IMG/VR virus record: IMGVR_UViG_3300023175_000076
Span: 1 to 44,211 of that record
Length of the DNA stretch: 44,211 nucleotides
Origin: a virus
Strand: one strand, 5' to 3'
Shown here: one piece after another, positions 1-44,211 of the stretch
Layout: every line of letters starts with the position of its first letter
Numbering within the stretch: position 1 is the stretch's first letter
Notes under the pieces: generated by a model
What the model was told of the DNA's origin: nothing
The model's database searches: none
What the model saw: the letters and a program-made list of their open reading frames with translations, nothing else
Program-made: the position numbers and the translations under genes

Positions 1-47
1 ATTGGAAAGAAGATTTTGAATACTTTGGATATGAAAAGGAAATATAA
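1..47 (+). CDS. C-terminal end of an upstream gene, cut by the window edge
   Basis: An open frame enters from the left and ends with TAA at 45-47. The visible tail reads WKEDFEYFGYEKEI. It resembles the tail of the next protein (YYEKDFEKYESLK), so it may be a sulfotransferase-like paralogue. That is an inference from about 14 residues. The stop overlaps the next start as TAATG, which suggests translational coupling. Confidence 0.55.
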   Translation, partial: WKEDFEYFGYEKEI

Positions 48-700
48 TGGTAATATGTGAAAGCCAAAACTTTAATTTTTTAAGAATACCTAAGAACGCG
101 AGCTCTAGTTTGTCTGAGTTTTTCGTTAGAAATTATTGCACCCAAGATGACATATTTACCGAAGTAAATGATTGTGGTATTCCCAGCCATAATGTTCCTC
201 AAGAGTTAATTCGTAAGTATGCTGACAAATATAGATTTATACATTTGACGTTACAAGAGTTAATAGATAATAATATGCTTACAAGAGAAAAAGCTCATAG
301 TATGCAAAATATTGGTGTTTTGAGAAATCCATATGAACGTCAATTAAGCTTATATTTCTTTTTAAAACGCGGACAGCCAAAAGACGTAAATGAATTTAGA
401 GATATTATGAAAAATGGATGCTATGACACGGATCCATCTAATAAGATTTTACAAACTGACTATGTTTCTATTGATGGCGAGGATGTTGCGGATTGGTGGA
501 TATATGAGAACATTAATGATAAATTAACTGAATTTGTAAAAAGTAAAGGTATTTGGAGAAACGAATTACTTAAAAATCACAAAGGAACATATACTCCAAA
601 AGATCCAGAGATAATGGATAAATTTTACGATCAAAAGACGCGCGACGCAGTACGCAAATATTATGAAAAAGATTTTGAAAAATACGAGAGTTTAAAATGA
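47..700 (+). CDS. Sulfotransferase-family protein
   Basis: This 217-residue protein has the two landmarks of PAPS-dependent sulfotransferases. Near the N-terminus, residues 14-21 read IPKNASSS, which fits the loop that binds the 5'-phosphosulfate. Residues 91-104 (VLRNPYERQLSLYF) match the 3'-phosphate-binding strand and helix, usually written VRDPYERxxSxY. The family moves sulfate from PAPS to sugars or other acceptors; the acceptor here cannot be read from sequence. It lies in a run with a GT25-like glycosyltransferase and a second sulfotransferase-like gene, which suggests glycan decoration. The start overlaps the previous stop, and the stop overlaps the next gene as ATGA. Remote but consistent family match. 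Confidence 0.6.
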   Translation: MVICESQNFNFLRIPKNASSSLSEFFVRNYCTQDDIFTEVNDCGIPSHNVPQELIRKYADKYRFIHLTLQELIDNNMLTREKAHSMQNIGVLRNPYERQLSLYFFLKRGQPKDVNEFRDIMKNGCYDTDPSNKILQTDYVSIDGEDVADWWIYENINDKLTEFVKSKGIWRNELLKNHKGTYTPKDPEIMDKFYDQKTRDAVRKYYEKDFEKYESLK

Positions 701-1374
701 AACCAACCAAAGCTTATATCCTACATCACAATGAAGAGTTATCAAAGCAATATGCAAATTTTGCGGCATATAGCTGTGAAAGAGTAAAAATGCCATTTGA
801 ATTAGTACAAGGATTTGCCCCTCCAACAAACCCAAACGATGCTTGGAATTCAATAGGTTTAAATAGGCATATCGATAGAATTAATCAAAATGATCGCGCC
901 CAGCTATGTACCGCAGGGCACGCGGCATTATGGAAAAAAATTGCCGACGAAAAAGATTGTGCTGTTATTTTAGAACACGACGGAGTGATGTTACATAATA
1001 TTCTTCACGTTGATATTCCAGATAATCTTATTATTGTATTAGGTTATAAAGTAACAGATCCACAAAATTATGACCATGCAAAGGCAGGCCCTCCTAGACA
1101 AATACTAGGAATTAGAGGGCACGAAGGTGCTCACGCTTATGTTATTAACCATGTAACCGCAAGGGCTATGCTAGATGAGATTGAAGAAAGAGGAGTTTGG
1201 TCAGCTGTAGATAATATGTATTTCCTATTGCAAAGACAAACCCGAGTTCCTATTGCAATTATGGACCCAACACCTGCAATAGGATGGTTAAGACAATCAA
1301 CAATATGGGGCGAAGCTTCAACATTAAATTATCAATTTTTAGACTCATTTGAAGAGAATTATAAGAGGGCTTAA
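697..1374 (+). CDS. Glycosyltransferase family 25-like protein
   Basis: This 225-residue protein has the pattern of GT25 (LPS-type) glycosyltransferases. There is an N-terminal strand AYILHHNEE (6-14) and the segment CTAGHAALWKKI (71-82), where the family has a conserved SH/GH-xxxW motif. LEHDGV (92-97) stands where family members have LEDD. GAHAYVIN (144-151) matches the family GTHAYxIS block, and a VDNMY motif follows near residue 171. GT25 enzymes add hexoses to lipopolysaccharide or to hydroxylysine. The second Asp of LEDD is replaced (LEHD), so activity is uncertain. Its start overlaps the upstream stop by four bases, and sulfotransferase-like genes lie on both sides. Confidence 0.65.
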   Translation: MKPTKAYILHHNEELSKQYANFAAYSCERVKMPFELVQGFAPPTNPNDAWNSIGLNRHIDRINQNDRAQLCTAGHAALWKKIADEKDCAVILEHDGVMLHNILHVDIPDNLIIVLGYKVTDPQNYDHAKAGPPRQILGIRGHEGAHAYVINHVTARAMLDEIEERGVWSAVDNMYFLLQRQTRVPIAIMDPTPAIGWLRQSTIWGEASTLNYQFLDSFEENYKRA

Positions 1375-1375
1375 T

Positions 1376-2131
1376 ATGAATACTGATATGATAGTTAATA
1401 ATGGCAAATTTGATATGACATGGAGGGATGGAACCTACTATAGTTATTATCTGTTTGGCTTGCAAAGAACTGGTACAACTATAATTGAAAGAGTTATCAG
1501 AGATAACTGGAAAATGGCTAAAAGAAATGATCTCATTAATATTAAACAATCGGGGGTTACTCCACCATCTCCTGAAGTTTTGACGTGGAAACATTGCATT
1601 TGGGTTCCTGATAAATTTGAGCAAGGCTATCCTACAGTTTTAGTTTATAAAAATCCATATCTGTGGGTAGAGTCAATGGTTTATCGCAAAGGTTGTGCTC
1701 AAGGAAACTGGCAAAAAACCTATGGTGACTTATATTTTGAAAATCATTTTTGGAGAACCGATGAACACGATAATGGGTCGGTTTATATCGATCAACTCTT
1801 GAGAGTTTATAAAGTTTGGTTTGATAACTGGATTCCATATTATAAAAATAACAAAGATACAACCGTTCTTATTAAGTTCGAAGATTTGCTACCGCATGAC
1901 AATAGAATTCCTATTTTTAACGAATGCGCAGAAAAGTTTGGATGGGATAGATTTGAATTATCTGATTTAAATTGGGCAAATCACGTTGGTTCATCTGCAC
2001 CATTTACTCAAGCGAAAAAAGAATATTACCTTAATGGCGTACCAGAGCAGATTGGTCCTAATATCATCAACCTTGTTAACCAAATTATCGGCCGTGATTT
2101 AATTGAGGAATTGGGATACAAGGTCTTATAA
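1376..2131 (+). CDS. Sulfotransferase-like P-loop protein
   Basis: I start this 251-residue protein at ATG 1376, one base after the previous stop, because AGAGGG lies about seven bases upstream. A longer frame from TTG 1349 would overlap the upstream gene without a better ribosome site. Residues 26-35 (LFGLQRTGTT) fit the phosphate-binding loop of sulfotransferases. VYKNPYLWVESM (90-101) fits the 3'-phosphate-binding block, usually KNPYxWxxS. The rest is not diagnostic. It probably transfers sulfate to an unknown acceptor, like the gene at 47-700, to which it is only distantly similar. A late promoter octamer overlaps its stop codon. Confidence 0.6.
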   Translation: MNTDMIVNNGKFDMTWRDGTYYSYYLFGLQRTGTTIIERVIRDNWKMAKRNDLINIKQSGVTPPSPEVLTWKHCIWVPDKFEQGYPTVLVYKNPYLWVESMVYRKGCAQGNWQKTYGDLYFENHFWRTDEHDNGSVYIDQLLRVYKVWFDNWIPYYKNNKDTTVLIKFEDLLPHDNRIPIFNECAEKFGWDRFELSDLNWANHVGSSAPFTQAKKEYYLNGVPEQIGPNIINLVNQIIGRDLIEELGYKVL

Positions 2132-2134
2132 ATA
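2127..2134 (+). promoter_or_regulatory. T4-type late promoter octamer TATAAATA
   Basis: This is a perfect copy of the T4 late promoter octamer, which in T4 is read by RNA polymerase carrying the phage sigma gp55 and the coactivator gp33. It overlaps the stop of the upstream gene and lies 28 bases before the ATG at 2163. The same octamer occurs at similar distances before gp67, gp21, gp22 and gp23. Confidence 0.8.
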
Positions 2135-2162
2135 TCTCAATAAATGGGCTTTTGGAGCTAAA

Positions 2163-3467
2163 ATGGAAACCAGTAAAAAGAAAAAACTTAAGGGCTTTAA
2201 GGAACACGATCCTTCAAAGTATATTGAAACTGAGCCTACGATAGAAGAAGCAGCAAAGACCGGAACGGCTGTAGTGGCATGGGGTCGTATGAATCCTATA
2301 ACCTCGGGTCACGAAAAGCTAGTTAAGAAAGTTGTTTCTGTAGCAAAATCAGAAAAGGGCGTTCCTGAAATTTATCTTACTCATTCGTTTGATAATAAAA
2401 AGAATCCTTTAACATATACAGATAAAATTAGGTTAGCTCAAAAGGCATTCGGACCAGTTGTTAAAAAGTCTAATGCTAAAACAATCTTTGATCTTATGGC
2501 TCAGCTTAATAAAAAATACAATAAAGTTGTATTAGTTGCTGGTTCTGATAGAGTAGATGAATTTAGTAATACGCTTCAAAAATATAATGGGAAAGAATAC
2601 AAGTTTGATGAAATTAAAGTAGTCTCAGCAGGTCAAAGAGATGAAGAATCAGATGATGTATCGGGAATTTCAGGTACTAAAATGCGTGGATATGCAGCAA
2701 CTGATATGAAAAAGTTTACAGCAAATCTTCCAAAAAGACTTAAAGGCGATGCTGAAGAGATTGCAGCCGCAGTAAGAAAAGGTATGGGTATGACAGAGGA
2801 AGTAGAAATATTAGACGAAGTTCTATCTAGAAGAGGCCGTATTAAAAAAGCACTAGCAATGAAACGAGCTCGTGCTAAAATTAAATTAGGTCGTGAAAGA
2901 GCTGCTCGCAGAAGAGCTACAATGCCCGTTTTAAGAAAAAGAGCACGTAAAAGAGCGCTTGCTCTTTTAAAACAAAAATACTCAAAGCATAAGAGATATT
3001 CGGATCTAAGTCCAGCTGAAAAAGAGATTATTGATAAGCGTATTGCAAAAATTTCTAGAAGCAGAATTGAAAGAATAGCTCAAAAACAATTAATTCATGT
3101 TAAAAGAGCTGACAGAGACAGATTTATGACTGTTAAAAAAGAATCTGAAGAGATTTTAAAATTCAGTGACTTTTTATCTGAAGCATCACAAAAAGATACT
3201 CGTATTTTATCTAGGCCGCATATGCTTATGGATAAAGACAATAAACCAAAATTTGATGCAAGGTTTAAATTCTTTAAAAAACTAGCAATGTTTGGAGAAG
3301 ATTTGGAAGAATTTGATATAGAAAATATTGTTGAATTAATGGAAACAACAGAAAATTTTGCTGAGGAATGGGTATGCGGTAAATGTAACTGCGAGCCATG
3401 TACTTGCGAAAATATAACAGAAACAAAAACACAAAGATCATTATCTAGTATTCTTAGAAGAGGCTAA
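2163..3467 (+). CDS. Nucleotidyltransferase (cytidylyltransferase-like) with long basic tail and gp21-like cleavage sites
   Basis: The start is ATG 2163, with GGAG five bases upstream, giving 434 residues. Residues 36-180 form a CTP_transf_like nucleotidyltransferase domain. GRMNPITSGHEKL (41-53) contains the HxGH-type motif, and ISGTKMR (169-175) is the ISSTxxR counterpart. Residues 222-325 are extremely rich in Arg and Lys and probably helical, suited to binding DNA. The tail carries a cysteine cluster at 405-415 (CGKCNCEPCTC) that may bind a metal. Three sites fit the T4 gp21 protease rule (I/L-x-E): IEE|A at 27-30, LDE|V at 217-220 and LSE|A at 338-341. The last sits in FSDFLSE, which resembles the targeting peptide of the next genes. 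This suggests a packaged, processed protein. The enzyme domain is well supported; its substrate is unknown. Confidence 0.7.
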   Translation: METSKKKKLKGFKEHDPSKYIETEPTIEEAAKTGTAVVAWGRMNPITSGHEKLVKKVVSVAKSEKGVPEIYLTHSFDNKKNPLTYTDKIRLAQKAFGPVVKKSNAKTIFDLMAQLNKKYNKVVLVAGSDRVDEFSNTLQKYNGKEYKFDEIKVVSAGQRDEESDDVSGISGTKMRGYAATDMKKFTANLPKRLKGDAEEIAAAVRKGMGMTEEVEILDEVLSRRGRIKKALAMKRARAKIKLGRERAARRRATMPVLRKRARKRALALLKQKYSKHKRYSDLSPAEKEIIDKRIAKISRSRIERIAQKQLIHVKRADRDRFMTVKKESEEILKFSDFLSEASQKDTRILSRPHMLMDKDNKPKFDARFKFFKKLAMFGEDLEEFDIENIVELMETTENFAEEWVCGKCNCEPCTCENITETKTQRSLSSILRRG

Positions 3468-3468
3468 C

Positions 3469-4980
3469 ATGGATAGTTTTAAAAAATTTATTGAAGCGAA
3501 AGATACTCACAAAACCAAAGATGGCCGAACTGCTAAAAAAGGTTTATGGTATAACATTCATCAAAAGCGCAAGCGCGGTGAAGCACCAGCAAAGCCAGGT
3601 GATAAAGATTATCCAGCAACGTTAGATATTGGCGAAGCTAAGCGCAAAGGCGCACCTAAGATGAAAGATGATTGGTTAAAGCAAGAACGTGAAAGAAACC
3701 GTAAACATGACGCAGCAATGGGTCGTACACCAACAGGTCGCAAGAAGCCTGTTCGTCAAATGACTTCTACTCAGCGTTCACTTGCTCAGTTGCGCGGTGA
3801 ATCTCTTGAAGAAGGTATTCTAAAACCGTATCACGCAGCTGCTAAACAACCTTGGTCAAAAACAATGAAAGATTCTAAAGGTACTGCTGGTGAGTATAAG
3901 CAAATTGCAAAAGGTAAAGACTTTACTGTTTGGTATGCATATCGAGGATCAAACAAATCATTTCCACACTACGTAGTTAAAGATGATAAAATTATCGGTT
4001 CGGGTATGACAGTTAAATCTGCTCTAAAAGATGCTGGTTTAAAAGAGAAAGACCTTACACATCGTTCAAAATTTACTGATGGTTCTCCTTTAAATAAAGG
4101 TATTAATGAAGAAGTTGGTACTGCTGATTATCACAGAAAGAAAAAAGAGTATCATGCTAAAATGTCTAATCAACTACAGCATCAGATTGACACACACTAC
4201 GATAATGGCGACGATAAAAAAGCAGAACATGCAGAGAGAAAACAACAGGATCACGAAAATGCTGCAGATGCGCATCATGACGCTCATAACGAAATTAAAA
4301 AATATGGGCGTGAAGCTGATCGTAGTACAATCAACCGTGCAGTAAAAATGTCTCAAAAACTTAAAGAACAAGTTGAACTCGAAGAAGGTAATATGATGTC
4401 TGCCGCAAAAGAGCTTGAGGCCTATGCTCGTAAGAATGGTGGCATTGATAAAAACGACTTTATGAAAGCAGTTATGATGATGAAGAAAAATCAAAAGAGA
4501 CAGCTTGATAAGTTTGTTGATGAGTTAGATACAGAACCTCGTGAGAAAATTCTTTCAGTAATGCAGAAACACATGAAAGAATCTCTTGATAGCAGATTTG
4601 AAGCATTTTTAGATGAAAAGCTTAAAGCATCGGATGATATGGGTACTTGGGTAAAAGATTTTTATAAATCAGACGCACCTCAATTTAAAGGCAAATCAAA
4701 AGATGAACGCCGTAAAATGGCCGTTGCCGCTAAGTTGAGTGCTGAGCGTAACGAAGAAACGGAGATCGATGAACTGTCAATGTCATTAAAAGACTTAACA
4801 AAGTCCGGCGTTAGTAATATATCAAAAGCGATGAAAGCCGATAAAACCAAAAAAGAATTAGAAGCGTTAAAAAAGCGTTTAAATGATCGCGAGCGCTTAA
4901 ACAAAGAAGAACATGGGGCAGGTGACGAAGGAACTGACGAGTTGGTAAAAAAGTTTAAAAAAGACACACCTAATGCTTAG
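3469..4980 (+). CDS. Putative large internal (packaged) head protein
   Basis: This 503-residue, lysine-rich protein begins MDSFKKFIEAKD, one of a set of similar N-termini in this cluster that resemble the T4 internal-protein targeting peptide MKTYQEFIAE. It contains four further sites fitting the gp21 rule: LEE|G after residue 115, LEE|G after 306, LDE|K after 383 and IDE|L after 435. These would divide it into several basic fragments. A segment near 408-425 (KGKSKDERRKMAVAAKL) looks like a helix repeated in related phage proteins. No catalytic domain is recognised. Position and composition suggest it is loaded into the prohead and cut during maturation. The stop overlaps the next start. Confidence 0.6.
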   Translation: MDSFKKFIEAKDTHKTKDGRTAKKGLWYNIHQKRKRGEAPAKPGDKDYPATLDIGEAKRKGAPKMKDDWLKQERERNRKHDAAMGRTPTGRKKPVRQMTSTQRSLAQLRGESLEEGILKPYHAAAKQPWSKTMKDSKGTAGEYKQIAKGKDFTVWYAYRGSNKSFPHYVVKDDKIIGSGMTVKSALKDAGLKEKDLTHRSKFTDGSPLNKGINEEVGTADYHRKKKEYHAKMSNQLQHQIDTHYDNGDDKKAEHAERKQQDHENAADAHHDAHNEIKKYGREADRSTINRAVKMSQKLKEQVELEEGNMMSAAKELEAYARKNGGIDKNDFMKAVMMMKKNQKRQLDKFVDELDTEPREKILSVMQKHMKESLDSRFEAFLDEKLKASDDMGTWVKDFYKSDAPQFKGKSKDERRKMAVAAKLSAERNEETEIDELSMSLKDLTKSGVSNISKAMKADKTKKELEALKKRLNDRERLNKEEHGAGDEGTDELVKKFKKDTPNA

Positions 4981-5137
4981 TTTTAAACAATACATGGAAG
5001 AAATAAACAGACATGGTATTCCAAAAGATGCTACGAAATCGGAGTTGGAAAAAGTAAGATCTGATAAAAATTCCAGTAAAGGTGCTAAACATTTAGCTCA
5101 TTGGTTATTAAATATGCACCATAATAAAAAAGGTTAA
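4973..5137 (+). CDS. Small protein with SFKQYM targeting-like N-terminus
   Basis: This 54-residue gene starts at ATG 4973, inside the end of the upstream gene, and stops at 5135-5137. It begins MLSFKQYMEE, matching the family N-terminus. The remainder (SELEKVRSD, then KGAKHLAHWLLNMHH) looks like a short helical protein with a conserved-looking HW pair. No function is recognised. It is probably co-packaged with its neighbours. Confidence 0.6.
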   Translation: MLSFKQYMEEINRHGIPKDATKSELEKVRSDKNSSKGAKHLAHWLLNMHHNKKG

Positions 5138-5139
5138 AT

Positions 5140-5334
5140 ATGAAAAGCTTTAAACAACATATAAAAGAAAATATCCCCCCAGAGATAGTAGGGGCAGCAA
5201 TAGCTGCTCCTGTTATCGCACAAGGTGCTAAACATGTTGCTAAAGGTGCATATAAAACTGTAAAAGGTTTAATGAAGGCTAAAAAAGCTGCTAATAAAAC
5301 TGGTGAAAAAATTGCAAAAAGGCTAGTAAAATAA
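5140..5334 (+). CDS. Small basic protein with SFKQHI targeting-like N-terminus
   Basis: This 64-residue protein begins MKSFKQHIKE, the closest copy here of the T4 targeting peptide MKTYQEFIAE. Residues 15-31 are rich in Ala, Ile, Val and Pro and could be an amphipathic or membrane-active helix. Residues 32-64 carry many lysines. If gp21 cuts after the Glu at residue 10, the mature part would be a short amphipathic cation. Function unknown; packaging is inferred. Its stop overlaps the next ATG. Confidence 0.6.
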   Translation: MKSFKQHIKENIPPEIVGAAIAAPVIAQGAKHVAKGAYKTVKGLMKAKKAANKTGEKIAKRLVK

Positions 5335-5423
5335 TGGCTAAAAAATCATTAGAAGAAGCTATTAAAGAGGCATTAGCTAAAAAAGCTAAACCAAAGCCTA
5401 AGCCAGAGAATAAAGATGATTAG
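5334..5423 (+). CDS. Very small Lys/Pro-rich protein
   Basis: This 29-residue frame lies exactly between two coupled genes, with TAATG overlap upstream and ATGATTAG overlap downstream. It reads MAKKSLEEAIKEALAKK followed by a KPKPKP repeat. LEE|A at residues 6-9 fits the gp21 cleavage rule. The perfect overlaps on both sides support translation. No function can be assigned. Confidence 0.5.
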   Translation: MAKKSLEEAIKEALAKKAKPKPKPENKDD

Positions 5424-5709
5424 ATTTAAACAATATATCTCAGAAGGTATTAAGTTAAAACTTATACGCGGAAAAACGCAAGACGTTTTAAAAATGTGGG
5501 AAAAGGGCAATAAGACTTGGGTTGAACTTAGAGGTAAGCCTGGGTTTGAAACAATGTATGATCCGAAAGATCCATTACACAAAGCGATTACAGCTTTAGG
5601 AAAGTCTGCTAATATATCTGATTTCGTAAATGGAGATGAGGTAAGTATTAATCCAAACCATCCTGATGGTAAGAAGGCATTAAAAACAATAAAAGGTCTG
5701 ATGAAATGA
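5416..5709 (+). CDS. Putative internal head protein, FKQYISE type
   Basis: This 97-residue protein begins MIRFKQYISEGIK, so ISE|G places a gp21-type cleavage site after residue 10, where T4 internal proteins are cut. The body reads like a small beta-rich domain (KLIRGKTQDVLKMW, GNKTWVELRGKPG) and ends in a helix KKALKTIKGLMK. No enzyme motif is seen. Its start lies inside the end of the previous small gene and its stop overlaps the next ATG. Confidence 0.6.
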   Translation: MIRFKQYISEGIKLKLIRGKTQDVLKMWEKGNKTWVELRGKPGFETMYDPKDPLHKAITALGKSANISDFVNGDEVSINPNHPDGKKALKTIKGLMK

Positions 5710-5951
5710 TTAGTTTTAAACATTTTTTAGAAGAAGGCACTCTAGATGAAGGCTCTGAAACATGGGAAGCTGGATATAAAAGACGCGTGGTAAAAACTAC
5801 AAAACCTGAGCATAAAGCAAAAGGTCACAATTGGCGTATCAAAGGTAAAGATCGTCCTGAGATCTCAATTAAGCTTTATAAAGAAAAACCTTCACAAGCA
5901 GAATTTAATAAACAAATGCGCAGAGTAGCAGGACATGAATTCGGAGGATAA
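5706..5951 (+). CDS. Putative internal head protein, SFKHFLEE type
   Basis: This 81-residue protein begins MISFKHFLEEG. LEE|G after residue 10 is a good gp21-type site, and a second (LDE|G) follows after residue 15. The mature part is basic (pattern RRVVKTTKPEHKAKGHNW) and resembles no known enzyme. It overlaps the upstream gene by ATGA and is followed after five bases by the next gene, whose Shine-Dalgarno GGAGG lies inside this stop region. Confidence 0.6.
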   Translation: MISFKHFLEEGTLDEGSETWEAGYKRRVVKTTKPEHKAKGHNWRIKGKDRPEISIKLYKEKPSQAEFNKQMRRVAGHEFGG

Positions 5952-5956
5952 CAAAC

Positions 5957-6331
5957 ATGTCAGATATTAAAAAATTAGTAAAAGAATCATTTTTAGAAAC
6001 GCTGGAAGCAATGAGTGAAAGCGACGATCATACCGTGTTAGAAAAAGAACCACATAGACCTGGATGGAAAGAATTCGATGGTAAAGATCGCCGCATGTGG
6101 CAGATGCGCCACAGCAACCGAGGAGCATTGTCTAAGCTTAAAAAAGGTATGACCGATCATGAAAAGAAACACATGAAAGGTGCATATATTGATGATGGCG
6201 ATGTTGTGCATAGAAAAACTGGTAGAACTATGTCATATCTTTTAAATCATAAGAATGGTAAAGCTAAAACATATGGTGAAGTTCGTAAAGAAATTCAAGC
6301 CCATATTGCTAAGAATCACCCAGAGAAATAA
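5957..6331 (+). CDS. Hypothetical late protein in the internal-protein cluster
   Basis: This 124-residue protein starts nine bases after GGAGG (5943-5947). It begins MSDIKKLVKESFLETLEAMSE, so its N-terminus is helical but lacks the FKQY motif. The body is rich in His, Lys and Arg (DRRMWQMRHSNRGALSKLKKG; DGDVVHRKTGRTMSYLL). Residues 68-124 could be a small DNA-binding or structural domain. I recognise no family. Its placement implies late expression and possibly packaging. Confidence 0.55.
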   Translation: MSDIKKLVKESFLETLEAMSESDDHTVLEKEPHRPGWKEFDGKDRRMWQMRHSNRGALSKLKKGMTDHEKKHMKGAYIDDGDVVHRKTGRTMSYLLNHKNGKAKTYGEVRKEIQAHIAKNHPEK

Positions 6332-6332
6332 A

Positions 6333-6689
6333 ATGAAAACTTTTACTAGATACACAGAAGAACGCATTGATGATATCTGCGAAGAGTGCAACCTTTACGA
6401 AGATCTTATTGTAGAAGAGTCCGAATACGAAGGTAAGAAAGTTAAACTTAACGATCCTATTCGTACTTCTGAGCACCCAGGTAAAAAATTTAAAGTTTAT
6501 GTAAAAAATGATAAAGGCAATGTTGTTGTAGTTCGTTTTGGTGATCCAAATATGGAAATTAAAAGAGACGATCCTGCCCGCCGCAGAAGTTTCAGAGCTC
6601 GCCACGGATGCGACAATCCTGGTCCAAAGTGGAAAGCAAAATATTGGTCGTGTTATCAATGGCGCGCAGGTGCTAAAGTAGATAACTAA
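6333..6689 (+). CDS. Conserved-looking late protein with Cys/Trp-rich C-terminus
   Basis: I start this at ATG 6333, right after the upstream stop, giving 118 residues; a longer frame from 6255 would lie inside the previous gene. It begins MKTFTRYTEERID, a loose copy of the targeting-like N-terminus. The C-terminal third (RARHGCDNPGPKWKAKYW, then SCYQW) has two cysteines and several tryptophans in a pattern I associate with small proteins of marine T4-like phages, whose function is unknown. A metal site using the two Cys and a His is possible but not shown. Confidence 0.6.
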   Translation: MKTFTRYTEERIDDICEECNLYEDLIVEESEYEGKKVKLNDPIRTSEHPGKKFKVYVKNDKGNVVVVRFGDPNMEIKRDDPARRRSFRARHGCDNPGPKWKAKYWSCYQWRAGAKVDN

Positions 6690-6695
6690 TAAATA
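6688..6695 (+). promoter_or_regulatory. Late promoter-like octamer AATAAATA
   Basis: This differs from the T4 late octamer only at the first base. It sits 33 bases before the ATG at 6729, the spacing seen for the perfect copies in this window, and is followed by TC as at 2127 and 32744. Confidence 0.5.
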
Positions 6696-6728
6696 TCACA
6701 ATAAATCAATTAAGATACGGGTATAATA

Positions 6729-7316
6729 ATGCATTCGTTTAAACAATACATGGAAAGTTCTAAAGAAAAATTAGCAAACTATGCTAATAAAGCTATTAAG
6801 GACAAAGAAAACGCGAAGTACCAAAAGGATAGAGCTCAAAATTCTAGAGCTGCTAACATTGTTCGCGGAAATCCTGAAGGTGCTAAAAAAGATGTTGAAG
6901 CAATTAATAAGGCTGATGACAGACTTCGCCGTCGTGAGCGCGGTGCACATTTATATACGCGCAAAATGATGAAAAAAGAAGAATCATTAGATATGTCAGA
7001 AGAACAACAATATGATTTAATTGAACAGTATTTGTTAGAAAATAATATTGACATTGATACTTTGACAGAGGAAGAATTGAACGAGCTTATCGGTAAGATT
7101 ATTGGCGGAGCAGCTAAACTTGCTGGTAAAGGCGTTGTTGGTGCTGCCAAATTAGCAGCCAAAGGAATAAGAAGATACGGAACTACCGCGGGTCGGGCTG
7201 ACGCTGCTGAGAAAAAAGCAGACAGAGCTGAAAAGAAAAATAAAGATCGCGAACGTATTAGAAAAGCACAAGCTAGGCTTCAAGCCGCACGACAAGCGGC
7301 CGCATCAAATCCATAA
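6729..7316 (+). CDS. Putative internal head protein, SFKQYME type
   Basis: This 195-residue protein begins MHSFKQYMESSKEK, matching the cluster N-terminus. Its middle is acidic (about residues 85-120, DMSEEQQYDLIEQYLLEN). It is followed by an Ala/Gly/Lys-rich stretch (about 120-150, IIGGAAKLAGKGVVGAAKL) that could form an amphipathic, membrane-active helix. The last 45 residues are a highly charged Lys/Arg/Ala helix. The alternating acidic, amphipathic and basic blocks suit a protein ejected with DNA, though this is inferred. It has its own late-type promoter. Confidence 0.6.
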   Translation: MHSFKQYMESSKEKLANYANKAIKDKENAKYQKDRAQNSRAANIVRGNPEGAKKDVEAINKADDRLRRRERGAHLYTRKMMKKEESLDMSEEQQYDLIEQYLLENNIDIDTLTEEELNELIGKIIGGAAKLAGKGVVGAAKLAAKGIRRYGTTAGRADAAEKKADRAEKKNKDRERIRKAQARLQAARQAAASNP

Positions 7317-7345
7317 TAAACAAACCCAAACTAAGGAGATAACAA

Positions 7346-7642
7346 ATGGCACTTTGGGGAAAAACAGACGCATCTGGTTCCATTCCAAAATATTTGGAAA
7401 CAGCGGCGGCAAACACAAACAAATCACATGACGCGGATAACGCTGTCTTTGTTGACGTTACAGAAGCAGGTGTTGCAGCAAACCGTGCACGCGGAGTTAA
7501 AACACCAGGTTGGAACCTATACAACACATATACTACTGCAGACGGCCGTACACGCCATATCGTAGAGCCTCTAGTTGTAATGAAGGTTTCAGCAACAGAT
7601 GCTGGTGACCAAGCAGACGACGCTATCGCAGCAGACAGCTAA
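7346..7642 (+). CDS. Putative virion structural protein (MALWG type)
   Basis: This 98-residue protein starts seven bases after AAGGAG. It begins MALWGKTDASGSIPKYL, an N-terminus I associate with small virion proteins of marine T4-like phages. The rest is neutral, Ala/Asp/Thr-rich and probably beta-stranded (AVFVDVTEAG, GWNLYNTYTTADGRTRHIVE, PLVVMKVSATDAG). Its codon use is richer in C and G than the flanking small genes, as expected of a highly expressed structural gene. A decoration or tail-associated role is a guess. Confidence 0.5.
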   Translation: MALWGKTDASGSIPKYLETAAANTNKSHDADNAVFVDVTEAGVAANRARGVKTPGWNLYNTYTTADGRTRHIVEPLVVMKVSATDAGDQADDAIAADS

Positions 7643-7659
7643 TTTCTGGTTAATATATA

Positions 7660-8040
7660 ATGAAATTGACAGAATCAACTTTTCTGTTGTATGCGGCTAA
7701 AAATTATGAAAATCCTCAGTGTTCTGACATATCTGAATTTGAGGATGACCTAAAAAGATTTCAGTATGTTCGTAAATTGTTTGTTAGGTATAAACAAGAC
7801 GGAGATCTGAAAGAAAGGTTGATTCTAAACCACTTAATTGTGATTTATAATGTTTTTGGACCTGAAGCATCAAATATGCTATTTTTAAAATTAAAAGAGT
7901 ACCATGATTGTTTAAAACCATTTGTAGAATATTTAAACTTCATGCCAGAGTTAATTGAATATGAAAATGCAGCTATACCTAAAGGTAATATAATAGCTGA
8001 TAATTTTGTAGAAGCAAAACTTAGAGGAACGTGGTCGTGA
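7660..8040 (+). CDS. Conserved T4-like phage protein of unknown function
   Basis: This 126-residue, mostly helical protein begins MKLTESTFLLYAAKNYENPQ and includes EFEDDLKRFQYVRKLFVRY and LNHLIVIYNVFGPEA. I recognise it as a family found in many marine T4-like phages just upstream of the next gene, but its function is unknown (possibly DUF7207; I could not check). It has no clear Shine-Dalgarno. Its stop overlaps the GTG start of the next gene, so the two are probably translated together. Confidence 0.6.
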   Translation: MKLTESTFLLYAAKNYENPQCSDISEFEDDLKRFQYVRKLFVRYKQDGDLKERLILNHLIVIYNVFGPEASNMLFLKLKEYHDCLKPFVEYLNFMPELIEYENAAIPKGNIIADNFVEAKLRGTWS

Positions 8041-9158
8041 TTGTCGATCTATTTTTAGTATATCAATTTGTACGTAGACTTGCTACTCCATTCGATAAAT
8101 GGGAAGCTTATAAGCTAGGCATTATCGATGAAAAGGGTAAAGTTCTTATTAAACGTAAGAATTTTACTATGAAAAAACAAGAGGATGCTTGGGGAAGATT
8201 TGATATACTTGTAGCAAACATTAAAAAATTGCTAGGAAAAGTTCCTGGTGGTTCTTCTAGAATAGCTTCATACGCTGCAGCACTATATTTAATTAAAGAA
8301 CATAAAGCTTTTACCGAAGGATCTACCTTAACAGAAAGTATGTCTGATGAGGATTTAGAAGCAATCGCTAATAATTTTTATAATCGATATGATTATTATA
8401 ACACGTTAGCTGAGAACGTCAACCAAAACATTCATCCAGCCGTAATAAAAGCTTATAAGAATTCTCGAAATGCCGAACATAGAGATGGAGAGTACGGTAC
8501 GACCTCTACTAGGAGAGCTGTTACAAGAACTGCAAATACTTTATCTAAAAAAATTAAACAGCATCACCCAGATCTTGATATGCAAGGTAAAATTAATCTT
8601 CGCACTCAATTACAAAACATGAAAGAAGACGCCGCCGAGGCAGATGATCTTGAAGAAGCTCGTGTCCGCTGGAAAAAAGCTGGACCAAATGGCGAAATAC
8701 AAGCTACTATCGGTGGCAAAAAATATCAAATAGAAAAATCACTAGACCATAATGAACGTCATAAAGGCGAGTGGAAAGTTATGGTTTGGGATAAGCGTAG
8801 AAACAGCTGGGAGTGGGAAACCACTGAGTACGGTAAAGCTAATGCAAAAGATTGGATTATGAATAAGCATGGTCTAAGTGAAGAAGCCATGAACATGCGC
8901 AATATGGCACTAATTAATAAGATTAAAAAATCTGGAGTTGTCAAATCTGGATCTATGTCAAAAGATGAGAAAAAGCCCGTAACAAACAAAGTTAATACAA
9001 AACCTAAGTTGGAAGAAGAACCAGCAAACAATGTAGGTTCTGGAAACATTGCGGGTATGGATGGTTCTGGAATATCGCAAGCTGCTCAAAAGCGATGGAC
9101 ATCAAAGAACAAATCTAAAAAGAAAAATTTGAGAAATATTATAGGTAATAGACTTTAA
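8037..9158 (+). CDS. Conserved T4-like late protein with gp21-like site
   Basis: I choose GTG 8037, overlapping the upstream TGA, because AGAGGA is about eight bases upstream; GTG 8031 is an alternative. The product has 373 residues. Residues 1-90 form a conserved helical domain (LVYQFVRRLATPFDKW, KVPGGSSRIASYAAALYL) that I associate with marine T4-like phages. LTE|S after residue 100 fits the gp21 rule. The remainder is basic and low in hydrophobics, with a probable small beta domain (VRWKKAGPNGEIQATIGGKK) and a lysine-rich end. This layout suggests an N-terminal assembly domain released from a packaged C-terminal part. Function is unknown. Confidence 0.6.
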   Translation: MIVDLFLVYQFVRRLATPFDKWEAYKLGIIDEKGKVLIKRKNFTMKKQEDAWGRFDILVANIKKLLGKVPGGSSRIASYAAALYLIKEHKAFTEGSTLTESMSDEDLEAIANNFYNRYDYYNTLAENVNQNIHPAVIKAYKNSRNAEHRDGEYGTTSTRRAVTRTANTLSKKIKQHHPDLDMQGKINLRTQLQNMKEDAAEADDLEEARVRWKKAGPNGEIQATIGGKKYQIEKSLDHNERHKGEWKVMVWDKRRNSWEWETTEYGKANAKDWIMNKHGLSEEAMNMRNMALINKIKKSGVVKSGSMSKDEKKPVTNKVNTKPKLEEEPANNVGSGNIAGMDGSGISQAAQKRWTSKNKSKKKNLRNIIGNRL

Positions 9159-9169
9159 GGAGACAAATT

Positions 9170-9568
9170 ATGGCTAAAGGCAGAATTAAAAAGAGAGTTG
9201 CTAAAGCAGTTGATAAATTAGCTGATAAACTTGAAAAACCAGATGCTATTGATGAAGCAATTCACGACGATATTCAAAATGGCAAAATTGAAGCAGCAAT
9301 GGCAGCAATGGCCGCGGAAGAACCAGCGCCAGCACCAAAACCTGCTCCAAAACCTAAAGCCGCGCCTGTGCCAAAAGCTACTACATCAAGAGTATTGAAA
9401 AGAGGATCTACCGGTCCTGACGTGGCAGCAATTCAACAAGCATTGGGCGTTGTCGAAGATGGATTTAGTTTTGCAACACAAGTTGCTGTACAAAACTTTC
9501 AAAGACGTGCTGGAATGCCTGTTACTGGTATCGCAGACGCTGAGACTCAAGCTAAAATACTCGGATAG
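9170..9568 (+). CDS. Peptidoglycan-binding domain protein
   Basis: This 132-residue protein starts just after AAGGAG. Residues 1-50 are a charged helix. Residues 51-70 are a Pro/Ala/Lys linker (PAPAPKPAPKPKAAPVP). Residues 74-132 are a PG_binding_1 domain with the typical pattern LKRGSTGPDVAAIQQALG, FSFATQVAVQNFQRRAG and TGIADAETQAKIL. Such domains anchor lytic enzymes or virion proteins to peptidoglycan. There is no catalytic domain or signal peptide, so it may be a virion or injected protein rather than an endolysin. The spanin genes lie just downstream. Confidence 0.8.
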   Translation: MAKGRIKKRVAKAVDKLADKLEKPDAIDEAIHDDIQNGKIEAAMAAMAAEEPAPAPKPAPKPKAAPVPKATTSRVLKRGSTGPDVAAIQQALGVVEDGFSFATQVAVQNFQRRAGMPVTGIADAETQAKILG

Positions 9569-9576
9569 TATAAATA
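9569..9576 (+). promoter_or_regulatory. T4-type late promoter octamer TATAAATA
   Basis: A perfect late octamer starts one base after the upstream stop and 36 bases before the gp67 ATG. The gene it drives is a head-assembly gene, which fits late expression. Confidence 0.8.
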
Positions 9577-9604
9577 GACAATAGAACTTAACAAGGAGAC
9601 TATT

Positions 9605-9823
9605 ATGTCATTAGAAAAAATTATTAAAGAGGCAGTCGAAGGAAATCCTCTTAACATGAAAGAAGCATTTAAGGAAGAAATGGAAGCAAGAGTACTTGCA
9701 GCCATTGAAGCAAAATACGAAGCCATGATCGCGGAAGAATCAGACGAAGATGAAGATGAGGATGACGAAGATCAAGACGATGACGATGATGATGACGAAG
9801 ATGAGGACGAGGACGAAGATTAA
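9605..9823 (+). CDS. 67: Prohead core protein gp67 (PIP)-like
   Basis: This 72-residue protein has an N-terminal helix with the pattern IIKEAVEGNPLNMKEAF then MEARVLAAIEAK, followed by an almost purely Asp/Glu tail (45-72). T4 gp67, a prohead core protein cleaved by gp21, has the same design: about 80 residues, a helical N-terminus and a long D/E-rich tail. It starts nine bases after AAGGAG and behind a perfect late promoter. In T4 gene 67 lies between genes 20 and 21; here it is elsewhere and on the opposite strand to gene 21. Low-complexity tails can mislead, but the helix pattern also agrees. Confidence 0.65.
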   Translation: MSLEKIIKEAVEGNPLNMKEAFKEEMEARVLAAIEAKYEAMIAEESDEDEDEDDEDQDDDDDDDEDEDEDED

Positions 9824-9837
9824 GTCCTTGACTAACT

Positions 9838-10287
9838 GTGGCTAAATTATATCTTATTATTATCATATTAGGCATTTTAGGTGGCGGTGGTTACGCGGCT
9901 AAATCGTATTACGAATGGTCGGAAGCAACTATCGCTACTTTGCGTGAAAATAATATTAAGTTAAAAGACGCTGCAGAAACTTTACAAGCAACTGTCGAAA
10001 AAATGGCAGCTGACCAAAAGAAAAATGAAGAGTTAAATAGAGATTTAACCAAACGATTGCAACAGTCTCAAGAACATCTAGATAAATTGAGAGGCGCATT
10101 TGCAAAAATCGATTTAACTATGGAGGCATTAACCGATGCACAAGGACTTGAAGATAGGGTTAACAGAGCGGTGGACAGACTTATTGGCTGGATTGCCGAT
10201 GAAACTAATCCTAATCCTATCGCTGACGACGCTACTGACGGCGTGCGGGATGAGAACGCCGGAACCGGAAGTAGTAGTAACAACTGA
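9838..10287 (+). CDS. Putative i-spanin (Rz-like inner-membrane lysis protein)
   Basis: The start is GTG 9838. This 149-residue protein has one N-terminal membrane segment (residues 4-20, LYLIIIILGILGGGGYA), then a long coiled coil (about 25-100) and a flexible acidic C-terminus. That is the topology of inner-membrane spanins, which span the periplasm and join an outer-membrane lipoprotein to fuse the membranes at lysis. The next gene, a lipoprotein with a lipobox, starts inside this gene in another frame, as in the lambda Rz/Rz1 and related pairs. The sequence itself is not closely similar to Rz; the call rests on topology and arrangement. Confidence 0.65.
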   Translation: MAKLYLIIIILGILGGGGYAAKSYYEWSEATIATLRENNIKLKDAAETLQATVEKMAADQKKNEELNRDLTKRLQQSQEHLDKLRGAFAKIDLTMEALTDAQGLEDRVNRAVDRLIGWIADETNPNPIADDATDGVRDENAGTGSSSNN

Positions 10288-10576
10288 ATATCAAGAGCAG
10301 AACATTCCTATTCAAGAACACCCTAAAGGTGTTGAATGGAATCCAGTCCCTTGGTTTGTCATAACTGAAGATAATCTCGAAGAAAAAATTAAAGAGATCG
10401 AGGGCTCAACTGGTAATGTAGTTATTTTTGCTATTACACCAAAAGGTTATGAAAACCTTGCAATTGGTATTGCTGAACTTCGAAGATATATTAAAGACCA
10501 ACAAGCCATTATAGCATATTATGAGGAAGCATTATCGCCAGATGAACCGGCGGCTCCAAGTCCTTCTACTGAATAA
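10199..10576 (+). CDS. Putative o-spanin (Rz1-like outer-membrane lipoprotein)
   Basis: I start at ATG 10199, giving 125 residues, because it begins directly with a lipoprotein signal: MKLILILSLTTLLTAC, where LLTAC is a lipobox and Cys16 would be lipidated. A longer frame from 10136 would hide this signal. The mature part (EYQEQNIPIQEHPKGVEWN, then PVPWFVIT and a C-terminal helix) is larger than lambda Rz1. It overlaps the i-spanin gene by 89 bases in a different frame, the classic embedded spanin layout. Confidence 0.7.
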   Translation: MKLILILSLTTLLTACGMRTPEPEVVVTTEYQEQNIPIQEHPKGVEWNPVPWFVITEDNLEEKIKEIEGSTGNVVIFAITPKGYENLAIGIAELRRYIKDQQAIIAYYEEALSPDEPAAPSPSTE

Positions 10577-10579
10577 ATA
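10572..10579 (+). promoter_or_regulatory. Late promoter-like octamer AATAAATA
   Basis: It differs from the T4 octamer at the first base and overlaps the o-spanin stop. It lies 33 bases before the ATG at 10613, the same spacing as the variant octamer at 6688. Confidence 0.45.
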
Positions 10580-10612
10580 TAATTCAATAAAGATAACAGG
10601 ATAAGAGCTATA

Positions 10613-11077
10613 ATGGATGAAGATTTTAAGACTGATTTAGCAGTCATTAAACGCGATATAAATCAAATTAATAAAATTTTTTCCAAAGTAGATAAATCGC
10701 TCGAAGTGATGGCTGATTTATCAAAGCAAGTTGCTGTGCATGAAGAGATATTAAAAAATCTTCAGACAGACATAACAGAGCACCGTGAAGACGATATTTC
10801 ACGTTCAGCGATTATGGCCGACCGCTTAGAACAATATCGTATTTCATCAAAAGAAGATCACGCGCGTTTAGCAGAAGATAGCAGAAAAAATCGTGCTGAA
10901 AGAAATGCCGAAATTATGACAGAATTACATAAAATGAATGGAGCCCTAGATTCAAGGTTGACAAAGCTCGACGAACGTATTAAGATACTAGAGAATTGGA
11001 AATGGTATATGATGGGTCTAGGCGCAATTATGATATTTCTTGCTATGCAAATAAATTGGTCGGGAGTATTACAATAA
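10613..11077 (+). CDS. Coiled-coil protein with C-terminal membrane anchor, possibly XhlA-like lysis protein
   Basis: This 154-residue protein is almost wholly helical and charged for residues 1-128. It then has one membrane segment near 131-148 (MMGLGAIMIFLAMQ) flanked by Trp. The last coiled-coil turn LDERIKILENWKWYM is similar to haemolysin XhlA-type proteins, which work with phage holins. It directly follows the spanin pair and appears to have its own late-type promoter, so a holin-like or lysis-timing role is reasonable but unproven. Another possibility is a virion-associated membrane protein. Confidence 0.5.
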   Translation: MDEDFKTDLAVIKRDINQINKIFSKVDKSLEVMADLSKQVAVHEEILKNLQTDITEHREDDISRSAIMADRLEQYRISSKEDHARLAEDSRKNRAERNAEIMTELHKMNGALDSRLTKLDERIKILENWKWYMMGLGAIMIFLAMQINWSGVLQ

Positions 11078-11080
11078 TGG

Positions 11081-11109
11081 TTGACATTCGTTCTTAAATA
11101 GTTTATATT
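11081..11109 (+). promoter_or_regulatory. Sigma70-like promoter (upstream of tandem pair)
   Basis: TTGACA at 11081-11086 and TATATT at 11104-11109 are separated by 17 bases. A Shine-Dalgarno-like AAGGAACT follows near 11119 with no long gene behind it. A 16-base copy of this -35 region recurs at 11129-11144, making a tandem pair before the primase gene. Confidence 0.65.
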
Positions 11110-11136
11110 GACTACCAAAAGGAACTATAATAATGG

Positions 11137-11164
11137 TTGACATTGGACCAGATCCTATTATAAT
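11137..11164 (+). promoter_or_regulatory. Sigma70-like promoter of the primase gene
   Basis: TTGACA at 11137-11142 and a perfect TATAAT at 11159-11164 with a 16-base spacer (TAATAT at 18 bases is also possible). It lies 33 bases before the primase ATG. The bases around its -35 duplicate those of the promoter at 11081. Confidence 0.7.
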
Positions 11165-11196
11165 ATAATCTATATTTTACATGAACTCGGTGATAA

Positions 11197-12213
11197 ATGG
11201 TAGACTTTACAGATCTAAAATATGCTCAGATGCTTTCGGGCAGACTTGACAATTTTAGAATAAAAAACACAAATCCCTACAAAATTAATTTCAGGTGTCC
11301 TGTATGTGGTGATTCTCAAAAATCCCGCAGTAAGGCACGTGGATGGTTACTAGAACGTGATAATAAATTTTCATATTATTGCCATAATTGTGGCACGTCT
11401 CAAGGTTTCTCGTTCTTTCTAAAGGGTGTCGATCAGCTAATATATAATGATTATGTATCTGAAAAGTTTATAAACAAAGCTAACAACGAACCTAAAGAAA
11501 CTAAAACCGACGACTCATTATTTAAAACAGAAACACCAAAGTTTAATAAGAGTTGCCCATTAAAAAAGATTAAAAAGGTTAGTCAATTAAAACATGACCA
11601 TCCAGTTAAAAAATATATTCAACAAAGAAAAATACCGACTCAACATCATTATCGTTTATATTATGCTAGGCATTTTAAAACTTGGATTAATAGTGTATTA
11701 CCTGGAAAGTTTGAAAATGTAGGCAAAGATGAGCCAAGACTTATCATTCCTTTTATAGATAGTAATAGAAATTGCTTTGGCGTATCTGCTCGTGGATTTG
11801 ATCCCAAAGGAATTAGATATATAACTATAATGTTTGAAGAAAGACCAAAGATTTTTGGTTTAGATAAAGTAGATTTCAGCCAACCTTATTATATTACAGA
11901 AGGTGCTATTGACAGTATGTTCCTTGAAAACGCTGTTGCGATGGCTGGTGCTGAAGGTAATACAAAAGGAGTAGAACAACCGGAAAATGCAATCTTTGTT
12001 TTTGACGCTGAGCCTCGAAACAAAGAAATCCATAAACGTATGGAAAAAGTTATTAAGAATGGTTATAAGATATGTATATGGCCTTCTGAACTTCCTGGAA
12101 AAGACATTAATGAAATGTATTTGTCAGGATTAAACCCAGAAAAAATTATTGAAGAAAATACTTATCAAGGCTTACAAGCTGAATTGAAATTTGCCGAGTG
12201 GCGAAAAGTTTAA
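11197..12213 (+). CDS. 61: DNA primase, T4 gp61 family
   Basis: The length of 338 residues matches T4 gp61 (342). The N-terminal zinc ribbon has C34 and C37 (CPVCGDS) and C62 and C65 (CHNC), with the conserved KSRSKARGW between them. The TOPRIM-like catalytic part has YITEGAIDS (232-240, with E235 and D239) and FVFDAEPRN (267-275, with D270). gp61 makes the pentaribonucleotide primers for lagging-strand synthesis together with helicase gp41. Two tandem sigma70-like promoters precede it, so expression is early. Confidence 0.92.
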   Translation: MVDFTDLKYAQMLSGRLDNFRIKNTNPYKINFRCPVCGDSQKSRSKARGWLLERDNKFSYYCHNCGTSQGFSFFLKGVDQLIYNDYVSEKFINKANNEPKETKTDDSLFKTETPKFNKSCPLKKIKKVSQLKHDHPVKKYIQQRKIPTQHHYRLYYARHFKTWINSVLPGKFENVGKDEPRLIIPFIDSNRNCFGVSARGFDPKGIRYITIMFEERPKIFGLDKVDFSQPYYITEGAIDSMFLENAVAMAGAEGNTKGVEQPENAIFVFDAEPRNKEIHKRMEKVIKNGYKICIWPSELPGKDINEMYLSGLNPEKIIEENTYQGLQAELKFAEWRKV

Positions 12214-12226
12214 GGAGAAAAATACA

Positions 12227-12913
12227 TTGCATGCACGTCTCATCTCATATTCCCAACCCGTGGGTCGGATCCACGCAGGAGAACTTGCTTACTCGGGATT
12301 GGATAACATCCAGGACCTCATCGCGTATTGCGCCCGTGTCTCCAATCCATCAAACCAAGCTAACACCAAGACAACGGCAAAGTTACTTGACTATCTCATC
12401 AAGCACAAACACTGGAGCCCATTCGAAATGGCAAGCGCCTGCCTCGAAGTCGACACCACAAGAGATATTGCCCGACAGCTCCTCCGACACCGCTCCTTCT
12501 CGTTCCAAGAGTTTTCTCAGCGGTATGCTGACATCCGTGATCTTGATGACAATTTTGTAATTCGTGACGCTCGGATGCAAGATCCAAAAAATCGTCAGAA
12601 CAGTATTAGTGTCGATGATAAAGAACTTCAACAACAATGGGAAGGTTATCAGCAAGGGGTTATTAATGCAGCAAAACAAGCCTATAACTGGGCCATCGAA
12701 AACGGTATCGCTAAAGAACAGGCTCGAGCAGTACTACCGGAAGGTAATACTGTCTCCCGACTTTATGTCAATGGTACTATTCGTAGCTGGATTCATTATA
12801 TTGAGTTACGTTCTGCTAATGGTACTCAACTTGAGCACATGGAACTAGCGGTTGCGATTGCTGATGCCATTGCTCAGATATATCCTGGCGTATCTAACGT
12901 TATAACTAAATAA
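12227..12913 (+). CDS. thyX: Flavin-dependent thymidylate synthase ThyX
   Basis: The signature RHRSFSFQEFSQRY (87-100) is the ThyX motif RHRxxSxxxxSQR, which binds FAD and dUMP. ThyX makes dTMP from dUMP using methylenetetrahydrofolate and NADPH. I start at TTG 12227 because AAGGAG ends nine bases upstream and the product (228 residues) then begins as ThyX proteins usually do; the frame stays open back to 12191. T4 itself uses the unrelated enzyme Td. The first 300 bases are clearly richer in G and C, with codons such as CTC, ATC and CCC, than the second half or the neighbours. This suggests a recombination joint within the gene. Confidence 0.93.
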   Translation: MHARLISYSQPVGRIHAGELAYSGLDNIQDLIAYCARVSNPSNQANTKTTAKLLDYLIKHKHWSPFEMASACLEVDTTRDIARQLLRHRSFSFQEFSQRYADIRDLDDNFVIRDARMQDPKNRQNSISVDDKELQQQWEGYQQGVINAAKQAYNWAIENGIAKEQARAVLPEGNTVSRLYVNGTIRSWIHYIELRSANGTQLEHMELAVAIADAIAQIYPGVSNVITK

Positions 12914-13034
12914 ATTTTGTTTTTAATTTTTGAAATCCTAAGATGCAAATAAATAATTTCAATAATCCATACATAATAACAATAAAGGCTGCCATTTGGG
13001 TGGCCCAAAAACTTTCACTCTAGAGAGAGGTCCC

Positions 13035-14315
13035 ATGATGCTCCAATCAACTCCCCCGGAAATTTTAAAAACAGTACATTACGTGACTAAACGTAATGGA
13101 CAAACTGAACCCTTTGATGAAAATAAGATTAGCAGCGCAGTTGCAAAAGCTATGAGATCTATTGGGATGAGAAGTAAATTACTTCCGGGTGAAGTTGCTT
13201 TGGAGGCAACTGAAATACTAAATACTGATTCAGAGGATGCCATTGTTGATGTAGATACAGTACATAGAACAGTGGAGAACGTAATCATGGACATGGGACT
13301 ACACGACTTAGCACGCGACTATATCCTATTTCGTTATAATAATCAGCCAAATATTTTCCGTAAACGTACAAATCTTAAGCCATATGAGTATCCACAATTG
13401 GTAGAATTTACCGATGCTATTCGTCACTCATATTGGGTACATACGGAGTTTAATTATTCAGCTGATATTCAAGATATGAAAGTTCGTATGACGCCTGATG
13501 AAGTTGATATTGTGAAAAAAGCAATGTTGGCTATTTCTCAAATTGAGGTAGCGGTAAAAACATTCTGGGCTAAAATTGGTGACAAGTTTCCAAAGCCAGA
13601 AGTGCAAGCAGTTGGTGTAACCTTTGGCGAGTCTGAAGTTCGTCATGCAGATGCTTATTCTAACCTTATTGAGATTATGGGACTCAATAATGAGTTTGAA
13701 AAAGTAGTTGAAGTTCCTGCAATGAAAAAGCGAATTGCTTACCTTGAACAGTCAATTGCTCAGCCAGTAGATGATAAAGACTATTTCCATAAAATTATTC
13801 TTTTCTCTATGTTTGTTGAGAACGTATCTTTGTTCTCACAGTTCCTAATTATGATGTCCTTTAATAAGCACAAGAACCTATTAAAAGGTATCTCAAACGC
13901 TGTTGAAGCTACGTCAAAAGAAGAAGATATTCACGCCCGTTTTGGATTTGAATTAGTGAATATTATTAAAGAAGAAAACCCTGATTGGTTTGATAAAGAT
14001 AGTATTAATGAAGTGAATAGACTATGCCGTGAAGCATTTAAAGCAGAGTCCGCAATTGTTGATTGGATTTACGGAGACTCTGATTTAGATTTCCTCCCAA
14101 AAGCAACAGTAAAAGAATTCCTTAAACATCGTTTCAACCAGTCTTTACAGGCTATTGATATGAAGCCTTTATATGAGGTAGACCGAAATGTTGTGAAAAC
14201 AACTGATTGGTTTATTGAAGAAATTTTGAGCACAAAGAATATTGACTTCTTTGTTAAACGCTCAACTGCATATTCTAAAAAGACAAAAGCATTCACCGAA
14301 GACGATTTATTTTAA
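13035..14315 (+). CDS. nrdB: Class I ribonucleotide reductase beta subunit with N-terminal ATP-cone
   Basis: I start at ATG 13035 (or 13038), just after GAGAGAGG, giving 426 residues. Residues 12-97 form an ATP-cone (YVTKRNGQTEPFDENKI, later DTVHRTVENVI), the allosteric domain normally found on NrdA. The rest is a ferritin-like NrdB. Probable metal ligands are E171, E201, H204, E262, E297 and H300, with Tyr208 at the radical position (EVRHADAY). The tail ends DDLF as usual for binding NrdA. A cone on NrdB is known from a few bacterial enzymes, where dATP shuts the enzyme off by tetramerising NrdB. The downstream NrdA lacks a cone, which fits this arrangement. Confidence 0.9.
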   Translation: MMLQSTPPEILKTVHYVTKRNGQTEPFDENKISSAVAKAMRSIGMRSKLLPGEVALEATEILNTDSEDAIVDVDTVHRTVENVIMDMGLHDLARDYILFRYNNQPNIFRKRTNLKPYEYPQLVEFTDAIRHSYWVHTEFNYSADIQDMKVRMTPDEVDIVKKAMLAISQIEVAVKTFWAKIGDKFPKPEVQAVGVTFGESEVRHADAYSNLIEIMGLNNEFEKVVEVPAMKKRIAYLEQSIAQPVDDKDYFHKIILFSMFVENVSLFSQFLIMMSFNKHKNLLKGISNAVEATSKEEDIHARFGFELVNIIKEENPDWFDKDSINEVNRLCREAFKAESAIVDWIYGDSDLDFLPKATVKEFLKHRFNQSLQAIDMKPLYEVDRNVVKTTDWFIEEILSTKNIDFFVKRSTAYSKKTKAFTEDDLF

Positions 14316-14324
14316 GGAAAAGAA

Positions 14325-15980
14325 ATGGAAAAATATTATTGGTTAAACGAAGATTCGCGCACTTTTTTGTCTCGCGGTTATTTGGCTGAAGGCGAGACTC
14401 CTGAGCAGCGCATTCGCGATATCGCAGAAAAAGCAGAAGAATATCTTCATGAGGAAGGCTTTGCAGACAAGTTTGTAGATTATATGGCAAGAGGATTTTA
14501 TTCTCTAGCTTCTCCGGTATGGGCAAACTACGGCAAGAAACGTGGTTTGCCTGTATCTTGTTTTGGTTCATATATTGACGACAGTATGCAAGCTATTATG
14601 TTTAGCCACGCCGAGAATGGCATGCTAATGAAAAATGGTGGTGGTACATCGGGATATTTTGGCGCAATTCGTGGGCGCGGCGCTCCTATTCAAGACGCAG
14701 GCGAGTCATCGGGTTCAGTTCACTTTATGCAGTTATTTGATACTCTTGCATCTGTTGTGTCACAAGGTTCCGTCCGCCGTGGTTTCTTTGCAGCCTATCA
14801 AAATATTGAACATCCAGATGCTGACGAGTTTTTGGATATTGCTACAGAAGGCAATCCTATCCAAGGACTAACAACTGGCATTACAGTATCTGACCAGTTC
14901 ATTGAAGATATGAAAGCTGGGGATAGTCAAAAGCGTGCATTATGGGCAAAGGTACTACAACGTCGTTCTGAGGTTGGTTTTCCATATATCCTATTCTCTG
15001 ATAATGTTAACAATGGTCGCCCTCAAGTCTATAAAGACAAAGATATGCGAGTTCATGCATCTAATATGTGTGCTGAGATTGCACTACCATCATCCCATGA
15101 AGAAACATTCACTTGTGTTCTATCATCAATTAATGTGCTGCATTGGGATGAGATTAAAGAAACTGATGCTATTGAGACTATGACTAAATTCCTTGATACT
15201 GTTTGTGAAGAGTTTATTCGTAAAACAGAAGGTCAGATTTATATGAAACGTGCTCGTGATTTTGCTATGAACCACCGCGCACTTGGTGCTGGTATTCTTG
15301 GTTGGCACTCATATCTACAGTCCAAAATGATTGCATTTGAGTCAAGTGAAGCTGCTCAACTGAACCATGAAATTGCACAAACTTTGCGTGAAAGATCACA
15401 CGCTGCATCTCGTGAATTGGCTAAAAAGTTTGGCGAACCAGCAGTACTTGAAGGTTACGGAATGCGCAATACTACAACAATGGCTATTGCTCCAACCAAA
15501 TCGTCAAGCTTTATTCTTGGCCAAGTATCACAATCTATTGAGCCAGAGTTCTCTAACTGTTATGTTAAAGACCTTGCCAAAATGAAAGTAACAATTAAAA
15601 ATCCATACCTTGAAAAACTGCTAAAAGAAAAAGGTGAGGATAAAGACGAAGTATGGGAGTCAATACGTAATGCTGATGGCTCAGTACAACATCTTGATAT
15701 TTTAACTGAGGATGAAAGAGCAGTATTTAAAACATTCTCTGAAATTAACCCTGAAAGAATTATTGATCAAGCTGCTATTCGTCAGCAATATATCGATCAA
15801 TCTCAGAGTTTAAACCTTATGTTAGATCCTGACATGTCAGTTAAAGAAATTAACCAGCTTTATCTATATGCGTGGGAAATGGGTATAAAAAGTTTGTATT
15901 ACAGCTATTCAATGTCTGCGGCGCAATCTTTGACTCGTAAGCGTGTTATGGCAGAAGGGTGTGCAGCCTGCGAAGCGTGA
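14325..15980 (+). CDS. nrdA: Class I ribonucleotide reductase alpha subunit lacking the ATP-cone
   Basis: This 551-residue catalytic subunit reduces ribonucleoside diphosphates for phage DNA synthesis. Active-site residues are all visible: Cys79 (PVSCFGS) and Cys264 (FTCVLSSIN) as the redox pair, and N247-M-C249-A-E251 for radical chemistry. Tyr525-Tyr526 (LYYSYS) serve radical transfer, and the C-terminal pair C546 and C549 (CAAC) accepts electrons from glutaredoxin. The protein starts directly at the catalytic domain and is about 200 residues shorter than E. coli NrdA, so the N-terminal ATP-cone is missing. It follows nrdB after nine bases with AAGGAAAAG as ribosome site. A glutaredoxin lies at 25428. 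Confidence 0.93.
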
Positions 15981-15981
15981 T

Positions 15982-17184
15982 ATGAAGCATTTATATTATT
16001 TTGAAAAAGTATTAAAAGATTATAAAGACGATGGCAGATATCGAGTCTTTAATGATATTTTGAGAGAGCGCGGCCATTTTCCTCGCTCGATCTGGTATGG
16101 TAAATATGCACCTAAAAATATTGTAAACTGGTGTTCTAATGATTATCTTGGTATGGGTCAAAACCAACATGTTATTGACTCAATGCATACCGCATTAGAC
16201 CAAACTGGCGCGGGATCTGGTGGCACTCGCAACATCGGAGGCACATCCCATTATCATGTAACACTAGAACGCGAGCTTGCAATCCTTCATAAAAAACAAG
16301 ATGCTTTATTATTCACTAGTGCATACGTTGCTAATGAATGGACACTTATCGCGCTGAGTCGTATTATTCCAAATATTTGTTTTATTTCGGATACTAAAAA
16401 TCATAATTCTCTTATTATGGGAATTAAACATAGTCGTGCTGATAAAATTCTGTTTCGTCATAATGATATGGAGGATCTCGAAGAAGCTTTAGTTATGGCT
16501 GTTGAAAATCAGCAAGTTCCTTGTATTGTTTTTGAGTCAGTTTATTCTATGGATGGTGATGTAGGAAAAATTGAAGAGATACTTGATCTAGCTGATAAAT
16601 ATAACGCAATCACATATATTGATGAAGTTCATGCTGTTGGTCTTTATGGAGAAACTGGTGCTGGTTATTGCGAAAAGCTAGGTGTATCAGACAGGGTAGA
16701 TATCATTAATGGAACATTGGGAAAAGCCTTTGGCGTCCAAGGCGGTTATATTGCTGGTAATAGTATCATTGTTGATAGTATTCGGTCCGTGGCTGCTGGG
16801 TTCATCTTTACAACAAGTATCTCGCCCGCAGTCTGCGCCGGAGCGCTCGCCTCAATCAAATATCTCCGTGACCATACTTCCGCCCGTGAACGACATCAAG
16901 AACGTGCGACCAAATTAAAACAGCTATTAGCAGAAGCTAATATTCCAGTTCACCCAAACGCTTGTACACACATAGTCCCCGTAATGGTTGGAGACGCATT
17001 TAAGTGTAAAGCAGCTAGTGATCGCTTACTCACAGAATTTGGAATTTATATCCAGCCGATTAATTCACCTACTGTCGATGTTGGAACTGAGAGATTAAGA
17101 ATTGCGCCAACTCCTTTCCACACAGATGTGATGATGGTTGAGTTGGTAACAGCACTGAAAGAGATATTACATGAATCAACTTGA
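15982..17184 (+). CDS. hemA: 5-aminolevulinate synthase (C4 heme pathway)
   Basis: I start at ATG 15982, one base after the nrdA stop, giving 400 residues, the usual length. The enzyme condenses glycine and succinyl-CoA to 5-aminolevulinate, the first step of heme synthesis in alphaproteobacteria. The order of motifs is that of ALA synthase: NDYLGMGQ (53-60), [17 protein letters not shown] (76-92), [10 protein letters not shown] (214-223) and [13 protein letters not shown] (245-257), whose Lys248 should hold the PLP. The related KBL enzyme lacks this exact [14 protein letters not shown] block. Bases 16781-16925 are unusually G+C rich, hinting at recombination with host DNA. An auxiliary metabolic gene. 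Confidence 0.92.
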
Positions 17185-17227
17185 AGCCGCGTTTTTCGGC
17201 AAAACATTATGGAAGAGAGAAAGTAAG

Positions 17228-17647
17228 ATGACTAAATTGAAAAAAGCATTTTGGTTTACATTAGGGATTTTATGCTTGGGTATTGCATATCTAGGAGTAA
17301 TTCTTCCAGGTATTCCTTGGAGTACTCCAATCCTTGGCGCAGCATTCTGCTTTGCTAAGTCAAGTGAAAAGTTTCATAATTGGATTATGAACCACAAATT
17401 GTTTGGCCCTTTTATTACTGAATGGCAAACGTATAAGGTATATCCACAAAAAGGTAAGTATATTATGATGGCTGTTATGTCAACATCGCTAGCCTTTATG
17501 TGGTTTGGAACAGGCAATCCAAAAGCAACATTATACTTATTCATTCTATTTGCTTTGATTGTTATATGGGCATGGAGATTCCCAGGTTCAAAAGAAGAAG
17601 CACAACGTCGTATTGACGCAGGAGAAAAGCTCGGCTGGTTTAAATAA
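17228..17647 (+). CDS. DUF454 (YbaN-like) inner-membrane protein
   Basis: I start at ATG 17228, giving 139 residues, since the family begins just before its first membrane helix; an ATG at 17171 inside hemA would add 19 residues. Hydrophobic segments lie near 7-28 (FWFTLGILCLGIAYLGVILP) and 80-118. The family block GVILPGIPWSTPILGAAFCFA, then HNWIMNHKLFGPFITEW, is clear. The function of DUF454 is not known. It directly follows the ALA synthase gene, which may or may not be meaningful. The stop overlaps the next start. Confidence 0.8.
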   Translation: MTKLKKAFWFTLGILCLGIAYLGVILPGIPWSTPILGAAFCFAKSSEKFHNWIMNHKLFGPFITEWQTYKVYPQKGKYIMMAVMSTSLAFMWFGTGNPKATLYLFILFALIVIWAWRFPGSKEEAQRRIDAGEKLGWFK

Positions 17648-18246
17648 TGTTTAATAAATGTGAATGTTTTTGGTGTAACTCACTTAAATGGCCACTAATG
17701 TATGATTTAAATGGCCAAGAAGTTTGGTTTGAAATTCCACGCAGCTGTTCTGTTACTGTAAAAGAATCATTTCCAAAACGCAAACAAGTTTTTCGCGACA
17801 CACCCGAGTATAAAGAGTGGTATGGAAAAAAGCCAATCGTTATAATTAGCGATCCTATTATAAGATTTATTTCTTGCATTAATGCTTATTTAACGCCAGG
17901 CCAAAGATATTATCACTATGGCGGAGATATTTTTCAAACAGCTGGGGTTAGTATAGAAAACTGCTCAAAGGCAGACAGGATTAAAATATTCTTTGAAAAT
18001 TTACACCTAATCGAGTCACAACACCAAGTTCATCATTTCCATCCCCAGTCAACCTTTGTTGATACTAAAAACTTTAATGAATTTAAAGTACTACGACGTT
18101 ACCAAATTAATCAATTCTTTGGTATTAACGGTAAGTTCAATGTAACTAAAAAAGAAATTACTGAAGACGATTTAACCAAAGATCAATATGAATTGGTTAA
18201 AAATTATTATAAAAGTGATTATCAATTTTTAAAAAAGTATGGCTAA
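17647..18246 (+). CDS. Sulfotransferase-like protein
   Basis: This 199-residue protein overlaps the upstream stop by one base. VWFEIPRSCSVTVKESF (26-42) resembles the IPKNASSSL phosphosulfate loop of the protein at 47-700, and IISDPIIRFISCINAYL (66-82) matches its NPYERxxSLY block. The N-terminus has three cysteines (CECFWC) that could bind a metal. It is shorter than classical sulfotransferases, and the key Lys of the loop is Arg. Activity is uncertain, and a non-enzymatic role is possible. Confidence 0.5.
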   Translation: MFNKCECFWCNSLKWPLMYDLNGQEVWFEIPRSCSVTVKESFPKRKQVFRDTPEYKEWYGKKPIVIISDPIIRFISCINAYLTPGQRYYHYGGDIFQTAGVSIENCSKADRIKIFFENLHLIESQHQVHHFHPQSTFVDTKNFNEFKVLRRYQINQFFGINGKFNVTKKEITEDDLTKDQYELVKNYYKSDYQFLKKYG

Positions 18247-18481
18247 AAGAAATAATAATGGAATGGGAATAAGGCACCTTCAAACTGAGGTGCAAAGTTA
18301 CCATAAAGAAAATATCGATCAACGTAGAGAGATTGAAATTTTAAGAAATGATCGCTCTATGCTTTTAAGTGCACTAGATGATTTAACATCAGATGAAAGC
18401 TACTGGTCTGAAGACGCTCTGAAAAGTGGCATCGTTTGGCGCCTTAAAAATGTTTTAACGCAAATCAAAAATAATGGTTGA
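18239..18481 (+). CDS. Small coiled-coil protein
   Basis: This 80-residue protein starts inside the end of the upstream gene. Residues 10-50 form a heptad-like helix (LQTEVQSYHKENIDQRREI), followed by a short Trp-containing region (ESYWSEDALKSGIVWRL). I recognise no family. The next promoter's -35 overlaps its last codons. Confidence 0.5.
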   Translation: MAKRNNNGMGIRHLQTEVQSYHKENIDQRREIEILRNDRSMLLSALDDLTSDESYWSEDALKSGIVWRLKNVLTQIKNNG

Positions 18482-18506
18482 CAGTAGCCTTAAAATATGT
18501 TAGAGT
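18478..18506 (+). promoter_or_regulatory. Sigma70-like promoter with TAGAATCA element
   Basis: TTGACA at 18478-18483 and TAGAGT at 18501-18506 with a 17-base spacer. TAGAATCA follows at 18506-18513. It precedes the cell-wall hydrolase gene and is part of the early promoter family of this window. Confidence 0.6.
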
Positions 18507-18536
18507 AGAATCATGAAAGATATGAGGCGAAATATA

Positions 18537-19025
18537 ATGAAAAAACTATTAACCGTTGTTTCAGCGGGGTTAATTGTAGTTGCTAGTGCATCATCGGCAG
18601 GAATGTATCTAGGACAAAAAGAGTTTCACGTAAACGAGCTGGAATGTTTAGCACTAAACGTCTATCATGAAACCCGCGCAATGAGCTTAGCAGATGCACA
18701 TGCTGTTTCTGACGTTGTGTTAAATCGAGTTGAAAGTTCTAGATATCCTAATACTATTTGTGAAGTGGTTCACCAAGGCTATAAAAAAGGTAATCGTTCT
18801 TGTCAGTTTAGTTGGTACTGTGACGGCAAGTCAGATACACCTAAAGACGAAAATGCTTGGGAACGCTCACGTAAATTTGCCCGTGATATGTATTTGTTCC
18901 AAATGTATCGTGGGATTACTGAAGGAGCAACTCATTACCATGCAACATATGTAGATCCATACTGGGCTCCGAGCTTGGATAGAATTACACAAATTGGTGC
19001 ACATATTTTCTATAGGGAGAAATAA
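18537..19025 (+). CDS. SleB/CwlJ-type cell-wall hydrolase with signal peptide
   Basis: I start at ATG 18537, eight bases after GAGG, giving 162 residues, because it opens with a signal sequence (MKKLLTVVSAGLIVVASASSAG). An ATG at 18513 would add eight charged residues. The Hydrolase_2 domain covers about 32-162. Glu45 in NVYHETRAM is the likely catalytic acid, followed by AVSDVVLNRVESSRYPNTIC and CQFSWYCDGK. SleB-type enzymes are peptidoglycan lytic transglycosylases. With an N-terminal signal it could be exported by the host Sec system and serve as the phage endolysin. The hydrophobic segment could also act as a signal-anchor-release helix. It sits apart from the spanin genes. Confidence 0.85.
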   Translation: MKKLLTVVSAGLIVVASASSAGMYLGQKEFHVNELECLALNVYHETRAMSLADAHAVSDVVLNRVESSRYPNTICEVVHQGYKKGNRSCQFSWYCDGKSDTPKDENAWERSRKFARDMYLFQMYRGITEGATHYHATYVDPYWAPSLDRITQIGAHIFYREK

Positions 19026-19358
19026 ATGTCAGACGAACGATATGTAGTAGTAACAACGACGTCAACACACCGTATTCGTTATTGTGTTCCAGTGAGTAAA
19101 TTGCAAGAAATGAATACAGACATTGATATTACAAATAGTCCTAAGACGCAAATTGAATGGGCACAAGATTCTGTTGTAGCGGAAGAAGTAAAAGAGTTTA
19201 GTCAAGATTGGCTTGGCGAGCAAATTGTTGATACATTTATTCTTGACGAAGAACGTGTACTACAATTGTTTGATCGTGATAATGATTATTTGGCGAAGTG
19301 GCCAAAAGAGCAAAAGCTCGAATATATTCACAAATGGGAAATAAATGATGTCACATAG
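19026..19358 (+). CDS. Hypothetical acidic protein
   Basis: This 110-residue acidic protein starts one base after the hydrolase stop (GGGAGAAATAA before the ATG). It begins with a likely beta strand pair (RYVVVTTTSTHRIRYCVPV) and has a helical, Asp/Glu-rich second half (EEVKEFSQDWLGEQIVDTF). I recognise no family. It overlaps the next gene by 14 bases. Confidence 0.5.
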   Translation: MSDERYVVVTTTSTHRIRYCVPVSKLQEMNTDIDITNSPKTQIEWAQDSVVAEEVKEFSQDWLGEQIVDTFILDEERVLQLFDRDNDYLAKWPKEQKLEYIHKWEINDVT

Positions 19359-19545
19359 CGTAGAAGAACTATATAGTAAAATTAAAGTTATGCATGACAA
19401 ATGTATTGAACTCCACCGTGAACGTTATCGCGTCCAAGGTTGGTACGACAAAGAAAGATGTCAGTATATGGTAGACGATATAAAGGCATTAGCTCGTGAT
19501 ATTGAATACGGGCTTATAGATTTAGATAGGGATTTTTCAAAATGA
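19345..19545 (+). CDS. Small helical protein
   Basis: This 66-residue protein overlaps both neighbours (ATGATG at its start, ATGA at its end). It is helical and charged (VEELYSKIKVMHDKCIELHRERYR). It has no recognised family; coupling suggests co-expression with the cytidylyltransferase downstream. Confidence 0.5.
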   Translation: MMSHSVEELYSKIKVMHDKCIELHRERYRVQGWYDKERCQYMVDDIKALARDIEYGLIDLDRDFSK

Positions 19546-19958
19546 AAGTAGGATTTACTTGCAGCGCTTTTGATTTATTGCATGCTGGGCATATTCAAAT
19601 GTTGCGCGAAGCAAAAGAACAATGTGATTATCTAATTTGTGGATTGCAAATTAATCCAGCTCTAGATCGTAAAGAAAAGAATGCTCCAATCCAGACGGTT
19701 GTTGAGCGCTATACTCAGTTAAAAGCAGTTTCATATGTCGATGAGATCATTCCTTATTTGACAGAAGATGATTTATGTGATATACTAGCAATGTATCATA
19801 TTGACGTTAGGGTCCTTGGAGACGAATATAAAGAAAAGGATTTTACGGGCAAGGATATTTGCAAGAAGCGGGGTATCCAGCTATATTTCAACAAACGCGA
19901 TCACCGCTTCTCATCCAGTGATTTAAGAAAAAGAGTTGCAGAGAGGGAAAAGAAATGA
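19542..19958 (+). CDS. Cytidylyltransferase-like protein (TagD/RfaE-C type)
   Basis: This 138-residue protein has the single nucleotidyltransferase domain of glycerol-3-phosphate cytidylyltransferase and of the RfaE C-terminal domain. CSAFDLLHAGHIQML carries the HxGH motif (about residues 7-21), VERYTQLKAVSYVDEII follows, and SSSDLRKRV near the end is the counterpart of ISTTxLR. It probably activates a small alcohol or sugar phosphate with CTP or ATP. It opens a block with phosphomannomutase and KdsA, which suggests surface-sugar synthesis. The substrate is not decidable here. Confidence 0.8.
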   Translation: MKVGFTCSAFDLLHAGHIQMLREAKEQCDYLICGLQINPALDRKEKNAPIQTVVERYTQLKAVSYVDEIIPYLTEDDLCDILAMYHIDVRVLGDEYKEKDFTGKDICKKRGIQLYFNKRDHRFSSSDLRKRVAEREKK

Positions 19959-20245
19959 GAGAACCTGTATATGAAAAAGGCTACCCAAGTTATGAAGCAG
20001 TTAACAGGAAAGACCCTATGGAACCAATGACAGATGACGAAATTGTAATTAAATTGCACGAGATTGCTCGTACGGCAGAGCAATTTGGAACAAGCAATTT
20101 ATCAGGTCCGCAAATGCGTATGATTGCAGATCGCTTTAGCGAACTTGCTAAAAGTGGTAAAAAGAAAATTTATGAACGTGTTGGTAGCACGGTTTATGAA
20201 CGAGATTTTGGTGCTCATCCTTCAACTCGAACAAAGGTAGAATAA
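19955..20245 (+). CDS. Hypothetical protein
   Basis: This 96-residue protein overlaps the upstream stop as ATGA and ends exactly before the GTG of the next gene. It contains a helical middle (DDEIVIKLHEIARTAEQFG, then GPQMRMIADRFSELAKS) and a basic, Tyr-rich end. I recognise no family. It is probably co-translated within the sugar-gene block. Confidence 0.45.
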   Translation: MREPVYEKGYPSYEAVNRKDPMEPMTDDEIVIKLHEIARTAEQFGTSNLSGPQMRMIADRFSELAKSGKKKIYERVGSTVYERDFGAHPSTRTKVE

Positions 20246-20953
20246 GTGTTTAGATTTGTTTTTGACGTAGATGGTACTCTGACTCCAAGTCGCGGCAAAA
20301 TAGATCCAGAGTTTGGAAAATGGTTTTATAAGTTTTGTCAAGAGGAACCTGTTTTCTTGGTGACGGGTAGTGATTATCCAAAAACTGTTGAGCAACTCGG
20401 CCAAGAGATTTGCGAAACTGTAAAAAGAGTTTATAATTGTAGCGGCAATGACGTTTGGATGGAAGGTAAAAATATCCATAGTAACGAGTGGAAATTACCA
20501 GACGAAGCTCGTAAATGGTTAGAAACAACTCTTATTAATAGTCCATTCTCACTGAGAACAGGAAATCATATTGAGGAACGTCCTGGTTGTGTAAACTTCA
20601 GTATTGTTGGTCGAAATGCTAATCAACAAGAACGCAACGCATATGTTCACTATGATAAGGTAAATAAAGAACGTGAAGATATTGCAAGACAATTTAATTA
20701 TGTTTTTGGTTCTGAGTCTATGGGGCTTACTGCAAAAGTCGGTGGCGAAACAGGATTAGACATTTATCCAATTGGTTGTGATAAATCTCAAATTATTAAA
20801 GAGTTCAGACCTTATGATGATATTATGTTCTTTGGTGACAAAATGGAAGAGGGCGGAAACGATTATCCTTTAGCCGAAGTTAACACGAGAGGAATTAACC
20901 ATCATGTTAGAGATTGGCAACATACCTGGGAACTCTTAAAGGAAATCGCATGA
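20246..20953 (+). CDS. Phosphomannomutase, eukaryotic PMM-like HAD enzyme
   Basis: Start GTG 20246, one base after the upstream stop; 235 residues. FDVDGTLTPSRG (6-17) holds the HAD nucleophile Asp7 and the general acid Asp9. RPGCVNFSIVGRNA is the cap motif of alpha-PMM enzymes, and GGETGLDIYPIGCDKSQI and FFGDKMEEGGNDYPLAE are the later motifs. It should interconvert mannose-6- and mannose-1-phosphate (or glucose phosphates), feeding GDP-mannose or similar sugars. This PMM2-like type is unusual in phages. Its end overlaps kdsA by four bases. Confidence 0.87.
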   Translation: MFRFVFDVDGTLTPSRGKIDPEFGKWFYKFCQEEPVFLVTGSDYPKTVEQLGQEICETVKRVYNCSGNDVWMEGKNIHSNEWKLPDEARKWLETTLINSPFSLRTGNHIEERPGCVNFSIVGRNANQQERNAYVHYDKVNKEREDIARQFNYVFGSESMGLTAKVGGETGLDIYPIGCDKSQIIKEFRPYDDIMFFGDKMEEGGNDYPLAEVNTRGINHHVRDWQHTWELLKEIA

Positions 20954-21732
20954 GAATTATTGCTGGCCCTTGCCAACACGAGTCGTTTGAACAATCACTA
21001 ATTATTGCTAAAGAATGTAAACGCGTTTGTGATTTATACGAAATTGAATATATTTTTAAAGCAAGTTATGATAAAGCAAATCGTACTCACGTCAATGGAT
21101 TTCGTGGTGTTGGTATGGATAAAACTCTTAATGATTTTCATCGTATTAAAGACGATGTTGGCTGTCTTATGTTAACTGACGTGCACGATCCTTGGCAAGT
21201 AGATGACATTATGTATTATCATGAGGAAGGTGTTGATGTAATTCAAATACCTGCATTCCTATGCCGCCAAACAGATCTTATCAAAAAAGCCTGCGAAACT
21301 GATAAAATTGTAAATATTAAAAAGGGACAATTTCTAGCACCTTGGGATGTTAGAGGCGTCCTAAGTAAATGTGCAGACGCAAAAGAAGTATGGATTACAG
21401 AGAGAGGTACGTGTTTTGGTTACAATACACTTGTTGTTGATTATGCTGGTATCCAGTATATGCTTGATAATTTTAGCGCACCTTTGGTACTTGACTGCAC
21501 ACACGCAGTCCAGGAACCTGGAGGACAAGGTCACTCTAGCGGTGGCAATAGGGCTTATGTCCCTGGTCTTGCCCGTGCCGGTGCTGCTGTGGGCGTTGAA
21601 AACTTTTTTCTAGAAGTGCATACAAACCCAGATGACGCTCCATCTGATGGGCCTAACATGTTGCATTTAGATGATTTTGCTGAGACGGTAAGACAGATTT
21701 ATTGGATTAATAAAACCATAAAGGGATTTTAA
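20950..21732 (+). CDS. kdsA: 3-deoxy-D-manno-octulosonate-8-phosphate synthase
   Basis: I start at ATG 20950 (ATGA overlap), where the product opens MRIIAGPCQHES, the KdsA N-terminus; 260 residues. It condenses phosphoenolpyruvate with arabinose-5-phosphate to make KDO-8-phosphate for the LPS inner core. Family motifs are the IAGPC start, FKASYDKANRTH (about 36-47), LTDVHD, IQIPAFLCRQTDL, NIKKGQFLAPWD, ITERGTCFGYN and LDCTHAVQEPGG. The key PEP- and metal-binding residues in these motifs look intact. With PMM and cytidylyltransferase upstream it suggests that the phage reinforces or alters host LPS or a related glycan. Confidence 0.93.
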   Translation: MRIIAGPCQHESFEQSLIIAKECKRVCDLYEIEYIFKASYDKANRTHVNGFRGVGMDKTLNDFHRIKDDVGCLMLTDVHDPWQVDDIMYYHEEGVDVIQIPAFLCRQTDLIKKACETDKIVNIKKGQFLAPWDVRGVLSKCADAKEVWITERGTCFGYNTLVVDYAGIQYMLDNFSAPLVLDCTHAVQEPGGQGHSSGGNRAYVPGLARAGAAVGVENFFLEVHTNPDDAPSDGPNMLHLDDFAETVRQIYWINKTIKGF

Positions 21733-21733
21733 A

Positions 21734-21814
21734 ATGACCGAAGTAATTAGTATCCTATGGATTGTAATTTTTTTAGTGTTTGCAGGTGTTTTAATGGTGG
21801 AGATGAATAAATGA
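21734..21814 (+). CDS. 26-residue single-pass membrane peptide
   Basis: ATG 21734 follows the kdsA stop by one base. The peptide (MTEVISILWIVIFLVFAGVL, then MVEMNK) is one membrane segment. Its TGA overlaps the next ATG. Its last 25 bases recur exactly at 22133-22157, where they precede the cupin gene. Confidence 0.45.
   Translation: MTEVISILWIVIFLVFAGVLMVEMNK
21790..21814 (+). repeat. 25-base direct repeat, left copy
   Basis: The sequence from TTTAATGGTGGAG to AATAAATGA is identical to that at 22133-22157. It holds a GGTGGAG ribosome site and the start codon of the following gene. The two copies bracket the gene at 21811. Confidence 0.85.
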
Positions 21815-22137
21815 GACAATACACACCAGACCAATGGGAACTCGTAAAGATCAGCGGAACCGATCCTCATTATCGGGTGTTCGGTTCTTGGGGTGGTGGA
21901 TATCTAGATGGTGATAGCTGGAGACTTAATTCTGGTATCACTTCTGTTACTGAAGATGATAACTATTATTACTTCTCAGGCTCCACAGGATCTGTTTACC
22001 AGTGTCATAAAAAAGGCTATGGTGTTTCTTCAGTTCATAATGTCGGTGTACTTACTAACCTTTGTGAAAAGTCTCAAGGCAAAGCAGAGGTAGTAGAAGA
22101 AATGCCTGATATCATGAATATGGATTGGATTATTTAA
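21811..22137 (+). CDS. Hypothetical protein bracketed by 25-base direct repeats
   Basis: This 108-residue protein is Gly/Tyr/Ser-rich and probably beta-stranded (DPHYRVFGSWGGGYLDGDSW, then DNYYYFSGSTGSVYQCHKKG). No family is recognised; the pattern would suit a small secreted or virion-surface fold, but it has no signal peptide. Its start and its downstream flank are copies of the same 25 bases, so it may be an inserted cassette between the membrane peptide and the cupin gene. Confidence 0.5.
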   Translation: MRQYTPDQWELVKISGTDPHYRVFGSWGGGYLDGDSWRLNSGITSVTEDDNYYYFSGSTGSVYQCHKKGYGVSSVHNVGVLTNLCEKSQGKAEVVEEMPDIMNMDWII

Positions 22138-22157
22138 TGGTGGAGATGAATAAATGA
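22133..22157 (+). repeat. 25-base direct repeat, right copy
   Basis: Identical to 21790-21814. Here it spans the end of the bracketed gene and supplies the ribosome site (GGTGGAG) and start codon of the cupin gene. Confidence 0.85.
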
Positions 22158-22537
22158 TTGCAGGTAAGGTGTGGGGAACTACCGAAGAGATTGAAGCCAA
22201 TGGAGTTTTAGAATTCCATCGCATTGAGATGCAAGAAGGTGGCGTCTGTTCAAAACACAAACATGAATATAAATGGAATGGTTTCTTTGTTGAAGAAGGG
22301 ATTATGAAAATTCGTGTTTGGCAAAATGATTATAATTTAGTAGATGAAACAATACTTGGTCCTGGGCAATATATGAAAGTCAAGCCGGGTGTTTACCATC
22401 AATTTGAATGCGTACAATCTGGTATTGCATATGAGCTTTACTGGGCTGAATTTAATCACAATGATATTATTCGCGAAACAGTAGGCTATATGGAAAATGA
22501 CGAAGATCCTCTCAGCGTAGACAATATAGGTTGCTAG
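22154..22537 (+). CDS. Cupin-domain protein
   Basis: This 127-residue protein has a single cupin fold. The first motif is in GGVCSKHKHEYKWNGFFVEEG (His, His and Glu as possible metal ligands), and the second in LGPGQYMKVKPGVYHQFEC (Pro-Gly-x-x-His). Small cupins of this kind act as sugar-phosphate isomerases, epimerases or dioxygenases. The neighbours kdsA and PMM favour a sugar role, but the reaction cannot be read from sequence. The stop is followed directly by the radical SAM gene. Confidence 0.75.
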   Translation: MIAGKVWGTTEEIEANGVLEFHRIEMQEGGVCSKHKHEYKWNGFFVEEGIMKIRVWQNDYNLVDETILGPGQYMKVKPGVYHQFECVQSGIAYELYWAEFNHNDIIRETVGYMENDEDPLSVDNIGC

Positions 22538-23341
22538 ATGCTTGCTAAAGAAACTATTGATAGTCAGATTAAACCATTATACGAACTTAATGGTTTGACT
22601 GCTTGGTTAGATCTTACAACATATTGTAATGCAAGATGCCCTCAATGTCATAGAAATGATCCTAATGGTTTAGGTAAAGCCAAATGGTTGCCGCTAGTTC
22701 AGTGGAATCTAGAACAGTTTAAAAAAGCATATCCTCCCAGTAGTATGAAAATAATTGAGCAGTTTGAAATCTGTGGCACTTGGGGCGACCCTATTATGGT
22801 AAAAGATATCTACGAAATATGCAGTTATATTATTCATAATAGTGATTGTAAGATTCAGATTAATACCAATGGAGGTGTGAGAGATAAAAATTGGTGGTTT
22901 ACATTAGGAGTATTGGGCTACGAAGATAGAATTAGAGTGATTTTTGATGTTGAAGGAATCAACCAAGAAATGCACTCAAAATATAGACGCAATGTAGACT
23001 TTAATAAGCTATGCGAGAACGCTAGGGAATTTACTAGTGCGGGTGGTGAAGCTGAAGGTCATATTATTGTCTTTAAACATAATGAAGATTATGTTGAAGA
23101 AATCACAGATATGTGTCTTAATAAATTAGGCATGCGCAACGTTATAGTTCAATATTCAAATAGATTTTTTGACGGCCCGGTATTTGAGTTTTTAGATGAG
23201 CAAGGAAATAAACAAACATTAGAAGAAGCTGTTAATAAAAACCACGAGGGTGTCAATCCTGAAACGATTGCCCGTTTGCGAGATCATAAATGGTGGAAAG
23301 AGGCCGGTAAAAATAGGAATAGATTAAATAACCATGGTTAA
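22538..23341 (+). CDS. Radical SAM protein (catalytic half)
   Basis: This 267-residue protein begins with a radical SAM core. Cys30, Cys34 and Cys37 (CNARCPQC) bind the 4Fe-4S cluster that cleaves S-adenosylmethionine. ICGTWGDPIM is the GGE-like motif region, and INTNGGVRD is the SAM-binding strand. The frame stops at 23339-23341 just where a SPASM-like domain would begin, and that domain continues in the +1 frame from 23334. So this is either a split pair, a programmed frameshift or a mutation. The substrate may be a peptide or sugar; the surrounding genes favour sugars. Confidence 0.85.
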   Translation: MLAKETIDSQIKPLYELNGLTAWLDLTTYCNARCPQCHRNDPNGLGKAKWLPLVQWNLEQFKKAYPPSSMKIIEQFEICGTWGDPIMVKDIYEICSYIIHNSDCKIQINTNGGVRDKNWWFTLGVLGYEDRIRVIFDVEGINQEMHSKYRRNVDFNKLCENAREFTSAGGEAEGHIIVFKHNEDYVEEITDMCLNKLGMRNVIVQYSNRFFDGPVFEFLDEQGNKQTLEEAVNKNHEGVNPETIARLRDHKWWKEAGKNRNRLNNHG

Positions 23342-23678
23342 AATTGTATGCGAATGGGCAGAAAAAAATAAGTTTTTAGTTAATCCCGACGGTCAAGTTT
23401 GGCCTTGTTGTTATTTGGCTAATCCTGCATTTAAACGGCATGTTACACGTGAAGATATTGAAACAAAACTCACTGGTCGAGAACGGGCAATATTAAAAAT
23501 GGATGACCATCCTTTACTTGATGCGTATATCGATAATATGGATGATCTTAATATTAACAATAAAAACATTGAAGAAATTTTAACGCATGAGTGGTTTACA
23601 AAAACACTACCAAAGTCCTGGTTAAGTAATCCGCATAGACAATGTAAGATTACATGTGGAGTATATAATGATAAATGA
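23334..23678 (+). CDS. SPASM/twitch-like Fe-S domain protein, partner of the radical SAM protein
   Basis: This 114-residue protein starts at ATG 23334 inside the last codons of the radical SAM gene. It has Cys6, Cys25 and Cys26 in VNPDGQVWPCCYLANP, and C104 and C108 (CKITC), the usual layout of an auxiliary cluster domain C-terminal to radical SAM enzymes. In most relatives both domains are on one polypeptide. The eight-base overlap and +1 frame suggest coupled translation or frameshifting. Confidence 0.75.
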   Translation: MVKIVCEWAEKNKFLVNPDGQVWPCCYLANPAFKRHVTREDIETKLTGRERAILKMDDHPLLDAYIDNMDDLNINNKNIEEILTHEWFTKTLPKSWLSNPHRQCKITCGVYNDK

Positions 23679-23690
23679 GAGAATTATTAG

Positions 23691-23921
23691 ATGTTTACAA
23701 TAGAGATGGATTGGGACGAAACCGCTTTACATTTTTTAGATGATACTGGTAAGCTAGAAGATGTTGAGGTATACATATATGATGATATAGCTTATATTAG
23801 ACAATGGGTTGAACAAGAAAACCGTTTTCATGTAATACAAATGACTCCTTTAATGGTACAAGAATTTAGAGAATCCTTTGAACAAACAGACGGAGCGTAT
23901 TTCCTTGATATTGGACGATAA
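23691..23921 (+). CDS. Hypothetical acidic protein
   Basis: This 76-residue acidic protein begins MFTIEMDWDETALHFLDDTG and is probably a beta-rich domain with a C-terminal helix (TPLMVQEFRESFEQ). I have the impression of a small family in T4-like phages but cannot name it. It overlaps the next gene. Confidence 0.55.
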   Translation: MFTIEMDWDETALHFLDDTGKLEDVEVYIYDDIAYIRQWVEQENRFHVIQMTPLMVQEFRESFEQTDGAYFLDIGR

Positions 23922-24180
23922 AGCTGAAGAAATTATTTCTAGTAATAAAAATATGATGGTGCCTTGGTATTTAATGGCAGCTTATGCTTACTATAAAGAA
24001 GATGATCCTATTTTGTCTGATGCTTATTTTGATAATTTAGCAAAAAGAATGCTTGATGTTTGGGAAGAAATAGAGCATTTTCATAAACATCTTATCACAA
24101 CTGTAGATTTAGCCGCGGGCAGTTATTTGGGAGATTACCCAGAAAGAGTAAAAGGAGGTTTGGAAGAACTGCGTAAATAA
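23905..24180 (+). CDS. Small helical protein resembling the N-terminal domain of NAD-dependent DNA ligase
   Basis: The start is uncertain. I use TTG 23905 because GGAG lies nine bases upstream; TTG 23878 and TTG 23911 are alternatives. The core reads WYLMAAYAYYKEDDPILSDA then YFDNLAKRML, similar to the 'Y-x-x-x-D-P-x-I-S-D-A-x-Y-D-x-L' helix pair of the LigA adenylation domain, but no ligase domain follows. It may be a stand-alone family in marine T4-like phages; function unknown. Confidence 0.5.
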   Translation: MILDDKAEEIISSNKNMMVPWYLMAAYAYYKEDDPILSDAYFDNLAKRMLDVWEEIEHFHKHLITTVDLAAGSYLGDYPERVKGGLEELRK

Positions 24181-24193
24181 TTCATTTTTACTA

Positions 24194-24222
24194 TGTACAT
24201 TTGTATAGAATCAGTATAGATT
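24194..24222 (+). promoter_or_regulatory. Early promoter of the TGTACA / TAGAATCAG family
   Basis: TGTACA at 24194-24199 and TAGATT at 24217-24222, spacer 17. TAGAATCAG lies in the spacer (24206-24214) and a second TAGAATCA at 24222-24229. The upstream bases CATTTTTACTA are shared with the promoters at 34945 and 37330. Confidence 0.7.
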
Positions 24223-24247
24223 AGAATCAACAAATGGAGGAATAAAC

Positions 24248-24628
24248 ATGAAATACGCAATTTATCAAATCCGCCTTACAGATGCTGAAGTTGATCTTAT
24301 CAACACAACTCAAGATTTCAACTCAGTTCCTAAGAAAAAAGCAAAAATTGATATGGAATTTGATTTTGCTGGCCACAAAATTGGTGGCTTGGCCTACGAT
24401 GCTTTCATTGAAAAGGGTTACTATACTCACGTAGCAAACATCGAGGCTTCCTCTCCAAAAGAAGTTTTCCAAGTTGGTAATATTGGTCCTGAAGATCAAA
24501 TTGAACGTTTGGAGCGTATGCACTCAATCTCAGTTGGTGACGTAATTGTAGATGAAGAAGGTAACTGCATTGTAGTTGCTCCTAATGGGTTTACACTTTT
24601 TAGTTTTAATCCAAAAATGGCGGCTTAA
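24248..24628 (+). CDS. Hypothetical early protein, possibly YodL-like
   Basis: This 126-residue protein follows the promoter at 24194 and GGAGG. The segment FQVGNIGPEDQIERLERMHS then ISVGDVIVDEEGN resembles the YodL-like domain of mobile-element proteins, where a hydrophilic helix is followed by SxGDV. That is a weak match. No catalytic residues are seen. Confidence 0.5.
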   Translation: MKYAIYQIRLTDAEVDLINTTQDFNSVPKKKAKIDMEFDFAGHKIGGLAYDAFIEKGYYTHVANIEASSPKEVFQVGNIGPEDQIERLERMHSISVGDVIVDEEGNCIVVAPNGFTLFSFNPKMAA

Positions 24629-24632
24629 TGGG

Positions 24633-24661
24633 TGTACATTGCTGCCCAAATAGTTTATACT
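24633..24661 (+). promoter_or_regulatory. Early promoter with inverted CTGATTCTA element
   Basis: TGTACA at 24633-24638 and TATACT at 24656-24661, spacer 17. CTGATTCTA, the reverse complement of TAGAATCAG, overlaps the end of the -10 at 24660-24668. Confidence 0.65.
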
Positions 24662-24690
24662 GATTCTATAAGGTAAAAAAGGAAACTAAC

Positions 24691-25005
24691 ATGACTATCA
24701 AAACTTCTAACATTGAAATCAATAACCGCGAAACAGTTGCCAGCTGGAGAGATTACTCTAAGCAAACTCGCATCTATGTTTGGCCACAAGGTGAGTCCAT
24801 CATGGAGAACCTTATGAACCGCAAGCGTCGTGAGCACACCGTTTACAAAAAAGAAGTTATTCCTGGTGTACTAGAGGCAATGGGTCTGCCTGCTGACACC
24901 AAGGTTCGTTGGAGCCAGTACGCCGGCTGTTCTTGCCCTTGCTCACCTGGCTTTATTGTTGATGGCGATAGCCGTCGTGATGTTCATGTAACTGTGGAGG
25001 CTTAA
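24691..25005 (+). CDS. Hypothetical Cys-containing early protein
   Basis: This 104-residue protein starts after AAGGAAACTAAC. A central basic helix (MENLMNRKRREHTVYKK) is followed by YAGCSCPCSPGF, three closely spaced Cys that could hold a metal. The end is beta-like (DVHVTVEA). Family not recognised. Codon use is slightly richer in C and G than its neighbours. Confidence 0.5.
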   Translation: MTIKTSNIEINNRETVASWRDYSKQTRIYVWPQGESIMENLMNRKRREHTVYKKEVIPGVLEAMGLPADTKVRWSQYAGCSCPCSPGFIVDGDSRRDVHVTVEA

Positions 25006-25007
25006 TA

Positions 25008-25196
25008 ATGATTGAACAATATGAATTCGCTAAACAACTCCGTAATCTTCTTCGCCGCGCTGATACATTTGGATACGATCTTCAGCGTCTGAAAGAAGAA
25101 GTTTTGTTTGTAGCTGAAACGCAGGAAGAAAATGCTGAGCGCATTGAGATGGCTCAAATTATTGAAATGCAAAGAGAGTTGGTGGAGGCCTCATAA
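25008..25196 (+). CDS. Small helical protein
   Basis: This 62-residue acidic protein is helical throughout (FAKQLRNLLRRADTFGYDLQ, then EENAERIEMAQIIEMQREL). It starts three bases after the upstream stop and carries the GGAGG that serves the next gene. Family not recognised. Confidence 0.5.
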   Translation: MIEQYEFAKQLRNLLRRADTFGYDLQRLKEEVLFVAETQEENAERIEMAQIIEMQRELVEAS

Positions 25197-25197
25197 A

Positions 25198-25428
25198 TTG
25201 TTAGAAGATTATAGTGAAAAACAACTAAATAATATTATTGACTGTCTGGATCCAGATTGGGTTCCAGTAACAGACGAATATATGATTAAAGAAAATAAAA
25301 TCAGTGGATGGTTTAGTAGATCATTTGAGACTCGTCGAAAAGGTTCTTATAATATTATTTGGCGGGTTGATTTTGGAACTCCAGAAACCGTGAAAACAGT
25401 TTTTGAAAGTATGCAAAGGATACAATAA
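25198..25428 (+). CDS. Small hypothetical protein
   Basis: I start at TTG 25198, nine bases after GGAGG and directly after the upstream stop, giving 76 residues; the longer frame from 25132 lies inside the upstream gene. It begins LLEDYSEKQLNNIIDCLDPD (with Met at the TTG) and ends in a helix (PETVKTVFESMQRIQ). Function unknown. Its stop overlaps the glutaredoxin ATG. Confidence 0.45.
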   Translation: MLEDYSEKQLNNIIDCLDPDWVPVTDEYMIKENKISGWFSRSFETRRKGSYNIIWRVDFGTPETVKTVFESMQRIQ

Positions 25429-25682
25429 TGATAGAAATTTATGGTACACAGACCTGTGGGTTTTGTTTACGTGCTAAAAAGCTGGCCGAACGTTACAGCC
25501 TGGCTTATACCTATAAAGATATACAACGTGACGAAGGTGCTCGTGAAGAGTTAGAAGAACGCCTTGGTCATGAAGTTAAACAAATTCCGCAAATATTTTG
25601 GCATAGTAAATATGTTGGTGGATATAACCAATTGGCTGAAGAAATTCAAAACACTCGAAATTATGGAGATGGCGCAATATGA
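25428..25682 (+). CDS. Glutaredoxin
   Basis: This 84-residue protein has the glutaredoxin fold with active-site C10-G-F-C13 (TQTCGFCLRAK), the cis-proline segment KQIPQIFWHSKYVGGYNQL and a C-terminal helix. It probably donates electrons to the C-terminal Cys pair of the phage NrdA, as T4 NrdC does. The start overlaps the upstream stop (TAATG) and the stop overlaps the next ATG. Confidence 0.92.
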   Translation: MIEIYGTQTCGFCLRAKKLAERYSLAYTYKDIQRDEGAREELEERLGHEVKQIPQIFWHSKYVGGYNQLAEEIQNTRNYGDGAI

Positions 25683-25858
25683 CTGACACAAGAGATTTAG
25701 AAATGCGTTTGCATAAACACGCAGATCGTCTTGGTAGCCTTGAAAGCAAGATTGAAAATCTTCTTAAAATGATTGAAGATTTAAATGCTAAACTCGACAA
25801 GCCATTTGAAATTGAAACAGTTACAATTGATCGTAATTATCAAGGCTTCAAACAATAG
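25679..25858 (+). CDS. Small coiled-coil protein
   Basis: This 59-residue gene (ATG 25679, TAG 25856-25858) overlaps the glutaredoxin stop as ATGA. Residues 5-40 form a regular heptad helix (LEMRLHKHADRLGSLESKIE). No family recognised. A promoter follows its stop. Confidence 0.55.
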   Translation: MTDTRDLEMRLHKHADRLGSLESKIENLLKMIEDLNAKLDKPFEIETVTIDRNYQGFKQ

Positions 25859-25868
25859 AAATAGGTTG

Positions 25869-25897
25869 TTGACAATACTGTAGAATCAGTATAGATT
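25869..25897 (+). promoter_or_regulatory. Early promoter with TAGAATCAG element
   Basis: TTGACA at 25869-25874 and TAGATT at 25892-25897, spacer 17 with TAGAATCAG at 25881-25889. The ATG it serves is only seven bases after the -10, so the transcript may be nearly leaderless. Confidence 0.65.
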
Positions 25898-25903
25898 TAT
25901 ATT

Positions 25904-26110
25904 ATGAAAATATTTCCTGCAAGTCTAATCGACACGTCTAAACACTTTTTAATTGGTACAGAGTGGACTTACTCTAAGGGTGTAGTTACCATGCATCCAG
26001 AAGGCTTCTCTTGTACCTGTAAAAGGAATCCTCGTAAAGCATGTAGCCATATTAAAAACGTTAAACTGCGTTTGTATGGTGTATTTGATGAATACTATAA
26101 GGAGGCTTAA
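25904..26110 (+). CDS. SWIM zinc-finger-like mini-protein
   Basis: This 68-residue protein has the SWIM signature C-x-C...C-x-H: Cys37 and Cys39 (FSCTCK) with Cys47 and His49 (KACSHIKNVKL). SWIM fingers bind DNA or proteins, usually as part of larger transposases, helicases or kinases; here the finger is almost the entire protein. It starts seven bases after a strong -10 element. The target is unknown. Confidence 0.65.
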   Translation: MKIFPASLIDTSKHFLIGTEWTYSKGVVTMHPEGFSCTCKRNPRKACSHIKNVKLRLYGVFDEYYKEA

Positions 26111-26112
26111 TT

Positions 26113-26451
26113 ATGAGTATGCATATGATTCGTGGTGTTCAAATACACGGTAAATCAAAAGTCAAGCGGCGGCCAGGTTGGAAACAAGCTCAGGCTGACC
26201 ATGAAGAGTTTCTAAAACGTATGGGTGTTACTGGTAAAAAACAAGATTATCGTTATGAAATGCCTGACTATAAAACCGGTCCTCGTATGACGTCTGATCG
26301 TATTGCCGGTAATGGTACTGCGAAAGAATCAATGTCTTATACCGGTAATGAAATTGCTGGTATTGTTACAACTCACAAATCTAACCTTATGCCTGTTCGT
26401 AAAGATAATAAGAAGGCTATGGTTGATGCAGCACAAATGCGGAGGAACTAA
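26113..26451 (+). CDS. Conserved phage protein of unknown function
   Basis: This 112-residue basic protein contains PDYKTGPRMTSDRIAGNGTA, then KESMSYTGNEIAGIVTTHKS and NLMPVRKD. I associate this block with small proteins found in many phages, without known function. The N-terminus is Lys/Arg-rich (KRRPGWKQAQADHEEFLKRMG). It overlaps the next ATG by one base. Confidence 0.6.
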   Translation: MSMHMIRGVQIHGKSKVKRRPGWKQAQADHEEFLKRMGVTGKKQDYRYEMPDYKTGPRMTSDRIAGNGTAKESMSYTGNEIAGIVTTHKSNLMPVRKDNKKAMVDAAQMRRN

Positions 26452-26639
26452 TGGCTAAAGTAATGATGTGTGATCCACCTTCTGGTTGGAAATACGGCTT
26501 TCCTAAGCCTATTCCAGAAGAAGTTGGTGAAGATGAAAGTATCCTTCCTTGGCTGTTGAGCGAAGGTTATCCTCAGCACGAGATTGACCTATACGGCAAA
26601 CACTTTTATTGTAGATATTGGGAAGAAGATGATGGTTGA
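26451..26639 (+). CDS. Small acidic hypothetical protein
   Basis: This 62-residue protein (MAKVMMCDPPSGWKYGFPKP, later GYPQHEIDLYGKHFYCRYW) is acidic and Pro/Trp-rich. Its start follows GGAGGAAC and overlaps the upstream stop. Family not recognised. Confidence 0.5.
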   Translation: MAKVMMCDPPSGWKYGFPKPIPEEVGEDESILPWLLSEGYPQHEIDLYGKHFYCRYWEEDDG

Positions 26640-26853
26640 AATTAGTGATAATGAATATCAGCTTTACCAAAAGCTTTTAAAAATTTGGAAACACAGTTCA
26701 CCTGAAAAAACTGGTGCATATTTTATTTGTGGTGAAGCCGGTGATAAAGATGATTTAGGTTTGCCTGAGTATATTCACGTTTGTCCAACTTACGGATTGG
26801 ATGGAATAGCGGCATATAAATTACATAAAGATTATTCAGCTCCGGAGTGGTAA
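26629..26853 (+). CDS. Small hypothetical protein
   Basis: I start at ATG 26629 (26632 is equally possible), inside the end of the upstream gene, giving 74 residues. It contains EYQLYQKLLKIWKHSSPEKT and a Cys/Gly segment (YFICGEAGDKDDLGLPEYIH). Family not recognised. Confidence 0.45.
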   Translation: MMVEISDNEYQLYQKLLKIWKHSSPEKTGAYFICGEAGDKDDLGLPEYIHVCPTYGLDGIAAYKLHKDYSAPEW

Positions 26854-27012
26854 ATGGATTGGGAACTAATTAAGAGTCTCGTTATATATAAAAACGGACA
26901 GCGCATTTATTTAAGTCATAATGTCAAGGACATTGAGTTTGATCTTAAAAATGATGATACGCAACTTATAATGTATATTAAAACGGACGAAGAGGAAATT
27001 AGTAATGACTGA
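26854..27012 (+). CDS. Small hypothetical protein
   Basis: This 52-residue gene starts at the base after the upstream stop. It begins MDWELIKSLVIYKNGQRIYL and seems beta-rich, with an acidic end (TDEEEISND). Its stop overlaps the next gene by eight bases. Confidence 0.45.
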   Translation: MDWELIKSLVIYKNGQRIYLSHNVKDIEFDLKNDDTQLIMYIKTDEEEISND

Positions 27013-27169
27013 AGAAAAGAATTTACCTGGTCTCAATGGCGCAAATGTTAAGCTCATTGAAGAAGGTCGTGTTATTATCAGCGATAGAGATGATCCAGAT
27101 GGGATTGATATTTTGGAAACAATTCGTGATCTAACTCGTCGTATTGAGGACCTTGAACACGGTAAATAA
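27005..27169 (+). CDS. Small acidic hypothetical protein
   Basis: This 54-residue protein (ATG 27005) reads MTEEKNLPGLNGANVKLIEE, then a strand, an acidic turn (SDRDDPDGID) and a C-terminal helix (LETIRDLTRRIEDLEHG). It is coupled to its upstream neighbour by overlap. Family not recognised. Confidence 0.45.
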   Translation: MTEEKNLPGLNGANVKLIEEGRVIISDRDDPDGIDILETIRDLTRRIEDLEHGK

Positions 27170-27194
27170 ATAACTCTATTAGCATGGAGTTATT

Positions 27195-27596
27195 ATGTGG
27201 TTTTATAATGATAAAGAGTTCACCAGTGAAATGATTGGTGAACATATTGGATTTGTATATTTAATTACAGATCTATCCAACGGAAAAAAGTATGTTGGAA
27301 AAAAGAATTTCCTATCTAAAAGACGATTGAAACCCTTAAAAGGTAAGACACGTAAACGAACCAAAATATCTGAGTCTGATTGGCAGGATTACTTTGGTTC
27401 GTCAGAAGAAGTGAAATCTTTAGTCGAGTCCAATGGGCGTGATAATTTTAAAAGAGAAATATTGCATTTGTGTAACTCTAAAGGAATGATGAGTTACCTA
27501 GAAGCAAAAGAGCAGTTTGACAGAGAGGTGCTTTTAAAAGACGAATATTATAATGAATTTATTGGCTGCAAAATACACAGCAAACATCTCAAATAA
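27195..27596 (+). CDS. GIY-YIG-like nuclease domain protein
   Basis: This 133-residue protein opens with FVYLITDLSNGKKYVGKKNF (about 20-39), which fits the GIY-YIG pattern (here VYL and YVG). Basic residues KRRLKPLKGKTRKR follow where the catalytic Arg lies, and a conserved-looking helix (EVKSLVESNG) comes after. GIY-YIG nucleases in T4-like phages include homing and host-DNA-degrading enzymes. No DNA-binding extension is present, so homing activity is doubtful. Confidence 0.6.
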   Translation: MWFYNDKEFTSEMIGEHIGFVYLITDLSNGKKYVGKKNFLSKRRLKPLKGKTRKRTKISESDWQDYFGSSEEVKSLVESNGRDNFKREILHLCNSKGMMSYLEAKEQFDREVLLKDEYYNEFIGCKIHSKHLK

Positions 27597-27599
27597 CTA

Positions 27600-27628
27600 T
27601 GTACAAATGACACTTGATGTATTATATT
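27600..27628 (+). promoter_or_regulatory. Early promoter of the TGTACA family
   Basis: TGTACA at 27600-27605 and TATATT at 27623-27628, spacer 17. TAGAATCA follows at 27633-27640. ACTA precedes the -35, as at 24194, 34945 and 37330. Confidence 0.65.
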
Positions 27629-27656
27629 AGAATAGAATCAATTGATGGAGATGTTC

Positions 27657-27884
27657 ATGATTATTAAACGAAAAAGTGCTTTTAGTGGAGTAGAACGCTC
27701 AAAGGATATTCCTGTAAATCCTAAAGACTATGCTGAATTTGAAGCTGGCTATGGCAGCATTCAAGAACTTATGCCTTACCTTACTGATGAAGATCGTGAG
27801 TTTATTCTGTCAGGTATCACGCCTCAAGAATGGAAAAATGCATTTTCCAAAGAAATTCTTAAAATAGTCGAGGATCAGTTTTAA
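27657..27884 (+). CDS. Small hypothetical early protein
   Basis: I start at ATG 27657, six bases after GGAG (27647-27650), giving 75 residues; 27642 is an upstream alternative with no ribosome site. It begins MIIKRKSAFSGVERSKDIPV and contains AEFEAGYGSIQELMPYLTDE then DREFILSGITPQEW. I recall similar small proteins in other phages but no function. The stop overlaps the kinase ATG. Confidence 0.5.
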   Translation: MIIKRKSAFSGVERSKDIPVNPKDYAEFEAGYGSIQELMPYLTDEDREFILSGITPQEWKNAFSKEILKIVEDQF

Positions 27885-28513
27885 TGATTATACTTTTTAA
27901 TGGACCTCCCGGCTCTGGTAAAGATGCCGCGGCAGACTATTATAAAGACAAAGGCTTCAAGCATCTGTCGTTCAAATATCAGTTATACAAAGAAACTTGT
28001 AGATATTTTGACGTAAACTATAATTGGTTTATGGAGGGTTATAAAGACCGAGCTGTAAAAGAAATTCCCTCTGCACTTCTCGGTCACATGTCTAGACGTG
28101 AGGCTATGATTTACGTATCAGAAAAAGTTATTAAGCCTAAAAAGGGTTTGGACTATTTTGGTATGCAGGTTGCTAATGAGATTAAAGATGGTGTAGATTA
28201 TGCCATCTCAGACGGCGGCTTTATTGACGAACTCGTACCCGTTATAAATAAAGTTGGATCTGAAAACTTTATCCTCGTTCAATTAACACGAGAAGGTTGC
28301 GATTACTCCTCCGACTCAAGACGATATTTCGACGGAAACATTGTTTCTGAATATGTAAATAATCACAAAACAGAAATTCAATCAAAATACATTTTACCTA
28401 AAAAGTTTAATGTAAGAACTTATAGGATCCACAATAATGGAACGATCGAGGATTTTTATGATATTTTAGAAAAAATCTATTCGAAAGAGGGAAATGTCAG
28501 AGCAGAAGCATAA
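27884..28513 (+). CDS. P-loop deoxynucleoside monophosphate kinase-like protein
   Basis: This 209-residue protein begins with a Walker A loop, FNGPPGSGKDAAADYY (5-20), very similar in form to the SGxxxSGKDTxAD loop of T4 gp1 dNMP kinase. It also has LIxxDGGF-like (YAISDGGFIDELVPVI) and LTREGC segments, typical of the NMP-kinase fold. It probably phosphorylates a nucleotide for DNA synthesis; the base specificity is not visible. It overlaps both neighbours. Confidence 0.72.
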   Translation: MIILFNGPPGSGKDAAADYYKDKGFKHLSFKYQLYKETCRYFDVNYNWFMEGYKDRAVKEIPSALLGHMSRREAMIYVSEKVIKPKKGLDYFGMQVANEIKDGVDYAISDGGFIDELVPVINKVGSENFILVQLTREGCDYSSDSRRYFDGNIVSEYVNNHKTEIQSKYILPKKFNVRTYRIHNNGTIEDFYDILEKIYSKEGNVRAEA

Positions 28514-28727
28514 TAATAAAGAAAAAAATACTAAACCCAAGCTGTTCTTAGAAAATCCATATGATATTGAAACATTTTTTGAATCAATGAGCGTGGCATC
28601 TAATCATGATAAAGAATTACAATATATAGATAGGTTAATATCTTATATAAGACTCGATCCAACTGAAGAACTGACAACATTATGTTATAAATCTTTAAGG
28701 GATCTAGAATTAATTAATTTGGAATAA
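28494..28727 (+). CDS. Small hypothetical protein
   Basis: This 77-residue protein starts inside the end of the kinase gene. The N-terminus is polar and basic; the rest is helical (DIETFFESMSVASNHDKELQ, then YIDRLISYIRLD). Family not recognised. Confidence 0.5.
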   Translation: MSEQKHNNKEKNTKPKLFLENPYDIETFFESMSVASNHDKELQYIDRLISYIRLDPTEELTTLCYKSLRDLELINLE

Positions 28728-28738
28728 GGAATAATATT

Positions 28739-29005
28739 ATGGGTAAGAAAAAAGGTGGTAAATCTAGTGGAGCCGTGTCGGGTGGCGAACGGCGTTCTTC
28801 TATGAAAACATCAGGTGTTGGTATTACACCTGCACAGAAACTGTTAAATAAACAAAAGGCGTACATGAAAGGTAGTAATCCAAAGCTTACTATTGAAAAC
28901 CCTAATAAGAATGAAACAAATAAGCCTTTTATTAAAGTACGTATGAGCGATTTGCGTGGTGGTTCTTATAAGGATATTCAAAAACGAGCTTTTGTATTAA
29001 AATAG
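28739..29005 (+). CDS. Small basic hypothetical protein
   Basis: This 88-residue protein has a disordered, Gly/Ser/Lys-rich start (GKKKGGKSSGAVSGGERRSS) and a more regular end (NKPFIKVRMSDLRGGSYKDI). Its charge suggests nucleic-acid binding, but no family is recognised. Confidence 0.5.
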   Translation: MGKKKGGKSSGAVSGGERRSSMKTSGVGITPAQKLLNKQKAYMKGSNPKLTIENPNKNETNKPFIKVRMSDLRGGSYKDIQKRAFVLK

Positions 29006-29015
29006 GAAAATAAAA

Positions 29016-29285
29016 ATGGCAGTAATTAAAAGACCTTGGAAAAGAAACGATATGCTAAACATTCTTACTGAGGGTAAATGGATTTTAACTCTTCACAAAA
29101 AGGATGGGACAGCACGCTTCATTCATGCTACAAGAGACACGAGCATCATCCCAGAAGAAAAAATGGGAGTGCATAGGTTGAAAGATTCAACCCCAGATAC
29201 ACTCAGTGTTTATGATCTTGAAAACGGAAAGTTTAGAGATTTTAAATATGATAGTTTATATGGATATGAAAGGCTATTAGGCTAG
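29016..29285 (+). CDS. WYL_2/DUF2693-like small protein
   Basis: This 89-residue protein has the pattern of DUF2693 proteins of T4-like phages: a helix (RNDMLNILTEGKW), strands around LTLHKKDGTARFIHATRD, and an end with VYDLENGKFRDFKYDSLYG, where the family has a conserved 'V-x-D-x-x-x-x-x-W/F-R-x-F'. It may be an SH3-like domain. Function is unknown. Confidence 0.6.
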   Translation: MAVIKRPWKRNDMLNILTEGKWILTLHKKDGTARFIHATRDTSIIPEEKMGVHRLKDSTPDTLSVYDLENGKFRDFKYDSLYGYERLLG

Positions 29286-29295
29286 GAGATATATT

Positions 29296-30246
29296 ATGAG
29301 TATGATCTATAAAGGTCAAGTTGTTGAAAGTGAAGTGTCAGGAAAATCTCAAGGCGGAACAGAACAAATGAGAACAAGGCTACTTGAAAATGTAGCCTCA
29401 CGCCCATTGCAAAATTTCGCGATCCATTTTTCTCGTCCTAGAGAAATTCCTAATGATGTAAAAAATATTCTTTACGCGCACGACTTAGCAGAAGATCCAG
29501 AAAATCAAATTTTAGCAAATAGCGGATGGCTCAAATTTGACCATTTTGTATTTGTGTCAGCGTGGCAGAGAGACCAATATATTATGCATTTTGGAATGCC
29601 ATATTCTAAGTGTACCGTAATTCCTAATGCAATTGAAAAACCTTATCAATTGCCTAAAAAAGAGTACGACACAATTCGCTTCATTTATCACACCACACCA
29701 CATCGCGGTTTGGAATTACTTATTCCAATTTTTGATAAATTAACAGAAAATTATAATAACATCCATTTAGACATTTATTCTTCATTTGGAATTTATGGAT
29801 GGGAACAACGAGACGCTCCTTATGAAGGACTATTTAATGTAGCAAGATCGCATCCAAAAATGACTTATCATGGTGTAAAGCCAAACGCAGATATTATGGA
29901 TGCCCTAGATAAAGCTCATATTTTCTTGTTCCCAAGCATTTGGAAAGAAACATCTTGTATTGCAATGATTGAAGCAATTCGTTCTGGCGTACTATGTATC
30001 CATCCAAACTTTGGAGCTCTTTCAGAAACAAGCGCAAATGCTACCGTAATGTATGACTATACAGAAAATCTGCAAGAACACGCGCAATTAGCCTATAATC
30101 TTACAAGACAAATTTTAGATACGCAAGTAGCAGATCCAAACTTTATTAAAGGCATGACAACAGGAGATCGTTTATCCTTGGGCCGTCACGGTATTGATGC
30201 CTATGCCGGCGCATGGAATAGACTTTTAAAAATTTTAGATGACTGA
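29296..30246 (+). CDS. Glycosyltransferase, GT4 family
   Basis: This 316-residue protein lacks part of the usual N-terminal domain but has the GT4 C-terminal half: CTVIPNAIEKPY, RFIYHTTPHRGLELLIPIFD, HGVKPNADIMDALDKAHIFL, and FPSIWKETSCIAMIEAIRSG, the E-x7-E nucleotide-sugar motif. It should transfer a sugar from an NDP-sugar to an unknown acceptor, such as modified phage DNA, LPS or a virion protein. It starts after GGAG and overlaps the next gene by eight bases. Confidence 0.87.
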   Translation: MSMIYKGQVVESEVSGKSQGGTEQMRTRLLENVASRPLQNFAIHFSRPREIPNDVKNILYAHDLAEDPENQILANSGWLKFDHFVFVSAWQRDQYIMHFGMPYSKCTVIPNAIEKPYQLPKKEYDTIRFIYHTTPHRGLELLIPIFDKLTENYNNIHLDIYSSFGIYGWEQRDAPYEGLFNVARSHPKMTYHGVKPNADIMDALDKAHIFLFPSIWKETSCIAMIEAIRSGVLCIHPNFGALSETSANATVMYDYTENLQEHAQLAYNLTRQILDTQVADPNFIKGMTTGDRLSLGRHGIDAYAGAWNRLLKILDD

Positions 30247-30595
30247 TAATGTAATCCAATTTCCAAAAGTTAAAGTAGACGCGCCACCGCAATCTAAAGA
30301 AGAACTCGAATTTCAATTAAAAGAGTTTAAATCACTTTACAGTGAAGAGGTTGCTGAGTTTATTTGGCGTAATGTTTTAGGTGAACTTATTAGATCGGGT
30401 TGTGATTTCAGTAAAGATATGGAAACTTACTTTCCATCCATGGTATTAGTTCTAGAGGCTATTAGGTCTCTTCACCTACAATCTCAAGGGATACATCATC
30501 CCTTACAGGAATTTGCTAAAGATTCTTTAGACATCCAAGACAATATTGCATCTTTTGAAGAAAAAATGGTTGACATTGATGAAGAAATGGATTAG
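30239..30595 (+). CDS. Conserved-looking hypothetical protein
   Basis: This 118-residue protein begins MTDNVIQFPKVKVDAPPQSK, then is helical (EEVAEFIWRNVLGELIRSG, MVLVLEAIRSLHLQSQG). I associate the NVIQFPK start with small proteins of T4-like phages but know no function. Its last codons contain the -35 and -10 of the next promoter. Confidence 0.55.
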   Translation: MTDNVIQFPKVKVDAPPQSKEELEFQLKEFKSLYSEEVAEFIWRNVLGELIRSGCDFSKDMETYFPSMVLVLEAIRSLHLQSQGIHHPLQEFAKDSLDIQDNIASFEEKMVDIDEEMD

Positions 30596-30598
30596 AAT
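30570..30598 (+). promoter_or_regulatory. Sigma70-like promoter of the RNase H gene
   Basis: TTGACA at 30570-30575 and TAGAAT at 30593-30598, spacer 17, lying within the last codons of the upstream gene and 36 bases before the RNase H ATG. It lacks a full TAGAATCAG. Confidence 0.55.
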
Positions 30599-30634
30599 AG
30601 AAATTGTAAATTAAACTGTAACACGAGATAAATT

Positions 30635-31495
30635 ATGGCAATACTAGTAGACTACAACCAGGTTATCCTTGCTTCGCTATTTGCAAGTATCGGTAACCAC
30701 CACAATGTAGACATTGACGAAAATCTAATTCGTCATATGTTCTTAAACTCCCTTAGACTAAATCGTAAAAAGTTTCATAAAGATTACGGTGAACTTGTGA
30801 TCTGTGCTGATGGTAAAAATACCTGGCGCCGTGAAGCATTTCCTTATTATAAAGCTAATCGCAAAAAGTCACGCGAGGAATCAGAGATTAACTGGAATAA
30901 TCTCTTTAACATTATGAATACAATTCGTGATGAACTTAAGGAAGTGTTTCCATACAAAGTAATTCATATGGAACATTGTGAAGCCGACGATATTATTGGC
31001 ACCATTATTAAAGAACATGGCACCGAACTCAATACTGGCGGCGAACGCTTTTTGGTGCTATCTGGTGACAAAGATTATATTCAATTACATAAATATGCAA
31101 ATGTAGATCAATATGATCCAGTGCGTAAACGTTGGATTCGCAATGACAACCCTGAGCAATATTTAGTTGAGCATGTTCTAAAGGGTGACACCGGAGACGG
31201 CGTTCCAAATATTCTGTCGGCTGATAATTGTTTGGCCGTTGGGCAACGCCAAAAAGCTATGACTAAAAAGCGTCTTGAAATGTATTCTGCAGGAACGGAT
31301 GCTATGGATGAAGAAACTCTTCGCCGTTACCATCGTAATAAGATGTTGATTGACTTGACACAAATTCCTCAGAATTATCAAGACAAAATTCTAAGTGAAT
31401 ATGAACCAGATAAAGGAATTGGTCGTGAGCATTTATTTAATTTCTTTGTTCAAAAGAAACTTAAAAATCTCATTACCGATATACAGGACTTTTAA
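30635..31495 (+). CDS. rnh: RNase H / 5'-3' exonuclease, T4 Rnh family
   Basis: This 286-residue FEN-type nuclease should remove RNA primers from lagging-strand fragments. The acidic metal-binding residues are all visible: D6 (LVDYN), D59 (CADGK), E116, D118 and D119 (CEADDIIG), D145 and D147 (SGDKDYIQL), and D185 and D188 (GDTGDGVPN). RREAFPYYKANRK carries the conserved Arg and Lys of the helical arch. T4 Rnh is 305 residues. It works with the primase at 11197. Confidence 0.92.
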   Translation: MAILVDYNQVILASLFASIGNHHNVDIDENLIRHMFLNSLRLNRKKFHKDYGELVICADGKNTWRREAFPYYKANRKKSREESEINWNNLFNIMNTIRDELKEVFPYKVIHMEHCEADDIIGTIIKEHGTELNTGGERFLVLSGDKDYIQLHKYANVDQYDPVRKRWIRNDNPEQYLVEHVLKGDTGDGVPNILSADNCLAVGQRQKAMTKKRLEMYSAGTDAMDEETLRRYHRNKMLIDLTQIPQNYQDKILSEYEPDKGIGREHLFNFFVQKKLKNLITDIQDF

Positions 31496-31921
31496 ATGAA
31501 ACTATCAATTAGTGAAATTATTGCAAAGTGTGCTGAGTTTAATACAGCCGACGAAAAAGTAGAATGGCTTAAAGAGAATGATTCTATGCCATTAAAAATG
31601 GTTTTACAAGCCACATATGATAAAGAGAGGGTTGAATGGCTTTTACCTAATACAGCCCCTCCTTGGAAAAAGAATGAATTTGAAGATCAGGCCAAGCAAC
31701 TGCTTTATACTGAAGCTCGACGTTTGAAAATTTTTATTAAAGGCGGCGGCTATGATAATATGAATCAATCAAAACGTGAAGCGCTTTTTATCCAATTATT
31801 GCAAGATATAGATAATGATGATGCTGATATGTTAGCAAACTATAGCATTCAACAAAAGCCCTTTAAAGGCTTACAAAAGAAAACAGTAAACAGAGCATTC
31901 CCTGGACTAATCAAAGAGTAG
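31496..31921 (+). CDS. Conserved T4-like protein of unknown function
   Basis: This 141-residue protein starts one base after the RNase H stop. It begins MKLSISEIIAKCAEFNTADE and ends KGLQKKTVNRAFPGLIKE, a form I recall as a conserved family of marine T4-like phages (possibly DUF6433; not verified). In many of these phages it follows RNase H, so a replication role is possible. Confidence 0.6.
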   Translation: MKLSISEIIAKCAEFNTADEKVEWLKENDSMPLKMVLQATYDKERVEWLLPNTAPPWKKNEFEDQAKQLLYTEARRLKIFIKGGGYDNMNQSKREALFIQLLQDIDNDDADMLANYSIQQKPFKGLQKKTVNRAFPGLIKE

Positions 31922-31925
31922 AAAG

Positions 31926-32096
31926 ATGGCAAAAAGTTTCAAGCAATATCGCGAAGATCGTTGGCAAGACGACGAGTGGGGAGACAATGAAGACAGACAC
32001 TCTCGTAATAAAGAAAAGAAAATGAAAAAACGTCGCGATACGAGAAAAATGAAACAAAATGAAAAATATTCCCGTTTTGAGAAAGATGATGGTTGA
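31926..32096 (+). CDS. Small highly charged protein
   Basis: This 56-residue protein (ATG 31926, TGA 32094-32096) reads MAKSFKQYREDRWQDDEWGD and then an almost pure Lys/Arg/Glu helix. The SFKQY start recalls the internal-protein N-termini at 3469-6729, but it lacks a cleavage-type (I/L)xE and lies behind early genes. Function unknown. Confidence 0.5.
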   Translation: MAKSFKQYREDRWQDDEWGDNEDRHSRNKEKKMKKRRDTRKMKQNEKYSRFEKDDG

Positions 32097-32121
32097 CATT
32101 CCTCTGATTCTATATTAGTAT
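32093..32121 (+). promoter_or_regulatory. Early promoter with both TAGAATCA and CTGATTCTA elements
   Basis: TTGACA at 32093-32098 and TAGTAT at 32116-32121, spacer 17; a TATAAT at 32121-32126 is an alternative -10 too far downstream. CTGATTCTA lies in the spacer (32104-32112) and TAGAATCA at 32126-32133, an inverted pair. Confidence 0.6.
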
Positions 32122-32148
32122 ATAATAGAATCAAATAAAGGATATATT

Positions 32149-32730
32149 ATGAAACTAAATGAAAAACTTATACTCGTCGATTGTGATGGCGTCCTTTTGG
32201 ACTGGCAATATTCATTTTACAAATGGATGGCAGCTCGTGGTCATCATCCAAAAACATATGATGAATATGATATGGGTAAAACCTTCGACATGTCACATGA
32301 TGAAGCTAAAAAAATGTGCGAATACTTTAACTGTTCAGCTGCCATTGGTTGGCTAACACCTTTCCGTGATGCTGTTAAGTACGTTAAGAAACTTCACGAA
32401 GATCACGGATATATTTTCCATTGTATTACATCTCTATCCACCGACATTTATGCTGGTAAACTTCGGAAGAAAAACCTTGAAGCTATTTTTGGTAAAAAAG
32501 TCTTTGAGGAAGTTATCTGCCTAGAATGTGGCGGTGACAAAGACGAAGCTTTGAAACCATATGCTGACACCGGATGTTTGTGGGTTGAAGATAAACCCGA
32601 AAACGCTGTTGTTGGTGCTGACCTTGGTTTGAATTCAATGCTTATTGAGCATAACCACAACCAAGGATTTGAACATCCATTCGTTACCAATGTAAAAAAT
32701 TGGAAAGAAATTTATGAATTGGTTGTTTAA
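32149..32730 (+). CDS. HAD-family nucleotidase-like phosphatase
   Basis: This 193-residue protein begins LVDCDGVLLDWQ, the DxDGVL nucleophile motif of HAD phosphatases (the Asp at residue 11 and Asp 13). ITSLSTD is the Thr/Ser motif II region, and CLWVEDKPENAV is the DD-like motif IV. The layout resembles 5'(3')-deoxyribonucleotidases. It may adjust nucleotide pools. The terminator-like hairpin and late octamer follow its stop. Confidence 0.75.
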   Translation: MKLNEKLILVDCDGVLLDWQYSFYKWMAARGHHPKTYDEYDMGKTFDMSHDEAKKMCEYFNCSAAIGWLTPFRDAVKYVKKLHEDHGYIFHCITSLSTDIYAGKLRKKNLEAIFGKKVFEEVICLECGGDKDEALKPYADTGCLWVEDKPENAVVGADLGLNSMLIEHNHNQGFEHPFVTNVKNWKEIYELVV

Positions 32731-32743
32731 CAGGCACTTTTAT

Positions 32744-32751
32744 TATAAATA
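32744..32751 (+). promoter_or_regulatory. T4-type late promoter octamer TATAAATA
   Basis: A perfect octamer, followed by TC as at 2127. The first annotated gene downstream starts at 32829, but a 13-codon frame starts at ATG 32775, 23 bases after the octamer. A terminator-like hairpin lies between this promoter and the 32829 gene. Confidence 0.75.
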
Positions 32752-32786
32752 TCACTAACATAGGTAGATATATTATGAAACATGAT

Positions 32787-32814
32787 GGGGCTCCTATGGT
32801 GGCAGCCCCTTTTT
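32787..32814 (+). terminator. Intrinsic terminator-like hairpin
   Basis: GGGGCT (32787-32792) pairs with AGCCCC (32804-32809) around an 11-base loop and is followed by five T (32810-32814). It could end early transcripts coming from the left, or attenuate the late promoter at 32744. A 13-codon frame (32775-32816) runs through it and stops in the T run. Confidence 0.65.
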
Positions 32815-32828
32815 AGTACGGAGATTGA

Positions 32829-33080
32829 ATGCCCACTTATAGTTTTAGAAACACTGAAACAAACGAAGAATTTGAGAAAATACTAAGTATGTCTGAACGA
32901 GAGTCATACTTACTGGATAACCCCCACATAAAACAAACCTTTAAAAAAGCTCCGGGAATCGGTGACCCGGTACGTCTTGGGATTAAAAAGCCCGATGACG
33001 GATTTCGTGATGTTTTGAGAGAGGTCAAGAACCATCACCCTGGTTCGAGATCAGTTAAAAACACAATCAACGACTTCTAA
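32829..33080 (+). CDS. Small conserved T4-like phage protein
   Basis: This 83-residue protein begins MPTYSFRNTETNEEFEKIL, the start seen in FmdB-type zinc-ribbon proteins, but it has no Cys pairs. The rest (DPVRLGIKKPDDGFRDVLRE, then VKNHHPGS) matches, in my recollection, a family common in marine T4-like phages. It follows a late octamer, suggesting a late or structural role. Starts after GGAG. Confidence 0.6.
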   Translation: MPTYSFRNTETNEEFEKILSMSERESYLLDNPHIKQTFKKAPGIGDPVRLGIKKPDDGFRDVLREVKNHHPGSRSVKNTINDF

Positions 33081-33106
33081 CTCCGTTAGGAGTCATAGGA
33101 GGTTTC

Positions 33107-33859
33107 ATGGCAGCAAAACAGCGTAGACTATCCCGTAAGGAAAAACGTCGTCAACAAAGAGAAATGGACCATATGGTTGGCATTTTAAACCAAAAGTTTT
33201 CAATGCGAAAGATCAACCCACTGACTCCATCGCAATCAGATCTCTTTGAGTCATATCACGAAGGATACAATCTCGCGGCCATCGGAACAGCAGGTACAGG
33301 AAAAACAATGTGCGCTACATACTTGGCGCTCAATGATGTACTACAGAAAGGAGAGTATGAGAAGGTCGTCATAATTAGATCTGCAGTTCAGACACGCGAG
33401 CAAGGATTCATGCCAGGATCAAAGACTCAAAAAGAGGCGGTATTTGAACAACCATATACCGATATTGTCAACGATTTATTTAGCAGAGGAGACGCCTATC
33501 AAGTTCTTAAACAAAAAGGAATGCTCACGTTTATGAGTTCTTCCTTCGTCCGCGGATTAACATTTGATAATTCAATAATTATTGTTGACGAATGTCAATC
33601 TATGACGTACCATGAACTTGATAGTATTATCACACGAGTGGGAGAGTCGTCAAAGATTATCTTCTGTGGTGATACAAAGCAAGACGATCTACAACAATCT
33701 AGAAATAGGGCAGATATTTCTGGCCTATGCAATTTTATCAAAGTCTTAAGAGCAATACCATCATTTGATGTAGTTAATTTTACGGTGGATGATATCGTTC
33801 GCTCAGGTTTGGTAAAAGAATATATAATGGCAAAGGAAAATGTATTGGAGGCAGCATAA
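33107..33859 (+). CDS. phoH: PhoH-family ATPase
   Basis: This 250-residue protein has a Walker A loop GTAGTGKT (60-67) and Walker B IIIVDECQ (157-164), plus IIRSAVQTREQGFMPGSK and CGDTKQDDL, the usual PhoH blocks. PhoH proteins are P-loop ATPases widespread in marine phages, sometimes linked to phosphate stress or RNA metabolism; their true role is unclear. It starts after AGGAGG and its end carries the ribosome site of the PAAR gene. Confidence 0.92.
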   Translation: MAAKQRRLSRKEKRRQQREMDHMVGILNQKFSMRKINPLTPSQSDLFESYHEGYNLAAIGTAGTGKTMCATYLALNDVLQKGEYEKVVIIRSAVQTREQGFMPGSKTQKEAVFEQPYTDIVNDLFSRGDAYQVLKQKGMLTFMSSSFVRGLTFDNSIIIVDECQSMTYHELDSIITRVGESSKIIFCGDTKQDDLQQSRNRADISGLCNFIKVLRAIPSFDVVNFTVDDIVRSGLVKEYIMAKENVLEAA

Positions 33860-33860
33860 A

Positions 33861-34256
33861 ATGCCAGGAGCAGCATACGCAGGCGGCAATAGTGTCGTAA
33901 CTATAACGGACGGTAAAAAAGGAACCGTGTGTGAAGAAGATTCCGAAGGAACCGCAATTAAGTGGTATTGGGATGCTGCAAAACCTACGTCGGCTACGGG
34001 TGCTGCTACCATTACAAAGGTAAAAATTGACGAGAATAGATTTCCAGTAGTTAAAGACGATGTAATGGCGGCCCACCCAGATGGCGAGCCTTGCGTTGCT
34101 GCTGCGCAAAATCACACACCTGCACTTGATACATATTCTTCAAAAGTATTTTTTGAAGGAGAAAACGCAGGAAGAATTGGCGATACCTTTAATAAGGACC
34201 ATTCATTTGACCACACAATAACATCAGGATCATCTAAAGTTTTAATAGGCGGATAA
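33861..34256 (+). CDS. 5.4: PAAR-domain spike tip protein, gp5.4-like
   Basis: I start at ATG 33861, after GGAGG (33847-33851), giving 131 residues. It begins MPGAAYAGGNSVV, and the C-terminal half has the PAAR pattern (RFPVVKDDVMAAHPDGEPCV, KVFFEGENAGRIGDTFNKDH, then ITSGSSKVLIGG). Such proteins form the pointed, metal-tipped cap of contractile-tail spikes. In T4 gene 5.4 follows gene 5; here it follows phoH. It is somewhat longer than T4 gp5.4. Confidence 0.82.
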   Translation: MPGAAYAGGNSVVTITDGKKGTVCEEDSEGTAIKWYWDAAKPTSATGAATITKVKIDENRFPVVKDDVMAAHPDGEPCVAAAQNHTPALDTYSSKVFFEGENAGRIGDTFNKDHSFDHTITSGSSKVLIGG

Positions 34257-34265
34257 ATTTATATT

Positions 34266-34931
34266 ATGTTTAATCATGTAGACCACGGGATCGTACTCCC
34301 GCAGATCACTCGTCAAACAACAACGAGTGGCCGAAAATATTTCACACCAGAAGGAAACGCTTACCCATCCATTACTACAATTTTGGGAGTAATGAAAGGT
34401 GATAGTATTCAAAAATGGAGAGAACGGGTTGGCGAAGAAGAAGCTAATCGTATCTCAACCCAGGCTGCTAATCGCGGTACCGCAGTTCATAAACTCTGTG
34501 AAGATTACATTGATAACCTCGAAGATTGGAAAGGTAAACATGTTCCTTCCAATTTGTTTACGTTTAACACGATTAAACCACTTTTGGATAAACACTTAGA
34601 TAATGTTTATTTCCAAGAAGAATTTCTCTACAGCGATCGTTTAAAAGCTGGTGGGCAAGTTGATTGTATTGCAGAATGGGACGGTGAGTTATCAGTAGTT
34701 GATTTTAAAACTTCACGTAAGCCAAAAGAGGAAGAATGGATTTTAAATTATTTTATCCAGGCTTCATTCTATGCGGCTGCTTTTTACGAACAAACTGGTA
34801 TTCCAATTAAACAAGGTGTAATCCTAATAGCGGTTGATGACCATGAACCCCAGGTGTTTAAAGTACCAACATATGAGTACTTAGCGCACTATAAAGCTGT
34901 AAGAAAAAAATACGCAGAAATTTACGAATAA
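34266..34931 (+). CDS. PD-(D/E)XK exonuclease, MGME1-like
   Basis: This 221-residue protein has the RecB-like nuclease layout. There is an N-terminal domain with YPSITTILG and RGTAVHKLCEDY (71-82, with His75), then GGQVDCIAEWDGELSVVDFK (129-148), which holds the catalytic Asp133, Asp146 and Lys148. It resembles the mitochondrial single-strand exonuclease MGME1 and the phage versions of it. It probably processes DNA ends during replication, recombination or host-DNA breakdown. Confidence 0.87.
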   Translation: MFNHVDHGIVLPQITRQTTTSGRKYFTPEGNAYPSITTILGVMKGDSIQKWRERVGEEEANRISTQAANRGTAVHKLCEDYIDNLEDWKGKHVPSNLFTFNTIKPLLDKHLDNVYFQEEFLYSDRLKAGGQVDCIAEWDGELSVVDFKTSRKPKEEEWILNYFIQASFYAAAFYEQTGIPIKQGVILIAVDDHEPQVFKVPTYEYLAHYKAVRKKYAEIYE

Positions 34932-34944
34932 ATCATTTTAACTA

Positions 34945-34973
34945 TGTACATTGATATAGAATCAGTATAGATT
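34945..34973 (+). promoter_or_regulatory. Early promoter of the TGTACA / TAGAATCAG family
   Basis: TGTACA at 34945-34950 and TAGATT at 34968-34973, spacer 17 with TAGAATCAG at 34957-34965. The upstream bases CATTTTAACTA match 24183-24193 with one change. Confidence 0.7.
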
Positions 34974-35005
34974 GATAATATACAAAATAAAAAGGAAACT
35001 ATATC

Positions 35006-35248
35006 ATGGCTAAAATCAACGTTGACATCGCACACGATTGCAACCTTGGGGAATTCTTAGAACTTCTTGAGAAACACAACTTAAAAATGGTTGATTTCAC
35101 TGCAATTGGTCCTGGTGGTGGAAACCCAAATATTACCTTTGAAGGATCTTATGTTAACTGCCGTAATTTCTTATCTGACGATCTATATCTCGACGATGAA
35201 GAAATTGACGAAGAAGGATTATACTTTATTGATGTGGAAATGGCATAA
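35006..35248 (+). CDS. Small acidic early protein
   Basis: This 80-residue acidic protein starts after AAGGAAACTATATC. It reads as a helix (LGEFLELLEKHNLKMVDFTA) followed by Gly-rich and acidic stretches (DDLYLDDEEIDEEGLYFI). Family not recognised. Its last 20 bases are part of a 28-base direct repeat that recurs at 35365. Confidence 0.5.
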   Translation: MAKINVDIAHDCNLGEFLELLEKHNLKMVDFTAIGPGGGNPNITFEGSYVNCRNFLSDDLYLDDEEIDEEGLYFIDVEMA

Positions 35249-35256
35249 GGGGGTTG
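35229..35256 (+). repeat. 28-base direct repeat, left copy
   Basis: Runs from TTGATGTGGAAATGG to GGGGGTTG and is identical to 35365-35392. This copy holds the 3' end of the upstream gene (DVEMA and stop). Confidence 0.85.
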
Positions 35257-35257
35257 T

Positions 35258-35368
35258 ATGAACGACTTTGAACAATTTCCACCAATCGAAGGAAATAACA
35301 CAAGTATTGCATGTCCTATGATTATTATTGGAATGATAGTTGTTTCTGTATTAATTTTCCTTTTTTGA
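35258..35368 (+). CDS. 36-residue membrane peptide bracketed by 28-base repeats
   Basis: ATG 35258 follows GGGGG by a few bases; TGA 35366-35368 overlaps the right repeat. The peptide has a polar start (MNDFEQFPPIEGNNTSIACP) and one membrane segment (MIIIGMIVVSVLIFLF). Function unknown. The 28-base repeats on both sides suggest that it entered as a unit, or that the region was duplicated. Confidence 0.5.
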   Translation: MNDFEQFPPIEGNNTSIACPMIIIGMIVVSVLIFLF

Positions 35369-35392
35369 TGTGGAAATGGCATAAGGGGGTTG
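35365..35392 (+). repeat. 28-base direct repeat, right copy
   Basis: Identical to 35229-35256, so it carries an untranslated copy of the upstream gene's 3' end. Its last bases are the first three of TTGACA of the promoter at 35390. Confidence 0.85.
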
Positions 35393-35418
35393 ACATCCCC
35401 TTAGAATCAGTTTATACT
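35390..35418 (+). promoter_or_regulatory. Early promoter with TAGAATCAG element
   Basis: TTGACA at 35390-35395 and TATACT at 35413-35418, spacer 17 with TAGAATCAG at 35402-35410. The -35 lies at the edge of the right 28-base repeat. It precedes the gene at 35444. Confidence 0.75.
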
Positions 35419-35443
35419 GTATATATATCCAATGGAGGAAAGT

Positions 35444-35704
35444 ATGGAAAAGTTTATCAAATCTGAATTTAACTATGACGGCATGTATCTAACTTATGGT
35501 TCAGATCGCAAATTTGTTGCTCGCTTTAAGCATCGCGGTCCTATCACTAAAGCCAAATTTTTAAAAGAATTGATTGCTAATCATTCTCCTTCAACTTATT
35601 TTGCAGCACTTAAAGACAGTGCTCCAGTTGCAATTCTTCGCGACGCTAATTATGCATGGTATCGCAACACAATGAATAATTATTTTAAAAGAGAGGTTCT
35701 ATGA
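35444..35704 (+). CDS. Small hypothetical early protein
   Basis: I start at ATG 35444, five bases after GGAGG (35434-35438), giving 86 residues; ATG 35432 lies before the ribosome site. It is basic and mixed (EFNYDGMYLTYGSDRKFVAR, AKFLKELIANHSPSTYFAAL). Family not recognised. The stop overlaps the next ATG. Confidence 0.5.
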   Translation: MEKFIKSEFNYDGMYLTYGSDRKFVARFKHRGPITKAKFLKELIANHSPSTYFAALKDSAPVAILRDANYAWYRNTMNNYFKREVL

Positions 35705-36435
35705 CAATATTTAATCCAAAGGCTCAAGTCATTGAAAATTTTTTCAGTGACGACGAAATTTTTGAAGTAGAAAAAAGATTTAGAGAATTTTCTGACGTCG
35801 ATATTCAAGTTGAATCACATGGTGTTTACATGAGTGATTCAACCGAGCGAAAAAGTGTCCCAGCCCGTTCTCATTACTGGTATCCAGGCCCAAGTATGGG
35901 TAACTGGCTTAATGACTATTGTAATGCTAAAATTAGAGAGCGCTTTGGACAAGAAATCCAATGTTGGAATTGGCACATACTAAATGCATTTAAACCTTAT
36001 GGTGTTCATAGTGACTCCTATGATGAGCTAGATCCAGAAGCTACAAGAATACACGAAGATCAAGATTATGCTTGGACTTTTTTAATTCCATTGGATGACT
36101 ATGATGCCCATACTTTTGTTTTCAATGAATGGAGTGATTTTGTTAAAGCACCGGGTGTGTGGGCTAAACGTACAGGCCATCAGCCAGTATATGAAATAGA
36201 TGATGAAATGTACGAAAAGCATTTTACTCATGAAAAAAGAGAAATCATAGATCTCTTTTCTATTGATACTCAGTTTCATTGGAAAAAAGGAAACCTTTTA
36301 GCCATGTCCCGCCATTCTTTCCACTCTAGCTGTAATTTTCCAGAAAATGGTTTGTTTGAAAAAAGAGCTTTAATTGGATGGTCTACTACCGGTAATATTG
36401 AGGATACCCTAGCACATGAACATATTCGTACTTGA
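35701..36435 (+). CDS. 2OG-Fe(II) oxygenase-like protein
   Basis: This 244-residue protein has the iron-binding pattern of 2-oxoglutarate oxygenases: H103-x-D105 in YGVHSDSYDE, a distal His (H205 or H208 in SRHSFHSSCNF) and Arg222 for 2-oxoglutarate (EKRALIGWS). LNDYCNAKIRERFG and FLIPLDDYDAHTFVFNEW fit the helix and strands of the fold. Such phage enzymes hydroxylate proteins, nucleic acids or small molecules; the substrate is unknown. It overlaps both neighbours. Confidence 0.68.
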   Translation: MTIFNPKAQVIENFFSDDEIFEVEKRFREFSDVDIQVESHGVYMSDSTERKSVPARSHYWYPGPSMGNWLNDYCNAKIRERFGQEIQCWNWHILNAFKPYGVHSDSYDELDPEATRIHEDQDYAWTFLIPLDDYDAHTFVFNEWSDFVKAPGVWAKRTGHQPVYEIDDEMYEKHFTHEKREIIDLFSIDTQFHWKKGNLLAMSRHSFHSSCNFPENGLFEKRALIGWSTTGNIEDTLAHEHIRT

Positions 36436-36985
36436 CGAAAGTCCTGTAACTTCTGCTCAAATGATGTGTGACAAGCACATTCCAAAGATGATTGTCGAGG
36501 CAGGCCAAATGCTCTCGACAGCCCATCGTATGCTCGATGGTAAGTTAGAAAAACGGCCATCAAAGTCCGGTAAACGCCTTGTAAATTATTATGTCCATCC
36601 CAATTCTAATATGGAAGAAGTTCTTTACAAGGCTGTTCACCACGGCCATCCATGTACTAAATGGACAATGGAATCCAAGGATAACTATATGTGGCACTAC
36701 GACCACCTACTAGCACTCTGTAGTGAATTTCTAGTGCGGTTTAATAAGCAACATATGACATATGATAAGCTTAAAGACATTTTATCTAGCCCTCCACAGA
36801 ATATACCAGATATTGGACTAACAGAGTTTGCTCAGGCAATGAACCATTATCCTGAGTGTATTGTAAAAGGTGATGCTGTCCAGGCATACCGCAATTATTA
36901 CCACGTAGCAAAGTCTTTCGCCAAATGGGAAAAAGGGCGCCCCGCTCCTATTTGGTGGGAAGGTTATAAAGGTAAAGCAGCATAA
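36416..36985 (+). CDS. Widespread phage protein of unknown function
   Basis: This 189-residue protein begins MNIFVLDESPVTSAQMMCDK then HIPKMIVEAGQMLSTAHRML, and has HHGHPCTKWTMESKDNYMWH. I recall this as a family common in marine phages without a known role. The conserved Cys, His and acidic residues (CDKHIPKMIVE) look like an active or metal site. It starts inside the end of the oxygenase gene. Confidence 0.62.
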   Translation: MNIFVLDESPVTSAQMMCDKHIPKMIVEAGQMLSTAHRMLDGKLEKRPSKSGKRLVNYYVHPNSNMEEVLYKAVHHGHPCTKWTMESKDNYMWHYDHLLALCSEFLVRFNKQHMTYDKLKDILSSPPQNIPDIGLTEFAQAMNHYPECIVKGDAVQAYRNYYHVAKSFAKWEKGRPAPIWWEGYKGKAA

Positions 36986-36993
36986 ATAAACGT

Positions 36994-37314
36994 ATGAGGT
37001 ACGTAATATTAGACCCAGAAGCTGGGGTATTTTTAGGAACACATAAGACTAAAATGTATGGCCCTATGGGGACCACAGTTCCTCTATGGTCTGCTACAAA
37101 TTTTTTCCAACTCACAAAAGCTTTTTCTTTTGAAAGCAAAAAAGATGCAATGCTTTATATCAGAACTTTTTTGAGTGACCGTCCTAACATCTTTGTTGGC
37201 CAGGTTGACTCAAAAGATAAGTACGTTGACTTGGTAGATTTATTAAAATCGGGTTATGAACTATTCACCTTTGATATGATTGATGGATTAGAAATTAGTG
37301 AAACAATTCATTAA
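36994..37314 (+). CDS. Hypothetical protein
   Basis: This 106-residue protein is a mix of strands and helices (MRYVILDPEAGVFLGTHKTK, then FESKKDAMLYIRTFLSDRPN). Family not recognised. It lies eight bases after the upstream stop. Confidence 0.5.
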   Translation: MRYVILDPEAGVFLGTHKTKMYGPMGTTVPLWSATNFFQLTKAFSFESKKDAMLYIRTFLSDRPNIFVGQVDSKDKYVDLVDLLKSGYELFTFDMIDGLEISETIH

Positions 37315-37329
37315 AAATCATTTTTACTA

Positions 37330-37358
37330 TGTACATATGAATAGAATCAGTTTATATT
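37330..37358 (+). promoter_or_regulatory. Early promoter of the TGTACA / TAGAATCAG family
   Basis: TGTACA at 37330-37335 and TATATT at 37353-37358, spacer 17 with TAGAATCAG at 37342-37350. CATTTTTACTA precedes it, as at 24183. It drives the DUF932 gene, 33 bases downstream. Confidence 0.7.
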
Positions 37359-37391
37359 GATTATATCAAATCAAACAAAGGATGTTATATT

Positions 37392-38345
37392 ATGGCACAC
37401 GAATTGGAAATTATCAACGGTCAAGCACAAATGGCATATCGCGAGTCACAAGGTAAGCCTTGGCATGGACTTGGCGTACCTGTCAGCGATGACATGACAC
37501 CCCAGCAAATGATGGAAGTCGCTGGTCTAGACTGGGACGTAGAAAAAGTAGATACCTTTTATCGTTATAAGGGTGATAACCATTCTACTGGTCAACAGGC
37601 TCTAGTCCGTTCTACAGACGGTAAGATCCTTACTCAAGTAGGACCTGGTTGGAACCCAGTACAAAACTCAGAAGCATTTGATTTCTTTACTGACTTTGTT
37701 TCTAATGGCGACATGGTTATGGACACAGCCGGTTCTCTAAAAGACGGCAAATTGGTATGGGCTTTGGCAGACGTCAAAGATGGTTTCTCACTATTCAATG
37801 GTGACGAAGTCAATGGTTATCTACTATTCTCTAACCCCCACCAGTATGGTAAAGCAATCGATATCAAGTTCGTTATGGAACGTGTTGTTTGCAATAACAC
37901 CTTGGCTGTAGCACTTAACGAGCAGGGTCAGCCTTCTGTTCGTGTTAGCCACCGTTCAGAGTTTAATGCTGAAGCTGTAAAAGAAATCCTTGGCCTTGGT
38001 CACAACAAGGTTGAGAAGTTCAAAGAAGCAGCTGAGTTCCTTGGCTCAAAGCGTTATACCGACGAAAAGCTTACAGAGTTCTTTGGCGTTGTATTTGGCA
38101 AATCTACTAAAGAAAAAGAAGATCTTGCCACTCGCGCAAAAGATGCTATGGCTCTAGTAGAAAATCAACCCGGCGATCACTTTGCACCTGGTACATGGTG
38201 GAATGCTTATAACGCGGTTACATATATGACTAACCACAAACTAGGCCGCTCAAACGATAGCCGCCTATCATCCGTATGGTTTGGTGGAAACGCCAAACGC
38301 AATATTAACGCACTAGATCTAGCATTGGAGATGGCAGATGCTTAA
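37392..38345 (+). CDS. DUF932 / TIGR03299-family phage-plasmid protein
   Basis: This 317-residue protein matches the DUF932 family: PWHGLGVPVSDDMTPQQMME (about 23-42), WNPVQNSEAFDF, GKLVWALADV, FVMERVVCNNTLAVAL, and WWNAYNAVTYMTNHKLG then SRLSSVWFGGNAKRNINALD at the end. These proteins are common in phages and plasmids and have no proven function. Its codon use is richer in preferred C-ending codons than its neighbours, suggesting strong expression. Confidence 0.85.
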   Translation: MAHELEIINGQAQMAYRESQGKPWHGLGVPVSDDMTPQQMMEVAGLDWDVEKVDTFYRYKGDNHSTGQQALVRSTDGKILTQVGPGWNPVQNSEAFDFFTDFVSNGDMVMDTAGSLKDGKLVWALADVKDGFSLFNGDEVNGYLLFSNPHQYGKAIDIKFVMERVVCNNTLAVALNEQGQPSVRVSHRSEFNAEAVKEILGLGHNKVEKFKEAAEFLGSKRYTDEKLTEFFGVVFGKSTKEKEDLATRAKDAMALVENQPGDHFAPGTWWNAYNAVTYMTNHKLGRSNDSRLSSVWFGGNAKRNINALDLALEMADA

Positions 38346-38469
38346 ATTACTAAAAGACTTTGATACTCATATTCGTAACCTTAAGCCAATTGAAGTAGTC
38401 CTTTATGGACTAATTCTAGGAATGATTTTAATTTGGATTGATCCACTTGCAATCATTCGGGGCTTTTAA
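38338..38469 (+). CDS. 43-residue single-pass membrane protein
   Basis: ATG 38338 overlaps the end of the DUF932 gene and TAA 38467-38469 overlaps the next ATG. It has one membrane segment (IEVVLYGLILGMILIWI) after a basic N-terminus. Coupling on both sides supports translation. Function unknown. Confidence 0.55.
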   Translation: MLKLLKDFDTHIRNLKPIEVVLYGLILGMILIWIDPLAIIRGF

Positions 38470-38828
38470 TGCTAAATAGTTATTTCATAGTTTCAGCAGT
38501 ACACCTTTCTGGTGTACTTGCTTTTCAATATACAGAGAATGAGTATTGGCTTTTTCCTGGGGTTGCATTAATTTGTTGGTCTATGATTAATTTTATTAAT
38601 GCAGTCGGGACAATCTTAAGTCCTGGTGAAATTGAAATAGAGTTTGATGATGTGCCATCACGACTTAAATTAGTACAACAATTAGGAGCTGCAATTACAG
38701 CATACATGATGTATACCGTAGGTTATCAATTGTTTGCAGGTGCAGCTTACTTTATGATTTTAGTAACAGTATGGGCTATACTTAAAACATGGGCATACTT
38801 TTACGGAGAGGAAAATGAAGAAGAATGA
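38469..38828 (+). CDS. Multi-pass membrane protein
   Basis: This 119-residue protein has about four hydrophobic segments, near residues 3-18, 28-50, 72-90 and 92-110. A short loop between the second and third is acidic (EIEIEFDDVPSR). It ends in EENEEE. Family not recognised; a small membrane protein acting on the host envelope is plausible. Confidence 0.55.
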   Translation: MLNSYFIVSAVHLSGVLAFQYTENEYWLFPGVALICWSMINFINAVGTILSPGEIEIEFDDVPSRLKLVQQLGAAITAYMMYTVGYQLFAGAAYFMILVTVWAILKTWAYFYGEENEEE

Positions 38829-39244
38829 AAATTTTAATTATGGGATTGCCGGGTGCTGGTAAAACTCACCTGGCAAAACGATTACAAGTGCATTTAAACT
38901 GTGCATGGTATAATGCAGATAAAGTTCGCGAAATGGCTAATGACTGGGATTTCAGCGATGCTGGTCGTCGTAGGCAAAGCGAACGTATGAATATGATTGC
39001 TACTTTTGAAGCAACACGTGCACGTACTGTTATTTGTGATTTTGTATGTCCAACTGGCGAAACACGTAAGCAGTTTAATGCAGACATTACTATTTGGATG
39101 GATACTATCACCGCCGGACGTTATGAGGATACTAATAAGGTATTTGAACGGCCCGATGAAGTAGATTACCACGTTCAAGGTTTTCAATCAGACGAAGAGA
39201 TTATTGAATTTGCTAACTTATTAAAGGAGAAGCATAATGTATGA
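38825..39244 (+). CDS. Adenylylsulfate kinase-like protein
   Basis: This 139-residue P-loop protein has GLPGAGKTHLA (7-17), then WYNADKVREMANDWDFSDAG followed by RRRQSERM, a form close to APS kinases (CysC), where the segment 'LDGDxxR...D..FSxxDRxENxRR' binds APS. The later half (VICDFVCPTGETRKQF) also fits. APS kinase makes PAPS, the donor for sulfotransferases, so it may serve the sulfotransferase-like genes at 47-2131 and 17647. It is shorter than CysC, and other small-molecule kinases remain possible. Confidence 0.65.
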   Translation: MKILIMGLPGAGKTHLAKRLQVHLNCAWYNADKVREMANDWDFSDAGRRRQSERMNMIATFEATRARTVICDFVCPTGETRKQFNADITIWMDTITAGRYEDTNKVFERPDEVDYHVQGFQSDEEIIEFANLLKEKHNV

Positions 39245-39659
39245 TAAGCCACGATTTGATTGGAAAAAACCAACTACACAAATGTTAGGACGATGGCAAC
39301 CTTGGCATGACGGACATACTGAGTTATTCAAGCGCTGTTTATCTGAAACCGGACAAGTTGCTATTATGATTCGTGATGTGTTTAACTTTGACGGCGATGC
39401 TGGTGCTGGTCGTACTGCAGCTCAAACTGACAATCCTTTTGGTGTAATACAAGTTATTGATAATATGAAAGCCGCATTAGAAAAAGAAGGATATCACGAC
39501 GGCTACGAATACATAATCATGGAAGTACCTAATATTGTTGATATTAGCTATGGACGGGGTGTGGGTTATACCTTTACACAACACGACCTAGGTCAAAAAA
39601 TTCACGATATTAGCGCTACAAAAATTAGAGCTAAAATGAGGGAAGATGGAAAATTATAA
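39237..39659 (+). CDS. Nucleotidyltransferase-like protein (HxGH type)
   Basis: This 140-residue protein has GRWQPWHDGHTELF (18-31), the 'G-R-F-x-P-x-H-x-G-H' motif of cytidylyl- and adenylyltransferases, and ISATKIR (125-131), the ISSTxxR counterpart. It may transfer AMP or CMP to a small phosphate. Its gene overlaps the APS-kinase-like gene, so ATP-sulfurylase-like activity is a possibility, but the sequence alone does not show it. Confidence 0.72.
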   Translation: MYDKPRFDWKKPTTQMLGRWQPWHDGHTELFKRCLSETGQVAIMIRDVFNFDGDAGAGRTAAQTDNPFGVIQVIDNMKAALEKEGYHDGYEYIIMEVPNIVDISYGRGVGYTFTQHDLGQKIHDISATKIRAKMREDGKL

Positions 39660-40230
39660 CTTTATTGAGTATTATGATTATTCATTATCTAAAAATAAAT
39701 GTGAAAGATTTATAAAATATTTTCACGACAATCCGGATTTAACTAAAGATGGATCAATGTATAATGCGGAAAAGGGATCTCATGTAAATAAAGAGTTTAA
39801 AGACTCAAAAGATTTATCTTCATATAACATGCCTGGTCAATTTGTACATCATTACTTAGAAGAAACAATCAGCTCTTGCGTAAGTAAATATGTTTCTAAG
39901 TATAGAAACGCTGGTGCAATGGTCCCATTTTCTGCTAGAGAATTTTTTAATATGCAATGGTATCCTCCTGGCGCTGGGTTTAAACAATGGCATTGCGAGG
40001 TTGCATGTAATCCTGAGCCAGAAAGAGGTTTAAGACATTTGGTTTTTATGACATATCTTAACACGGTAGAAGATGGGGGAACTGAATTTCAATACCAAAA
40101 TTTAACATTGGATGCGGTTCAAGGTCGTACTGTTATATGGCCTTCAATGTGGACACATTTTCATCGAGGAGTTGTTTCTCAAACACGAGACAAATATATT
40201 TTAACTGGTTGGCTAAATTTTGAAAAATAG
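39646..40230 (+). CDS. 2OG-Fe(II) oxygenase-like protein with HxE motif
   Basis: This 194-residue protein resembles prolyl-4-hydroxylase-type oxygenases: MQWYPPGAGFKQWHCE (iron site), FMTYLNTVEDGGTEFQY, AVQGRTVIWPSMWTHFHRG and TRDKYILTGWL. The expected H-x-D is here H116-x-E118, the distal His is 171 or 173 and Lys183 may bind 2-oxoglutarate. The Asp-to-Glu change makes activity uncertain. It differs in sequence from the oxygenase at 35701. Substrate unknown. Confidence 0.72.
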   Translation: MENYNFIEYYDYSLSKNKCERFIKYFHDNPDLTKDGSMYNAEKGSHVNKEFKDSKDLSSYNMPGQFVHHYLEETISSCVSKYVSKYRNAGAMVPFSAREFFNMQWYPPGAGFKQWHCEVACNPEPERGLRHLVFMTYLNTVEDGGTEFQYQNLTLDAVQGRTVIWPSMWTHFHRGVVSQTRDKYILTGWLNFEK

Positions 40231-40239
40231 GAGAATATT

Positions 40240-40482
40240 ATGAATGATACTTACACAGTAACAGCCGACGAACTTCGTCAATTTATTGAACGTTACGAAA
40301 ACCTAGCTCAAGAAAAATCAGATATCATGGACCAAATGAAAGAAGTTTTATCTGAAGCTAAAGGTCGTGGGTACGATACTAAAGTAATGAAAAAAATTAT
40401 TGCTATTCGTAAACGCAATCGTGATGATGTTGAAAACGAAAATGCAATGACTCAAATGTATATGGAAGCGTTAGGAATGTAA
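40240..40482 (+). CDS. GapR-like (DUF2312) nucleoid-associated protein
   Basis: This 80-residue protein matches alphaproteobacterial GapR along its whole length: VTADELRQFIERYENLAQEK, SDIMDQMKEVLSEAKGRGYD, TKVMKKIIAIRKRNRDD and MTQMYMEALGM. GapR forms clamps around overtwisted, AT-rich DNA ahead of polymerases and aids replication. A phage copy could support phage replication on AT-rich DNA or displace the host protein. It starts after GGAG and its presence supports an alphaproteobacterial host. Confidence 0.88.
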   Translation: MNDTYTVTADELRQFIERYENLAQEKSDIMDQMKEVLSEAKGRGYDTKVMKKIIAIRKRNRDDVENENAMTQMYMEALGM

Positions 40483-40516
40483 TGACGCCAGTAAACAAAA
40501 AAAGTAAAATTAACTA

Positions 40517-40545
40517 TTGACATTTGTTTTCATATGATATAATAT
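40517..40545 (+). promoter_or_regulatory. Sigma70-like promoter
   Basis: TTGACA at 40517-40522 and TAATAT at 40540-40545, spacer 17. It precedes the last plus-strand gene (40570) and lacks TAGAATCAG. Confidence 0.65.
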
Positions 40546-40569
40546 GGTTATATCAAAAGGAGACACGGA

Positions 40570-40743
40570 ATGTGGAAAAGATTTTACAAAATTACAGTTA
40601 CTAACGAAGCCGGAGTTGTTGTTCATAAAGGAGAAGAATATTCTGGTTATGCAACTTCAGAAGAACTTCTCTATCTTGACCGTAAATATCCTAACTGCAA
40701 AGTAGAAGCAGAGTTTATTGAACACGAATTAGAAATGGAATAA
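40570..40743 (+). CDS. Small hypothetical early protein
   Basis: ATG 40570 (eight bases after GGAG) to TAA 40741-40743; 57 residues. It reads MWKRFYKITVTNEAGVVVHK and has acidic strands and a helix (ATSEELLYLDRKYPN). Family not recognised. It converges on the capsid genes, separated by a hairpin terminator. Confidence 0.6.
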   Translation: MWKRFYKITVTNEAGVVVHKGEEYSGYATSEELLYLDRKYPNCKVEAEFIEHELEME

Positions 40744-40767
40744 AAAAGGGGAGCTTAAAAGCTCCCC
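40742..40767 (-). terminator. Intrinsic terminator after gene 23
   Basis: Seven-base GC-rich stem GGGGAGC (40748-40754) and GCTCCCC (40761-40767) around a six-base loop. On the minus strand the stem is followed by six T (40742-40747), a strong terminator for the capsid transcript. The plus strand lacks a downstream T run but would also form the hairpin. Confidence 0.85.
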
Positions 40768-40799
40768 AGTTTATTGGTAAGTTAACCTTACTCTTATTA

Positions 40800-42107
40800 T
40801 TAGAATAGGTTAGATACGCGTACTCTGCGATAGTATTCGTTTGCGTCGCGTGTAAGTGCGCCAAGACCTTGTGTTGTGCCTTCTGCGAATGGGTTTGCAA
40901 CCATGCCGTAGCGAGTTTTGAACCCGATTTTTGGCTGGAAGCTGTTCTCACCAACTGCGCGAACCATTTGTAATGGAACGTATGGGCAGTAGAAGAGACC
41001 TGCGTCAAACGCTGAAGAACCTTTGTAGCCAACAACCATGTAGTTGCTGCCTGCATATGGGTCAACATATACTTTATAACGGCCGTTAAGAACACCAGCG
41101 AATGTGTTGCCTGTGTCGTCAACTGAAAGGCTGTTAGAGTTAAGTGCTGGAGCGTAATCAAGTACACCCGCCATCTGCAACGCTGAAGCAACGTCTGAAG
41201 AACAGATAACGATGTTACCTTTACCGCGACGTGTACCTTTTGCAATTGCGTTTGCTTCTTGCTCAACTTGGAACATTAGGCCTTTGAATTTTTCTACTGA
41301 CCAGCGACCGTTTGCGTCGACGTCTAAGTCAAAGATACCAGCTGATGATGTGCCAGTTGCGCCTTGTTTAGCTGTTTGATAAATTGTACGAACAAGCTCG
41401 CGGTTGATTTCAACCAAGATTTCTGATTGAAGAATGTTTGCAAGCTCTGTTTCAGCGTCAAGACCGTGAACTGCTTTAAGGTCTTGTGCCAATTCAGTTG
41501 TGTACTCAGCTTTTAGCGCTCTTGATTTTGCAGTTACAGCAACTTTCTCGATTGAGAATGCCATTTCTGCCATTGTTGTGCCGTCGCCAAGATCTTCAGC
41601 AGTACCTGTGTCCATACCTGTACCAGTTGTGAATAGTGTTGTATTAGAAACACCACCAGTTGAACCAGTTTGTGCACCTGTACCAGCAAGTGTTGTGTCT
41701 GCTTCGTTGTAGAAGACTTCAGCACCAGCTTGTGAAGTTTTGCGTGAACGCATTGCGAAGATCAAGCCTGTTGGGCCTGTCATTGGCTGAACACCAGCAA
41801 TGTCGTATGCCATTAGGTTTGGCATTGCGCGACGTACTAATGAAATAAGGATTGGGTCATAACCAGCTGTTGGACCAGCTGCTGTTGAACCTGCACCGAA
41901 ACCACCAGTACTTGCATCGTTAGCTGGTGATTCCATAAGAAGTGAGCTCATTGCAAGCTGACGATCGCCAGATTCCAATAACGCTTTTTCTGTGTTTTCC
42001 AAGATAGTAGCTGTTACAGCTTTCTTATGTTGGTCCGCGATTGTCGAAAAAGATTCGTGCTCAAGGATTGGGCCCCACTTTTCGACAAGATTTTGATAGT
42101 TTGACAT
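40800..42107 (-). CDS. 23: Major capsid protein gp23
   Basis: This 435-residue protein has the T4 gp23 landmarks: AGYDPILISLVRRAMPNLMA then YDIAGVQPMTGPTGLIFAMR, LAQDLKAVHGLDAETELANI, and an end in YYRRVRVSNLF. T4 gp23 loses its first 65 residues to gp21; here LME|S after residue 59 is a good candidate cut, preceded by a helical targeting region. It is shorter than T4 gp23 (521) but of normal length for marine T4-like phages. It follows a late promoter and ends in a strong terminator. Codon use is C/G-rich in the third position, typical of high expression. Confidence 0.97.
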   Translation of the reverse strand: MSNYQNLVEKWGPILEHESFSTIADQHKKAVTATILENTEKALLESGDRQLAMSSLLMESPANDASTGGFGAGSTAAGPTAGYDPILISLVRRAMPNLMAYDIAGVQPMTGPTGLIFAMRSRKTSQAGAEVFYNEADTTLAGTGAQTGSTGGVSNTTLFTTGTGMDTGTAEDLGDGTTMAEMAFSIEKVAVTAKSRALKAEYTTELAQDLKAVHGLDAETELANILQSEILVEINRELVRTIYQTAKQGATGTSSAGIFDLDVDANGRWSVEKFKGLMFQVEQEANAIAKGTRRGKGNIVICSSDVASALQMAGVLDYAPALNSNSLSVDDTGNTFAGVLNGRYKVYVDPYAGSNYMVVGYKGSSAFDAGLFYCPYVPLQMVRAVGENSFQPKIGFKTRYGMVANPFAEGTTQGLGALTRDANEYYRRVRVSNLF

Positions 42108-42141
42108 TAATTCTATCTCCTTGTGATTGACTTACTGTTTT

Positions 42142-42149
42142 TATTTATA
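42142..42149 (-). promoter_or_regulatory. Late promoter of gene 23
   Basis: TATTTATA on the plus strand, so TATAAATA on the minus strand, 34 bases before the gp23 start. T4 gene 23 also has its own late promoter. Confidence 0.85.
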
Positions 42150-42165
42150 AAAGTTTTAGTTTTCA

Positions 42166-43140
42166 TTATTTTCTTGCGTTAAGAGCCTCAACGAGAGCAT
42201 TGATTGAAGAATAGTCAGAAGCTGGTTTTTTAACCTCTGTTTCTTCTGTGATGATCTCTTCTTCTTCAGCATCGTTTTCTTCAACGATTGGCTTTTCGTC
42301 AGCGAAGAATGATTCTTTTAGAATGTTAAGGTTTGAAGTATATTCTTCGACATCGCCGAAGTCAAGCTTTTCAGAAAGAACTTTTAGACGCTCACGTTGT
42401 GTCATTGTGAGATCTTCTGCTAGTTCATCAAAAACTTTCGCCGCTTTAAACGCTGCGATTTCCTTTGCAAGAGCTAGGTTCTCATCGATTTGCTTATTTG
42501 CTTCTTCTTTGAGTTCGTTAACTTGCTCTTCCAAACCAGCAACAACGTCTACAACTTCGTCATCAACTTCAATGTTGTGCTCTTCGAATAGATTACGAAG
42601 GCCATCCATTAATGACTCTGCCATTTCAACTTTGATACCAGATTCAACTGCTAGTTCGTTTTCTTTCATCCACTCTTCTACTACGTAGTCGAGATATGAG
42701 TCAAGATTTTCAACCATTGTTTCAATAGATGCGTCGATTGACTCATTCATTGATGCTTCTAGTTCAGCAGTTTTTTCTTCAACAATAGCAGTTGCTTTTG
42801 CTGTAGCTGCTTCATTAACAGCCGCTTCAAAAACAACAGTAACTTTATTTTTGAATTCTTCTGAAAGGTCCATGCCTTCAAACATAGCTGCAACAGATTC
42901 GTCGATAGAAACTACTTCTTCCTCGATGATTTCATCTGCTTCTTCAGCTTCTACTTCTTCTGCTTTAACAGCACCTTGACCAGGTGTTGCTGTGTCAACC
43001 TTATCGGCTTTTTCGCCAGGTTTCTTTTTGTCTTTACCGTGCTTTGCTGCACCACCTTCCGGTGTTACAGGTTCCGCAGCAGTCGATGGATCGCCAAAGG
43101 AAGCTTTGAATTCTTCCAATGTGTCTGTATTATCTGACAT
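42166..43140 (-). CDS. 22: Prohead scaffold (core) protein gp22
   Basis: This 324-residue, very acidic protein is mainly long helices and low-complexity stretches (e.g. EAEEADEIIEEEVVSIDESV, EEQVNELKEEANKQIDENLA), as in T4 gp22. A conserved helix (FKAAKVFDELAEDLTMTQRE) lies in the second half. IDE|S and other I/L-x-E sites would let gp21 destroy the scaffold before packaging. It stands between genes 21 and 23 in the T4 order and has a late promoter. It starts after AGGAG. Confidence 0.9.
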   Translation of the reverse strand: MSDNTDTLEEFKASFGDPSTAAEPVTPEGGAAKHGKDKKKPGEKADKVDTATPGQGAVKAEEVEAEEADEIIEEEVVSIDESVAAMFEGMDLSEEFKNKVTVVFEAAVNEAATAKATAIVEEKTAELEASMNESIDASIETMVENLDSYLDYVVEEWMKENELAVESGIKVEMAESLMDGLRNLFEEHNIEVDDEVVDVVAGLEEQVNELKEEANKQIDENLALAKEIAAFKAAKVFDELAEDLTMTQRERLKVLSEKLDFGDVEEYTSNLNILKESFFADEKPIVEENDAEEEEIITEETEVKKPASDYSSINALVEALNARK

Positions 43141-43176
43141 ATGTGCTTCTCCTTTTTATTTGTGGATTTGTAATCA

Positions 43177-43184
43177 TATTTATA
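43177..43184 (-). promoter_or_regulatory. Late promoter of gene 22
   Basis: Minus-strand TATAAATA 36 bases before the gp22 start and inside the gap after gene 21. Confidence 0.8.
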
Positions 43185-43190
43185 ATAATA

Positions 43191-43889
43191 TTATTTTCTC
43201 AGCGTATTTATAAAACGTTCAAACATTCTTGAAGCCAATGCCTCATCGATTGTATGGATTGTGCGCTTATAATGTCTTTTAACTTCTTTTTGAATCTCTT
43301 CGACAACCTCTGCAACTTCTTGTTGTTGCGCTTTTGGTAACCAAGAGTTAGAAGCAATATCATAGTAATATTCAATATTCTCCATGATACCATTGACAAA
43401 GCAATTAGGCCCAGATGGGTCAGTTACAATATCAACAGTTGCAAGATGGAAATCGTCTTGTACTTCCATAATGCCGTCTTTAGTTGGTTTTACAGAACCA
43501 AGGCCACGTGTAGAAACGCCAATCCTTACGCCTTCATCCATAAATGTTTTAACAATCTCACCCATTGGAGTGCTAAGGATTTTAGCTTTACCAATAAAGT
43601 TAGAACCATCTCTTTTCATCTCAGTAATGAGATGAGAAACACGGTCGCCATTAATTGTTGGGCCATCTGGGTGACCCAATTCACCGAGTGCACGTTTTGT
43701 GTCGATGAAATCTTTTTGATAGCGAACCATCTCTTTTTCAAGAACCTGACTAGGATACCAACGCCCATTGCGGTTCTTTAAATCCCCTTGCATGAAAATA
43801 CCTTCGATGAAGTGAGATTTTTTACCAGTGGCCTCGTCAAGAACAGAGGATACTGAGCATTCTTCCACAACTTCTGTAATTAATTTCAT
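43191..43889 (-). CDS. 21: Prohead core protease gp21
   Basis: This 232-residue protein is the T4 gp21-type serine protease (peptidase family U9 / herpesvirus-assemblin fold). GIFMQGDLKNRNGRWYP (30-46), ALGELGHPDGP with the active His73, and RIGVSTRGLGS with Ser126 are the catalytic blocks. It cuts the scaffold, gp23 and internal proteins after I/L-x-E. LDE|A near residue 19 could be a self-cleavage site. Its targets probably include the internal-protein cluster at 2163-7316. Start is 24 bases after a late octamer, with AAGGA before the ATG. Confidence 0.93.
   Translation of the reverse strand: MKLITEVVEECSVSSVLDEATGKKSHFIEGIFMQGDLKNRNGRWYPSQVLEKEMVRYQKDFIDTKRALGELGHPDGPTINGDRVSHLITEMKRDGSNFIGKAKILSTPMGEIVKTFMDEGVRIGVSTRGLGSVKPTKDGIMEVQDDFHLATVDIVTDPSGPNCFVNGIMENIEYYYDIASNSWLPKAQQQEVAEVVEEIQKEVKRHYKRTIHTIDEALASRMFERFINTLRK
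43205..43212 (-). promoter_or_regulatory. Second late promoter octamer before gene 22
   Basis: A second minus-strand TATAAATA in the last codons of gene 21, 28 bases upstream of the first. It may be a tandem late promoter, or it may be chance in a Lys/Tyr-coding segment. Confidence 0.5.
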
Positions 43890-43912
43890 TTTTATATCCT
43901 TTTTTAAAACTT

Positions 43913-43920
43913 ATTTATAA
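43913..43920 (-). promoter_or_regulatory. Late promoter of gene 21
   Basis: Minus-strand TATAAATA, 23 bases before the gp21 start, in the gap after the next upstream gene. Confidence 0.8.
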
Positions 43921-43968
43921 TTTATAAGCCATCGTAATAGTTCTTAGAAAGTTCACCCCAAATAGCTG

Positions 43969-44211
43969 TTAACTTACTGTTTTAGCAAAAGATAAGATTT
44001 CGTTAAAACCTTTTTGCGATTGCATCATTGTTTGTTCCATTTTGCGGCGATTAGAAGAGTTTAATCCTTTCATCATCCCATTTAATTTATCTGCGTCTTC
44101 ATTAGAAAGCTTTACAGTTTTTCCATCTTTTAGTTTAATGGAACCTTGCTTATAAGCTTCGTCAATAGATTCTCTTGTGGCAATAACATCCTGTCCTTTG
44201 TCATCAGTACG
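43969..44211 (-). CDS. C-terminal part of a gene upstream of gene 21
   Basis: The minus-strand frame enters from the right edge and stops at 43969-43971. The 80 visible residues read KGQDVIATRESIDEAYKQGS, a strand (IKLKDGKTVKLSNEDA), then helices (DKLNGMMKGLNSSNRRKMEQ) ending FNEILSFAKTVS. In T4 genes 67 and 68 lie here, but it does not look like gp67, which is found at 9605 in this window. It may be the end of another head protein. I cannot name it. Confidence 0.6.
   Translation of the reverse strand, partial: RTDDKGQDVIATRESIDEAYKQGSIKLKDGKTVKLSNEDADKLNGMMKGLNSSNRRKMEQTMMQSQKGFNEILSFAKTVS

Follow-up and report, generated by a model that had tools for sequence, protein, structure and literature searches.

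The window analysed here is the whole stretch of 44,211 nucleotides from the IMG/VR virus record IMGVR_UViG_3300023175_000076, and at positions 2163–7316 it carries a cluster of genes most of which begin with a similar ten-residue peptide and then continue into unrelated proteins. This locus raises the question of what the common start is for. The preliminary description had read it as a capsid-targeting sequence of the T4 type, a reading favoured by the residue match with T4, the N-terminal restriction of the motif, the presence of gp21, gp22 and gp23 on the contig, the head-gene neighbourhood with late-promoter-like sites, and the presence of relatives' tagged proteins in published virion proteomes. 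We consider it very probable that the shared decamer is such a targeting sequence and that the bodies behind it are internal head proteins.

The tagged genes and their head-gene context

The motif M-x-x-F-x-x-[FYH]-[ILMT]-x-E, or a near variant, opens seven of the nine genes at 2163–7316, all on the plus strand, with MDSFKKFIEA at 3469, MLSFKQYMEE at 4973, MKSFKQHIKE at 5140, MIRFKQYISE at 5416, MISFKHFLEE at 5706, MKTFTRYTEE at 6333 and MHSFKQYMES at 6729. All seven tags sit at real ORF starts; however, the genes are not strictly consecutive as first described, as the row is interrupted by an untagged gene for a 124-aa protein at 5957–6331, whose start MSDIKKLVKES is an aliphatic variant excluded from the count. 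The chance of finding seven tagged genes within nine of about 87 is P = 6e-9, for a motif picked post hoc from those same genes.

In the T4 capsid-targeting sequence, residues 4 and 7 serve targeting, while residues 8 and 10 serve processing by gp21 cleavage (PMC9026906); the conserved positions of the window tags are these same determinants. Phe4 is present in all seven tags, as is Phe, Tyr or His at position 7, and an aliphatic residue at 8 is combined with Glu10 in four (4973, 5140, 5416 and 5706). The terminal Glu proposed to agree with T4 does so in five tags, while those at 3469 and 6729 have Glu at position 9 instead. Nucleotide identity among the seven genes averages 68% over the first 30 nt and 29% over the next 60 nt, and the tags differ in their codons yet retain the residues known to be important in T4. 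The bodies are unrelated, as had been noted, and all net basic (+4 to +28), but one of them, with 503 aa, is not small.

The gene at 2163–3467 encodes a cytidylyltransferase/NMNAT-like protein (PF01467, phrog_3041, phrog_395) of the same family as the cyanophage T4-GC190 virion proteins, and a T4-late-promoter-like box, TATAAATA, lies 36 bp upstream of its start (2127–2134, plus strand). It has no N-terminal tag and carries KFSDFLSE followed by A internally at residues 333–340; this tag-like stretch (ILKFSDFLSE followed by A, 3153–3182) is kept in contigs L072 and L077 and weaker in L010. The 503-aa basic protein (3469–4980, tag MDSFKKFIE before A) has a DGRTAKKGLWYN segment in common with cyanophage proteins and contains an internal RFEAFLDE (4594–4617) followed by KLKASDDMGTWVKDF, a unit with which separate genes start in L077 and L072 (MQGFKKHLEE followed by KLKASDDMG). 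The next tagged genes encode a 54-aa protein (4973–5137), a 64-aa basic protein with a hydrophobic Ala-rich stretch (5140–5334), a 97-aa protein from a family of about ten members, most of which keep the tag (5416–5709), and an 81-aa protein (5706–5951), whose family has in L013 and L037 a conserved body (GSETWEAG) directly after the tag. The 118-aa protein at 6333–6689 (phrog_7595; weak DUF5754 match below the cut-off) was given a reassigned start, the second one within a longer ORF (6255); it has the targeting residues, while its cleavage seems doubtful because of the Thr at position 8. The last tagged gene (6729–7316) encodes a 195-aa Ala/Lys-rich basic protein. Foldseek searches against the PDB with the structures predicted for the 5416 and 6333 families (mean pLDDT 76–77) returned nothing below E = 0.3, and these bodies are therefore assigned no function.

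Downstream on the plus strand lie genes for a head protein (7346–7642, phrog_613), which also adjoins the cyanophage cluster, a prohead-core-like protein (9605–9823, phrog_1064) and a DNA primase (11197–12213, phrog_47), which marks the cluster end as in S-SM1; T4 gene 61.1, next to the T4 primase, is likewise tagged. The minus strand encodes the gp23 major capsid protein (40800–42107), the gp22 scaffold or core protein (42166–43140), on which the tag presumably docks, and the gp21 prohead protease (43191–43889), the presumed processing enzyme (phrog_207 and phrog_237 for gp21 and gp22). Boxes like TATAAATA also stand before 6729 (at 6688), 9605, 10613, gp21, gp22 and gp23; such boxes are common in DNA this AT-rich, and the evidence lies in their spacing to head-gene starts. 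Among the matches listed, boxes preceded 19 of 86 scanned tag genes versus 117 of 815 ORFs overall, an excess so slight that it was left out as general evidence.

Spread of the tag among T4-like phages

A rule built from the residues known from T4 genetics provides a test independent of the window motif, and it recovers T4 ipII and ipIII. Under this rule, 31 of 919 ORF starts matched in related contigs versus 1 of 4163 internal Met, and 19 of 3896 starts versus 3 of 14603 internal Met matched in 14 isolate genomes plus one complete contig, a restriction of the motif to N-termini. No match to the strict rule was found in HTVC008M, phiM12 or S-PM2. Some tags escaped the ORF caller because it chose another start codon or favoured a longer ORF on the opposite strand (5416, 6333), and for this reason both strict and relaxed rules are given, the relaxed ones having been set partly after the data were seen. 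When relatives were gathered on the homology of their bodies only, 44 of 74 N-termini (59%) had an aromatic residue at both 4 and 7, versus a background of 1.9%, and 39% versus 0.32% fitted at all four positions.

A scan of IMG/VR DNA gave at least 120 matches to the motif versus 6 with a scrambled motif, and 76 of the 80 loci among the matches listed are T4-like. The window bodies form separate families in other contigs, each bearing the tag. At least 57 unrelated body clusters stand behind it in the contigs examined (matches listed plus head-locus proteins), a wider arsenal than the expanded one first supposed. Tagged bodies among the matches listed include SAM lyase (PF23780), cytidylyltransferase, ATP-grasp, HD and GNAT domains; when one tagged SAM lyase was compared with PDB sequences, no relative of solved structure emerged.

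The closest known system is that of the T4 internal proteins IPI, IPII and IPIII (MKTYQEFIAE), which share with the window a decamer at the N-terminus that is aromatic at 4 and 7 and, in four of the seven window tags, has an aliphatic residue at 8 and Glu10, as well as unrelated basic bodies, clustered genes, and gp21 and gp22 in the genome. However, the repertoire here is far larger, its bodies are unrelated to those of T4, the residue past the cut is in many cases G, K, S or I rather than A, the motif also occurs within larger proteins, and the phages are those of aquatic bacteria rather than T-even phages. For enzymes, T4 offers a precedent in the ADP-ribosyltransferase Alt, which is loaded into the head, undergoes processing by gp21 and is injected. 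The short propeptide of Alt is its own, whereas here one common tag is found on many enzyme types. In addition, giant phages of the SPN3US/phiKZ type have head-packaged ejection proteins that a prohead protease cuts after Glu (PMC9026906); these are different phages, likened here by description.

Packaging, injection and rival explanations

Enzymes such as cytidylyltransferase/NMNAT, kinases, SAM hydrolase and a 'Cas9' have repeatedly been found in marine cyanophage virions, where, according to the cyanophage papers, they are virion-associated, unexplained and suspected contamination; the S-CREM2 and S-SCSM1 authors considered that such proteins may merely co-purify. Cyanophage virion cytidylyltransferase/NMNAT, APH/ChoK-like kinase and SAM hydrolase were found to bear the tag too, and the gene neighbourhood of the cyanophage cytidylyltransferase matches that of the window cluster. 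In S-CREM2, the SAM hydrolase, kinase and cytidylyltransferase, unexpected in its virions, all begin with the tag; the starts of detected S-CREM2 proteins read MKDFDSFLEE in ORF6, MKDLHSFLTE in ORF13, (V/M)KRFDAFLTE in ORF14 and MKNFSSFLTEA in ORF154, while ORF12, labelled 'Cas9' and also detected, has a copy (LRFASFMAEA) at residues 17–26. The virion cytidylyltransferases T4-GC190 of S-SM1 and ORF91 of S-SCSM1 begin with MKKFSAFLNEA and MKSFLQFLKEA, the virion protein S-SZBM1_140 with MRFRQFIIEA, shorter by one residue, and the S-CRM01 kinase, whose virion status is cited in PMC10665884, with MISFDQFLSE. In the published virion lists, which score peptides per protein and not N-termini, 6 of 10 tagged proteins of relatives were found (P = 0.004), or 4 of 7 under the strict rule alone (P = 0.02); for S-CREM2, all four tagged non-structural proteins were detected (P = 4e-4, the weak and undetected ORF175 being left out). 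The well-tagged S-SZBM1_191, S-SZBM1_192 and S-SCSM1_30 are absent from these lists. No mention of a targeting sequence was found in the available portions of the S-CREM2, S-SCSM1, S-SM1 and S-SZBM1 virion papers.

The tagged proteins are likely packaged into the head, and the tag probably marks protein cargo that this marine T4-like phage injects with its DNA. We infer a course of events in which a tagged protein would dock, by its aromatic residues 4 and 7, on the scaffold core that gp22 forms in the prohead, and gp21 would cut after Glu at 9 or 10 where an aliphatic residue occupies position 8. The basic body released by this cut would then remain with the DNA inside the head and pass into the host upon infection. 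The tag is portable, being joined to many unrelated bodies, and would thus provide T4-like phages of aquatic bacteria with a variable cargo, enzymes included.

The tagged proteins could instead be gp22-anchored parts of the scaffold or core, comparable to T4 gp67/gp68, and be broken down and expelled ahead of DNA packaging, with none injected. The basic and in part low-complexity bodies (6729, 5140), an adjoining gp67-like gene, the cutting of T4 core proteins into fragments by gp21, and the absence of part of the tagged proteins from the published virion lists are consistent with this, but relatives' tagged enzymes are present in mature virions according to the same lists, and SAM lyase, ATP-grasp or HD domains would hardly make sense as scaffold, which leaves it unlikely. 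A translational (start-codon context) or other late-assembly signal would explain why the similarity is short, lies at the start codon and reaches 68% over the first 30 nt. Yet codons differ while the T4-relevant residues stay, the motif also occurs at internal module borders, where a translational role is excluded, and it coincides with virion detection in the published lists; start-codon context was rejected on the differing codons and internal copies, and a signal other than head packaging is highly improbable. Recent tandem duplication of one family, with only the N-terminus still recognisable, is suggested by adjacent genes on the same strand with similar starts; however, the bodies are dissimilar (29% identity over the next 60 nt) and belong elsewhere to separate families, each with the tag, and this reading, the least probable, was rejected on the unrelated bodies.

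If the shared decamer is a capsid-targeting sequence, a ten-residue tag that predicts packaged proteins would offer a testable rule for the unexplained virion enzymes, and it would single out many proteins of a widespread virus group as candidate injected effectors, likely anti-restriction SAM lyases among them. The anti-defence role first proposed for the cluster has partial support only: the tagged SAM lyases of relatives are plausible anti-restriction cargo, but no window body was identified as anti-defence, none matching a family with type IV restriction (GmrSD) inhibitor function, and outside the window, a large share of the cargo that can be recognised resembles metabolic or regulatory enzymes.

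Internal and C-terminal copies

The tag motif is also present inside proteins, at module borders. More tentatively, the tag may serve T4-like phages of aquatic bacteria as a general portable delivery code, placed not only at N-termini but also at internal or C-terminal module borders of larger proteins; some head-cluster genes would then encode polyproteins from which gp21 releases several injected proteins, and the cargo enzymes might act simultaneously on host SAM, nucleotides and proteins. A strict scan for C-terminal motifs gave no matches. As a separate observation, S-SCSM1_93 has a C-terminal copy (KKRTFKEFLEYIE) that falls outside the strict rule and is taken as a lead only.

The capsid-targeting-like N-terminus

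The similar N-terminal peptides of the preliminary description are real: of the nine genes located at 2163-7316, seven begin with them. The bodies behind this T4-type decamer (the tag) are indeed unrelated, as pairwise nucleotide identity averages 68% in the first 30 bases and 29% in the 60 that follow. Gene 5957 starts with an aliphatic variant of the pattern, MSDIKKLVKES, and gene 2163 carries the motif internally (KFSDFLSE/A, residues 333-340; slashes separate the tag-like sequence from what follows). No function could be assigned to the seven bodies by domain search or by fold search, the latter for the 5416 and 6333 families.

In T4, tag residues 4 and 7 serve targeting and residues 8 and 10 processing, and gp21 cleaves after L/I-x-E (T4 head assembly review, PMC9026906). 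These residue roles were applied as a strict search rule, which retrieves ipII, ipIII and gene 61.1 of T4. The last of these (L338; NC_000866 18966-19130, minus strand), a hypothetical protein adjoining primase gene 61, starts with the rule-conforming MKTFKEFIKED and is a candidate unrecognised T4 internal protein. The motif proved enriched at N-termini: in the window's related contigs it matches 31 of 919 ORF starts against 1 of 4163 internal methionines, and for a set of 14 isolate genomes and one complete contig, G001, the figures are 19/3896 against 3/14603. To avoid selection by the motif, homologues of four window proteins were gathered with queries lacking the first 12 residues; among the resulting 74 distinct N-termini, position 4 is aromatic in 74% (background 11%), position 7 is aromatic or His in 61% (12%), both positions match in 59% (1.9%) and all four in 39% (0.32%). 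Moreover, in the 5706 family the conserved body starts directly after the predicted cut in contigs L013 (MKRFRQFIE/GSETWE) and L037 (MKSFKEFISE/GSETWE).

Tag-like sequences were also found inside proteins. Window protein 3469 contains RFEAFLDE/KLKASDDMGTWVKDF from residue 376 onward, a unit with which a separate gene begins in contigs L077 (MQGFKKHLEE/KLKASDDMGTWVKDF) and L072. Cytidylyltransferases carry the sequence internally in the window, L072, L077 and, more weakly, contig L010, and N-terminally in cyanophages. These internal units suggest that the tag might also work, or get cut, at module borders. In a KAQQRF/KQQRF-type family (S-SCSM1_93 at L337:5627-5836, L050:6121, S-ShM2 106488 and S-SZBM1_194), the tag-like sequence is N-terminal in some phages and C-terminal or internal in others.

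Tagged proteins in published virion proteomes

Several proteins reported from virions carry the tag. Table 3 of the S-CREM2 study gives 52 virion proteins, among which SAM hydrolase, an APH/ChoK-like kinase, cytidylyltransferase and 'Cas9' were considered by its authors to be non-structural and possibly co-purified (PMC10665884). The first three start with MKDFDSFLEE, (V/M)KRFDAFLTE and MKNFSSFLTEA, respectively; 'Cas9', a GenBank name for a protein with no domain by Pfam search, has LRFASFMAEA at residues 17-26, and what appear to be its counterparts, encoded close to the kinase in S-N03, S-B68 and S-H34, show GFS[NS]F[LI]-x-EA in a comparable place. The small neighbour ORF13 starts with MKDLHSFLTE. 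Other tagged virion proteins are S-SM1 T4-GC190 (MKKFSAFLNEA; PMC3037559), S-SCSM1 NMNAT (MKSFLQFLKEA; PMC9602691), S-SZBM1_140 (MRFRQFIIEA, shorter by one residue; PMC9146016) and the S-CRM01 kinase (MISFDQFLSE; as cited in PMC10665884).

Across three proteomes, 6 of 10 tagged proteins were virion-detected (P = 0.004), counting as misses S-SZBM1_191, S-SZBM1_192, S-SCSM1_30 and the weak S-CREM2 ORF175, and 4/7 under the strict rule alone (P = 0.02); these counts are small, and detection in virions is not proof of cleavage or injection. S-SZBM1_191 (L370:1512-1829) and S-SCSM1_30 (L371:1716-2036) belong, with members in several IMG/VR contigs, to a tagged family of ~106 aa (NISGDFNGNLY, phrog_1742), which has a good tag yet was undetected in these two virion proteomes. 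In S-SCSM1 its gene is found two genes ahead of the one for the terminase large subunit.

Spread of the tag and its putative cargo

Scanning IMG/VR with back-translated MK[ST]FK[QE][FY]-hydrophobic-x-E gave at least 120 matches, against 6 in the entire collection for a control with the inner residues reordered. The majority of the listed matches lie at ORF starts, and T4-like phage proteins are encoded at 76 of the 80 loci retained among them. The tagged bodies among the listed matches and head-locus contigs form 57 unrelated clusters, in agreement with the expanded range of tagged proteins proposed earlier. Domains behind the tag in this set include cytidylyltransferase, HD hydrolase, RimK-type ATP-grasp, zeta-toxin-like P-loop kinase, GNAT, DUF6267, a double-psi barrel lytic transglycosylase and, by a weak match, methyltransferase. 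SAM lyase PF23780 immediately follows the tag in four contigs of this set (L243, L263, L270 and L287) and in the virion-detected S-CREM2 ORF6 (L336:3837-5081).

At L252:2357-3910, MKTFKEYLEE or MKTFKEYIRE opens four successive genes, one body resembling a HAD-type phosphatase (weak DUF2608 match). Judged by its motifs, a tagged HD_4 protein (L244:279-842 and L075:8545) is possibly a ppGpp-type hydrolase, which would be an unusual enzyme to package in a head. Vibrio phage KVP40 encodes at 39187-39834 a protein starting with MKQFCNFLAE, whose body looks methyltransferase-like by eye.

Proposed packaging and gene context

Most likely, the tag would dock each protein onto the gp22 core while the head assembles, gp21 would then cleave behind Glu9 or Glu10, leaving the basic body in the head to reach the cell together with the DNA. 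Capsid-targeting sequences with internal proteins are of a kind already known from T4 and close relatives, and the tag was suggested to be perhaps an evolutionary means of loading various proteins (PMC9026906); that review names both 'capsid targeting sequence' and 'cyanophage' without linking the tag to virion enzymes. In a search of open-access journal papers, no earlier report was found of the tag on many bodies, enzymes included, in marine and freshwater T4-like phages, or of its link to unexplained virion enzymes. T4 injects Ip1, Ip2 and Ip3, which inhibit GmrSD restriction enzymes (PMC12373910), and an anti-defence role is therefore reasonable, by analogy, for some tagged bodies; tagged SAM lyases of relatives could blunt SAM-dependent restriction. 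To this extent the anti-defence role proposed earlier stands, but no window body could be given such a function.

The 44.2-kb window represents part of a T4-like marine phage genome, with gp23, gp22 and gp21 at 40800-43889 (minus strand, family matches), a prohead-core-like gene (9605), a head protein (7346) and DNA primase (11197). In gp23 it shares about 60-66% identity with Methylophilales phage Melnitz, Sinorhizobium phages, HTVC008M and cyanophages; a near-identical contig (L001) and many further relatives are present in IMG/VR. In the window, a cytidylyltransferase is followed by variable genes, a phrog_613-type head protein and, later, DNA primase, an order shared with cyanophages S-ShM2, as judged by family search for the head protein, and S-SM1, as judged by position and annotation; several S-SCSM1 genes at the corresponding place carry virion-protein annotation. 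Boxes of the TATAAATA type precede 2163, 6729, 9605, 10613, gp21, gp22 and gp23 by 30-45 bp, a placement that would fit joint late expression, and the box in itself is not rare in the AT-rich window DNA. Three genes at 47-2131 precede the cluster, the first resembling a sulfotransferase (phrog_3347) and the other two without a family match; they possibly serve surface-sugar modification.
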